From NCBI GenBank assembly GCA_017550105.1, contig JAFYLQ010000043.1, positions 1-41,354 on the forward strand: a DNA stretch of 41,354 nucleotides, read 5' to 3'. The notes under the pieces were generated by a model, which saw only the letters and a program-made list of their open reading frames with translations, did no database searches and was not told where the DNA came from. The DNA is from Clostridia bacterium (GTDB lineage Bacteria; Bacillota; Clostridia; Oscillospirales; Acutalibacteraceae). Positions within the stretch are counted from its first letter, which is position 1, and every line of letters begins with the position of its first letter. Positions 1 to 41,354 of the stretch are shown one piece after another. The position numbers and the translations under genes are program-made.

Positions 1-30
1 CTCTCCGTCAAAGTCCAGTTTATCGAACTC

Positions 31-59
31 ATTATACCACATTTATCCCACAAAGTAAA
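31..59 (-). promoter_or_regulatory. Leftward promoter for a gene beyond the left edge
   Basis: On the minus strand there is a -35 TTTACT (54-59), a 17-nt spacer and a -10 TATAAT (31-36) preceded by TGG, which gives an extended -10. A GGAGAG ribosome binding site lies at the very left edge (about 1-6, minus strand), so a leftward gene probably begins just outside the window. The promoter match is good, but the gene itself is not visible. Confidence 0.6.
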
Positions 60-96
60 TAATTTTAAAAACACAAAAAAAGTTATGCAGAAAAAA

Positions 97-125
97 TTGT
101 GTTGTATATGTATCTGTCATATTTA
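97..125 (+). promoter_or_regulatory. Possible promoter for the phage-type gene pair
   Basis: A weak -35 TTGTGT (97-102) and a -10 TATTTA (120-125) are separated by 17 nt, upstream of the small gene at 180. The hexamers are poor matches. The assignment rests mainly on spacing and position. Confidence 0.3.
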
Positions 126-179
126 TTTTGCCAAACCAAAAAAGGCAAGGCAAATAACACGAAAGGAGTATAAACATTT

Positions 180-353
180 ATGAAAATTAGAATAACAGGA
201 TTACCGCAACAAGTGGAAGCAATGGTATCTACCATTGAAGAATATTGCGGCTTGCAAATAAACTATGTGAGCCAAGAATACCCACAAACACGAAAATGCA
301 AAACATCAAAATATGTTGCGGTATATTTAGATGTTCAAGACTTTGAAGAATAA
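180..353 (+). CDS. Small phage-type protein (DUF3970-like), 57 aa
   Basis: A 57-codon ORF runs from ATG at 180 to TAA at 351, preceded by AAAGGAG at about 162-168. The product starts MKIRITGLPQQVEAM and has alternating beta-type segments ending in a KYVAVYLDV strand. This resembles the short uncharacterised DUF3970 family found in Firmicute phages and integrative elements; that family call is from memory of its pattern. No catalytic residues are evident. It sits directly upstream of another phage-type gene (373-891), and both share a 15-bp identical leader (153-167 and 349-363), which suggests co-expression and a common mobile-element origin. The function is unknown. Confidence 0.65.
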   Translation: MKIRITGLPQQVEAMVSTIEEYCGLQINYVSQEYPQTRKCKTSKYVAVYLDVQDFEE

Positions 354-372
354 CACGAAAGGAAAATTTAAA

Positions 373-891
373 ATGAAACAAATTAAAAAACCTGACACCG
401 CCATATTTTTTGGCACTTATAAAGAAATGATTTATAATTCCACACCTGAACAATGCAAAGCGATTATGACCGCTTTTTGTCAGTATGCTTTTGATAACAT
501 AAATCCCACAGTACCGAGCGATATATCGCTCGTGTGGGGTGTTATGAAAGGTAACATTGATAATGATTACAAGAAATATAATGAAAGGTGCGAGAAAAAT
601 CGAGAAAATGCACTTAAACGATACGGAAAAGGTGCAGACAATGACATTCTAATTGTTACATACAAAATAAACGGTCACGAATTTGAACTAATATTTCCAC
701 CCGAAAACAAAGCAAATGTAATAAACGAAAAATCATTTAAAGAACTGTTTTCAGAAGCGGAAGATGAACCACAAAAAAGAATTCAATACATATCTTATTT
801 CGTTAATACAGGCAATAAGGAAAAATGGAAATTACCATACGAAGATTACGAAAACGAAACTTGGGACAAAATTTATAATGGCGATTTATAA
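373..891 (+). CDS. Phage-associated DUF6291-type protein, 172 aa
   Basis: The start is ATG 373, after GAAAGGAAA at 357-365. An in-frame ATG at 331 lies inside the upstream gene and has no ribosome binding site. The N-terminal part (aggregate pattern: aromatic strand, IxxLSPEQ-like helix, then about 12 residues, VWGVMKGNIDNDYKKYNERC) matches the layout of the DUF6291 family. Those proteins lie next to replication or replisome-organiser genes in Firmicute prophages. The usual basic linker EKNRENALKRYGKG follows at residues 74-87. The C-terminal 80 residues are acidic and not recognised. No other phage genes follow, so this looks like a prophage or integrative-element remnant. The biochemical role is unknown. 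Confidence 0.6.
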   Translation: MKQIKKPDTAIFFGTYKEMIYNSTPEQCKAIMTAFCQYAFDNINPTVPSDISLVWGVMKGNIDNDYKKYNERCEKNRENALKRYGKGADNDILIVTYKINGHEFELIFPPENKANVINEKSFKELFSEAEDEPQKRIQYISYFVNTGNKEKWKLPYEDYENETWDKIYNGDL

Positions 892-950
892 AGCAAAGGG
901 GCGAGAAATCGCTCCTTTATTTATGCGACCGTATGCGATTGCAGTTTGCC

Positions 951-1098
951 TGTATTGTTTTTTATTGATTTCTATTGTATTACACTGTAGTGTAGTGGGT
1001 TGTCCTGTTTAGTCCTGTAAAGGTTTGTAGTGGGTTGTTGTTGTACTGCCTTGTGTTGTTTCGTTTTGTCTTGTAATGGGTTGTGGTGTATTGTATTG
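951..1098 (+). repeat. Pentameric TGTNN array, iteron-like
   Basis: G occurs at every fifth base without exception at 987-1037 (11 positions) and, after a one-base shift, at 1043-1098 (12 positions). It is usually preceded and followed by T, giving a TGTNN unit. Weaker in-phase units extend left to 951. On top of this a 13-mer TGTARTGGGTTGT recurs at 991, 1026 and 1072. The tract does not encode a convincing protein. It is followed at once by a 41-nt tract (1099-1139) that contains a single G and no C. The layout resembles an iteron array beside a DNA-unwinding element, but the function is inferred only from this layout and from the neighbouring phage-type gene. Confidence 0.8.
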
Positions 1099-1139
1099 AT
1101 TTTTTAATAAGAATATAATATAATTAAATATATTAAAAT
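1099..1139. other. AT-only tract beside the pentamer array
   Basis: Forty of the 41 bases are A or T, with a single G at 1111. The tract abuts the end of the TGTNN array. It could be an easily melted segment of a small-element replication origin, or simply AT-rich spacer. Confidence 0.5.
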
Positions 1140-1141
1140 GA

Positions 1142-1420
1142 GAAAGAAAACTCTTTACTTTTGTATCTAATGTTGATTCACTTGATTGGAAAAAGCTTTC
1201 TGTTGATGAAATGTATAGCCGAGTAACAAGTAAGGTGCAAAACGGGTCAATTGTTTTATTCCATAACGGAGTCGAAAACACACCGGAAGCACTTGATAAA
1301 ATCCTTACAAAATTAAAAACCGACGGCTACGAATTCGTAACCGTCAGTGAGCTTATTTGTTGGGATAATTATGAGATTGACCATATGGGCAAGCAGTATT
1401 GTGTTCATGATACGCAATAA
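1142..1420 (+). pseudogene. Polysaccharide deacetylase, C-terminal fragment
   Basis: The reading frame is open from 1142 and homology begins at about 1163 (VSNVDSLDWKKLSVDEMY). It continues through VQNGSIVLFHNGVENTPEAL and DGYEFVTVSEL to the stop at 1418. These are the last motifs of the NodB-fold carbohydrate esterase 4 family (PdaA/PgdA-like), including the LFHNG block that carries a conserved His. The N-terminal two thirds, with the catalytic Asp and the metal-binding HxxxH, are missing. Upstream sequence is the AT tract and not a deacetylase frame, so this is a truncated gene. A second, even shorter copy of the same 3' end lies at 1781-1862. Confidence 0.75.
1309..1345 (-). terminator. 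Terminator hairpin within the deacetylase remnant
   Basis: On the minus strand the 24-nt segment 1322-1345 folds into a near-perfect hairpin (GACGGTTACGAA against TTCGTAGCCGTC, one G-U pair). It is followed by GGTTTTTAATTTT. It lies 8 nt downstream of the stop of the leftward 67-aa ORF (1353-1556) and could end that transcript. The same bases encode DGYEFVTV of the deacetylase on the plus strand. Confidence 0.5.
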
Positions 1421-1556
1421 AAACATCTTCAGTATTCAATATTGCATTCTCCAATATTTCAACGCATTTTTTATCCGTACATTTTTCGGAAACCTCGTAA
1501 ATTGCTTCACAAAGTATGCCAAACATTTCCCTATACATTTCTATTTCGTTTTTCAA
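1353..1556 (-). CDS. Small protein of unknown function, 67 aa
   Basis: On the minus strand TTG at 1556 follows TTTTAGGAG (AGGAG at 1564-1568) at 7-nt spacing, which is the best-supported start. The product has a helical, Cys-containing body: EMYREMFGILCEAIYEVSEK, then a CTDKKC motif and an amphipathic helix around LENAILNTEDVF. The last about 20 residues are read antisense through the deacetylase fragment, so the C-terminus may be a product of rearrangement. It lies immediately downstream of a structured-RNA/terminator unit (1570-1763), and the terminator T-run abuts its ribosome binding site, so expression would need readthrough. I do not recognise the family. Confidence 0.4.
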   Translation of the reverse strand: MKNEIEMYREMFGILCEAIYEVSEKCTDKKCVEILENAILNTEDVFIAYHEHNTACPYGQSHNYPNK

Positions 1557-1569
1557 ATTTTTTCTCCTA

Positions 1570-1603
1570 AAACAAAAAAGTGTGTTCCAATAAAGGAACA
1601 CAC
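1570..1603 (-). terminator. Intrinsic terminator of the small RNA unit
   Basis: A perfect 9-bp stem GTGTGTTCC (1580-1588) / GGAACACAC (1595-1603) has a 6-nt loop. On the minus strand it is followed by TTTTTTGTTTT. It ends just before the AGGAG of the 67-aa ORF, so it either terminates the upstream small RNA or acts as an attenuator for that ORF. Confidence 0.75.
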
Positions 1604-1728
1604 CGAAAAAGTGATTCCCTCATTGTTGTCACACAAATACACTTCACTTCCAAGGAATATGAGAGTGAGAGAAACACCTTTTACCAAAAGAGTTTCCCTG
1701 AAAGTGAATAATATCAAATTTGTGTGAC
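1570..1728 (-). ncRNA. Candidate structured small RNA, about 155 nt
   Basis: A near-ideal promoter (1735-1763) predicts transcription from about 1728. The transcript would fold as nested stems: 13 bp between 1718-1730 and 1626-1638 (TTGTCACACAAAT against its perfect complement; the first two bases may fall before the start site), 7 bp between 1702-1708 and 1643-1649, and an apical hairpin 1671-1696 (GAAAC/GTTTC plus CTTTT/AAAAG). It ends at a strong intrinsic terminator (1570-1603). Promoter, rod-like body and terminator together form a complete RNA gene. It could be a 6S-like rod RNA, a cis-acting leader of the 67-aa ORF, or a palindromic mobile fragment. No known family was recognised. Confidence 0.55.
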
Positions 1729-1734
1729 AAGATT

Positions 1735-1763
1735 ATCTTATCACATAAATAATTAAATATCAA
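1735..1763 (-). promoter_or_regulatory. Promoter of the small RNA unit
   Basis: On the minus strand -35 TTGATA (1758-1763), a 17-nt spacer and -10 TAAGAT (1735-1740) preceded by TGA (extended -10). The predicted start near 1728 falls at the 5' end of the outermost RNA stem. The -35 abuts the T-run of the terminator of the upstream gene. Confidence 0.65.
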
Positions 1764-1804
1764 CCTAAAAAACAAAAAATGACGGCTACGAATTCGTAAC
1801 CGTC
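1764..1804 (-). terminator. Terminator of the dockerin-phosphoesterase gene
   Basis: On the minus strand, downstream of the stop at 1863, segment 1781-1804 folds as GACGGTTACGAA/TTCGTAGCCGTC, followed by ATTTTTTGTTTTTT. The hairpin sequence is identical to 1322-1345 and derives from a deacetylase coding sequence. Confidence 0.8.
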
Positions 1805-1862
1805 AGTGAGTTAATTTATTGAGATAATTATGAAATTGACCATACAGGAAGACAGATTAAAG
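1781..1862 (+). pseudogene. Second deacetylase 3'-end remnant
   Basis: This reads DGYEFVTVSELIY, then a stop at 1820 where the first copy has Trp, then DNYEIDHTGRQIKVNH. It is clearly the same 3' end as 1322-1396: the first 30 bp are identical and about 10 mismatches occur over the next 45. Nothing upstream in this copy is deacetylase-like. It is a dead fragment lying tail to tail with the gene at 1863-4244. Confidence 0.7.
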
Positions 1863-4244
1863 TTAATCACCTGAAACAACCGGTGCAATAACCCCCGGTG
1901 ACCCTTCGTTAAATGAGGTCATATCAGTAAGGGCACTTGTGTCCCAAGAGGAGCAATCAAGAGTTAATTTGCCGCAACCCCTGAACATTGCACGAATTGT
2001 AGTAACCTTAGAGGTATTGAAGCCTGCGGGTAAATTAAGCGAGCTCAAGGAACTGCACCCCCTGAAGGTCTGAGAAAATGACGTTATTTTAGAAAAATCA
2101 AAATTACTCACGTCAATCCTCTCGATACTACTGCAATTCATAAACATATTATTTACGTTTATTGGCGTAGTATCACCAAAGGTAATATTTTTCAGGGACG
2201 AGCAACCGCTAAAGGTACTGCCATAATAAACCGTACCCGAAAACTTCGTCATATCTATGGATTCTAAAGCTTCACAATTTCCAAAAGCACCCGAAAGATA
2301 AATAGTTTTGGTTTTGTCGATATTGGGGAACGAAATGCTTTTAAGTGAAGTACAGCCATAGCACAAATTTTGAAAAACATTGACACCTTTCAAATTAAAA
2401 TTTGAAATATCAATATATTCCAAAGAGCTGCAGCCATAAAAAACTGTTTTCATATTTTCGGGATTAACTGAATTAAAACTGCTTAAATCCAAGTTTTTCA
2501 GGCTACTGCAATTTTTAAACATTGATTCAATTTTAGTAATATTTGAAGCGTTAAGCCGATGAAAGCCCACTATTTCCTGCAAGGAGCTGAAATCTGCGAA
2601 CATTTCCGAAGAGTCGGCATTTGCACTGACACCATTTTCGCTGCAATCAACAAACAATTCTGTACCGTCCCTGTAAACTATAACGTTGTTATTTTGGGCT
2701 AACGTGGGGTCCCAGCACTCATCATAAGAGCCACTGTACTCATCAGTAAATATAATTCGCGTTATCTTGCTTGTGTCTATTGAGCCCTTATACCAACTCT
2801 TACCCTTTTCAAGAACGTTTGAATTTTTGTTAAGAATGGTACCGGTTGAATCGTAAAATGTGCCTGTCTCAACGCTTTTGGCGGTAGTATCAAGAGAATA
2901 GGTTGCAATGGGTAAAAACTTGCCCGTTACAAAATCTCTTCCCTTGAGAACAACATTGTTTTCATACACGTCAACAATATAACCTTCACTTGCATCATAA
3001 TCTGCAACAAGCTTGCCGTTTGAATACTTTTTTGGATATGCTAACGAAGGCACGTGGATACTATGGCAACCAAAGATATTATCATAGTTACTCATTTCGT
3101 GTACTGTTTGCAATGCGAAGCTTTCATGACTATGTCCATGGAAATACAAAACATTGCTGTAGTGCGAAAGCAGACTATAAAAAACCTGTCCTTGGGTATT
3201 GTTAAGCATATCACCTTCGAGGTCAAGGTCTACTGCATCACCGCTACCATCTCGGGGATACAAATGCAAGAACAAAAAGCAACGTTTATCCTTATTTTCT
3301 TCTAAAACCTCATAGAGCCATTGAAGCTCACCCTCGGCAAACTCGTACCCGTTTCGGATATCATGTATACCAAGCATTATGTAAACGTCGTTACCTTTTT
3401 CAAACGTATAATACAAATCCTGCCCTGTATACGGCTTAAGGCTTTCCGTTGCCAATGGTGCAAACGAGGCGTTGGTTTCATGATTACCTGAAACCGCATA
3501 AACCGGCTTAGAAATATTTTCATCTACAATCTTTTTATACAATGAAAGGTTTTCCTCGGTGCCACCCAAGGATAAATCACCGCACACGGTTACAAATTCA
3601 ATATCTTTGTCATTTTCAAAATAAGTCAATGCATTCTTTAAATCATCATCCGATGTTTTAGAGCCAATATGAGTATCAGAAATTGCCCCAAAAGAATACA
3701 ACTTTTCGCCAAGCTGCGAAGTCGCCAATGCATCAAGGGGTAATTCCTTAACACGGACATTATTTGAATCATAAACGCCTATACACACCGCTCCGTCAGG
3801 TGCACAATTTTGAGTAATCAAATCATCATAAAAAACCTCTTCGTTATCAACTGAGACCTTCATATTGCAAATATCCGCATACTCGACCATTACGCCGTTT
3901 TCATCTTCATACTTTAGCGAATACACCCCCGACGGCACATCATCGAAAATAATATCGTTATTATTAACTTCGGGTATTAGCGGAATAGTATTACACGCCA
4001 TACGTAAGACACTCCAAGCATCCCCGATGGTTATGTATCCGTCCGCATCAATATCGCAGGTATTACTAAGTTTTCTTGATAAAGGCTCTATACCTGCCGC
4101 TACTCTTAATACCATACGAGCATCAAGACTGGTTATTTTTCCGTCTCCGTCAACATCGCCCATAAACTTATCAGCGGAAGCTACGGGCACCGCACACATA
4201 ACACACAAGCAAAAACACAAAACGCAAGTCACAAATCGCTTCAT
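1863..4244 (-). CDS. Secreted dockerin / metallophosphoesterase / leucine-rich-repeat protein
   Basis: The 793-aa product starts with a signal peptide (MKRF...VPVASA, about residues 1-24). Residues 28-90 hold a type I dockerin-like pair of EF-hand loops (DVDGDGKITSLDA and DIDADGYITIGDA), each followed by a helix. A calcineurin-like metallophosphoesterase domain follows, with D190-T-H192, GD222-223, GNHE at 253-256, H327 and GHSH at 370-373. The C-terminal about 220 residues carry eight BspA-type (DUF285) leucine-rich units built on FxxCSSL. It should be exported, hydrolyse a phosphoester and bind via its repeats; substrate and partner are unknown. It has its own promoter (4285-4313) and terminator. 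An N-terminal dockerin joined to a phosphoesterase is unusual and does not imply a cellulosome. Confidence 0.85.
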   Translation of the reverse strand: MKRFVTCVLCFCLCVMCAVPVASADKFMGDVDGDGKITSLDARMVLRVAAGIEPLSRKLSNTCDIDADGYITIGDAWSVLRMACNTIPLIPEVNNNDIIFDDVPSGVYSLKYEDENGVMVEYADICNMKVSVDNEEVFYDDLITQNCAPDGAVCIGVYDSNNVRVKELPLDALATSQLGEKLYSFGAISDTHIGSKTSDDDLKNALTYFENDKDIEFVTVCGDLSLGGTEENLSLYKKIVDENISKPVYAVSGNHETNASFAPLATESLKPYTGQDLYYTFEKGNDVYIMLGIHDIRNGYEFAEGELQWLYEVLEENKDKRCFLFLHLYPRDGSGDAVDLDLEGDMLNNTQGQVFYSLLSHYSNVLYFHGHSHESFALQTVHEMSNYDNIFGCHSIHVPSLAYPKKYSNGKLVADYDASEGYIVDVYENNVVLKGRDFVTGKFLPIATYSLDTTAKSVETGTFYDSTGTILNKNSNVLEKGKSWYKGSIDTSKITRIIFTDEYSGSYDECWDPTLAQNNNVIVYRDGTELFVDCSENGVSANADSSEMFADFSSLQEIVGFHRLNASNITKIESMFKNCSSLKNLDLSSFNSVNPENMKTVFYGCSSLEYIDISNFNLKGVNVFQNLCYGCTSLKSISFPNIDKTKTIYLSGAFGNCEALESIDMTKFSGTVYYGSTFSGCSSLKNITFGDTTPINVNNMFMNCSSIERIDVSNFDFSKITSFSQTFRGCSSLSSLNLPAGFNTSKVTTIRAMFRGCGKLTLDCSSWDTSALTDMTSFNEGSPGVIAPVVSGD

Positions 4245-4284
4245 ACTATCCCTCCCTTACTTTTTTATGATTATGTTGTTTATA

Positions 4285-4313
4285 ATTTTAACTTTGTTTC
4301 GGTTAAAAGTCAA
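4285..4313 (-). promoter_or_regulatory. Promoter of the dockerin-phosphoesterase gene
   Basis: On the minus strand -35 TTGACT (4308-4313), 17-nt spacer, -10 TAAAAT (4285-4290). The start codon at 4244 follows after a GGGAGGGA ribosome binding site. Confidence 0.75.
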
Positions 4314-4355
4314 CTTTGTTATTAAATCACTCCACAATACGGGTCGTAGCAAATT

Positions 4356-5753
4356 TCAAAATTCCATATTTCCAATGAATAAATCTGAAAATTTAGGGTT
4401 TGTTGCAAGGTCGATGTATTTTGCATTTTGAATTAACTCTGAAATTTCATTTTTTTCAACACTGTATTTAACCGCACCCAAAAGACTGCTATTGTTAACG
4501 GGTTCGGTTTTTTCTTTTAATTCAAATGGTAAAAGACCTGTTTTAACCGCATTTTCAATATTAATTTTTGATGAAAAGCCACCTGAAACATAAAGGTGTT
4601 CGACATCGGAAAATTGAACATTACCGATATTCATAAGTGTGATTATTGCCGAATATACGGCGGATTTTGCAAGCTGATACTGGCGGATATCTTTTTGGTT
4701 TATATATACATTTTCAGCTATACTATAGGTTTCGCACTCCATATAGCCCGTTTCGTCGATTATATGAGCTTTAACCAATTCACTTATAACGTCAACAAGA
4801 CCCGTGCCACAAATACCCTTGGGTTCGGTATTGCAAATTGTTTTGATTATTTTAGCATTGTCCCTTAATTCAAAAGAATAAATTGCACCCTCGGTGGCAC
4901 TCATACCGCAGGAAATACCCGCACCCTCAAAGCAGGGCCCTGCCGCCGCAGAAGTACACAGGACTTCATTTTCAGAAAACAAAATAATTTCCGCATTGGT
5001 GCCTAAATCCACAAGCAGATTATACCTGCCCTTTTTGGGCTTATCGACATAATTAAGACCTGCTACTAAATCCGCACCGACAAACGAAGAAATGCAGGGT
5101 AAGGATATAATGTTGTTTACGAAATTTATACCAATATCTTCGCCTTTAACCATTTGAGACGCTAAAAACACAGGCGTATATGGTGCTACGCCCATTGAAG
5201 TGGGGTCTTTGCCAAGCAACAGGTGAAGCATTGTTGTATTGCCTGAAACAAACATATCATTACAGGAAAAACCACCTGAACGAGAAATAAGCTTATTAAT
5301 ACCGTCAACAACCGCTTTTTGTAATTTGTCTACACCATTCTGACGGCAGTAATCAATACGTGAAATAACGTCACCACCAAAAGCCACCTGAGGATTGGTG
5401 CAGGTTGCAACCTTTACAACCTCTTTATTATCAAGTGAAACAAGTGCCAGTGCTATGGTAGTTGTGCCGATATCGAGGCAATAGCACATATTTGACGTTA
5501 ACTCACCTGAGGTGACTGCTCCTGTTTCGGATAAGATATCGCCATCCAACGGCAATTCAACGGTAATATCACCGTTTATCACGTATTTACAGGATAGAAC
5601 ACTTGCGCCGTTAACCGTAACCTTACATTTACCACAAACTCCCCTGCCACCACAGGTGTGCACAACCTTAAAGCCGTTATCAATCAAAAATTCTGATAAC
5701 AGCTTGCCCTTTTGTGTGGAATATTTTTGGTTATTGATTGTAACGTTACACAT
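4356..5753 (-). CDS. ASKHA-domain 2Fe-2S protein (RACo-like corrinoid activator)
   Basis: The 465-aa protein starts with a plant-type ferredoxin domain: Cys34, Cys40, Cys43 and Cys55 (CGGRGVCGKC) would bind a 2Fe-2S cluster. The rest is an actin-like ATPase (DUF4445/ASKHA) with CLDIGTTTIALALV as phosphate-1, DLGTNAEIILF as phosphate-2 and YVSGGFSSKI near the end. The family (RACo, AcsV, RamA-like activators) uses ATP and an electron to reduce inactive cob(II)alamin in corrinoid proteins. At 465 aa it is shorter than the typical 550-640 aa, and the middle linker is reduced. No corrinoid protein or methyltransferase gene lies nearby, so its client is unknown. It is monocistronic from its own promoter. 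Confidence 0.75.
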   Translation of the reverse strand: MCNVTINNQKYSTQKGKLLSEFLIDNGFKVVHTCGGRGVCGKCKVTVNGASVLSCKYVINGDITVELPLDGDILSETGAVTSGELTSNMCYCLDIGTTTIALALVSLDNKEVVKVATCTNPQVAFGGDVISRIDYCRQNGVDKLQKAVVDGINKLISRSGGFSCNDMFVSGNTTMLHLLLGKDPTSMGVAPYTPVFLASQMVKGEDIGINFVNNIISLPCISSFVGADLVAGLNYVDKPKKGRYNLLVDLGTNAEIILFSENEVLCTSAAAGPCFEGAGISCGMSATEGAIYSFELRDNAKIIKTICNTEPKGICGTGLVDVISELVKAHIIDETGYMECETYSIAENVYINQKDIRQYQLAKSAVYSAIITLMNIGNVQFSDVEHLYVSGGFSSKINIENAVKTGLLPFELKEKTEPVNNSSLLGAVKYSVEKNEISELIQNAKYIDLATNPKFSDLFIGNMEF

Positions 5754-5782
5754 AATTTTGTTCCCTTAGATTTATTAAGTAT

Positions 5783-5810
5783 ATTTTAGCATAAATTTTT
5801 CGTAAGGCAA
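5783..5810 (-). promoter_or_regulatory. Promoter of the ASKHA protein gene
   Basis: On the minus strand -35 TTGCCT (5805-5810), 16-nt spacer and -10 TAAAAT (5783-5788), 30 nt upstream of the start codon. Confidence 0.55.
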
Positions 5811-5823
5811 GTTATATTATAAA

Positions 5824-5855
5824 AATGCACCATAGGCATCAAGCCTACGGTGCAT
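5824..5855. terminator. Terminator downstream of rpoD
   Basis: A stem AATGCACCATAGGC (5824-5837) / GCCTACGGTGCATT (5842-5855), with one mismatch, is flanked by A-run and T-run on both sides, so it can act in either direction. It ends the leftward dgt-dnaG-rpoD transcript. Confidence 0.85.
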
Positions 5856-5864
5856 TTTTTATTA

Positions 5865-6962
5865 TCAATCAAGGAAATCTCTGAGTTTCTTTGAGCGTGA
5901 GGGGTGACGAAGCTTTCTGAGTGCCTTTGCTTCAATCTGACGGATACGCTCACGTGTAACGTTGAACTCCTTACCAACCTCTTCAAGAGTTTTGGGGTTA
6001 CCGTCCTCAAGACCGTAACGAAGGCTCAATACTCTTGCTTCACGGGGTGTAAGGGTTTTAAGAACCTCTGCCAGCTGTTCTCTCATAAGAGCCATTGAAG
6101 CGGCGTCAACGGGTGCCTGAGCATCGTCGTCGGGAATAAAGTCACCTAAATGGCTATCTTCCTCTTCACCGATGGGTGTTTCAAGTGAAACGGGCTCTTG
6201 AGCAACACGAAGAATTTCGCGAACCTTTTCAACGGGCATATCCAATTTTTCTGCAATTTCCTCTGCAGTCGGGTCTCTGCCGTTTTCGTGAAGAAGCTGA
6301 CTGTTTGTCTTTTTAACCTTATTGATGGTTTCAACCATATGAACAGGGATACGGATAGTACGAGCCTGGTCGGCAATAGCACGTGTAATAGCCTGACGAA
6401 TCCACCATGTAGCGTAGGTTGAGAACTTAAAGCCCTTTGTATAGTCGAACTTGTCAACGGCTTTAATAAGACCGAGGTTACCCTCCTGAATAAGGTCAAG
6501 GAACTGCATACCTCTGCCAACGTATCTTTTAGCAATACTTACAACAAGACGAAGGTTAGCCTCGGAAAGGCGGCGCTTAGCCTCGGGGTCATCCTCAGAA
6601 ATACGGATAGCAAGCTCAATTTCCTCCTCGGATGTAAGAAGGGGCACACGACCAATCTCCTTAAGATAAACCTTAACGGGGTCGTCGATTGCGATGTTTT
6701 TAGCATCTGCGGGTAAATCCTCTTCGTTTGTTTTGGTTGATTCAATATCGAACGAAAGTGCATCAAGCATTTCCTCACCGATATCGTCGATAATCTCTAT
6801 GTTATTGGTTTCAATAAGTTCATAGAGCTTTTCGATATCGTCAACGTCAAAGCCTTCAATTTCAAGAATAACGTTGTCGATATCATGTGTAGCGAGTTTA
6901 CCGCTTGCCTTACCTTTATCAATAAGGGCTTTGATTTGCGGTTTTTTCTCCCAACCTTCCAT
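5865..6962 (-). CDS. rpoD: RNA polymerase primary sigma factor SigA/RpoD
   Basis: A 365-aa sigma-70. Region 1.2 is [17 protein letters not shown]. Region 2 (core binding and -10 recognition) runs through [19 protein letters not shown] and [17 protein letters not shown]. Region 3 contains [11 protein letters not shown]. Region 4 (-35 recognition) ends in [19 protein letters not shown]. It directs RNA polymerase to housekeeping promoters of exactly the TTGACA/TATAAT type seen in this window. Region 1.1 is short, as in other Clostridia. It is the last gene of the conserved macromolecular-synthesis cluster dgt-dnaG-rpoD, 50 nt after dnaG, followed by a strong terminator. Confidence 0.97.
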
Positions 6963-7012
6963 TTTATCTCACCTTTCTTTTCACACATTTATTTCAAAAA
7001 TTTTGAACTGAT

Positions 7013-8779
7013 TTATTCTTCCTTTTTCAAGGAATTAAAAAACGCAAGGAAGCTGTCGTCACTCATTTTTGATGGGTCAGCCATTTCACGTTTTTTCTTT
7101 TCTTCCTCAAGCACACTAAGGCAATCCTCACACTCTCGTAGTGTGTTAGACACCATTGACTGCTTTGAAAGAAGTCGGGCAACCGCCCCTGTTTCTTCGG
7201 AGGTAAGAAAACGTGAAAGCTGAGAAATATCAATGCTTTCGTCAGCATCAAGCCTTGTGCTTACAACCTCTAAAACTCTTTTATTCACAGGTGTAACAAA
7301 AACGTCGTTACAAAGCCTGTCCTTAAGTTTTTTGTAGAAGGCGGCATTATTGAATAATGAGATTAGTAAGGTATCCTCAGCCTTAGCAGCCCTCATATTT
7401 TTAACCCTTTGTGGGTCAATCATTTTTTCCATATCCTGTGCCTGCTTTTGTGCATTGGCAAACTCGGATTTGGTTTTCTTATAATTTTCACGGCGGGTAG
7501 CCTGCTTTATCTGTTGAAGCATTGCATCCTTGGAAACACCCAGCTCGTCAGCAAGACGCATTGCATAAACGTCACGCTCAAGGGAATCGGTTGTTGCAAG
7601 GTAATTTGCCACCTCACGCAGAAAGCCGACCTTACCATCCGAGCTTTCTACGTCGTATTTAGAACGGATTACGGATATTTTGTACTCCGTATCATTATCC
7701 GCATTATTAAGAAGCTTTGCAAACATCTCTTTGCCGTGGACTCTTATAATCTCGTCGGGGTCCTTACCGCCCTGAAGACGAATTACCTTAACACGTACAC
7801 CTGTTTTTGAGAACAAATTAAGCGCCGCACGAACCGCCTTCTGACCCGCTTCGTCGGAGTCATAGCAAAGTGCAACCTCGTCCGCATATCGTGAAATAAG
7901 GCTTACCTGCTCGGGTGTAAGCGCTGTACCGAGCCCTGCAACTGCATTTTCAAACCCTGCACCGTGAAGAGCAATAACGTCCATATAGCCCTCACAGAGA
8001 ATAATTTTTCGGTCGTTGCCGTTTTTAGCAAAGTTCAATGCAAAAAGCTCGTTGCTTTTTTTATAAACAAGTGTATCAGACGTATTGATATACTTGGGCT
8101 TACTGTTGTCAAGCACACGACCGCCAAAGGCTACCACGTTACCCCTGAGGTCAATTACAGGATACATAACCTTTGCCCTGAAAGCATCGTAATAATAACG
8201 CTTGCCGTTCTTTTCACTGAAGCGTAAAAGGTTTGCCGCAACAAGCTCGTCACGGTTAAAGCCCTTTGATTTAAGATGATTTTCAAGGGCGTGCCAATCA
8301 TCGGGAGCGGCACCCAAGCCAAAGTGCTTAATCATCTTCATAGGTATGTTACGTCGCCTTAAATAATCAAGCTGACCCTTACCCGCCTCGGTAAAAAGTG
8401 TTTCGTGAAAGAACCTTGCGGCTTCACGGTTAGCGGCATAGATACGTCGCCTAAGGTTAGAGGCACTATCATCAACCTTGTCGTCGGGCATTTTAATACC
8501 CGCCCTGTCTGCAAGAAGCTTAACCGCCTCGATATAATCAAGGTTTTCGATATTTCTTACGAAATTTATAACGTCGCCACCTGCACCGCAACCGAAGCAA
8601 TAGTATGATGCGGTATCGGGATAGACGGTAAATGATGGTGTTTTTTCGTTATGGAACGGACAAAGACCCGTCAAGGTCTTTCCCCTTCTGCGAAGGTCAA
8701 CGTACCCGGCAATAACGGACTCAATATCGTTACTGTCACGTAATCTGTCAATAAAATCATCCGTAAAACGAAATGCCAA
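7013..8779 (-). CDS. dnaG: DNA primase DnaG
   Basis: A 588-aa primase that makes RNA primers at the replication fork. The N-terminal CHC2 zinc finger is CPFHNEKTPSF...YYCFGCGAGGDVINF. The Toprim core follows, with EGYMDVIALH and the acidic DSDEAGQKAVRAA motif and then DPDE. The C-terminal helicase-interaction region has low conservation. The best start is TTG at 8779, 5 nt after GGAGGTGA; the upstream GTG at 8788 lies inside that ribosome binding site and would leave it unused. It is read between dgt and rpoD in the usual Clostridial order. Confidence 0.96.
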   Translation of the reverse strand: MAFRFTDDFIDRLRDSNDIESVIAGYVDLRRRGKTLTGLCPFHNEKTPSFTVYPDTASYYCFGCGAGGDVINFVRNIENLDYIEAVKLLADRAGIKMPDDKVDDSASNLRRRIYAANREAARFFHETLFTEAGKGQLDYLRRRNIPMKMIKHFGLGAAPDDWHALENHLKSKGFNRDELVAANLLRFSEKNGKRYYYDAFRAKVMYPVIDLRGNVVAFGGRVLDNSKPKYINTSDTLVYKKSNELFALNFAKNGNDRKIILCEGYMDVIALHGAGFENAVAGLGTALTPEQVSLISRYADEVALCYDSDEAGQKAVRAALNLFSKTGVRVKVIRLQGGKDPDEIIRVHGKEMFAKLLNNADNDTEYKISVIRSKYDVESSDGKVGFLREVANYLATTDSLERDVYAMRLADELGVSKDAMLQQIKQATRRENYKKTKSEFANAQKQAQDMEKMIDPQRVKNMRAAKAEDTLLISLFNNAAFYKKLKDRLCNDVFVTPVNKRVLEVVSTRLDADESIDISQLSRFLTSEETGAVARLLSKQSMVSNTLRECEDCLSVLEEEKKKREMADPSKMSDDSFLAFFNSLKKEE

Positions 8780-8810
8780 GTAAATCACCTCCGTAAAAAA
8801 TTATGTATAC

Positions 8811-9815
8811 TTAATAAATCCAGGTTTTGGGAACAAATAAATCGTTAAACGTTTTAAGGGAATAACTGTCGGACATACCTGAAATATAGTCACAAGCGGC
8901 ACGCTCAGCACCCTCACGCTTAGCAATTTCAAAATAAAACTCGGGCATCTGATGGGGATTGCGAGAAAAATAACGGAAAAGCTCCTTTATCATACTTTCA
9001 GCCTTGCTTTCCTCACTTTTGCACACGGGGTTTGTATAAACGTATTTAAACATAAATGAATGAAGTCGGTTATATGCATCCTGAACCTCGGGCGACATAC
9101 GGATTTCATCACTACTGTTTTCAATAACGGACATTATAAGGGTGTTGATTCGCTGAGTCTTGGAAAAACCAAGAACAAGGCGGATATCAAGGGGGATATC
9201 GTCCTCACTGAGAACCTCACCACGACAGGCGTCGTCAATATCGTGATTAATATATGCAATTTTATCGCTCAATTTAACAATGCGACCCTCTAAGGTGTCG
9301 GCCTCCTTACCCCTTGTGTGGCACAGAATACCGTCACGAACCTCGTAGGTAAGGTTAAGACCCTCACCCCTTTGTTCAATAAGGTCAACCACCCTGAGGC
9401 TTTGCTCAAAGTGGGTGAAGCCCTTTTCGTAGACACTGTCAAGTGCACGTTCACCCGCATGACCGAAGGGTGTGTGACCTAAATCGTGACCTAAGGAAAT
9501 GGCTTCGGTTAAATCCTCGTTAAGGTTAAGAGAACGGGCAATTGTTCTTGCAATCTGCGAAACCTCAAGGGTGTGGGTAAGGCGGGTTCTGTAGTGAACG
9601 TTGTCGGGTGCTAAAAAGACCTGTGTTTTATCCTTAAGGCGACGGAAAGCAGAGGAATGTATAATCCTGTCACGGTCACGCTGATAAGCGGTCCGCACGG
9701 GACATTCATCCTCAATCTTCTTTCTTCCCTTAGTATTTTCGCACAGCATTGCATACTGAGAAAGGGTTTCACGCTCACGCTGTAAATTTGTTAATCTGAT
9801 AATATTATCCACCAA
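8811..9815 (-). CDS. dgt: Deoxyguanosinetriphosphate triphosphohydrolase-like protein
   Basis: A 334-aa HD-domain dNTPase that cleaves dNTPs to nucleoside and tripolyphosphate. Metal-binding motifs are H...RLTHTLEVSQIAR, then GHDLGHTPFGHAGE and later DKIAYINHDIDDA. The length is typical of the short Firmicute Dgt form. It is the first gene of the dgt-dnaG-rpoD cluster, where dNTP homeostasis is linked to replication. The start is uncertain: TTG at 9815 and GTG at 9812 both follow an AGGGTGA ribosome binding site; 9815 is used here. Confidence 0.92.
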   Translation of the reverse strand: MVDNIIRLTNLQRERETLSQYAMLCENTKGRKKIEDECPVRTAYQRDRDRIIHSSAFRRLKDKTQVFLAPDNVHYRTRLTHTLEVSQIARTIARSLNLNEDLTEAISLGHDLGHTPFGHAGERALDSVYEKGFTHFEQSLRVVDLIEQRGEGLNLTYEVRDGILCHTRGKEADTLEGRIVKLSDKIAYINHDIDDACRGEVLSEDDIPLDIRLVLGFSKTQRINTLIMSVIENSSDEIRMSPEVQDAYNRLHSFMFKYVYTNPVCKSEESKAESMIKELFRYFSRNPHQMPEFYFEIAKREGAERAACDYISGMSDSYSLKTFNDLFVPKTWIY

Positions 9816-9885
9816 ATCACCCTATATTTATGCTTTATATATATTAATACTGATAATAAATGAAAAACCCTCTTTTTTTGACAAA

Positions 9886-10509
9886 TTATTTTGCGGCAAT
9901 AACTTCATCAACAATTTCGAGGGTGAGTTTACCGTTTGAGATATCCTGCAACTTTTTGTTAAAGGGGTGCTCAGTCCCCTGCTCAATGCGGAAATTAAGG
10001 GTTACGTCCTCGGCAAAATCAGTTTCGTTCATAACTCCGCCCGAATCCCTTACAAGGGTTTCGATTTTACCGTAGAAGGAATAATCACATTTGATTCTGC
10101 AAACAGACCAAGGCACAAGGGTTATAATCTCGGCACCGTCGATACCAAGCTTTGCAGAGTGTGAATAGGCTCTGACTAAACCGCCACCGCCTAAAAGAAT
10201 ACCGCCGAAATACCTTGTTACCACAACAACACAATCGGTAACATCCTCCTGAGTGATAACGTTTAAAACGGGCATACCCGCAGTACCCTGAGGCTCACCG
10301 TCGTCAGAAAAGCGTTTAACACCGCCCTCACGAATGGAGTAAGCGTAAACGTTGTGGGTTGCATCCCAATGTTTTTTTGAAATTTCAGCAATAAAATCAA
10401 GTGCTTCCTGCTCGGTTTTAACGGGCTTTGCATAGCCTATAAACCGAGATTTTTTAACTATGTACTCCTCAGCGGCATAATGACCAAGGGTTTTGTAAGG
10501 CTTAACCAC
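9886..10509 (-). CDS. YigZ/IMPACT family protein
   Basis: A 207-aa protein with the UPF0029 (IMPACT N-terminal) domain in residues about 1-125: EEYIVKKSRFIGYAKPV, THNVYAY, FSDDGEPQGTAGMP and VVTRYFGGILLGGGGLVRAY. A smaller C-terminal alpha-beta domain follows. Relatives include YigZ of E. coli and eukaryotic IMPACT; a ribosome-associated or proteolysis-related role has been suggested, but the bacterial function is unsettled. It starts at GTG 10509, 7 nt after GGAGG. It lies 70 nt upstream of dgt, and the rpmE terminator separates it from rpmE. Confidence 0.9.
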   Translation of the reverse strand: MVKPYKTLGHYAAEEYIVKKSRFIGYAKPVKTEQEALDFIAEISKKHWDATHNVYAYSIREGGVKRFSDDGEPQGTAGMPVLNVITQEDVTDCVVVVTRYFGGILLGGGGLVRAYSHSAKLGIDGAEIITLVPWSVCRIKCDYSFYGKIETLVRDSGGVMNETDFAEDVTLNFRIEQGTEHPFNKKLQDISNGKLTLEIVDEVIAAK

Positions 10510-10535
10510 ACTTACACCTCCGTATATAACGCAAA

Positions 10536-10559
10536 AAGCCGGTGATAACTCACCGGCTT
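10536..10559 (-). terminator. Terminator of rpmE
   Basis: A perfect 10-bp stem AAGCCGGTGA (10536-10545) / TCACCGGCTT (10550-10559). On the minus strand it is followed by TTTG. It lies 15 nt downstream of the rpmE stop. Confidence 0.85.
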
Positions 10560-10574
10560 ACTAAGCATATAAAA

Positions 10575-10778
10575 TTACTTAGAAAGGTTATATTTCTTAT
10601 TGAATCTGTCTACACGTCCGCCTGTATCAACGAGCTTCTGCTTGCCTGTAAAGAACGGATGGCATTTTGAACAGATATCAACACGCATACCTTCCTTAGT
10701 GGAAGCTGTATCGAGCACAGCACCGCATGCACACTTAACCTGAGTTGCGCCGTATTTGGGATGAAGTCCTTCTTTCAT
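10575..10778 (-). CDS. rpmE: 50S ribosomal protein L31 (zinc type)
   Basis: A 67-aa basic protein with HPKY near the start, the CAC...[13 protein letters not shown] zinc-ribbon and [11 protein letters not shown] at the end. This is the Cys-containing C+ form of L31 that sits at the bridge between the ribosomal subunits. It is a single-gene unit with its own promoter (10822-10850) and terminator. Confidence 0.97.
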
Positions 10779-10821
10779 TCTGTAGTCACCTCTTTATATT
10801 TGATAACACATTAGCAGAAGA

Positions 10822-10850
10822 ATATTACCACAACACAAAGAAAAAAGCAA
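10822..10850 (-). promoter_or_regulatory. Promoter of rpmE
   Basis: On the minus strand -35 TTGCTT (10845-10850), 17-nt spacer and -10 TAATAT (10822-10827) preceded by TGG, an extended -10. Confidence 0.65.
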
Positions 10851-10876
10851 GTGTTTTTTTGAATTTTTTCAAAAAT

Positions 10877-11665
10877 TTAATTTACAGGTTCGTATGTAAC
10901 GCTTAAACCGTTATCGGGGTGATACTGCCAGGTAACACGAACCTCATCAAATTCTTCTTCGCGAGTGCCATCTAAAGCCCTTGTCTTGTTCATTTTTTCC
11001 ATAAGAGCTTCGGGCAATCCCAATGCCTCATTAACATCACCTATTGCAAAATATGCAGAATAATTGGTGTAGTCATCAATATTATCGGGATTTGTATCTA
11101 TAGTAAGGTAACTGCCGTCACTCGCCACGGTAGCGTATTCACTTTCACAGAATTCATCAAAAATTTTCTGAAAATCGGGTCCGCTTTTAACTATTACATC
11201 AACAACGTCCGTCTTTTTTCCGACAGATAATACTACCTGTGCCTTACCTTCGGCAAGTGCCTTCACATTTCCGTTTTCATCAACAGAAACAATTCCTGCA
11301 GGTATAACCTCCCACGTTACTTTTTTATCTGCTTTTTCCTGAGGAAGAATTGTATAATCAATTTTATAAACATCATCAACATATAAGGTAACCTCATATT
11401 CGGTTGCATCTATACTGTCAACAGAATTGGTAACGCCAATAACAATAATTGCCGAAATAATGCCGACGAACAAAATGCACAAGCTGACAACACCTGCAAT
11501 AAGTCCGATTAAAAGAGGCTTTTTGTTTTTCTTTTTTGATGCACCGTCGTCTACTGGTTTTTCTACAGTAACCTCTTCGACAGGAGCATTTTCTGTAACA
11601 CTTTCCTGAGGCTCAACTTCCGGCACCTGTTGTGTTACATTAACCAATAATTCGTTTTCATTCAT
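10877..11665 (-). CDS. Membrane-anchored protein with bacterial Ig-like (BIG2) domain
   Basis: The 262-aa product has an acidic, Glu/Val-rich cytoplasmic N-terminus (residues 1-45), a KKKNKK stop-transfer patch and one strongly hydrophobic helix (about 50-78). A BIG2-type domain follows (about 85-165), with the hallmark YTILPQEKADKKVTWEV, VSVDENGNVKALAEGKAQVVL pattern. The last about 95 residues form an unrecognised extracellular domain. With the N-terminus inside, the Ig-like part faces outward, consistent with a cell-surface adhesion or scaffold role, but no specific function is known. It is divergent from the XRE regulator at 11792, with the nested palindrome 11717-11770 between them. Confidence 0.75.
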   Translation of the reverse strand: MNENELLVNVTQQVPEVEPQESVTENAPVEEVTVEKPVDDGASKKKNKKPLLIGLIAGVVSLCILFVGIISAIIVIGVTNSVDSIDATEYEVTLYVDDVYKIDYTILPQEKADKKVTWEVIPAGIVSVDENGNVKALAEGKAQVVLSVGKKTDVVDVIVKSGPDFQKIFDEFCESEYATVASDGSYLTIDTNPDNIDDYTNYSAYFAIGDVNEALGLPEALMEKMNKTRALDGTREEEFDEVRVTWQYHPDNGLSVTYEPVN

Positions 11666-11716
11666 AATAACTATCTCCTAATTCATATTAACCACACCAC
11701 AATGATACGGTTTCAA

Positions 11717-11770
11717 ATATTATGCCATAAATCCTGCCAAAAGTCAATGGCAGAATTCGTGGCATAATAT
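11717..11770. promoter_or_regulatory. Nested palindromic operator between divergent genes
   Basis: An outer 11-bp inverted repeat ATATTATGCCA (11717-11727) / TGGCATAATAT (11760-11770) encloses an inner CTGCCA (11734-11739) / TGGCAG (11748-11753). There are thus four TGCCA half-sites in two nested dyads. It overlaps a TATAAT (11768-11773) ahead of the XRE gene, the position expected for autoregulation. It could alternatively be a hairpin, but no T-run follows. Confidence 0.6.
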
Positions 11771-11791
11771 AATATTTACGGTGATAATTTT

Positions 11792-12010
11792 ATGATTTAT
11801 AAAAGAATTCGTGATTTACGGGAAGATAAGGATTGGACTCAACAAAAAATTGCTGATATGTTATTTATTAATCGGCGAACCTATGCCGCATACGAAAACG
11901 GCATAAATTCAATGTCGCCCGAAACATTAATCAAAATCGCTAAAATCCACAATGTAAGCGTTGATTATTTACTGAACCTAACTGACAATCCCACACCGTA
12001 CGGAAAATAA
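11792..12010 (+). CDS. Small XRE-family HTH transcriptional regulator
   Basis: A 72-aa protein that is almost entirely a Cro/C1-type helix-turn-helix: RIRDLREDKDWTQQKIADML, INRRTYAAYENGINSMSPE, then LIKIAKIHNVSVDYLLNLTD. No sensor or dimerisation domain follows, so it likely acts as a dimer through the HTH itself. The start ATG follows GGTGATAA. The nested TGCCA palindrome upstream (11717-11770) is the natural operator candidate and also lies next to the promoter region of the divergent Ig-like membrane protein. The gene ends at a bidirectional terminator shared with the aro operon. Confidence 0.9.
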   Translation: MIYKRIRDLREDKDWTQQKIADMLFINRRTYAAYENGINSMSPETLIKIAKIHNVSVDYLLNLTDNPTPYGK

Positions 12011-12046
12011 AAAGAGATACCGAGAAACAATCTCCGGTATCTCTTT
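12011..12046. terminator. Bidirectional terminator, XRE gene and aro operon
   Basis: A stem AAAGAGATACCG (12011-12022) / CGGTATCTCTTT (12035-12046), flanked by A-run and T-run on both sides, lies between the converging XRE gene (+) and the last gene of the aro operon (-). Confidence 0.85.
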
Positions 12047-12049
12047 TTG

Positions 12050-13078
12050 TTATATTGAATCAGCAATGTCAAGAATAAGCTTTTCGGTCTTTTCCCAGCC
12101 AAGGCAGGGGTCAGTAATGGACTTACCGTATACACCGTCACCTATCTTCTGGGCACCATCCTCAAGGTAGCTTTCAATCATAAAGCCTTTAACAATCTTT
12201 TTGATGTCGTCATTATGAGCACGGCTGTAAAGCACGTCCTTAACAATACGGATTTGCTCAAGATACTTTTTGCCCGAGTTTGCGTGGTTTGCATCAACAA
12301 TACAGGCGGGATTTTTAAGCCCCGACTTTGCATAAGCATCGCTGAGATTCTGCAAATCCTCATAATGGTAGTTGGAAATATTGTGTCCGTCGCGGTCAAC
12401 GTAGCCACGCATAATGGCGTGAGCGTAGGGGTTACCCTCGCTTTCAACCTCCCAACCACGGTAAATGAAGGTGTGACTGCTCTGGGCGGCTGTTATCGAG
12501 TTCATCATAACCGAAAGGTCACCGCCCGTGGGGTTTTTCATACCAACGGGTACCTCTATACCGCTTGAAACAAGGCGATGCTCCTGATTTTCAACGGAAC
12601 GTGCACCGATTGCCACGTAAGAAAGCAAATCGGAAAGGTAACGGTAGTTTGCGGGATAAAGCATTTCATCCGCACAGGAGAAGCCGTATTCCTTAAGCGC
12701 ACACATATGAAGGTCACGTATAGCAACAATGCCGTGAAGCATATCGGGCTTTTCATTAGGGTCGGGCTGATGAAGCATACCCTTGTAGCCCGAGCCCGTT
12801 GTTCGGGGCTTACCTGTATAAATTCTGGGTACGATTACGATTTTATCCTTAACCTTTTCACGAATCTCTGCAAGACGGGAAATATACTCAAGAACAGGCT
12901 CCTTTGAGTCTGCCGAACAAGGTCCGATTATAAGCAAAAGCTTGTCAGATTCGCCTGCAAAAACCCTTCTTATTTCTTCATCGTTTTTTGCTTTTTGCTC
13001 TGCCATCCGAAGGGTAAGAGGATATTGCTCCTTGATATCCATAGGAATGGGGAGTTTTCTTTTGAAGTTCATTGCCAT
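12050..13078 (-). CDS. aroG: 3-deoxy-7-phosphoheptulonate synthase (DAHP synthase, class I)
   Basis: A 342-aa enzyme that condenses PEP and erythrose-4-phosphate, the entry step of the shikimate pathway. Visible class I alpha motifs are LLIIGPCSADS, PRIYTGKPRTTGSGYKG, IGARSVENQEHR, PVGMKNPTGGD and IVDANHANSGKK. No fused chorismate mutase or ACT domain is present. The best start is ATG 13078, 7 nt after GGAGAG; a TTG at 13093 would lie upstream of that site. It is the last gene of the leftward aro operon, 16 nt after aroA. The symbol follows the E. coli AroG/F/H class; feedback specificity cannot be read from sequence. Confidence 0.93.
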   Translation of the reverse strand: MAMNFKRKLPIPMDIKEQYPLTLRMAEQKAKNDEEIRRVFAGESDKLLLIIGPCSADSKEPVLEYISRLAEIREKVKDKIVIVPRIYTGKPRTTGSGYKGMLHQPDPNEKPDMLHGIVAIRDLHMCALKEYGFSCADEMLYPANYRYLSDLLSYVAIGARSVENQEHRLVSSGIEVPVGMKNPTGGDLSVMMNSITAAQSSHTFIYRGWEVESEGNPYAHAIMRGYVDRDGHNISNYHYEDLQNLSDAYAKSGLKNPACIVDANHANSGKKYLEQIRIVKDVLYSRAHNDDIKKIVKGFMIESYLEDGAQKIGDGVYGKSITDPCLGWEKTEKLILDIADSI

Positions 13079-13093
13079 TTTAATTCTCTCCAA

Positions 13094-14299
13094 TCAAATG
13101 ATTTCATATTGTATTCCGAGGTTTTTAATATCCTTAAAAAAGTCGGGATAGCTTTTATTTACACATTGGGCATCCTTTAAAATGCCCCCTGTCACACTGC
13201 ACAGAACCGAAAAAGACATTGCTATTCTGTGATCGTTGTGACAATCAATTGCTTCTGTGGGCTTTTGAGGAACACAATCGGGGATAATTATGTAATCCTC
13301 CCCGAGTTCGACGTTGACACCGAATTTTTTAAACTCCTGTGCCATGGCGGTTCCCCTGTCACTCTCTTTAATTTTTAATCTGTCTGTGCCCGTGAGCTTT
13401 GCACCGTTTTTAAGCACGGCACAAACCATAAGCACGGGTCCTAAATCGGGATATTGTGAAATATCGAGCACGGGTGTGCCCTCACAAAGCTTTTTATAAA
13501 ACTCCTGACATATCTTGTCACCCTGAAAGCTCAGCGGGTTAAGTCCGTTAACGTTAACGCTTCCCCCTGCAAGATTAAAGGCTTCGAGGAATGCGGCATT
13601 TGACCAATCCCCCTCAACAGAAAGGTTGCAGCTTTTATACTTTTGATTTCCCTTTATATAAAAGCCCTGTTCGTTTTTTTCGATAATTACGCCAAATTTC
13701 TTCAAGGCATCAATTGTTATATCAACGTACGGTGCGCTTTGGAGTTCAGTTGTTAATATAATTTCACTGTCACCCTCAAGAAGGGGCAATGCGAACATCA
13801 ATCCTGTAAAAAACTGACTGCTTACGTCACCGGGTATTCTAAACACGCCGCTTTTAAGCTCACCGCCAACGTAAAGCCCGTTATCGTCAGAACGAAGATA
13901 ACAATCCTTCTCAGTAAAAAGCTCCTTATAGACGCTCTGAGGACGCTGCATAAGCCTTCCCCTGCCCGTAAACCTGCACTTTTGGGCAAAAAGCATACTA
14001 ACAGGTATCATAAATCGCAGGGTGCTTCCGCTTTCGTTACAGTCAAAGTCTTTTTGCGTTACCTTTTCCTTAAGTGAGGCACCCGTAACCCTTGCGGTGG
14101 TGCCGTTAATTTCAATTTCCGCACCAAGTGCCCTGAGGCAGGAAATGGTTGCCGTAATGTCGTCGTTTGTGCCGATATTATCAATTACACTTGCGCCCTC
14201 GGAAAGCCCTGCACAAATCAATAATCTGTGAGCAACGCTTTTTGAGGGTGGTGCGCTAACCTCACCCGCCGCTACGGAAGGTGTGATGCTTACGTTCAT
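13094..14299 (-). CDS. aroA: 3-phosphoshikimate 1-carboxyvinyltransferase (EPSP synthase)
   Basis: A 401-aa EPSP synthase that transfers enolpyruvyl from PEP to shikimate-3-phosphate. Motifs: PPSKSVAHRLLI near residue 17, CNESGSTLRFMIP, RPQSVYKEL, IPGDVSSQFFTGLM, LKIKESDRG and DCHNDHRIAMSF. At 401 aa it is slightly shorter than the usual 425-430. The ATG overlaps the aroQ stop by 4 bp, showing translational coupling within the aro operon. Confidence 0.95.
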   Translation of the reverse strand: MNVSITPSVAAGEVSAPPSKSVAHRLLICAGLSEGASVIDNIGTNDDITATISCLRALGAEIEINGTTARVTGASLKEKVTQKDFDCNESGSTLRFMIPVSMLFAQKCRFTGRGRLMQRPQSVYKELFTEKDCYLRSDDNGLYVGGELKSGVFRIPGDVSSQFFTGLMFALPLLEGDSEIILTTELQSAPYVDITIDALKKFGVIIEKNEQGFYIKGNQKYKSCNLSVEGDWSNAAFLEAFNLAGGSVNVNGLNPLSFQGDKICQEFYKKLCEGTPVLDISQYPDLGPVLMVCAVLKNGAKLTGTDRLKIKESDRGTAMAQEFKKFGVNVELGEDYIIIPDCVPQKPTEAIDCHNDHRIAMSFSVLCSVTGGILKDAQCVNKSYPDFFKDIKNLGIQYEII

Positions 14300-14730
14300 T
14301 CCTTCACCTTCTCAATAAGTGCATCAATTGCTTCAAGATATCCGTCGGTGCCCTTGCCCGTAATGGTTTTAAAGCAAGCCTGACGAACAAAACTGATTTG
14401 CCTGAAATCCTCACGGGTTGAAAGGTCTGAAATATGAACCTCAACCGTGGGAATGCCCACCGCCTTCACTGCATCTAAAATTGCTATGGAGGTATGGGTA
14501 TATGCACCGGGGTTTATAACTATTCCGTCAAAAACACCATAAGCAAACTGAATATTATCAACTAAATCGCCCTCGTGATTTGACTGATAACATTTAACCG
14601 CAACACCCTTTTTGTCGGCATAAGCTTCGATTTTTTCAATAAGTGTGTTATAGGTTTCCTTGCCGTAAATATCGGGCTCCCTTATGCCAAGCATATTAAG
14701 GTTAGGTCCGTTAATCACAAGAATATTCAT
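14296..14730 (-). CDS. aroQ: 3-dehydroquinate dehydratase, type II
   Basis: A 144-aa type II dehydroquinase that dehydrates 3-dehydroquinate to 3-dehydroshikimate. Family signatures are NGPNLNMLGIREPDIYG at the N-terminus (with the catalytic Tyr in the flexible loop), CYQSNHEGDLVD, VINPGAYTHTSIAILDA and EVHISDLSTRE. The length is typical. It overlaps the end of the aroE-aroK fusion by 20 bp and aroA by 4 bp. Confidence 0.96.
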   Translation of the reverse strand: MNILVINGPNLNMLGIREPDIYGKETYNTLIEKIEAYADKKGVAVKCYQSNHEGDLVDNIQFAYGVFDGIVINPGAYTHTSIAILDAVKAVGIPTVEVHISDLSTREDFRQISFVRQACFKTITGKGTDGYLEAIDALIEKVKE

Positions 14731-15961
14731 TGAAATCCGCCTCTATTCTTTCGGCAACCTCTTCCACCGTACCGCTACCGTCAATAACAACGTCTGCGCA
14801 CTCAATATAAAGGGAATAACGCTCGTCATAACGCTTTTTGAGTGCATCGGCATTGCTTGACAATGGTCTGTCAGAAGTAGCAACAAGGCATTCGAGAGGT
14901 CTGTTTATAAAATAAATTCTACCGTTTTCTTTTAAAATATCTGTATTTTCTTTGTTGAGAATCGCTCCGCCACCAGTTGCAATAACGTGATTATTACGTG
15001 ATGACACGGAGAAAATCTCTTTCTTTTCAATTTCCCTGAAGCCTTTTTCACCAACCTCAGAGAAAATCTCGGTTATGGGCTTGCCCTGTGATTCGACTAT
15101 CAAATCATCGGAATCCACAAAGGATTTTGAAAGTCTTTGAGCAAGAGCCCTTCCTACAGTTGATTTTCCGCTTCCGGGCATTCCCACAAGGACTATATTC
15201 ATTTTATCCTTATAAAGATTTCTAAAAATCTCTTCAACCTTTTCGTTATCCACGGGCTTATCAATAAATTTTTCGACGGCGTATGCCGCCTGAGACACAA
15301 GCATATAAAGACCGCCCGTAGCAGTAACGCCCAATGCTTTTGCATCACATATAAGCTTTGATTTTAAGGGATTATAAACTGCATCAAAAACCCCTTCAAG
15401 AGACGTGAACTGCTTTAAATCCACCGCAGAGCTACCGATATTCGGGAACATTCCGCAGGGAGTTGTGTTAATTATTATTTCAAAATCCGTGTATTTTTTA
15501 TAAACGTCCTCGTAGGTAACGTAGCCGTCCTTAGGGTTGCGGGATACCTTAACCACCGCTTTAGCTCCTAAAAACTCAGCAACAGCCACGGCGGTATTTG
15601 AGGTGCCGCCGCTACCTAAAACAAGAACCTTTTTACCCTTAAGGCTAACGTTCTCGCGTTCAATAAGTGCCTTCAAACCGTAAAAATCGGTGTTGTAGCC
15701 ATAAAGCTTACCGTCACGGTTTACCACCGTATTAACCGCATTTATACGCTTAGCCTCAAGTGAAATCTCGTCGAGATAGGGAATAATCTCCTGCTTATAA
15801 GGAATTGTAACGTTTATGGCTTTAAAGTCTTTTTTTATGAAAAAATCCTTAAGATTTTCTCTTTCAATTTCAAGAATCTTATAACTGTAATCCGCTAAAG
15901 CGTTGTGTATTTCCTTGGAAAAGCTGTGCTTTAAATGTTCGCCTATACATCCGTATTCCAT
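14711..15961 (-). CDS. Fused shikimate dehydrogenase - shikimate kinase
   Basis: A single 416-aa frame joins two enzymes. Residues 1 to about 245 are AroE: KHSFSKEIHN (shikimate binding), NVTIPYKQEI (catalytic Lys), NTDFYGL (catalytic Asp), the LGSGGTSNTA dinucleotide loop and NTTPCGMFP. Residues about 252-416 are AroK, a P-loop kinase: VLVGMPGSGKSTVGRAL, DSDDLIV, the FREIEKKE and TGGGA motifs, and the DRPL lid. The kinase part starts with Met (MNIVLVGM), so internal initiation is possible. The fusion catalyses successive steps, 3-dehydroshikimate to shikimate to shikimate-3-phosphate. Separate proteins (or the plant AroD-AroE fusion) are the usual arrangement. It starts 3 nt after aroC. Confidence 0.92.
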   Translation of the reverse strand: MEYGCIGEHLKHSFSKEIHNALADYSYKILEIERENLKDFFIKKDFKAINVTIPYKQEIIPYLDEISLEAKRINAVNTVVNRDGKLYGYNTDFYGLKALIERENVSLKGKKVLVLGSGGTSNTAVAVAEFLGAKAVVKVSRNPKDGYVTYEDVYKKYTDFEIIINTTPCGMFPNIGSSAVDLKQFTSLEGVFDAVYNPLKSKLICDAKALGVTATGGLYMLVSQAAYAVEKFIDKPVDNEKVEEIFRNLYKDKMNIVLVGMPGSGKSTVGRALAQRLSKSFVDSDDLIVESQGKPITEIFSEVGEKGFREIEKKEIFSVSSRNNHVIATGGGAILNKENTDILKENGRIYFINRPLECLVATSDRPLSSNADALKKRYDERYSLYIECADVVIDGSGTVEEVAERIEADFNEYSCD

Positions 15962-15964
15962 ACC

Positions 15965-17053
15965 TTACACCAACCAATCGGTGCCGAATTTTTGTGAAAG
16001 CAAATCACAAAGAGTAATGGCAACAATGCTATCAACAACCACTCTTGCACGGTGCACAATACAGGGGTCGTGTCTGCCTGTAACGTTTAAGGTAACATCC
16101 TCACCATTAATAAAATTAATGGTGCTCTGCTCCTTAGAAATAGAGGGGGTGGGTTTTACCGCACAACTGAAAAGAATGGGCATACCGTTTGAAATACCGC
16201 CGTTGATACCACCGTTATTATTGGTTTCGGCAGTAACGGCACCGTTTTCAAAGCGGAATTGGTCGTTCATTTGGCTACCGTACATATCGGCGCAGCCGAA
16301 GCCCGCACCGAACTCAACACCCTTTATAGCAGGAATTGAGAATAATGCGTGTGAGAGCATACTTTCAACGCTATCGAACCAAGGCTCACCCGCACCTGCA
16401 GGAACGCCTGTAACTACCGTTTCAAGAATACCGCCGACGCTATCCCCTGCTTCTGCCGCCTTTTCAATGGCAGAAATTATTTCAACCTTTGCATTATCAT
16501 TAAGCACGGGAAATTTGGCGTCTGACAAAAATTTTATATCAGCGTCATAGTCGGAAAAGCCGTCATCGGCTATTCCCGCACACTTTTTAATATGTGTGCC
16601 GATTAAAATGCCCTTCTTTTTTAATAAATCCAAGGCTATGGCACCACCTGCAACAAGTCCTGCAGTAATTCTGCCACTGAAATGTCCGCCACCGCGATAA
16701 TCCTCGGAGCCGTTGTATTTAACGTAAGCGGTATAATCCGCATGACCCGGACGTGCTTTACCGTAATTTTTGGAATAATCGCCCGACTTTGTGTTTTCAT
16801 TAGGGATAATAACACAAATGGGAGTGCCCGTTGTTTTGCCGTTAAACACACCGCTGACAATACTGAACCTGTCAGCCTCCTGCCTTGGCGTGGAAATTTT
16901 ACCAAAGGGACGGCGTAAATCAAGCTGATGGGTAATAAAGGCTTCGTCAACCTCAACACCTGCGGGAAGTCCGTCAATAACAGCACCTATGGCTTCGCCG
17001 TGGCTTTCACCAAAAAGGGTTACACTTACGTTATTACCGAAAGTATTTTTCAC
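15965..17053 (-). CDS. aroC: Chorismate synthase
   Basis: A 362-aa FMN-dependent enzyme that forms chorismate from EPSP by anti-1,4 elimination of phosphate. Signatures are TLFGESHGEAIGAVIDG, RPGHADYTAYVKY, DYRGGGHFSGRIT and the C-terminal RHDPCIVHRARVVVDSI. The length is typical. It starts at GTG 17053 after GGAGG. It sits 2 nt after aroB and 3 nt before aroE-aroK. Confidence 0.96.
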   Translation of the reverse strand: MKNTFGNNVSVTLFGESHGEAIGAVIDGLPAGVEVDEAFITHQLDLRRPFGKISTPRQEADRFSIVSGVFNGKTTGTPICVIIPNENTKSGDYSKNYGKARPGHADYTAYVKYNGSEDYRGGGHFSGRITAGLVAGGAIALDLLKKKGILIGTHIKKCAGIADDGFSDYDADIKFLSDAKFPVLNDNAKVEIISAIEKAAEAGDSVGGILETVVTGVPAGAGEPWFDSVESMLSHALFSIPAIKGVEFGAGFGCADMYGSQMNDQFRFENGAVTAETNNNGGINGGISNGMPILFSCAVKPTPSISKEQSTINFINGEDVTLNVTGRHDPCIVHRARVVVDSIVAITLCDLLSQKFGTDWLV

Positions 17054-17055
17054 TT

Positions 17056-18063
17056 TTAATACGCCTCCTTTATTATTTTTTCAAGTCTTGAAAACTCCAT
17101 AAAGTCAAATTCAAAACTTCCAATTTCATTAACAAGAACCACGTTAACACCTGTAGCTTCTGCCTTTTTATCGTGCTTTAAGGGTGCAGTAAGCGTTTCG
17201 GGTGTAACGCTTATATTATAAGGTAAGGAGTACTTTTTAAGCACTTCAACAAGACGGGCTCTTGCTTGTTCTGATGAAAGAGCCAACATACCTAACGCCA
17301 CACATTCACCGTGCAATAAATCCCCAAGACCTGTTGCGGTTTCAATTGCGTGACCTATGGTGTGACCAAAATTAAGAACACGTCTTAAGCCCTGCTCCTT
17401 TTCATCCTCTTCAACAACAGCCTTTTTTATAAGTAAGGATTTCTCGATTACCTTATCAACGTTTTCGTAGGCATTCTGATTTTCTATTAATTCAAAAAGT
17501 GAAGCATCCGAGGTGGCGCCCATTTTTATACTTTCTGCAAGACCGTTGTTAAACTGACGGAGCGAAAGCGTCTTAAGAACCTCGGGGTCAATTATAACCT
17601 TAGAGGGTTGATAGAATGCACCGACGATGTTTTTATAGCCACCGAAATCTATTGCGGTTTTGCCACCTATGGACGAGTCAACCTGTGATAAAAGCGTAGT
17701 GGGTATATTATAAAAGGTAATGCCGCGCATATAAGTGGATGCCACAAAGCCCGACATATCACCTACAACACCACCGCCGACTGCAACAACACAGTCGTTA
17801 CGTGAAAAATCGTTTTCACACAGAACCTCAAGAAGCTCTTTGTAGGTATCAAAATTCTTGCTTTTTTCACCCTGAGGTATTGTTTTTATAATACTATCGG
17901 GAAACTGCTTAGAAACAAGAGCCGAATACTCTGCGGGAACACCGTCATCCGTAACAATCAATGCTCGTTTTTTTACATTGCAAAGGTTACTTATGCGGTT
18001 TAATGCACCCCGTTCTAAAACTATATCGTAGCTTCCCGAGGAAGTTTTAACTGTAATTATCAT
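17056..18063 (-). CDS. aroB: 3-dehydroquinate synthase
   Basis: A 335-aa NAD- and metal-dependent enzyme that cyclises DAHP to 3-dehydroquinate. Motifs: PQGEKSKNFDTYKEL, AVGGGVVGDMSGFVASTYMRG, PTTLLSQVDSSIGGKTAID, NGLAESIKMG and LNFGHTIGHAIE. An odd point is translation start: the strong AGGAGG in the pheA-aroB gap lies 22 nt before ATG 18063, and an in-frame TAA sits five codons upstream of the ATG, so no earlier start is possible. The ATG must use the weaker CAGG or be coupled to pheA. Confidence 0.95.
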   Translation of the reverse strand: MIITVKTSSGSYDIVLERGALNRISNLCNVKKRALIVTDDGVPAEYSALVSKQFPDSIIKTIPQGEKSKNFDTYKELLEVLCENDFSRNDCVVAVGGGVVGDMSGFVASTYMRGITFYNIPTTLLSQVDSSIGGKTAIDFGGYKNIVGAFYQPSKVIIDPEVLKTLSLRQFNNGLAESIKMGATSDASLFELIENQNAYENVDKVIEKSLLIKKAVVEEDEKEQGLRRVLNFGHTIGHAIETATGLGDLLHGECVALGMLALSSEQARARLVEVLKKYSLPYNISVTPETLTAPLKHDKKAEATGVNVVLVNEIGSFEFDFMEFSRLEKIIKEAY

Positions 18064-18091
18064 AAGCCTGACGTGTTACCGTCCGCCTCCT

Positions 18092-19192
18092 TTAAATGGA
18101 CTGTTCTTTCGGATACCTGCCAACAAGCCTTACATTGGTACAAACGCTTGAAAGCTTTTCAATCATTGTTTTTTCTGCCTCGGAAGTAAGGTGACCCTCA
18201 CCCTCAAGGAAGAAATAATAGTTCCATATAACGTCCTTTGAAGGTCTACTCTTAAGCGCCTTAAGGTTGTAGCCGCATTCACCGAAAACGGATACCGCCT
18301 TACCGAGAGAGCCCGCCTCATCACGAACGGTAAATAGCACTATAAAGTTGTTAAGGTCGGGGGTATTATCACGAGGAATCCTTGAGAACACCGCAAAACG
18401 GGTTGTATTTGCACTATCCTTATTAATTTTGCGGTCAACAAGCTTCAAGCCGTATTCGTTGCCTGCCTCAAGACTGCAGATAACACCAAGGGTATCATCC
18501 TGCTTCTGAGCTACAATTGAAGCCGCAACGGCAGTATTAACGGTCTCTTCGGTGGCATAGCCCTTTTCCTCAATGAAATCGGCACACTGACCTAACGCCT
18601 GAGGATGGCTAAGAACCTTTTTAATGCTCCTGCTATCGGAATTCTGAGTACCGAACAAATGCTGTTCTATGCCCATATCATAAACACCGTTTATGTAAAG
18701 TGTGCCGAAATAGGTTAAATCCATAACTCTTGCAACGTCACCCTCGAAGCTGTTTTCAATGGGTAACACCGCAACGTCGCACTCACCCTTTTCAACCGCT
18801 TTGTATGCGGATTTGAAATCAGGATACGAGGTAGGTACACTGTCGGGAAAAATACGCTTAACCGCTATTTCGGCAAAGGCTCCCTTAACGCCCGAAAATG
18901 CCACACGGGTTCCGTCTATTATTTTGTGCTGATAGTCCTTAGAAAGCTTCATTGTATTTTTAAGGAAGCTTACGTAATATGAGCGGATTTCGTCACTTTC
19001 GACAAGGGCGCTGTTAGCTTCAATAAGTTGATTTTCCCTTACCATATCCTCAACGGGTATTCCGTTGACCTTCTTGTATTCGGCAACGTGAACCGCCGCC
19101 TTCATTCGTTCCTCGAAAAGTTTTGCAATTTCTTTATCAATTTTACTGATAGTATCCCTTGCCTCTCGGAATTTTTTATCGTAATCAGTCAT
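18092..19192 (-). CDS. pheA: Chorismate mutase / prephenate dehydratase (P-protein)
   Basis: A 366-aa bifunctional enzyme of phenylalanine synthesis. Residues about 1-90 are an AroQ-type chorismate mutase helix bundle (RDTISKIDKEIAKLFEERMKA). Residues about 95-280 are the prephenate dehydratase (FSGVKGAFAEIAV, VLPIENSFEGDVARVMDL, SHPQALGQC, NTTRFAVFSRI). The C-terminal ACT domain (FTVRDEAGSLGKAVSVF and LKSRPSKDVIWNYYFFLE) should bind Phe for feedback inhibition. The start is ATG 19192 after AGGATT, overlapping the aminotransferase stop by 8 bp. No prephenate dehydrogenase (tyrA) is in the operon. Confidence 0.94.
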   Translation of the reverse strand: MTDYDKKFREARDTISKIDKEIAKLFEERMKAAVHVAEYKKVNGIPVEDMVRENQLIEANSALVESDEIRSYYVSFLKNTMKLSKDYQHKIIDGTRVAFSGVKGAFAEIAVKRIFPDSVPTSYPDFKSAYKAVEKGECDVAVLPIENSFEGDVARVMDLTYFGTLYINGVYDMGIEQHLFGTQNSDSRSIKKVLSHPQALGQCADFIEEKGYATEETVNTAVAASIVAQKQDDTLGVICSLEAGNEYGLKLVDRKINKDSANTTRFAVFSRIPRDNTPDLNNFIVLFTVRDEAGSLGKAVSVFGECGYNLKALKSRPSKDVIWNYYFFLEGEGHLTSEAEKTMIEKLSSVCTNVRLVGRYPKEQSI

Positions 19193-20375
19193 TGTTGTAA
19201 TCCTCGTAAAGTTTCTTAAACGCATCAAGTGAACGCTTAATTAAATCTGTATCTACACAATAAGCAACCCTTACAAAGCCGGGACAACCGAAGCTGTCAC
19301 TGGGAACAAGAAGAAGCTCGAATTTTTTTGCTCTTTCGTAGAATTTGTATGCATCCTCATCAAGTGATTTTACAAACATATAAAATGCACCGTCGGGCTT
19401 GATAACCGTATAGCCGATATCCGTAAGACCATCATAGAGGATTTTTCTGTTTTCTTCGTATACGGATACGTCGGCGGTGTCGTTAAGGCACTCGGCAATT
19501 GTGTACTGCATAAGGCTCGGTGCACAAACGTAACCTAATGCACGACCTGAACCGCATATAGCCGCAAAAGCATCTGCACAATCCTTCATTGTGGGTGATA
19601 CGAATATATAACCTATTCGTTCACCGGGTAATGAAAGGGCTTTTGAATATGAATAGCACACGAAGGAGTTATCATAATAAGCGGGAATATATGCAACCTT
19701 TTCGCCTGTGAAAACAAGCTCTCTGTAAGGTTCATCGGCAATAAGGAAAATCGCTTTACCGTATTCTGCCTGCTTTTTATTAAGTAATTCTGCTAACTTA
19801 ATAATATCCTTTTCAGGAACAATAACACCCGAGGGATTGTTGGGTGAATTTATGATAATTGCCTTAGTATTGGGGTTAATGCTTTTCTCTAAAAGTTCAA
19901 AGTCAATCTGCAAATCGTCGTTTTTACAGCTAACGGGAACAAACTTAGCGCCCGACTGCTCAACAAACACCCTGTACTCAGGGAAGAAGGGAGCAAAAGC
20001 GATTACCTCGTCCCCCTCCTCTGCAATAGCGTTAAGTGTAATTGTAAGAGAAGCGGCGGCACCGCAGGTCATATAAATAAGGTTAGCGTTTGCTTCAACC
20101 TGAAATTTATTTTTGATATTTTCGGCAATAGCGGTTCTGACGTTCATATCACCTGCACCCGAGGTGTAGCCGTGAAGTGCCTCTGCAGGAGTTTCGGCAA
20201 TGAGTCTGTTCATAACGTCCGTTACCTTTTGGGGTGCAGGAACACTGGGATTGCCAAGGCTGAAATCAAATACGTTTTCGGCACCGATTTCGCTCTTACG
20301 AACTCTGCCGTATTCAAAGATTTCACGGATTACCGAGCTTTTTTTACCTAATTCTAACATTTTGGATGATAACAT
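19185..20375 (-). CDS. PLP-dependent aminotransferase (aromatic/aspartate type, class I)
   Basis: A 396-aa fold-type I aminotransferase. Visible features are DFSLGNPSVPAP at the N-terminus, the PLP-contacting FAPFFPEYRVF and NSPNNPSGV, LIADEPYRELVF and the Schiff-base Lys in CYSYSKALSLPGERIGY. As first gene of the Phe/chorismate operon, it most likely transaminates phenylpyruvate (and perhaps hydroxyphenylpyruvate) to the amino acid. Substrate range is an inference from context, because this subfamily is broad. It starts at ATG 20375 after TAGGAG, just downstream of the attenuator terminator (20401-20448). Confidence 0.88.
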   Translation of the reverse strand: MLSSKMLELGKKSSVIREIFEYGRVRKSEIGAENVFDFSLGNPSVPAPQKVTDVMNRLIAETPAEALHGYTSGAGDMNVRTAIAENIKNKFQVEANANLIYMTCGAAASLTITLNAIAEEGDEVIAFAPFFPEYRVFVEQSGAKFVPVSCKNDDLQIDFELLEKSINPNTKAIIINSPNNPSGVIVPEKDIIKLAELLNKKQAEYGKAIFLIADEPYRELVFTGEKVAYIPAYYDNSFVCYSYSKALSLPGERIGYIFVSPTMKDCADAFAAICGSGRALGYVCAPSLMQYTIAECLNDTADVSVYEENRKILYDGLTDIGYTVIKPDGAFYMFVKSLDEDAYKFYERAKKFELLLVPSDSFGCPGFVRVAYCVDTDLIKRSLDAFKKLYEDYNND

Positions 20376-20400
20376 AATTTTTAACTCCTATACATTAAAT

Positions 20401-20448
20401 AAAAAATCCGCAAACCGATATACTTTTTAAAGCATAGCAGAATGCGGA
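20401..20448 (-). terminator. Attenuator terminator of the aro/phe operon
   Basis: On the minus strand a hairpin with outer stem TCCGCA/TGCGGA (20443-20448 with 20407-20412) and inner stem TATGCTT/AAGTATA (20430-20436 with 20419-20425) is followed by TTTTTTATTT. It stands between the leader peptide and the first structural gene, the position of a transcription attenuator. Confidence 0.8.
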
Positions 20449-20472
20449 CTGGCTATATACAATTCGTTGCAA

Positions 20473-20547
20473 TTACTTGCATCTACGAGAAGCACACAGA
20501 CAATCCATAGTATAATAATAAAATCGTTCACTATAGCTATAAAACAT
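20473..20547 (-). CDS. pheL: Aromatic leader peptide (attenuator), 24 aa
   Basis: The minus-strand ATG at 20547 follows GAGAGGTG at 6-nt spacing. The 24-codon ORF begins MFYSYSERFYYY, so seven of the first twelve residues are Phe (2) or Tyr (5), including three consecutive TAT codons, and it ends at TAA. It is the first ORF after a near-consensus promoter and is followed by a terminator ahead of the aromatic biosynthesis genes. This is the arrangement of Phe/Tyr leader peptides such as pheL, where stalling at aromatic codons prevents terminator formation. A candidate antiterminator pairs GGATTG (20501-20506) with CAGTCC (20446-20451), which would disrupt the terminator stem. A small TGCAA/TTGCA hairpin spans the stop (20468-20481). 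The symbol is by analogy only. Confidence 0.8.
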   Translation of the reverse strand: MFYSYSERFYYYTMDCLCASRRCK

Positions 20548-20577
20548 CTGTTTCACCTCTCAAATCAAGATAGGCAC

Positions 20578-20606
20578 ATTTTACTCCTATGGTTTTTATT
20601 TGTCAA
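20578..20606 (-). promoter_or_regulatory. Promoter of the aro/phe operon
   Basis: On the minus strand a perfect -35 TTGACA (20601-20606), 17-nt spacer and -10 TAAAAT (20578-20583). The start site should be near 20571, about 24 nt before the leader peptide ATG. Confidence 0.85.
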
Positions 20607-20642
20607 GTGAAAAAGCATAATTTTTAAATAATTATACATATT

Positions 20643-20960
20643 TTATTTTTCCGCTTTTTCAACAATTTCTGCAAAGCCGTAAATAACGGCAGAAAGGAAT
20701 CTTGCAAGTACAATAAGTATAATAAGGCAGGTAATAATGGGAAGCACCAAAAGTGCAATAAGCTCGAAGCCAACGTATACGCCCAACACAACCGTGCCGA
20801 TACCTACTAACGTAAGAGCAAGGAAGATATTAATAACAAAAATCAAAATTGAAAAACGCTTTAAGGACGCAGAACAATTTCTGAAAAATTTGATTCCGTT
20901 ATCTTTTTTTGTTTCCTCTGCGGGAATTTCATTAACTGTTTCTTTAATATTTTCGCTCAT
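20643..20960 (-). CDS. Small two-helix membrane protein
   Basis: A 105-aa protein with a polar, acidic N-terminus (residues 1-35, ending in the basic CSASLKRF). Two long hydrophobic stretches follow (about 36-60 and 64-92: SILIFVINIFLALTLVGIG and ELIALLVLPIITCLIILIVLA), then a short charged tail. Both termini should face the cytoplasm. No family was recognised; the pattern resembles small uncharacterised Clostridial membrane proteins near DUF4282. It is the last gene of a three-gene operon after a HAD hydrolase and a lipoprotein (15-nt gap), upstream of the aro promoter. Confidence 0.65.
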   Translation of the reverse strand: MSENIKETVNEIPAEETKKDNGIKFFRNCSASLKRFSILIFVINIFLALTLVGIGTVVLGVYVGFELIALLVLPIITCLIILIVLARFLSAVIYGFAEIVEKAEK

Positions 20961-20975
20961 ATTTAATCTCCTTAA

Positions 20976-21761
20976 TTAATACCAACCGTCATTAATGTTA
21001 CCCGTAAGAACTTCAATACCATCCCTACCGGGAGCGGTTGTTGTAGTATTAAGGGGCTTGTTTTGTTTAGTTGTGGTTGTTGAACCATCTGAAGACGAAT
21101 TGTTTTTATCTGCTTTGGTAGTTTTTTCAGCAGGTGTTGAGGTGGTCTTTGCAGGCTTTGTAACAGTACCTATAGCGTTCTGCTGAGCAGCCTCGGTAAC
21201 CTCGGGAGGAATAGTATCATCCTCGTTGTCATAAACTTCCTTTAAGGTAAGCTGACCGTTAGCCCAAACGTAAGCAACAATTTTAACCTCGCCGCTTGCT
21301 GTGTTGGTGGAATAAATAACCTGATTGTCGGAATCAACAGAAATATTTGTTAAGCCTGAAAGTGATACCGAGAAATCAAACTTCTTGGTTGTAGCATTGA
21401 AAAGCCAACAATAGTAGTAAATAGTTTCACCGTTTACGGAAACCGCAATATAAAAGTCGGGCTGACCGTCAAAGTTCATATCCTTAAACTCGGCGTGGGA
21501 CTGTGCATAGGCTAAGTCGAAGGGATAACCTGCATTTGTGGGATAATTTAAGGTCTGATATTCCTCGCCGTTGTTTTTAATCACGGTACTTTCCGCACCA
21601 ACCTCGGCATTAAACACGAACTCGCCGTTGGTTACGGAAACAACGTTGCTTTCGTTGGCATCGGTGGGGTCATTTTTTTCACCCTTACCGCAGGAAACAA
21701 ACACAGTAAGAACAAGTGAAACACAAATAATGAGTGAACATAATGCAAATATCTTTTTCAT
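20976..21761 (-). CDS. Lipoprotein with FG-GAP-like motif and Thr/Lys-rich tail
   Basis: The 261-aa product has a lipoprotein signal (MKKIFALCS...TVFVSCGKG; the Cys at about residue 25 is the lipidation site). The middle part (about 65-165) is beta-rich and contains FKDMNFDGQPDFYIAVSVNG, a DxNxDGxxD calcium-binding loop as in FG-GAP or VCBS-type repeats. It appears to compare or bind a value-like substrate, but no activity is known. The tail is Thr-, Lys- and Ser-rich (TKPAKTTSTPAEKTTK), a wall-spanning type linker, and ends in a short conserved-looking segment. It lies 14 nt after the HAD gene and 15 nt before the small membrane protein. Confidence 0.7.
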   Translation of the reverse strand: MKKIFALCSLIICVSLVLTVFVSCGKGEKNDPTDANESNVVSVTNGEFVFNAEVGAESTVIKNNGEEYQTLNYPTNAGYPFDLAYAQSHAEFKDMNFDGQPDFYIAVSVNGETIYYYCWLFNATTKKFDFSVSLSGLTNISVDSDNQVIYSTNTASGEVKIVAYVWANGQLTLKEVYDNEDDTIPPEVTEAAQQNAIGTVTKPAKTTSTPAEKTTKADKNNSSSDGSTTTTKQNKPLNTTTTAPGRDGIEVLTGNINDGWY

Positions 21762-21775
21762 AAAATCCTCCGCAA

Positions 21776-22381
21776 TTAAAAACTGACACCGGCATCGCGT
21801 AATGCGGCTTCGAGTGCCTGAAGGTCTTTTTTATAGACAAAGCCACTCATACCATAATCGGTGGCGCCCTTAATATTCTCGGGCATATCGTCGATAAAAA
21901 AGCACTCCTCTGCTTTGAGTGAAAATTTATTGCAAAAAGCTTCGTAAATCTCGGGCTGAGGTTTAAGAAGTTTGTACAAACAGGAAACAAACATACCGTC
22001 CATTAATGATATAGCAGGTATATCGAGATATCTGTCAAAAAATCTTGGGGTAGCGTTTGAAAGAAGGTAAACTTTATAACCCGCAGACTTAAGACGCCTG
22101 ATAAAATCCTCCATATAAGGGAACGGTGGCATATAGTCGTAGAAATCCGAAAGCATTTCGGTTATAAGCTCACGTGTTTCGGGCGGCAGTTTAGGTAAAA
22201 CCTCCGCCGTGTAGTCATCAGTACGCCTTAAACCTGCATCGAATTCACGCCAGACGGGGTTTTTAAAAACTAACTGATTGAGAATATCGTGATGCTCGGG
22301 TGCAAAGCACTCATTCATGGTACGCTCGAAGTTAAAGTCTATTAAAACTCCGCCCATATCAAAAACAATATTTTTAATCAA
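21776..22381 (-). CDS. HAD-superfamily hydrolase (subfamily IA)
   Basis: A 201-aa HAD phosphatase-like enzyme. Motif I is VFDMGGVLIDFN, with Gly in place of the second Asp, as in YihX-type HADs. A helical cap follows (residues about 15-85). Motif II is VYLLSNATPRF, motif III the Lys in LLKPQPEIYEAFC, and motif IV ECFFIDDMPENIKGA. These residues are consistent with Mg-dependent phosphate-ester hydrolysis; the substrate is unknown, with sugar phosphates or nucleotide-type metabolites being typical. It is the first gene of an operon with a lipoprotein and a small membrane protein, from its own promoter (22412-22439). Confidence 0.9.
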   Translation of the reverse strand: MIKNIVFDMGGVLIDFNFERTMNECFAPEHHDILNQLVFKNPVWREFDAGLRRTDDYTAEVLPKLPPETRELITEMLSDFYDYMPPFPYMEDFIRRLKSAGYKVYLLSNATPRFFDRYLDIPAISLMDGMFVSCLYKLLKPQPEIYEAFCNKFSLKAEECFFIDDMPENIKGATDYGMSGFVYKKDLQALEAALRDAGVSF

Positions 22382-22411
22382 AATACATCAATCCTATTTT
22401 AATATGATTTT

Positions 22412-22439
22412 ATTATAACATTTATAAAAAATTTTTCAA
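22412..22439 (-). promoter_or_regulatory. Promoter of the HAD-lipoprotein operon
   Basis: On the minus strand -35 TTGAAA (22434-22439), 16-nt spacer and -10 TATAAT (22412-22417) preceded by TGT, an extended -10. Confidence 0.7.
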
Positions 22440-22486
22440 CAATTATGAAAAAAATTTAAAAATTTACTTTTATTTTCTAATAAATG

Positions 22487-22495
22487 TGTTATACT
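22487..22495 (+). promoter_or_regulatory. Extended -10 promoter of nagB
   Basis: TGTTATACT gives an extended -10 (TG at 22487-22488, TATACT 22490-22495), 32 nt ahead of the nagB start. No good -35 is visible at the right distance. Confidence 0.5.
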
Positions 22496-22526
22496 AAAAT
22501 CTCAAATAACAATCGGGGGTATACAA

Positions 22527-23255
22527 ATGAAAGTTATTATTTTAAAAACGGCAGAAGAAATCGGTGTTGAAGCGGCAAAAATCTTTACTGACGAAGTAAA
22601 AAACAACCCTTCATGCGTACTTGGTCTTGCAACAGGTGCAACACCCATTCCCACCTATAAAAACATACAGAAAACCTTTAACGAGGGCGGTATTTCCTTC
22701 AAGGACGTTAAAACCTACAACCTCGATGAATACTGTGATTTACCCAAAAACGACAAAAACAGCTACTACACATTTATGCACGAGCAGTTGTTCAACGGTC
22801 TTGACATTCTTGAAGAAAACGTTCACTTCCTTGACGGTAACGCAACAGACTGCGAAGCAGAATGCAAGAGATATGACGACGAAATCAACAATGCAGGCGG
22901 TATTGATATCCAGCTTCTCGGCATTGGCAATAACGCTCACATTGGCTTTAACGAGCCTGCAGATGAATTTACAATAGGTTCCTTCAAGGTTAAGCTCACT
23001 GACAGCACAATTGAAGCTAACAAAATCTATTTCGACGAAAATGCAATGCCCCGCTATGCTTTAACAATGGGCATCAAGCAGATTATGTCTGCAAAGAAGA
23101 TTGTTCTTATTGCAACAGGCCCCAAAAAGGCAGAGGCTATTCGTAATATGATTGAAGGCCCCGTTACCGCTCAGGTTCCTGCATCAATTTTACAGGAGCA
23201 TAACGACGTAGTTATCTTCCTCGATGAAGAGGCTGCATCACTTCTCAAAAAATAA
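22527..23255 (+). CDS. nagB: Glucosamine-6-phosphate deaminase
   Basis: A 242-aa deaminase/isomerase that converts glucosamine-6-phosphate to fructose-6-phosphate and ammonia. Motifs are LGLATGATPIPTYK, FKDVKTYNLDEYCDL with the catalytic Asp, and LLGIGNNAHIGFNEPADEF with the active-site His. The length fits the short monomer-type Firmicute NagB. It stands alone without nagA or a PTS gene, with its own extended -10 promoter and a terminator shared with the converging lipoprotein gene. Confidence 0.95.
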   Translation: MKVIILKTAEEIGVEAAKIFTDEVKNNPSCVLGLATGATPIPTYKNIQKTFNEGGISFKDVKTYNLDEYCDLPKNDKNSYYTFMHEQLFNGLDILEENVHFLDGNATDCEAECKRYDDEINNAGGIDIQLLGIGNNAHIGFNEPADEFTIGSFKVKLTDSTIEANKIYFDENAMPRYALTMGIKQIMSAKKIVLIATGPKKAEAIRNMIEGPVTAQVPASILQEHNDVVIFLDEEAASLLKK

Positions 23256-23270
23256 TTTAACGTATAAAAA

Positions 23271-23297
23271 AACTGCACGAGAAAAACTCGTGCAGTT
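23271..23297. terminator. Bidirectional terminator, nagB and the 164-aa lipoprotein
   Basis: A perfect 11-bp stem AACTGCACGAG (23271-23281) / CTCGTGCAGTT (23287-23297), with runs of A and T on both flanks, lies between the converging genes. Confidence 0.9.
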
Positions 23298-23307
23298 TTT
23301 TTGTGTT

Positions 23308-23802
23308 TTATGTAATTATCAAAGCGTATGATACATTACCCTGATTACTATAGACCTCAAATCTTATAAAGGCGTCGTTTATTGCTCGTGTTAGGTAGTA
23401 GCACCCTTCCTGAGCATCGTAATTTTCAGTACTGAAGCAACTCCCGACCTCCACAAAAAACTGCCATAGAATATTTGGTAAAAAAGAATCGGGAAGAGCT
23501 TCGGTTTTAAAAGAGTGAATTAACCCCAAATAATTGACCTCACAATTCTGAGGGGTTACTTTATACGAAACACCGTCGAATGCGGTATTGTTTTTTTGAA
23601 ATCTTATATCAAGAACGCTTCGGGAAAACTGAAGCATCACGTTATACACGTTTTGATTATAGGTTAATTGAACGTCCTTTATATCATTAAAATCAACTTC
23701 CACAGATTGATGTTTTTTAAAAGGATTTGCACACGACGTAAAAGCAAGAATGCACAAAACCAAAAAAACACACAATTTTGCAGTTGTTTTAATCGGCAAC
23801 AC
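23308..23802 (-). CDS. Putative lipoprotein of unknown function
   Basis: A 164-aa protein with a lipoprotein signal (LCVFLVLCILAFTSCANPF; Cys at about residue 24). The mature part is a small beta-rich domain with regularly spaced hydrophobic strands (VQLTYNQNVYNVMLQF, ISYKVTPQ-like, AFIRFEVYSNQGNVSYALII). I do not recognise the family; it is reminiscent of small secreted domains in Clostridia. The start is uncertain: GTG 23802 lies against its ribosome binding site, and TTG 23799 is also possible. It overlaps the 3' end of nnrD by 14 bp, so it is co-transcribed and probably translationally coupled. Confidence 0.65.
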   Translation of the reverse strand: MLPIKTTAKLCVFLVLCILAFTSCANPFKKHQSVEVDFNDIKDVQLTYNQNVYNVMLQFSRSVLDIRFQKNNTAFDGVSYKVTPQNCEVNYLGLIHSFKTEALPDSFLPNILWQFFVEVGSCFSTENYDAQEGCYYLTRAINDAFIRFEVYSNQGNVSYALIIT

Positions 23803-24685
23803 CCTTTTCGATTATTGAAAACACCTGCGGCAATGCCTTGGCACAATCCGTAGGCAACAAAGAATATTCTGAATAAGTCTCTTTAAGTACGTCCGACGTC
23901 ATACCGTGAACAAAGGCACCGAGCACGGCGCTTTTAAATAAATCGCCCTTAAACGCAGGTGTCAGACCACTGATAATACCCGAAAGCAAATCCCCTGCTC
24001 CACCCTTAGAAAGACCCGTATTACCGGTTTTATTAATATAGACGTTATCTGCTTCGGAGCTACAGATAACTGTTTCGTGACCCTTCAGAAGAAGGTTAAC
24101 CTTGTATTCTTTACAAAAATCAACGGCGGTTTTAAGTCGGTCTTTTTCGATTTCCTCTATGCTTTTGCCCGTTAGACGAGCCATTTCACCGGGATGTGGT
24201 GTAAGAAGAATCGGTGCTTTTGCCTTCTTTAAATAATCGGGGCAAAGTGACAGGCAGTTAAGAGCATCTGCATCTAAAATCAAGGGCTTTGAGCAATGCT
24301 CAATAAGAGAAGTGGTAATAAGACTCGGCGCAAACCCTGTACCGATTCCGCAACCAACCATAACCACGTCCGCCTTTTCGGCGGCGTCAAGAACCGTAGG
24401 TAAGGCAGTGTAGTCTATAAATCCCCTGTCATCCGTAGGCAATGGAAGAAAGAGATTTTCTGTGAGCCTTGCGGTAAGCGAATTATAAAGCACGTCGGGA
24501 AAAGCCAGTGTAACAAGCCCTGCACCGCAACGAAGAGCGCCCTCTGTTGCAAGTGCACAACACCCGACCATATTTTTGCTACCGCATATCAGAAGCACCT
24601 TACCAAAGGTACCCTTATTGCCGTTTAAATCCCTTTTAGGAAGCATAGCATTAGCCGTATTTAAATCCAATGATTTATAAACCAT
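23789..24685 (-). CDS. nnrD: ADP/ATP-dependent NAD(P)H-hydrate dehydratase
   Basis: A 298-aa ribokinase-fold enzyme (YjeF C-terminal/CARKD family) that repairs the hydrated forms of NADH and NADPH. Visible motifs are GTFGKVLLICGSKNMVGCCALA, ALRCGAGLVTLAFP, DADALNCLS, LTPHPGEMARLTG and the nucleotide-binding NTGLSKGGAGDLLSGIISGL. The epimerase domain (NnrE) often fused to it is absent here. It starts at ATG 24685 after GGGGTGA and has a consensus promoter whose -35 overlaps the stop codon of the upstream gene. Confidence 0.93.
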   Translation of the reverse strand: MVYKSLDLNTANAMLPKRDLNGNKGTFGKVLLICGSKNMVGCCALATEGALRCGAGLVTLAFPDVLYNSLTARLTENLFLPLPTDDRGFIDYTALPTVLDAAEKADVVMVGCGIGTGFAPSLITTSLIEHCSKPLILDADALNCLSLCPDYLKKAKAPILLTPHPGEMARLTGKSIEEIEKDRLKTAVDFCKEYKVNLLLKGHETVICSSEADNVYINKTGNTGLSKGGAGDLLSGIISGLTPAFKGDLFKSAVLGAFVHGMTSDVLKETYSEYSLLPTDCAKALPQVFSIIEKGVAD

Positions 24686-24707
24686 AAAATCACCCCTGTG
24701 CTTTATG

Positions 24708-24736
24708 ATTATATTACCTCAGATATTTTGTGTCAA
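24708..24736 (-). promoter_or_regulatory. Consensus promoter of nnrD
   Basis: On the minus strand a perfect TTGACA (24731-24736), 17-nt spacer and perfect TATAAT (24708-24713). The TGA of the upstream 94-aa ORF (24733-24735) is part of the -35. Confidence 0.85.
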
Positions 24737-25017
24737 GCAACAAGAACGTCGTCAAGCTTTGAAGCCTTGTTAATGCTCTTGAGCATTTCGGCATATTCCT
24801 CGTTATACTGTGCAGTACGTAAATTCTCAACCTTAAGGTCTGCTTTATTATTCTTCTTTTCCTGAACAGTTAAATAAATTGCCTTGAAAAAAGCCTTAAC
24901 GTATTTTTTAACCTTACGCTCAAATTTTATTAAATCCTTTTCTCTGAAAATTGTGTAAGCGCCAACGAGAATGAGTGTTAACATAAAAACTATCTGTAAT
25001 GAAGCGAATGTTGTCAT
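24733..25017 (-). CDS. Small one-helix membrane protein, possibly stress regulated
   Basis: A 94-aa protein starting at ATG 25017, 8 nt after GGAGG; an upstream in-frame ATG at 25035 overlaps the ribosome binding site. Residues about 4-23 (FASLQIVFMLTLILVGAYTIF) form one transmembrane helix. The rest is a basic, helical cytoplasmic tail (KFERKVKKYVKAFFKAIYL) ending in an acidic segment. There is no LysM or other recognised domain. The promoter is flanked by two facing CGAACATTTGT-like sites (25040-25104), a pattern close to the Gram-positive SOS box. Small one-helix proteins under LexA are often cell-division inhibitors (YneA, SidA-type), but that role here is only a hypothesis. Confidence 0.65.
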   Translation of the reverse strand: MTTFASLQIVFMLTLILVGAYTIFREKDLIKFERKVKKYVKAFFKAIYLTVQEKKNNKADLKVENLRTAQYNEEYAEMLKSINKASKLDDVLVA

Positions 25018-25028
25018 AATATAACCTC

Positions 25029-25104
25029 CGAACAAATAACGAACATTTGTTTTTGTGATTTCATTATATCACCTTTTTCGCCAAAGTCAACACAAATGTT
25101 TCGT
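25029..25104 (-). promoter_or_regulatory. Promoter with facing CGAACATTTGT-type operators
   Basis: The minus-strand promoter is -35 TTGACT (25085-25090), 16-nt spacer and -10 TATAAT (25063-25068) with an extended TGA. Downstream of it, CGAACATTTGTTTT (25040-25053) matches the SOS-box consensus CGAACRNRYGTTYG at 12 of 14 positions. Upstream, the inverse ACAAATGTTTCG (25092-25103) gives a 9-bp perfect inverted repeat AACATTTGT (25042-25050) / ACAAATGTT (25092-25100) around the promoter. A further CGAACA lies at 25029-25034, overlapping the ribosome binding site. LexA or another dimeric repressor is the obvious reading. Confidence 0.55.
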
Positions 25105-25355
25105 TTATTTTTGTTTTTTAGTCCTTTTTTCGGTACTTTATAAGTATTTTTTGTATTTTTTTGAGTTTTTTGTTCGTTTTTCTTAGACAAACAATAAACA
25201 TTCAAACCACTTTTTCAAGCAAAAACCGAACATATCTTCTTATAAACCGAACAAAAAATTTCTCAAGTTTTTTTGATTTAGGTATTTATCTTTTACTATT
25301 AATATTGTATAATATGAAGGATAATACGCAAATATGACATTGCAGAGGTACTAAT
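25105..25355. other. T-rich intergenic region upstream of obgE
   Basis: Divergent spacer between the 94-aa membrane protein gene and obgE. It is highly T-rich (runs of 5-8 T in 25110-25175) and carries three more CGAACA half-sites: 25171-25176 (inverted), 25227-25232 and 25248-25253. The middle one is CGAACATATCTTC, close to the SOS consensus. An obgE -10 TATAAT lies at 25308-25313 with no clear -35. No credible gene is present: the 63-aa frame on the minus strand is low-complexity Lys/Asn. Confidence 0.5.
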
Positions 25356-26627
25356 ATGTTTGTTGATAAAGCAAAAATACGAATTATAGCAGGTAACGGC
25401 GGTAACGGTGCCGTTGCCTTCCACAGAGAAAAATACATCAATGCCGGTGGTCCCGACGGCGGTGACGGCGGCAGAGGCGGTAATGTTGTTTTTCAGGTTG
25501 ATGATAACCTTTCTACCCTTTCCGACTTCCGATACAAAAGAAAATACAAGGCTCAGAGCGGTGAAAACGGCAGGGGCTCACATTGTAACGGCAGAAAGGG
25601 TGAAGACCTTATAATCAAGGTTCCCCGCGGTACTGTTATTAAAGAGGTTGAAACGGGCTTCGTTATGGCGGATATGAGCATTGAGGAAACCTTTATTGCC
25701 GCAAAGGGCGGTAAAGGCGGTTGGGGTAACTCCCACTTCAAGACCTCCACAAGGCAGACTCCCCGCTTTGCAAAGGACGGCGCTCCCGGTGAGGATTGGG
25801 AGGTTACTCTTGAATTAAAAATGCTTGCGGACGTAGGCTTAATCGGTTTCCCCAACGTTGGTAAATCAACCCTTATATCCATTGTCAGTGAGGCTAAGCC
25901 CATTATTGCAGACTATCATTTCACCACCCTTATTCCCGTTCCCGGTGTTGTAAGAATGGGTCCCGAAAGCAGCTTTGTTATGGCTGATATTCCCGGTATT
26001 ATTGAGGGTGCAAGTGACGGCGTAGGTCTTGGTCACGAGTTTTTAAGACATATTGAGCGTTGTCGTTTGCTTGTTCACGTTGTTGACGTTGCAGGTAGCG
26101 AGGGCAGAGACCCCACCCAGGACTTTGAAGCAATTAACGACGAGCTTAAAAAGTATAATGAGGAGCTTATAAATTATCCTCAGATTGTAGCAGGTAATAA
26201 AATTGACCTTGCTACGGACGAGCAAAGAGAAGCCTTCAAGGAATATATACGCTCAAAGGGGCTTCAATATTACGAAATCATCGCACCCATTGCAGAGGGC
26301 ACTCAGGAGCTTATTAATGCGGTTGCGGCTGAGCTTCAGAAGCTTCCGCCCGTAAGAATTTATGAAAAGCAGGAAATTACACCCAAGGAGATTTTCCGCA
26401 GTGCAAAGCAGGATTATAAAATCCGTGTTGAGGGTGACGTATTTATCGTTGAGGCTGAATGGCTCGGCAAAATTCTTATGAAAACCGACCTTAACGACTA
26501 TGAATCCTTGCAATATTTCCAGAACGTTCTGCAGACAAGCGGTATAATCAGAGCCCTTGTTGACAAAGGCATCACCGAGGGTGATACCGTAAGTATTTAC
26601 GACTTGGAGTTTGACTATGTTCCCTGA
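25356..26627 (+). CDS. obgE: GTPase Obg (CgtA)
   Basis: A 423-aa ribosome-assembly GTPase. Residues 1-158 are the glycine-rich Obg domain (GNGGNGAVAFHREKY, PDGGDGGRGGNV, GKGGWGNSHF). The G domain follows, with GFPNVGKSTLIS (G1), TTLIPVPG (G2 region), DIPGIIEGA (G3), and NKID (G4). The C-terminal OCT domain (about 340-423) has KIRVEGDVFIVEAEWLGK. It binds the 50S subunit and couples its maturation to GTP and (p)ppGpp. It overlaps mrnC by 11 bp at its 3' end. Confidence 0.97.
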   Translation: MFVDKAKIRIIAGNGGNGAVAFHREKYINAGGPDGGDGGRGGNVVFQVDDNLSTLSDFRYKRKYKAQSGENGRGSHCNGRKGEDLIIKVPRGTVIKEVETGFVMADMSIEETFIAAKGGKGGWGNSHFKTSTRQTPRFAKDGAPGEDWEVTLELKMLADVGLIGFPNVGKSTLISIVSEAKPIIADYHFTTLIPVPGVVRMGPESSFVMADIPGIIEGASDGVGLGHEFLRHIERCRLLVHVVDVAGSEGRDPTQDFEAINDELKKYNEELINYPQIVAGNKIDLATDEQREAFKEYIRSKGLQYYEIIAPIAEGTQELINAVAAELQKLPPVRIYEKQEITPKEIFRSAKQDYKIRVEGDVFIVEAEWLGKILMKTDLNDYESLQYFQNVLQTSGIIRALVDKGITEGDTVSIYDLEFDYVP

Positions 26628-27066
26628 TGAAGCAAACATTTTAAATGGCATCTGTGAACCCTTAAGCGAAAAAGAGGCTCGAATGTACAGTCCCCTCACC
26701 CTTGCTTTCTTGGGCGATGCAGTATACAGCTTACTTGTACGAAATATGCTTGCACTTTCTGCTAACAAGCCCACGGGTAAGCTTCATAAGGAGTCAATCG
26801 CATACGTTAATGCGGCGTTTCAGGCTCAGGCGGTGAAGGAGCTTCTTCCACACCTGACTGAAAACGAGGAATATATTTTCAAGCGTGGCAGAAACGCCCA
26901 CAGTGCTCACTCACCTAAAAATCAGAGTGATGCGGACTACCGCTACGCCACAGGACTTGAAACCCTTTACGGATACCTGTACCTGTGCGGTGAGACCCAA
27001 AGAATAAAAGAAATTTTCAACCTGAGCACACACAAGGTTTACGTTGAAAATCAGAATAGCAAATAA
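26617..27066 (+). CDS. mrnC: Mini-ribonuclease III
   Basis: A 149-aa MrnC that matures 23S rRNA ends; it has the RNase III catalytic fold without a dsRNA-binding domain. Hallmarks are LAFLGDAVYSLLVRNML near residue 30 with the catalytic Asp, KESIAYVNAAFQA, RGRNAHSAHSPKNQSDADYRYATGLETLYGYLYL with the second acidic site, and a short basic tail. The start ATG 26617 follows TTGGAG by 7 nt inside the obgE 3' end. It is followed by lepA. Confidence 0.95.
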   Translation: MFPDEANILNGICEPLSEKEARMYSPLTLAFLGDAVYSLLVRNMLALSANKPTGKLHKESIAYVNAAFQAQAVKELLPHLTENEEYIFKRGRNAHSAHSPKNQSDADYRYATGLETLYGYLYLCGETQRIKEIFNLSTHKVYVENQNSK

Positions 27067-27093
27067 GAGATATTTACTGAAAGGAAACTCAAA

Positions 27094-28908
27094 ATGTCCC
27101 TTGTAAAAAAAGAAGATATACGAAATTTTTCAATTATAGCCCATATTGACCACGGTAAGTCCACCCTTGCGGACAGATTGCTTGAAATCACAAACTCTGT
27201 TTCAAAGCGTGATATGGAGGCTCAAATTCTTGATGATATGGACCTTGAAAAGGAAAGAGGTATAACCATCAAGGCTCACGCCGTAAAGCTTGATTATACG
27301 GCTAACGACGGCAAGACATACAGGCTTAATCTTATTGACACCCCCGGTCACGTTGACTTTAACTACGAGGTTTCACGTTCACTTGCCGCCTGTGAGGGTG
27401 CAATACTTATCATTGACGCTTCACAGGGTATTGAGGCACAGACACTTGGTAACACATACCTTGCACTTGACCATAACTTAGAGCTTGTGCCCGTTATCAA
27501 TAAAATAGACCTTCCCTCTGCCGATCCCGACAGAGTAGCAAACGAGGTTGAAGAAATAATCGGTCTCCCCTGCGATACCGCACCCCGTGTTTCTGCTAAA
27601 ACAGGTCAGAACGTTCAGGAGGTGCTTGAGCAGATTGTTGAGCTTGTACCCCCACCCGAGGGCGACGACGACGCACCCTTACGTGCATTGATTTTTGACT
27701 CAGTTTACGACAACTACAAGGGTGTTATTGTTTACGTACGTATTGTTGACGGCACAATCAAGCCCGGTGACACTATGAAGATGATGGCAACAGGTGCCGA
27801 GTTCACGGTAGTTGAAACAGGTACTATGAAGGCTACGGGTCTTCAGCCTACCAATAAGCTTTGCTCAGGTGAGGTTGGTTATATTACCGCTTCCATTAAA
27901 ACAGTACGTGATGCGGTTGTGGGTGATACTGTTACACTTTCAACCCGACCTGCTACAGAGCCCCTGCCCGGCTACAGAAAAGCCACACCCATGGTTTATT
28001 GCGGTATTTACCCTGCCGACGGTGCGGACTACGAAAATCTGCACGAAGCTCTTGAAAAGCTACAGTTAAACGACGCTTCCCTTTCTTACGAACCCGAAAC
28101 CTCGGGTGCTCTCGGCTTCGGCTTCCGTTGTGGCTTCCTTGGTCTTTTGCACCTTGAAATTATTCAGGAAAGACTTGAAAGAGAATATAATCTTGACCTT
28201 GTAACAACCGTTCCGAGCGTTGTTTACAAAATACATCTTACAAGCGGTGAGGTTGTGGAGATTGACAACCCCACTCACTACCCCGACCCTGCACTTATTG
28301 ATTTCAGCGAGGAGCCCGTTGCGGATGCTCACATTTATGCTCCGCAGGAATACGTTGGCTCAGTTATGGAGCTTTGTCAGGAGCGTCGCGGTACGTTTAA
28401 GAATATGGACTATATCTCGGGTGACCGTGTTGAAATCAAATACGATTTACCCCTTAACGAGATTATCTACGACTTCTTTGATGCACTTAAATCAAGAACA
28501 CGCGGTTACGCTTCCCTTGACTACGAAATATCCGAATACAAGCGTTCAAACCTTGTTAAGCTTGACGTGCTTCTTAACGGTGATATAGTTGACGCCCTTT
28601 CGTTCATCGTTCACACCGACAAGGCATACGGCAGAGCAAGAAAGATTGCCGAGAAGTTAAAGGACAATATCCCCAGACAGATGTTTGAAATACCCATTCA
28701 GATTGCCATCGGTGGCAAGGTTATTGCAAGAGAAACAGTTAAGGCTATGCGAAAGGACGTTCTTGCAAAATGCTACGGCGGTGACATCACACGTAAGAAG
28801 AAGCTTCTTGAAAAGCAGAAGGAAGGTAAAAAGCGTATGCGCTCCTTCGGTTCTGTTGAGGTTCCACAGGAAGCCTTTATGGCAATCCTTAAGCTTGACG
28901 AGGATTGA
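27094..28908 (+). CDS. lepA: Elongation factor 4 (LepA)
   Basis: A 604-aa translational GTPase that acts on stalled or initiating ribosomes. G motifs: [18 protein letters not shown] (G1), [10 protein letters not shown] (G2), DTPGHVDF (G3), NKIDL (G4). Domain II, then EF-G III/V-like parts ([23 protein letters not shown]) and the specific C-terminal domain with [25 protein letters not shown] follow. The length is typical. It is 27 nt downstream of mrnC with its own AAAGGAAAC ribosome binding site. Confidence 0.97.
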
Positions 28909-28934
28909 TAATTTAATTTCGAAGGATGATTCTT

Positions 28935-31067
28935 TTGAAAAACAATTTTTTTGACGTTTATTATCATAACCAAAATGCTCACCGTTTCTGTTACAGAAGC
29001 GGTGATATGGTATATGAGGAAGCTTTTTTAAACGGTGCTTTTATAACTCAAGGCTGGAACAGTGCAGGATATCCCCTTGACGTTCTATGCGGCTTCCCCT
29101 CTTACATAAACCACAAAAGGTATGCAGAGCCCTTTGCCTTCAACCTTGAAATTGATGGTGAAAGCCTTGACTTTGGTTTAGATTTTGTTGACTACTCAAT
29201 CAATAAAACCGAAGAAAACCAAGAGTGCGTTATTACGTTAAAAAGCACTAAAAAGCCCGTTACCTTAAGAGTTCACACCTTAATTGACGGCACACAAATG
29301 CTTTCACGTTGGCTTGAGGTTGAAAACACCTCCGAGAGCCCCTTAAAGGTCAGTCGTCTTTCAGTTTTAAGCGGCGCAATTGAATCCCTTGACGATGATG
29401 CTCTTGAAAATGCACAAAGCGTTAACGACGTTTACTCAATAGGCTATTTTGAAAATGACGCTTGGGGCAACGAGGGTCAGTTCAAATGGAGTGCCCTTAT
29501 TCCCGACATCAAAATAATTGATGGTCGTTTCGGCAGGGACAGATTCAGACATCCGCTTTTGTTTATAAGAAACAACCTTACGGGTAATCTTTGGTTTTCC
29601 CAGATTGGCTTCAGCGGTGGCTACAGATACACCCTTGATTATAATGCACGTCCCGACAGATGCTCTTCACACCTGTCATTTAAGGCCGAAATCACAGGGC
29701 ATAACCCTATTTACGTTATACCACCCAAGGGTAAATTTACCACGCCCGTCGTATATATGGGACTTGTTCAGGGAAGCCTTGATGATGCAATAAACGAGAT
29801 GCATTCACACATCAGAAAATCCGTTTTCGTACTCCCCGAGGCACAAGGTGACGAGCACCTTATAAACTGCGGTATGGGTGCAGAGCACACTATGAACATT
29901 GCGGACAGCAAGGCATTTATTGACCAATTCGCCCTTATGGGTGGTGAAATATTCACAATAGATGCAGGCTGGCAATGCCCACCCGATGAACAAACCGAGT
30001 GGGGCAGATATAACGGCTCGAATCTACCTAACCCCGACCGTTACCCTAACGGTATAAAGGAGTTGCGTGATTATGCACACAGTAAGGGTATGAAATTCGG
30101 CTTATGGGTTGATATTGAAAACCTCGGTGAAGACTCTGACGTATACTGTGAACACCCTGAATGGCGTAGTATTAATGCCTTTGGTGAAAGAAGCGGAAAA
30201 TTCCTTGATATGTCAAACCCCGAAGCAAGTAAGTGGGCTGAAAAGGAGCTTTCAAGAATTATTGAAGAATACGGGCTTGACCTTTTAAGGGTTGACCATA
30301 ATATTGATTTTACCGACTATTTCGGTATCAGAGACACGGGCTACGGCATAGATGAGTGCATTTGCATTAAGCACAACGAAGCAGTTTATAAAATGTACGA
30401 AAATCTTAAAAAGCGTTTCCCCCACGTAATATTCGAAAATTGTGCAGGTGGCGGCGGAAGAACCGACCTTGGTATGATGAAGAGCTTTAACCACACGTGG
30501 GTTTCAGATTGGCAAAAAATGCCACGCTCAATTGCCATAACAAATGGTATGACAATGGCGTTACCCCCTGAAAAGGTTGACAGACTTTTTGCGGGAATGG
30601 GTTGCCACACCATGGGCTCCTTAGATGCACACCTAAGGAATACTATGCTCGGTCATATTTCACTTAACGTAATATCCCCTGCCAATGCCCCCATAAATGA
30701 AAAAGCAATTAAATTCATCAGGCACTCGACGGATATTTATAAAAGCTTTATAAGACCGTTGCTCAGTGAATCCAAAATCTACCATCACACACCTGATTTA
30801 CATCAGGAGGACTGTTCCGTTCTTGAGATATCCGCACCTGATAACACCAAGGGTGCAATAACGGTAATAAATCTTTTCGGTACCAATGAAAAAAATATTA
30901 CGGTAAAGCCAAAGGGCATTGACGTTTCAAAAGAGTATAAAGTCACCTTGGATAACGACGGCTACACATACGTCATTTCAGGCGAAAAACTCAGGCGTAA
31001 CGGAATTGCGGTTGATATCAAATCATCGCTTTCCTCGGAGCTTATTTTATATGAAACAATAAAATAA
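28935..31067 (+). CDS. Alpha-galactosidase, GH36-like
   Basis: A 710-aa cytoplasmic glycosidase (no signal peptide). The N-terminal about 300 residues are the beta-sandwich of GH36 enzymes. The TIM barrel starts near FTIDAGWQ and has GLWVDIENL, the nucleophile region LLRVDHNIDF and the acid/base region FNHTWVSDWQ. A C-terminal beta domain completes it. It should release terminal alpha-galactose from raffinose- or melibiose-type oligosaccharides, though specificity within clan GH-D is not fixed by these motifs. TTG 28935 follows GAAGGATGA at normal spacing, while ATG 28926 lies inside that site. It ends at a strong terminator. Confidence 0.85.
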   Translation: MKNNFFDVYYHNQNAHRFCYRSGDMVYEEAFLNGAFITQGWNSAGYPLDVLCGFPSYINHKRYAEPFAFNLEIDGESLDFGLDFVDYSINKTEENQECVITLKSTKKPVTLRVHTLIDGTQMLSRWLEVENTSESPLKVSRLSVLSGAIESLDDDALENAQSVNDVYSIGYFENDAWGNEGQFKWSALIPDIKIIDGRFGRDRFRHPLLFIRNNLTGNLWFSQIGFSGGYRYTLDYNARPDRCSSHLSFKAEITGHNPIYVIPPKGKFTTPVVYMGLVQGSLDDAINEMHSHIRKSVFVLPEAQGDEHLINCGMGAEHTMNIADSKAFIDQFALMGGEIFTIDAGWQCPPDEQTEWGRYNGSNLPNPDRYPNGIKELRDYAHSKGMKFGLWVDIENLGEDSDVYCEHPEWRSINAFGERSGKFLDMSNPEASKWAEKELSRIIEEYGLDLLRVDHNIDFTDYFGIRDTGYGIDECICIKHNEAVYKMYENLKKRFPHVIFENCAGGGGRTDLGMMKSFNHTWVSDWQKMPRSIAITNGMTMALPPEKVDRLFAGMGCHTMGSLDAHLRNTMLGHISLNVISPANAPINEKAIKFIRHSTDIYKSFIRPLLSESKIYHHTPDLHQEDCSVLEISAPDNTKGAITVINLFGTNEKNITVKPKGIDVSKEYKVTLDNDGYTYVISGEKLRRNGIAVDIKSSLSSELILYETIK

Positions 31068-31072
31068 AAATT

Positions 31073-31101
31073 GAGAGTCGGACTTCAAAAATCCGACTCT
31101 C
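31073..31101. terminator. Terminator between the galactosidase gene and engB
   Basis: A perfect 10-bp stem GAGAGTCGGA (31073-31082) / TCCGACTCTC (31092-31101), followed by TTTTTTT on the plus strand and, on the minus strand, AATTTTTATTTT. It can serve both converging transcripts. Confidence 0.85.
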
Positions 31102-31106
31102 TTTTT

Positions 31107-31688
31107 TTATAAAACACTTTCGATTACAGACTTTAATTCGTCCGTTCCCTCGCCTTTTTCAGAGGAGAAGGGAATTATGGTCAAGTTATCACCAAACTCC
31201 GCCAACTCTTCTCTGAGGGCGTTTTTACGCTCGTTATACTGTGTTTTGTTAAGCTTATCACTCTTAGTAGCCGCCACAATAAAGGGAAGACCCGCATCCT
31301 GAAGAAAACGCATCATAACGTAATCATCCTCGGAGGGCTTGTGGCGCATATCAACCAACTGAACAACAAGCTTTATGTTACGGGGACTTTGAAAATAGCC
31401 CTCCATCATTTCTGCCCAACGACGTTTTTCGCCCTTAGCAACCTTAGCGTATCCGTAACCGGGAAGGTCAACAATACGCACGTCCTCAACCTTAAAGAAG
31501 TTGATTGTGATTGTTTTACCCGGCATAGAAGAAACTCTTGCAAGATTTTTTCTGTTGAAAAGTCGGTTAAGCATTGATGATTTACCAACGTTTGAGCGTC
31601 CTGCAAAAACTATTTCAGGTAAATCGGATGCAGGAATTTGTTTTAAAGTGCCGAAGGCGGCTTCAAACTGAACCTTGTTATAATTCAT
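31107..31688 (-). CDS. engB: Ribosome biogenesis GTPase EngB (YsxC)
   Basis: A 193-aa single-domain TRAFAC GTPase needed for 50S assembly. Motifs: EIVFAGRSNVGKSSMLN (G1), PGKTITINFF (G2), DLPGYGYAKV (G3) and TKSDK (G4). The start is ATG 31688, 6 nt after GAGAGG; the in-frame codon at 31712 lies within lon. It is the last gene of the cluster tig-clpP-clpX-lon-engB and is 1 nt from the lon stop, so probably coupled. Confidence 0.96.
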   Translation of the reverse strand: MNYNKVQFEAAFGTLKQIPASDLPEIVFAGRSNVGKSSMLNRLFNRKNLARVSSMPGKTITINFFKVEDVRIVDLPGYGYAKVAKGEKRRWAEMMEGYFQSPRNIKLVVQLVDMRHKPSEDDYVMMRFLQDAGLPFIVAATKSDKLNKTQYNERKNALREELAEFGDNLTIIPFSSEKGEGTDELKSVIESVL

Positions 31689-31689
31689 A

Positions 31690-34125
31690 TTAAACCTCTC
31701 TGCAATACACACCTGTGGATTTTTTATCGGTTTTGGTATTCTTAATGGGGGTTGATTTTTTAGTTACCGCAGTATCCTTACAAGAAATTTTACGCTCCGC
31801 CAAGGCAACGCTCAAAACCTCATCAAGGTTACTTACGGGAATAAACTCAACTTCCTTTTTCACACTCTCGTTAACCTTGTCTAAATCCGCTTTGTTTTCC
31901 TCGGGAATAAGGACGGTTTTCATACCGTTTTTGAATGCGGCGGTTGATTTTTCACGAAGACCGCCAATGGCAAGAACCTTACCCCTCAAGGTAATCTCGC
32001 CCGTCATAGCAACACTTTTGTTAACGGCTCTGCCCGTCAAGGCTGATACAAGCGCCGTTGTCATTGTAACACCTGCAGATGGCCCGTCCTTGGGTACTGC
32101 ACCCTCGGGAACGTGAATGTGGATATCCTTGGTTTTGTAAAAATCCTTATCAATTCCAAGAGCCTCTGCCCTGCTTCTGATATATGTAATAGCCGCCTTT
32201 GCGGACTCCTTCATAACGTCACCGAGTGAGCCTGTAAGTTCAAGCTTACCGCTACCATCAAGAACTGCAACCTCAATCTGCATCATTTCACCGCCGACTG
32301 CAGTCCATGCAAGTCCGTTTGCGGCACCCACCATATCGTCAAAATCAAGCTTTGTGGTTTTGTAGCGTGGTGCACCTAAATATTCCTCCAAGGATGCAGG
32401 GTCAATGGTTATTTTACCCTCGAAGCCCTCGGCGAATTTAACGGCAGCCTTACGGATTATTTTGGTAATTGTTCTGTCAAGAGTACGGACGCCCGCCTCC
32501 TTGGTGTAATCGGAAATCAACGTTCTTAATGCACCGTCGGTAAATCTAATCATAGAGCTTTTCATACCGAAATTTTTAACCTGCTTAGGTACAAGGTGCT
32601 TTTTAGCAATGCTGAATTTATCCTCGGCGGTATAGCTATACAATTCGATTACTTCCATTCGGTCATAAAGAGGACCGGGAATCTGAGAAGCATCGTTTGC
32701 GGTGGTTATAAAGAGCACCTTGCTAAGGTCGAAGGGAACCTCAACGTAGTGGTCTGTAAAGGTGTTATTCTGCTCACCGTCAAGAACCTCAAGCAAGGCA
32801 GAAGACGGGTCACCCTTATAATCGCTTCCCAATTTATCAATTTCGTCAAGGAGAATCAAGGGATTCTGAGTTTCCGCCTGTTCAATAGCCGTAATGATTC
32901 TACCGGGCATTGAGCCGATATAGGTCTTTCTGTGACCACGGATTTCAGCCTCATCACGAACACCGCCAAGGGAAATACGAACGTATTTTCTGCCGAGAGC
33001 CTTTGCAAGGGACTTGGCAATGGAGGTTTTACCAACACCGGGAGGACCCACAAGGCATAAAATCTGAGCATTGGCATCGGGTGCGAGTTTTTTAACCGCA
33101 ATAAGTTCAATAACTCTTTCCTTAACGTCCTGAAGACCGTAATGCTCCTTATCAAGGATTTTACGTGCCGCCGCAACGTCAAGGGAATCCTCGGTGAAAA
33201 CGCCGAAGGGTAAGCTTGTTACTCTTTCAAGATACGTACGTGTTACGTTGGATTCAGGGCTACCGGGCGAGGTTTTTATAAGTCTGTCGCATTCCTCGAA
33301 AAGCTTCTTTTTAGACTTTTCATCAATGGGTAACGCGGATATTTTTTCACGGTACTTATTAGCCTCTGCTACGGGTGAATCGTCATCACCAAGCTCCTTG
33401 GAGATAACCTTCATTTCCTCACGAAGATAGTATTCTCTTTGATTTTTATCCATTCTTTCCTGAACCTTGTCGGAAATTTCAAGCTCGAGCTTAAGAATCT
33501 CGGTCTCCTTGGATAAAATATTACAGAGCATTTCTGCCCTTTTCATTACGTCAAGCTCATCAAGAAGTCTTTGCTTGTCCTGAACCTCAAAATGAAAATG
33601 ACCTGCAATATCATCAGTTACGTCGGCAATGTTTTCTTCCTCAAGAATTGCAAGGAAGATTTCGGGTGCAATACGGGGACTTACTGAAATATACTCGTCA
33701 AACCTTGATTTAAGTGTTCTCAAAGTGGCAACGGTAAGAGGATTTTCGTTATCGGGATAAATCTCGGGAAGTCTTTGAATAACTGCACGAAGAGAAATAC
33801 GCTCTCTTGTAACCTCTTTAACACACGCTCTGTAAAGACCCTCAACAACAATTTCAAAATTATTACTGTCGGCAGAGCCCGAAATCTGCTTGATTTCGGC
33901 AACAACACCCACTGCACTTAATTCTGAAAACTTGGGGTCTTCGACCATGGCGTCCTTTTGCGAAACGAGAAAAATCTTTCTGCTCTCGGTCTCGATTGCG
34001 GCTCTTATTGCTCGTACTGATTTTAATCTGCCCACCTCAAAGCTCATGGTCTGCTCAGGGAAAATAACAAGGTTTCTGAGAGCAAGCACCGGCAAGGTTT
34101 CGGGCTGATAGATTTTTTCTGACAT
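31690..34125 (-). CDS. lon: ATP-dependent protease Lon
   Basis: An 811-aa LonA protease. The N-terminal substrate-binding LAN domain (about 1-205) starts LPVLALRNLVIFPEQ. The AAA+ module has GPPGVGKTSIAKSL (Walker A) and LLDEIDK (Walker B). The Ser-Lys protease domain has the catalytic Ser in PKDGPSAGVTM and Lys in TLRGKVLAIGGLREK-type sequence. A short Lys/Thr-rich tail of about 25 residues follows. The start is ATG 34125 after CAGGAG; the longer frame from 34158 lacks a ribosome binding site. It degrades misfolded and regulatory proteins. Confidence 0.97.
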   Translation of the reverse strand: MSEKIYQPETLPVLALRNLVIFPEQTMSFEVGRLKSVRAIRAAIETESRKIFLVSQKDAMVEDPKFSELSAVGVVAEIKQISGSADSNNFEIVVEGLYRACVKEVTRERISLRAVIQRLPEIYPDNENPLTVATLRTLKSRFDEYISVSPRIAPEIFLAILEEENIADVTDDIAGHFHFEVQDKQRLLDELDVMKRAEMLCNILSKETEILKLELEISDKVQERMDKNQREYYLREEMKVISKELGDDDSPVAEANKYREKISALPIDEKSKKKLFEECDRLIKTSPGSPESNVTRTYLERVTSLPFGVFTEDSLDVAAARKILDKEHYGLQDVKERVIELIAVKKLAPDANAQILCLVGPPGVGKTSIAKSLAKALGRKYVRISLGGVRDEAEIRGHRKTYIGSMPGRIITAIEQAETQNPLILLDEIDKLGSDYKGDPSSALLEVLDGEQNNTFTDHYVEVPFDLSKVLFITTANDASQIPGPLYDRMEVIELYSYTAEDKFSIAKKHLVPKQVKNFGMKSSMIRFTDGALRTLISDYTKEAGVRTLDRTITKIIRKAAVKFAEGFEGKITIDPASLEEYLGAPRYKTTKLDFDDMVGAANGLAWTAVGGEMMQIEVAVLDGSGKLELTGSLGDVMKESAKAAITYIRSRAEALGIDKDFYKTKDIHIHVPEGAVPKDGPSAGVTMTTALVSALTGRAVNKSVAMTGEITLRGKVLAIGGLREKSTAAFKNGMKTVLIPEENKADLDKVNESVKKEVEFIPVSNLDEVLSVALAERKISCKDTAVTKKSTPIKNTKTDKKSTGVYCREV

Positions 34126-34157
34126 AATAACTCCTGTAAATTTAGGATAATTTAACA

Positions 34158-34190
34158 CAGGGTGACGTACCCAAAAGATAAATCACCCTG
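34158..34190. other. Hairpin between clpX and lon
   Basis: A perfect 8-bp inverted repeat CAGGGTGA (34158-34165) / TCACCCTG (34183-34190) with a 17-nt loop sits in the clpX-lon gap. On the leftward transcript no T-run follows it, so it is not a normal terminator. It could be an mRNA-processing or stability element, or an operator. Confidence 0.4.
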
Positions 34191-34213
34191 AAAGTAGTTC
34201 GATTTTACACCAT

Positions 34214-35464
34214 TTAATTGGTTTCTTTAGGCTTTTTAACGTAGACGGGGTCTGCCTTACCGTCCACCACGTCGGCAGTAATTTTAACACCTGCAACCGT
34301 GGGGTCAGAGGGAACGCTGTACATAACGGGAATAAGAATTCCTTCCATAATGGAGCGAAGACCACGGGCACCTGTTTCCCTTTCAATAGTAAGCTCAGCC
34401 ACGCGCTTAATGGCATCATCGGTAAAGCTAAGCTCAACCTTATCCATTTTAAGAAGGCTTGTATACTGCTTCAAAAGTGCGTTCTTGGGCTGGGTAATAA
34501 TATTAACAAGACCGTCAACGTCAAGGTTTTCAAGGCTTGTAATAACGGGAATACGACCTACAAGCTCGGGAATAAGACCAAACTTAACCAAATCCTGCGG
34601 AATAACCTTGGCGTACATATCCATTGATTTAAGCTCACTCTTTGAGTGAAGCTCACCGCCGAAGCCTAAAACGGTTTTGCCGAGTCTGTCTTCAACAAGC
34701 TTTTCAATTCCTGCAAAGGCACCGCCACAGATAAACAGGATTTTGGAAGTGTCAATCTGTATAAATTCCTGTTGAGGATGCTTTCTGCCACCCTGAGGAG
34801 GTACGTTAGCAACAGTACCCTCAATAATCTTAAGAAGCGCCTGCTGTACACCCTCACCGCTTACGTCACGGGTAATGGAGGTATTCTCGGATTTTCTGCC
34901 GATTTTGTCGATTTCGTCAACATAAATTATGCCGTGCTCTGCCTTTTCAACGTCAAAATCCGCCGCCTGAATAAGACGAAGCAGGATATTTTCAACGTCC
35001 TCACCAACGTAGCCTGCCTCGGTCAAGGTTGTGGCATCCGCTATAGCGAAAGGAACGTCAAGAATTTTGGCAAGAGTTGAAGCAAGTAAGGTTTTACCCA
35101 CACCTGTGGGACCTAACATAAGCACGTTACTCTTATTTATCTCAACATCATCGGGTGAATCACAATATATTCTTTTGTAATGGTTGTAAACTGCCACGCT
35201 AAGAACCTGTTTTGCCGCATCCTGACCAATAACGTATTCGTCAAGTGCTTTTTTGATTTCAACAGGCTTGGGAAGTTTTTTGGAGGGCTTGGGTGTTGCC
35301 TTCTTCTGCTTTGAGGGTACGCTTTCAACGATTTCAACGCACATATCAACACAGACGTCACAAATGTACACACCGGGACCGGATATCATTCGTTCAACCT
35401 GGTCGGCAGTTCTGCCACAGAAGGAGCACCTGACCTTTTTATCTTTTAAATCTTCTCGTGCCAA
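34214..35464 (-). CDS. clpX: ATP-dependent Clp protease, ATPase subunit ClpX
   Basis: A 416-aa AAA+ unfoldase that feeds substrates to ClpP. The N-terminal zinc-binding domain is [30 protein letters not shown]. Walker A is [12 protein letters not shown] and Walker [14 protein letters not shown]. The ClpP-contacting IGF loop is probably LGFGGE. TTG 35464 is the start, after AAGGGTGA. It lies 12 nt downstream of clpP. Confidence 0.97.
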
Positions 35465-35476
35465 AAAAGTTCACCC

Positions 35477-36058
35477 TTATCTCTTTTCGATAATTTTGTC
35501 TGCAATGCCGTAAGCCACGGCTTCCTCTGCAGTAAGCCAATTATCACGCTCGGTATCTGCAAAGATTTCTTCAACGCTCTTGCCTGTGTTTTCAGCAAGA
35601 ATTTTATTCAAGCGGTCTTTGGTTCTCTTGATGTGGTCTGCGGCAATAAGAATTTCTGTTGCCTGACCCTTTGCACCACCAAGGGGCTGATGAATCATAA
35701 CCTCTGCATTGGGAAGAATGTAACGCTTACCCTTAGCACCTGATGAGAAAAGGAATGCACCCATTGATGCCGCCATACCCATACAGATTGTTGAAACGTC
35801 ACATTTGATGTACTGCATAGTATCATAAATAGCAAGACCTGCGGTAACGCTACCACCGGGACTGTTGATATAGAAATTAATATCCTTCTCAGGGTCCTGA
35901 CCTTCAAGATAAAGCATCTGTGCTACGATAATGCTTGCAGTAGCATCGTTTACCTCATCGGAAAGAACAATGATTCTGTCATTGAGAAGTCTTGAAAAAA
36001 TGTCGTAAGAGCGTTCACCACGATTGGTCTGCTCAATAACGTAAGGAACAAGTGCCAT
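35477..36058 (-). CDS. clpP: ATP-dependent Clp protease, proteolytic subunit ClpP
   Basis: A 193-aa serine peptidase. The catalytic triad is visible: Ser in [11 protein letters not shown], His in VMIHQPLGG and Asp in DTERDN. The N-terminal axial-loop region starts [23 protein letters not shown]. The start ATG follows GGAGG. It forms the ClpXP complex with the downstream clpX product. Confidence 0.97.
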
Positions 36059-36138
36059 AACGTTAACCTCCTAACAATAGTAACAGGATGATTATTGGAG
36101 TGTTTTTATAATTTTAAACACTTCATAAAAATATACAT

Positions 36139-36168
36139 ATACCGCCGCAGTTATTACTGTGGCGGCAT
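36139..36168. terminator. Terminator-like hairpin between tig and clpP
   Basis: A 13-bp stem with two mismatches (left arm 36139-36150 ATACCGCCGCAG, right arm CTGTGGCGGCAT around 36157-36168) is followed by T-rich sequence on both strands. It lies 9 nt downstream of tig. It may partly separate tig from clpP-clpX. Confidence 0.6.
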
Positions 36169-36176
36169 ATTTTTAA

Positions 36177-37595
36177 TTATTCAGCGTCCGCTGCCTTTTC
36201 AGCAGTTTTCTTTGCTGTGGTCTTTTTGGTTGTTGTTTTCTTTGCGGGAGCCTTTTTTGCCGCCGGCTTTTCTTCCGCAGCAGCGTCGTCTGCCTTAGGA
36301 GCAGCTTTTTTCTTTGCACCTGCAACTGCAGTATCCTTTACGATATCCATTGCTTTTCTGCAAGCAAGGTCAGCCTTAACGTCATCAGCAGAAATGAGAG
36401 TTTTGATTTTATCAACGGGCATACCGTAAGCATCTGCATAAGTCTTAAGCTCTGTATCAACGTCTTCATCAGAGATTTCGATGTTTTCAAGAGCTGCAAC
36501 CTTTTCAAGAGCAAGACGGAGCTTAACCTGCTTCTCTGCACCGTCCTTGTAGCTATCACGAAGAGCAGCAACGTCCATACCGAGGTACTGAAGGTACATA
36601 TCAAGCTGAAGACCCTGTGAACGGAGTCTGTATTCGAACTCGTTAATCTGATTGTCGATTTCTTTTTCAATCATTACTGCAGGGATTTCTGCAACAAGGT
36701 TGTCAACAAGAGTATCCATAACTGCATTTTCAAATGCACGGTCAGCAGCAGCTTCTTTTCTTGCTTTGATTTCTTCTTCAAGGTGCTTTTCGTAATCTGC
36801 AACGGTGTCAAATTCGCTTACATCCTTAACGAACTCATCGTCGTATTTGGGAAGCTCCTTCTTCATAATCTTGTGAAGCTTGATTTTGAAAACAACTGCT
36901 TTACCTGCAAGCTCCTCTGAGCCGTAATCCTCGGGGAAGGTTACGTCGATATCGAACTCTTCGTCAACCTTGTGACCGATAACCTGCTCCTCAAAGCCGG
37001 GAATGAAGCTACCTGAACCAAGCTCAAGGTCATAGCCTTCGCCTTTGCCGCCGTCGAATGCTACGCCGTCAAGGAAGCCTTCGAAGTCGATAGTCGCAAT
37101 GTCGCCCTTTTTAGCAGCCTTGCCTTCAACAGCAACAAGCTTAGCATCCTTTTCAAGAGCCTTTTCAACTTCTTCTTTGATTTCAGCCTTCTTAACTGTA
37201 ACCTTTTCTTTTTCTGCCTTGATGCCCTTGTATGCTTTAAGCTCAACCTCGGGCTTAACAGTTACTTTAAATTTGATTGTGAAGCCGTTTTCACTGATGT
37301 CAACGATTTCATCGTCGTGGGGAGCAGCAACAGGCTCAATACCTGCTTCCTTGATTGCTGCTTCGTAAAGAGCACCGTACTCAGCATCGATTGCATCGTA
37401 CCAGAAGGTTTCTTTACCGTAGTAGGTTTCGATAATGTGCTTGGGAGCCTTACCCTTGCGGAAACCGGGAACGTTGTATTTGCCCCTTGTTTTTGCATAA
37501 GCCTTTGAAACTGCTGACTTGAAAGCGTCGCCCTCAAGAGAAACCTCAACTGCATATACGTTTGTTTCGATTTTTTCGCAAGACTTTAAACTCAT
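36177..37595 (-). CDS. tig: Trigger factor with Lys/Ala/Thr-rich tail
   Basis: A 472-aa ribosome-associated chaperone and prolyl isomerase. The N-terminal ribosome-binding domain carries GKYNVPGFRKGKAPKHII (signature GFRxGKxP). The FKBP-type PPIase domain (about 155-240) has GDIATIDFEGFLDG and FIPGFEEQVIG. The helical C-terminal domain follows to about residue 425. The last about 45 residues are a low-complexity tail of Lys, Ala, Thr and Pro (KKAPAKKTTTKK), like histone H1 or bacterial Hc1 tails. This tail is not part of the family's usual 425-430 aa and may bind RNA or DNA. It is read ahead of clpP-clpX from an extended -10 promoter. Confidence 0.94.
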   Translation of the reverse strand: MSLKSCEKIETNVYAVEVSLEGDAFKSAVSKAYAKTRGKYNVPGFRKGKAPKHIIETYYGKETFWYDAIDAEYGALYEAAIKEAGIEPVAAPHDDEIVDISENGFTIKFKVTVKPEVELKAYKGIKAEKEKVTVKKAEIKEEVEKALEKDAKLVAVEGKAAKKGDIATIDFEGFLDGVAFDGGKGEGYDLELGSGSFIPGFEEQVIGHKVDEEFDIDVTFPEDYGSEELAGKAVVFKIKLHKIMKKELPKYDDEFVKDVSEFDTVADYEKHLEEEIKARKEAAADRAFENAVMDTLVDNLVAEIPAVMIEKEIDNQINEFEYRLRSQGLQLDMYLQYLGMDVAALRDSYKDGAEKQVKLRLALEKVAALENIEISDEDVDTELKTYADAYGMPVDKIKTLISADDVKADLACRKAMDIVKDTAVAGAKKKAAPKADDAAAEEKPAAKKAPAKKTTTKKTTAKKTAEKAADAE

Positions 37596-37647
37596 TTGAA
37601 TAACATCCTTTCATTTGCGAACATTTAATAAACATATTAACTGCGAA

Positions 37648-37656
37648 ATTATATCA
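37648..37656 (-). promoter_or_regulatory. Extended -10 promoter of tig
   Basis: On the minus strand TGATATAAT (TG-A-TATAAT; -10 at 37648-37653). No convincing -35 is present 16-18 nt upstream. It lies about 50 nt before the tig start. Confidence 0.5.
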
Positions 37657-37757
37657 TAATAATCCGCGAATTTCCACTATTTTTTAAATAAAATTGAAAT
37701 ATTTGGTAAAATAAACCCGATATTTTTAGTTCGGACGCCGATTTTCGACAAAATACG

Positions 37758-38447
37758 TCACGGGACAATCAACTTTGGAGTGAATCGAAGGTAATCTGCG
37801 GAAGCAAGATTGAACTCAATCCCGTCACTTTCCACCCTTGCGCACCCCGGAGCCACATAGCCGTGAAGATGACCGAAGTAGCATCTTTTAACGGGAAACT
37901 CCTTTAAAACGTCAAGAAGCTCGTCGCAACGCTGAACCTCGTTTATGGGCGGATAGTGAAGAAAAGCGATTATCTCACCGCCTAATTGGGAAGCCGCCTT
38001 TAACGACGTACGAAGACGACCTGCCTCACGAAGAATGACCTTGTGCACGTCCCCTTCCGAATCGTCATAGAACCAGCCTCGGGTACCTGCAAGGGCGAAG
38101 CCCTCAACAGAATAGGCGTTGTTATGAATTATTTTGATTGAATCTAATCCGTTTTCATCAAGGAACCTTGTCATTTTGGACATTGTGTTCCACCAATAAT
38201 CGTGGTTACCCTTAAGGATATACTTTGTACCATTAAGGGAGTGCAGGAACAGAAAATCCTTTTCGGCCTGTTCAAAGTTCATTGCCCAGGAAATATCACC
38301 CGGAATAACAACGCTGTCAGTTTCTTCAACAACGTTGTTCCAGTTAGTAGCAAGGCGTTCCGTATAGTCGGTCCAGCCCTTGAATATATCCATAGGCTTA
38401 TCAACGGATAATGAGAGATGTGTGTCACCGATTACAAATAAGGACAT
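37758..38447 (-). CDS. Cytoplasmic metallophosphoesterase
   Basis: A 229-aa calcineurin-like phosphoesterase without a signal peptide. All metal-ligand motifs are present: GDTHLS at residue 7, VIPGDISWA, KGNHDYWW, IAFLHYPP and YFGHLHGY. This form belongs to the YgpD/YkuE-like single-domain phosphoesterases common in Clostridia; the natural substrate is unknown. It lies 14 nt after thrC and is probably co-transcribed with it. It is unrelated in architecture to the secreted phosphoesterase at 1863-4244. Confidence 0.88.
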   Translation of the reverse strand: MSLFVIGDTHLSLSVDKPMDIFKGWTDYTERLATNWNNVVEETDSVVIPGDISWAMNFEQAEKDFLFLHSLNGTKYILKGNHDYWWNTMSKMTRFLDENGLDSIKIIHNNAYSVEGFALAGTRGWFYDDSEGDVHKVILREAGRLRTSLKAASQLGGEIIAFLHYPPINEVQRCDELLDVLKEFPVKRCYFGHLHGYVAPGCARVESDGIEFNLASADYLRFTPKLIVP

Positions 38448-38461
38448 CGGGAACTCCTTTC

Positions 38462-39955
38462 TCAGATACCTAACATATTGAATACAACCTCTGCCATATC
38501 CTCTTTAGCGGTAACCTGAGTAAATCTAACTTCCTTGCCTTTAAGTGCAGAAAGCTGCTCGGGTGCTTTAAGAGAGGATATTTTTTCAAGGGCATCAACA
38601 GTAGCAAACTCATCATCATAATCTGCCGCACCCTCAACTGCAGAAAGAACTGCCTTTGAGAACTTAAAGGGTGAAGCGGTTGAAGCAACAACCACGGGTG
38701 TTTTATCCCCTGTTTTTTCGATGTAAGCATCACATACGTTAATTGCAACTGAGGTATGTGTATCTGCAAGATAGTTGTATTTGTTATAGGTTTCGTTGAT
38801 TGTTTCGGCAGTTGCGGTATCGTCGCAGCAACCTGCAAAGAACATATCGCCGATAAGAGCCTTAACGTCGTCTGAAACGGTGTATTTACCCTCTGATTTA
38901 AGCTTGCCGAACCAATCGTTTATTGTTTCGTCGTTTCTGCCGCAGAGGATGTAAAGAAGTCTTTCAAGGTTGCTTGAAATGAGGATATCCATTGAGGGTG
39001 AAACGGTTGTGAAGAAGCTACGGTTTCTGTCGTAAACGCCTGTTTCGATAAAATCGGTAAGAACATTATTAGCGTTAGAAGCACAGATAAGCTTATTGAT
39101 GGGTAAGCCCATCTCCTTAGCAAAATAAGCCGCAAGAATATTGCCGAAGTTACCTGTGGGAACAACCACGTTGATTTTGTCACCGAACTTAACCTCGCCG
39201 CTGTTTACCATATCGCAGTATGCGGAAACGTAGTAAACAATCTGAGGAGCAAGTCTGCCCCAGTTAATGGAGTTAGCAGATGAGAAAACAAGATTGTTCT
39301 TTTCGAATCTGTCGAGAATTTCTTTATTAGTGAAGATGTTTTTAACACCTGTCTGACAATCGTCAAAGTTACCGTAAACGGCACAAACGCCTACGTTTGC
39401 ACCCTCCTGTGTAGTCATCTGCAATTTCTGCATAGGGCTGACACCGTCATTGGGATAGAACACAAGAAGCTTTGTGCCCTCAACGTCCTTGAAGCCTTCA
39501 AGAGCAGCCTTGCCCGTGTCACCTGAGGTGGCAACGAGAATTACGATTTCCTTATCCTTAAGGTTCTTTTTAGCAGAAACGGTAAGAAGGTAGGGAAGAA
39601 TCTGCAATGCCATATCCTTGAATGCACAGGTGGGGCCTTTGAAGAGCTCGAGTATATTAACATTATCGTGAAGATTAACTACGGGAGCAACAAATTCGGA
39701 GGCGAATTTACCGTCCTTGTAAGCACCCTCAACACAATAATCCAATTCTTCTTTAGTGAAGTCTGTAAGGTAAAGACCAAGCACTTTTTTTGCACGTTCC
39801 TTGTAGTCAACGTCGCAAAGAGCCTTGATTTCGTCGGCACTGAGAACGGGAATTGACTCGGGAATATACAAGCCGCCATCGGGTGAAATACCGTCTGTAA
39901 TTGCCTTGGAAGCAGTTACCTTAACATTATTATCTCTTGTTGAAGTATAAAACAC
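38462..39955 (-). CDS. thrC: Threonine synthase
   Basis: A 497-aa PLP enzyme (fold-type II) that makes threonine from O-phosphohomoserine. Visible parts are YTSTRDNNVKVTASKAITDGISPDGGLY at the start, the PLP Lys in GPTCAFKDMALQ, ATSGDTGKAALEGF, VVPTGNFGNILAAYFAK and SANSINWGRLAPQ. The start is GTG 39955, 10 nt after AAAGGA; the N-terminal residues VFYTSTRDN match the family start, and the extra 12 residues from 39991 do not. Its promoter overlaps the dacF stop. It is followed by the phosphoesterase gene. Confidence 0.94.
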   Translation of the reverse strand: MFYTSTRDNNVKVTASKAITDGISPDGGLYIPESIPVLSADEIKALCDVDYKERAKKVLGLYLTDFTKEELDYCVEGAYKDGKFASEFVAPVVNLHDNVNILELFKGPTCAFKDMALQILPYLLTVSAKKNLKDKEIVILVATSGDTGKAALEGFKDVEGTKLLVFYPNDGVSPMQKLQMTTQEGANVGVCAVYGNFDDCQTGVKNIFTNKEILDRFEKNNLVFSSANSINWGRLAPQIVYYVSAYCDMVNSGEVKFGDKINVVVPTGNFGNILAAYFAKEMGLPINKLICASNANNVLTDFIETGVYDRNRSFFTTVSPSMDILISSNLERLLYILCGRNDETINDWFGKLKSEGKYTVSDDVKALIGDMFFAGCCDDTATAETINETYNKYNYLADTHTSVAINVCDAYIEKTGDKTPVVVASTASPFKFSKAVLSAVEGAADYDDEFATVDALEKISSLKAPEQLSALKGKEVRFTQVTAKEDMAEVVFNMLGI

Positions 39956-40005
39956 AACAAACACATCCTTTGTCTGAACATACGTATTCATTATATAATC
40001 AACTT

Positions 40006-40034
40006 ATTTTATCAAAAGGCTTATTAAAAGTCAA
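40006..40034 (-). promoter_or_regulatory. Promoter of thrC
   Basis: On the minus strand -35 TTGACT (40029-40034), 17-nt spacer and -10 TAAAAT (40006-40011). The TGA stop of the upstream carboxypeptidase (40031-40033) is part of the -35. Confidence 0.7.
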
Positions 40035-41284
40035 GTATCGGCAAAGGGATATGCGGTATTTCCGTTAGAAATAAAGTTAAAAATTTTAAGAACACCGTCG
40101 AAAAAGGTAAGTTTTTTGACCTCGGTGCAAGAAAGGATTTTATATTCATTTATAAGCTCCTTATCAAGGGTTACCTTAACGGTGCCGAGGGTTTGCTTTT
40201 CTGAAACGGGAGCATCCACGTTTTCGCATATTTCAACACTTACCCTTACCTTTTCCTCCTGCCCCTTTTTAATAAGTATTGGTACGATATCGGGAAACAG
40301 TGTTTCTGCAAAATCACGTCTGCCCGAATTAACCGCTACCCTTTCATATTGCTTCGTATCCACCTCGGGAGTGAATAATGTATAATTGGTAAATCCCCAA
40401 TTCAACAAAGCCTTAGCGGTGTTAAAGCGGTCGTTACTGTTTTCACTACCCATTACCACCGCAACAAGATGAAGATTATCACGCTCGGCACTTGCAGACA
40501 CACAACAACCTGCCTTAGCGGTTGTGCCTGTTTTAAGCCCCGTTGTACCCTGATAAAATCTGACTAATTTATTAGTGTTCACAAGCTCTGTTTCACCGTT
40601 TCTTAAGGAGTCCATCCACACGGTGGTGTAAGCGGTTATAAATTTATGCTTTAGTAATTCCGTTGACATTATGGCTATATCTCGGGCGGTTGTAAGATGC
40701 TCGTCAGTTGTATCATCAAGACCTGTGGCATTCACAAAATTAGTGTTATTCATATTTAATTCCTTGGCTCTTGCATTCATAAGGGCAATAAAGGCTTCTT
40801 CACTACCCGATATATATTCACCCAGAAGGGTTGCCGCATCGTTTGCACTGCCGATAGCCGTAGCCTTCAGAAGCTCGTCAACAGTCATACTCTCCCCTTC
40901 CTCAAGCCATATCTGAGAGCCACCCTTTGAAGCCGCATTTTGCGAGCAGGTCACCTTATCCGCAAGGGTAATACGCCCCGTATCAATAGCCTCGGCAACA
41001 AGCAGCATTGTCATAATTTTGGTAACTGATGCAGGAAATAACTTAACGTCTGCATTATATTGAAGCAAAACCTGACCTGTAGCAACGTCCATAAGCACGG
41101 CGGACTTGGCGTTAATTTCAACGGGTAATTTACTTACGTCATCACCACCTGCAACGATTGAAGTAAAGGTTGACGGTATCTGAGCCTCGTCATCATCATT
41201 TACATTTTTATTGGCACAAAAACCCACTACCGACATTTGAAAAACGAAGACAATTATAAATAAAAATATTAATAGCCTTTTCAT
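40031..41284 (-). CDS. dacF: D-alanyl-D-alanine carboxypeptidase (S11 family, DacF-like)
   Basis: A 417-aa penicillin-binding-type enzyme with a signal peptide (MKRLLIFLFIIVFVFQMSVVGFCA). The catalytic SxxK is in PASVTKIMTMLL, SxN in GSANDAATLL and KTG in TGLKTGTTAKAGC. A C-terminal beta-rich PBP5-like domain follows (about 290-417). It trims the terminal D-Ala of peptidoglycan pentapeptides at the outer face of the membrane. The start ATG 41284 follows AAGGGTGA; the frame's earlier codon at 41332 has no ribosome binding site. Upstream sequence to the window edge is AT-rich with no clear promoter. Confidence 0.94.
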   Translation of the reverse strand: MKRLLIFLFIIVFVFQMSVVGFCANKNVNDDDEAQIPSTFTSIVAGGDDVSKLPVEINAKSAVLMDVATGQVLLQYNADVKLFPASVTKIMTMLLVAEAIDTGRITLADKVTCSQNAASKGGSQIWLEEGESMTVDELLKATAIGSANDAATLLGEYISGSEEAFIALMNARAKELNMNNTNFVNATGLDDTTDEHLTTARDIAIMSTELLKHKFITAYTTVWMDSLRNGETELVNTNKLVRFYQGTTGLKTGTTAKAGCCVSASAERDNLHLVAVVMGSENSNDRFNTAKALLNWGFTNYTLFTPEVDTKQYERVAVNSGRRDFAETLFPDIVPILIKKGQEEKVRVSVEICENVDAPVSEKQTLGTVKVTLDKELINEYKILSCTEVKKLTFFDGVLKIFNFISNGNTAYPFADT

Positions 41285-41354
41285 ATAAATCACCCTTAAT
41301 AAATATTTTTTCGTAAATATATATGAATACAAAAAAATAAAATGCAGACAAAAC

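Follow-up and report, generated by a model that had tools for sequence, protein, structure and literature searches.

A candidate leader-peptide attenuator with Phe and Tyr control codons before aromatic amino acid operons of Clostridia

Introduction

In the pheA and pheST attenuators of gamma-proteobacteria, a leader open reading frame (ORF) with control codons, three alternative helices (1:2, 2:3 and 3:4) and an intrinsic terminator are located before the phe gene. In Firmicutes, accounts of amino acid control usually centre on T-boxes, and we know of no Tyr-reading attenuator from the classical literature. Phenylalanine attenuators are named, with pheST as the example, in the available text of PMC1262725. 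The nearest published proposal, as far as the available text of PMC8632094 goes, is uORFC-13-1, a short ORF before aroF in Acholeplasma that contains at least one Phe codon, is accompanied by a terminator and was proposed to sense Phe incorporation. For S. aureus, the available text of PMC5794164 describes a Leu-rich attenuator peptide of the ilv-leu operon, with promoter-activity and mutant data.

Here we describe a leader found in the window, as we call the whole stretch of DNA analysed (41,354 nucleotides), which is contig C47 of a 2.0-Mb genome (G000) that is 84% complete. Judged from sequence comparison and modelled folding, this leader is very probably a ribosome-mediated transcription attenuator that responds to the levels of charged tRNA-Phe and tRNA-Tyr. 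Going by published descriptions, it has control codons, alternative helices and a terminator in common with the pheA and pheST attenuators. Unlike these, it mixes Phe and Tyr codons, its operon includes most of the common pathway, its Shine-Dalgarno sequence (SD) lies in segment 1 and coevolves with its partner, its hosts also use T-boxes, and no Rfam family matches it. With uORFC-13-1, again compared by description, it shares a short ORF with Phe codons and a terminator before a DAHP synthase gene; the 24 examples of uORFC-13-1 come from Acholeplasma and environmental sequences only, and the available text describes neither Tyr codons nor a 2:3 pairing for them. In S. aureus, according to the available text, ribosome-mediated attenuation is likewise proposed for an amino acid operon of a Firmicute, so attenuator peptides have a precedent there; unlike the Clostridia leader, that system concerns branched-chain amino acids, Bacilli and other genes. 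T-box leaders (RF00230) likewise sense tRNA charging upstream of amino acid genes, and G000 has them too, one being located before pheST; in contrast to them, the Clostridia leader would sense through a translated ORF. The open-access literature, to which the search extended (subscription papers and supplements were outside its scope), yielded no description of such leaders in Clostridia. The kind of mechanism is a known one; the leader family, its reading of Phe together with Tyr, its breadth and its tyrA companion are apparently undescribed.

Architecture of the leader

The elements of the leader are all located on the minus strand:

20578..20606, minus strand: promoter TTGACA-17-TAAAAT, matching 11 of 12 consensus positions
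20606-20601, minus strand: TTGACA -35 box, followed after a 17-nt spacer by TAAAAT (20583-20578)
20554..20561, minus strand: SD of the leader ORF, GAGAGGTG, read from the sequence; it is the 5' part of segment 1
20473..20547, minus strand: leader ORF of 24 codons plus stop, MFYSYSERFYYYTMDCLCASRRCK, read from the sequence and kept in 14 of 15 same-genus aminotransferase loci
20512..20544, minus strand: control codons 2-12 (F Y S Y S E R F Y Y Y), assigned from F/Y enrichment and ribosome-masked folding
20487..20561, minus strand: 1:2 hairpin (anti-antiterminator) over the leader SD, start and codons, from the minimum free energy fold
20496..20506, minus strand: 5' arm of the antiterminator (segment 2), GGATTGTCTGT, within the ORF, from covariation in 33 leaders
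20446..20456, minus strand: 3' arm of the antiterminator (segment 3), ATAGCCAGTCC, overlapping the terminator, from covariation in 33 leaders
20405..20450, minus strand: intrinsic terminator hairpin (3:4), outer 8 bp AGTCCGCA/TGCGGATT, from covariation in 33 leaders
20450-20443 and 20412-20405, minus strand: terminator arms, read from the sequence
20401..20406, minus strand: T6 tract of the terminator, read from the sequence

An earlier note on this DNA had pointed out the TTGACA-17-TAAAAT promoter, the SD-preceded ORF of 24 codons, the seven aromatic codons among its first 12 (2 Phe and 5 Tyr) and the terminator with T6, all of which were confirmed from the sequence. It had also proposed a pairing of GGATTG (20506-20501) with CAGTCC (20451-20446) that excludes the terminator. 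The pairing itself stands, as it covaries, but its length of six pairs has to be revised: it extends over 11 positions (20506-20496 with 20456-20446) with one U-C mismatch, which amounts to about 10 pairs. As in an attenuator, the ORF is short, has its own ribosome binding site and is rich in codons for the products of the pathway. Between the ORF and the first gene there is an intrinsic terminator, consisting of a covarying hairpin and T6. This hairpin went unflagged in a simple terminator scan (0 found), we think because its loop exceeds the length that the scan allows.

The RNA of the window leader has a fold more stable than that of 200 out of 200 shuffles (z -4.29). Seven or more F/Y codons among the 11 that follow the start were reached by six of 20,000 base-shuffled stop-free ORFs. 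When the intergenic region was dinucleotide-shuffled 2,000 times, no SD-preceded ORF of equal aromatic content arose. These shuffles and the codon content across 66 leaders rule out that the ORF arose by chance. Just upstream of the leader, at 20643-20960 of the window (minus strand), a membrane-like protein of 105 aa is encoded, for which no NCBIfam match was obtained; in several members of the genus, similar coding ends are located upstream of the leader.

The operon behind the leader

Behind the terminator, eight genes are found in the following order:

19185..20375, minus strand: PLP aminotransferase (NF005305), first structural gene, ATG at 20375, presumably with an aromatic role
18092..19228, minus strand: pheA, chorismate mutase-prephenate dehydratase, with a provisional start codon
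17056..18063, minus strand: aroB (TIGR01357)
15965..17053, minus strand: aroC (TIGR00033)
14711..15961, minus strand: aroE-aroK fusion of 416 aa, both domains scoring below the NCBIfam cut-offs
14296..14730, minus strand: aroQ, type II dehydroquinase (TIGR01088)
13094..14299, minus strand: aroA, EPSP synthase (TIGR01356, just below cut-off)
12050..13093, minus strand: DAHP synthase, aroFGH type (TIGR00034)

In the aroE-aroK ORF, the shikimate dehydrogenase is formed by residues 3-251 and the shikimate kinase by residues from about 250 to 412. The genes are tightly packed, with overlaps of at most 44 bases and gaps of at most 28 bases, and end at 12050; this packing suggests that all eight share one transcript under the control of the leader. 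The next ORF on the minus strand, which has no NCBIfam match, starts 384 bases past the DAHP synthase gene, and a simple scan revealed no terminator-like hairpin between 11468 and 12049. The relatives of the aminotransferase, among the 80 matches listed, are mostly from metagenome-assembled genomes titled Clostridia, Oscillospiraceae or Lachnospiraceae, with identities of at most 65%, and many come from herbivore guts. The host had been taken for a Clostridium relative; going by these titles it is one of the Clostridia, and closeness to Clostridium itself was not borne out.

Conservation inside the genus

The genus set contains 22 genomes, including the window's own (L and G numbers are used as labels of loci and genomes). 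The aminotransferase is present in 15 of them, and in 14 of these 15 the leader is located upstream of the operon (L002-L015), the window's own included in both counts. Loss of the ORF or of its aromatic codons in close relatives, which had been named in advance as a result that would speak against attenuation, is not what 14 of these 15 loci show. All 14 leaders are preceded by TTGACA, a 17-nt spacer and a hexamer with four to six of the six TATAAT positions. The aminotransferase without a leader is that of G021 (locus L016), which is GC-rich and where pheA is not the next gene. The broader covariance model R2 (see below) matches 15 of the 22 genomes at E < 1e-6; the fifteenth, G003, has no aminotransferase match and its leader precedes pheA-aroB. 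In L008, at about 1215-1500 (plus strand), a few hundred extra bases separate the leader terminator from the aminotransferase start.

Codon content of the leaders

In the reading frame of 66 distinct leaders, 41.5% of codons 1-16 are Phe or Tyr codons, compared with 13.4% and 14.3% in the other two frames and an average of 18.4% in base shuffles of the same leaders. Both amino acids are present in each of the 66, but Trp is not found among their 1494 residues, though chorismate also feeds Trp. The aromatic codons persist while the nucleotides change: in alignment A3, described below, columns have a mean identity of 54%. The block CGATTTTATTA is near-invariant in the genus, and many of the other leaders carry other strings of F/Y codons instead.

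A U/A-rich stretch of this kind might be kept for the sake of the RNA, as an unpaired linker or as a protein or sRNA site, and encode Phe and Tyr as a by-product. This would fit with the invariance of CGATTT-TTA in the 14 genus leaders and with the position of the stretch within the 1:2 hairpin, but it is made very improbable by the excess being that of a single frame, by the leaders outside the genus, in which Phe and Tyr stay while the nucleotides change, and by the rarity of other U/A-rich codons (13 TTA plus TTG and 24 ATT/ATA, beside 438 F/Y codons in the 66 leaders). The content of the tyrA leaders, Tyr-only or mixed, also largely follows the genes downstream.

Arrest peptides exist, and the leader peptide could itself act in such a way, its nascent chain stalling on free Phe, Tyr or another ligand instead of being slowed in decoding. 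The tail DCLCA, which is common in the genus, might be seen as the conserved part of such a peptide. However, this tail drifts to DCPC, GCPS or DRLY in other genera, and its conservation is accounted for because the same letters spell segment 2 of the antiterminator. Furthermore, F and Y occur in no fixed order, as would suit codon reading better than a fixed arrest peptide. Action of the peptide itself is for these reasons unlikely to a high degree, and reading of the codons is the preferred explanation.

Covariation and folding of the alternative helices

Covariation was analysed in A3, a MAFFT alignment of 33 leaders that was fitted to no structure and that leaves out L060, L073 and L075, which are too divergent, and L058 and L062, whose peptides repeat those of L034 and L041. 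At the 11 positions of the antiterminator, 86.5% of the cells are paired, compared with 24-44% in slid controls. Double changes are seen in 18 cells, compared with 7.0 in shuffles, none of the 500 reaching 18, and 7 of its 11 pairs changed on both sides. The shuffle p-values take the sequences as unrelated, and among the loci there are near-duplicates (L034/L058 and L041/L062). In further pair types the antiterminator does not stand out, with 179 of 500 shuffles equalling it. When it is slid, as many as 8 double-change pairs and 15 such cells appear, with few of the cells paired. Within the 14 genus leaders no double changes are found in the antiterminator, so the support from covariation comes from other genera. 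The 8-bp terminator stem has 97.7% of its cells paired and 9 double-change cells, compared with 1.3 in shuffles (0 of 500 as high); its further pair types are matched by 145 of 500 shuffles. The consensus fold of the 14 genus leaders, with both hairpins, contains double changes in 4 of 26 pairs.

The pairing of the SD and start region with segment 2 was evaluated in 52 of the 66 leaders, the 14 others being omitted as the pattern missed their antiterminator arm. On average, the pairing of SD/start with the leader's own segment 2 has an energy of -17.5 kcal/mol, 6.3 better than with swapped partners. The own pairing is better than the swapped mean in 49 of the 52 leaders, and better than 95% of the swaps in 32; in L029, L152 and L168 it is no better than the swapped mean. 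From these comparisons it appears that the leader's own SD and start pair with the antiterminator strand, and that the alternative helices compete for segments 2 and 3.

The consequences of a stalled ribosome were modelled by masking the ribosome, and 10 nt beyond it, while the RNA was folded as far as segment 4; with 8 or 12 nt, the boundary shifts by about one codon. In the window leader, the antiterminator is predicted to form with a probability of 1.00 when any of codons 2-11 occupies the A site; the value is 0.34 for codon 12 and 0.00 for codons 13-22. Codon 12 is the last Tyr of YYY, and a stall there already masks part of segment 2. The mean over the 33 leaders is 0.71 at aromatic A-site codons and 0.31 elsewhere. 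In silico, from covariation and masked folding, the antiterminator thus excludes the terminator and is freed by a stall at the control codons. Without a ribosome, in equilibrium folding before segment 4 is made, the antiterminator probability is 0.59 in the window and 0.74 on average in the 33 leaders; with a ribosome at the stop codon, the values are 0.26 and 0.52, respectively.

Equilibrium folding does not reproduce strong default termination, which counts against the model; such termination would have to come from the order of folding, with 1:2 forming first. Weak termination by default would also fit a constitutive leader whose terminator sets a fixed level of expression. A covarying and mutually exclusive antiterminator and codons matched to the pathway would be unneeded in that case, and a constitutive leader has only a slight probability compared with an attenuating one.

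Proposed mechanism of attenuation

That the locus is a Phe/Tyr leader-peptide attenuator had been put forward in the earlier note, and the reading is supported by the conserved ORF, the persistence of its aromatic codons and the covarying alternative pairing, which extends across 33 leaders. It builds on the ORF, the codon bias, the three mutually exclusive helices and the gene association, which sequence and comparison establish. Transcription would start a few bases past the -10 box, and a ribosome would begin to translate the leader with its 24 codons. Under a shortage of Phe or Tyr, it would stall with an aromatic codon in its A site and hold segment 1 open, allowing segment 2 (GGAUUGUCUGU, in the ORF) to pair with segment 3 (AUAGCCAGUCC) as the latter emerges. 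With segment 3 engaged, no terminator would form and the aminotransferase-pheA-aroBC-aroEK-aroQ-aroA-DAHP synthase operon, presumably with all eight of its genes, would be transcribed. When both Phe and Tyr are plentiful, the ribosome would cover segment 2, or finish so that segment 1 pairs with segment 2. In either case, with segment 2 covered or paired, the terminator would form and transcription would end before the first gene. Once re-formed, the 1:2 hairpin would also hide the site at which ribosomes bind the leader, so that a transcript may be read no more than once.

Distribution of the leader outside the genus

With a covariance model built from the 14 genus leaders (R1), 13 of 200 genomes of the family were matched at E <= 0.01. 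Ten of these lie outside the genus, and all 10 loci contain an F/Y leader before an aminotransferase, pheA or DAHP synthase gene. At E <= 0.01, the broader model R2, made from 33 leaders, has matches in 38 of 398 genomes of the family, 45 of 394 of the order and 13 of 291 of the class, where the weakest matches may be due to chance. An F/Y leader was present in 50 out of 50 R2 loci examined outside the genus, these being the best-scoring of the family and order matches; it precedes an aminotransferase in 24, pheA in 15 and DAHP synthase in 11. R2 was trained on F/Y leaders and its retrieval is therefore biased towards U/A-rich stretches. In L148, the leader ORF was taken from L036, which is the same place in the same genome, and the leader of L029 has a GTG start codon. 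In other families of the class, leaders are located before DAHP synthase (L195 and L196) and pheA (L197); the class-level count of examined R2 loci leaves out L199-L205, which have E-values of 0.0026 or weaker.

A set independent of the RNA models consists of 119 loci fetched by the aminotransferase protein and scored by a strict leader rule. The rule was passed by 21 of 53 loci in which pheA or aro genes follow the aminotransferase and by 0 of 61 in which they do not; five loci were assigned to neither class. Among the 32 of 53 that fail, at least L008, L012, L015, L034, L037, L043, L044, L047, L058 and L075 are misses of the rule, so that 21 of 53 is a lower bound, because the rule overlooks at least these ten true leaders. 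In the aminotransferase-pheA/aro loci L038, L040, L042, L046 and L048-L051, no such leader was recognised. Alignment of the upstream regions of homologous operons, which had been suggested as a check, thus reveals a Phe/Tyr-rich ORF conserved in frame in many genera and several families.

In another order, at about 1514-1680 of L198 (plus strand), an F/Y leader, MKRRFFYYYYYYFSPAVECCAANI, and a terminator-like hairpin are located before the gene for a TrpX-family ABC substrate-binding protein. The protein matches NF041285 below cut-off, and the nearest PDB sequence is 6hni. This hints that the uptake of aromatic amino acids may also be under the control of an F/Y leader.

A second leader family before tyrA

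The tyrA gene (PDH_N) is present in 15 of the 22 genus genomes, and no PDH_N match was obtained in G000. A Tyr branch missing from G000 was considered and set aside: an assembly gap is likelier than loss, because 15 of 22 genomes have tyrA, because 7 of the 12 tyrA loci scanned in the genus (L215, L219, L220, L221, L224, L225 and L227) have a 23S rRNA gene ending nearby, and because the assembly is 84% complete.

A second family of leaders is located directly before tyrA in 9 of the 15 genus tyrA loci (L215, L218, L219, L220, L221, L223, L224, L225 and L227). These tyrA-alone leaders, for example MKTNFAVTYYYYYYLVK, contain a TTGAC promoter-like sequence, an SD, a terminator and a run of five or six Tyr codons. 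Three of the tyrA leaders are positioned as follows:

L215, 2026-2169, minus strand: tyrA leader
L218, 1277-1422, plus strand: tyrA leader
L220, 227-374, plus strand: tyrA leader

In three further genus loci (L222, L228 and L229), a related leader precedes a gene for a B. subtilis-type DAHP synthase, which is followed by tyrA; in the genus tyrA loci L216, L217 and L226 no such leader was found. A covariance model of the nine tyrA-alone leaders (R3) matches 13 of 228 family genomes at E <= 0.01, and did not reveal any leader of this type in G000. Outside the genus there are eight R3 loci with a leader. In six of them it is located before DAHP synthase-tyrA (L232, L234, L236, L238, L242 and L243), and in L241 it is located before DAHP synthase, the rest of the locus being cut off. 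In L239 (1654-2781, plus strand), a mixed Phe/Tyr leader is followed by tyrA fused to a B. subtilis-type DAHP synthase-like N-terminal stretch, and then by aroB. The matches in L238, L239, L241, L242 and L243 have weak E-values (3.6e-4 to 0.0072), yet leader and gene are present. The R3 matches L233, L235, L237 and L240 were dropped for lack of an F/Y leader, and L244 as the other strand of L237.

The six-codon control block contains 52 Tyr and no Phe codons in the nine tyrA-alone leaders, compared with 33 Tyr and 22 Phe codons in the ten leaders before a DAHP synthase gene; that of L239, with 3 Tyr and 3 Phe, was counted apart from both groups. Lineage is a confounder of this contrast between Tyr-only and mixed blocks, yet it holds inside the genus (9 against 3 loci). 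Outside the block, Phe is present in eight of the nine tyrA-alone leaders, mostly as one residue at codon 4 or 5; three also have it just after the block. The tyrA leaders are a natural test of codon reading, because their codon mix largely tracks the genes downstream. The antiterminator of this family has a mean own pairing of -16.4, which is 4.7 better than swapped; the own pairing exceeds the swapped mean in 20 of 20 leaders, but exceeds 95% of the swaps in only 7 of the 20.

Coexistence with T-boxes

A T-box, or another riboswitch that binds a ligand or tRNA, might control the operon, with the ORF being incidental. T-boxes are indeed common in these bacteria: RF00230 has matches in all 22 genus genomes and nine in G000, seven of which are over the gathering score. 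The genes behind the T-boxes of G000 are pheST, trpB, thrS, alaS, a leuA-like gene, a PaaK-like ligase and AMP-forming ligases. The T-box upstream of pheS-pheT is in locus L206 (G000:C60:20800-22900). When the window was compared with Rfam 15 using cmscan, nothing was found at gathering score, in agreement with the absence of T-box features remarked upon before; in particular RF00230 has no match at the locus, and three far sub-threshold matches lie around the leader at E up to 10. Nor was any Rfam 15 match over the leader found in 20 representative loci of both leader families, where the five Rfam matches lie off the leaders (an L10 leader, rRNA, two tRNAs and Gut-1), and a separate scan of 20 loci gave no T-box. 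On these covariance scans, a T-box or other Rfam element at the leader was rejected. The conserved helices moreover cross the ORF, and conservation tracks the reading frame, which makes a riboswitch very improbable as the regulator of the operon.

The idea that Firmicutes usually employ T-boxes for such genes fits G000, with its nine matches and one of them before pheST, and T-boxes and a leader peptide in one genome mean that both systems coexist. In G000, two devices apparently sense the charging of tRNA-Phe, a T-box upstream of pheST and a leader peptide upstream of the biosynthetic genes. On balance, we lean towards a wider picture in which two families of leader peptides provide Clostridia of this group with a codon-coded aromatic regulon. 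The first would consist of mixed Phe/Tyr leaders located before an operon that begins with the aminotransferase, pheA or DAHP synthase; the ribosome binding site of such a leader would form the first strand of the switch, and a pioneer ribosome would read each transcript once. The second would be Tyr-only before tyrA alone and mixed where genes of the common pathway follow. With the pheST T-box beside them, Phe charging would be read in two ways in one cell. Independently of this wider picture, a large set of probable leader-peptide attenuators serves the aromatic pathway in gut Clostridia beside T-boxes in the same genome, and this coexistence allows one to ask why a leader peptide or a T-box is chosen for the same amino acid. 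The covariance models of both leader families could be used to annotate more genomes.

Some of the T-boxes of G000 are located before unusual targets: a PaaK-like CoA ligase and AMP-forming acyl-CoA ligases (L208, L207 and L209, on contigs C8, C42 and C10, respectively). One of these AMP-forming acyl-CoA ligases contains about 225 extra N-terminal residues before the ligase domain.
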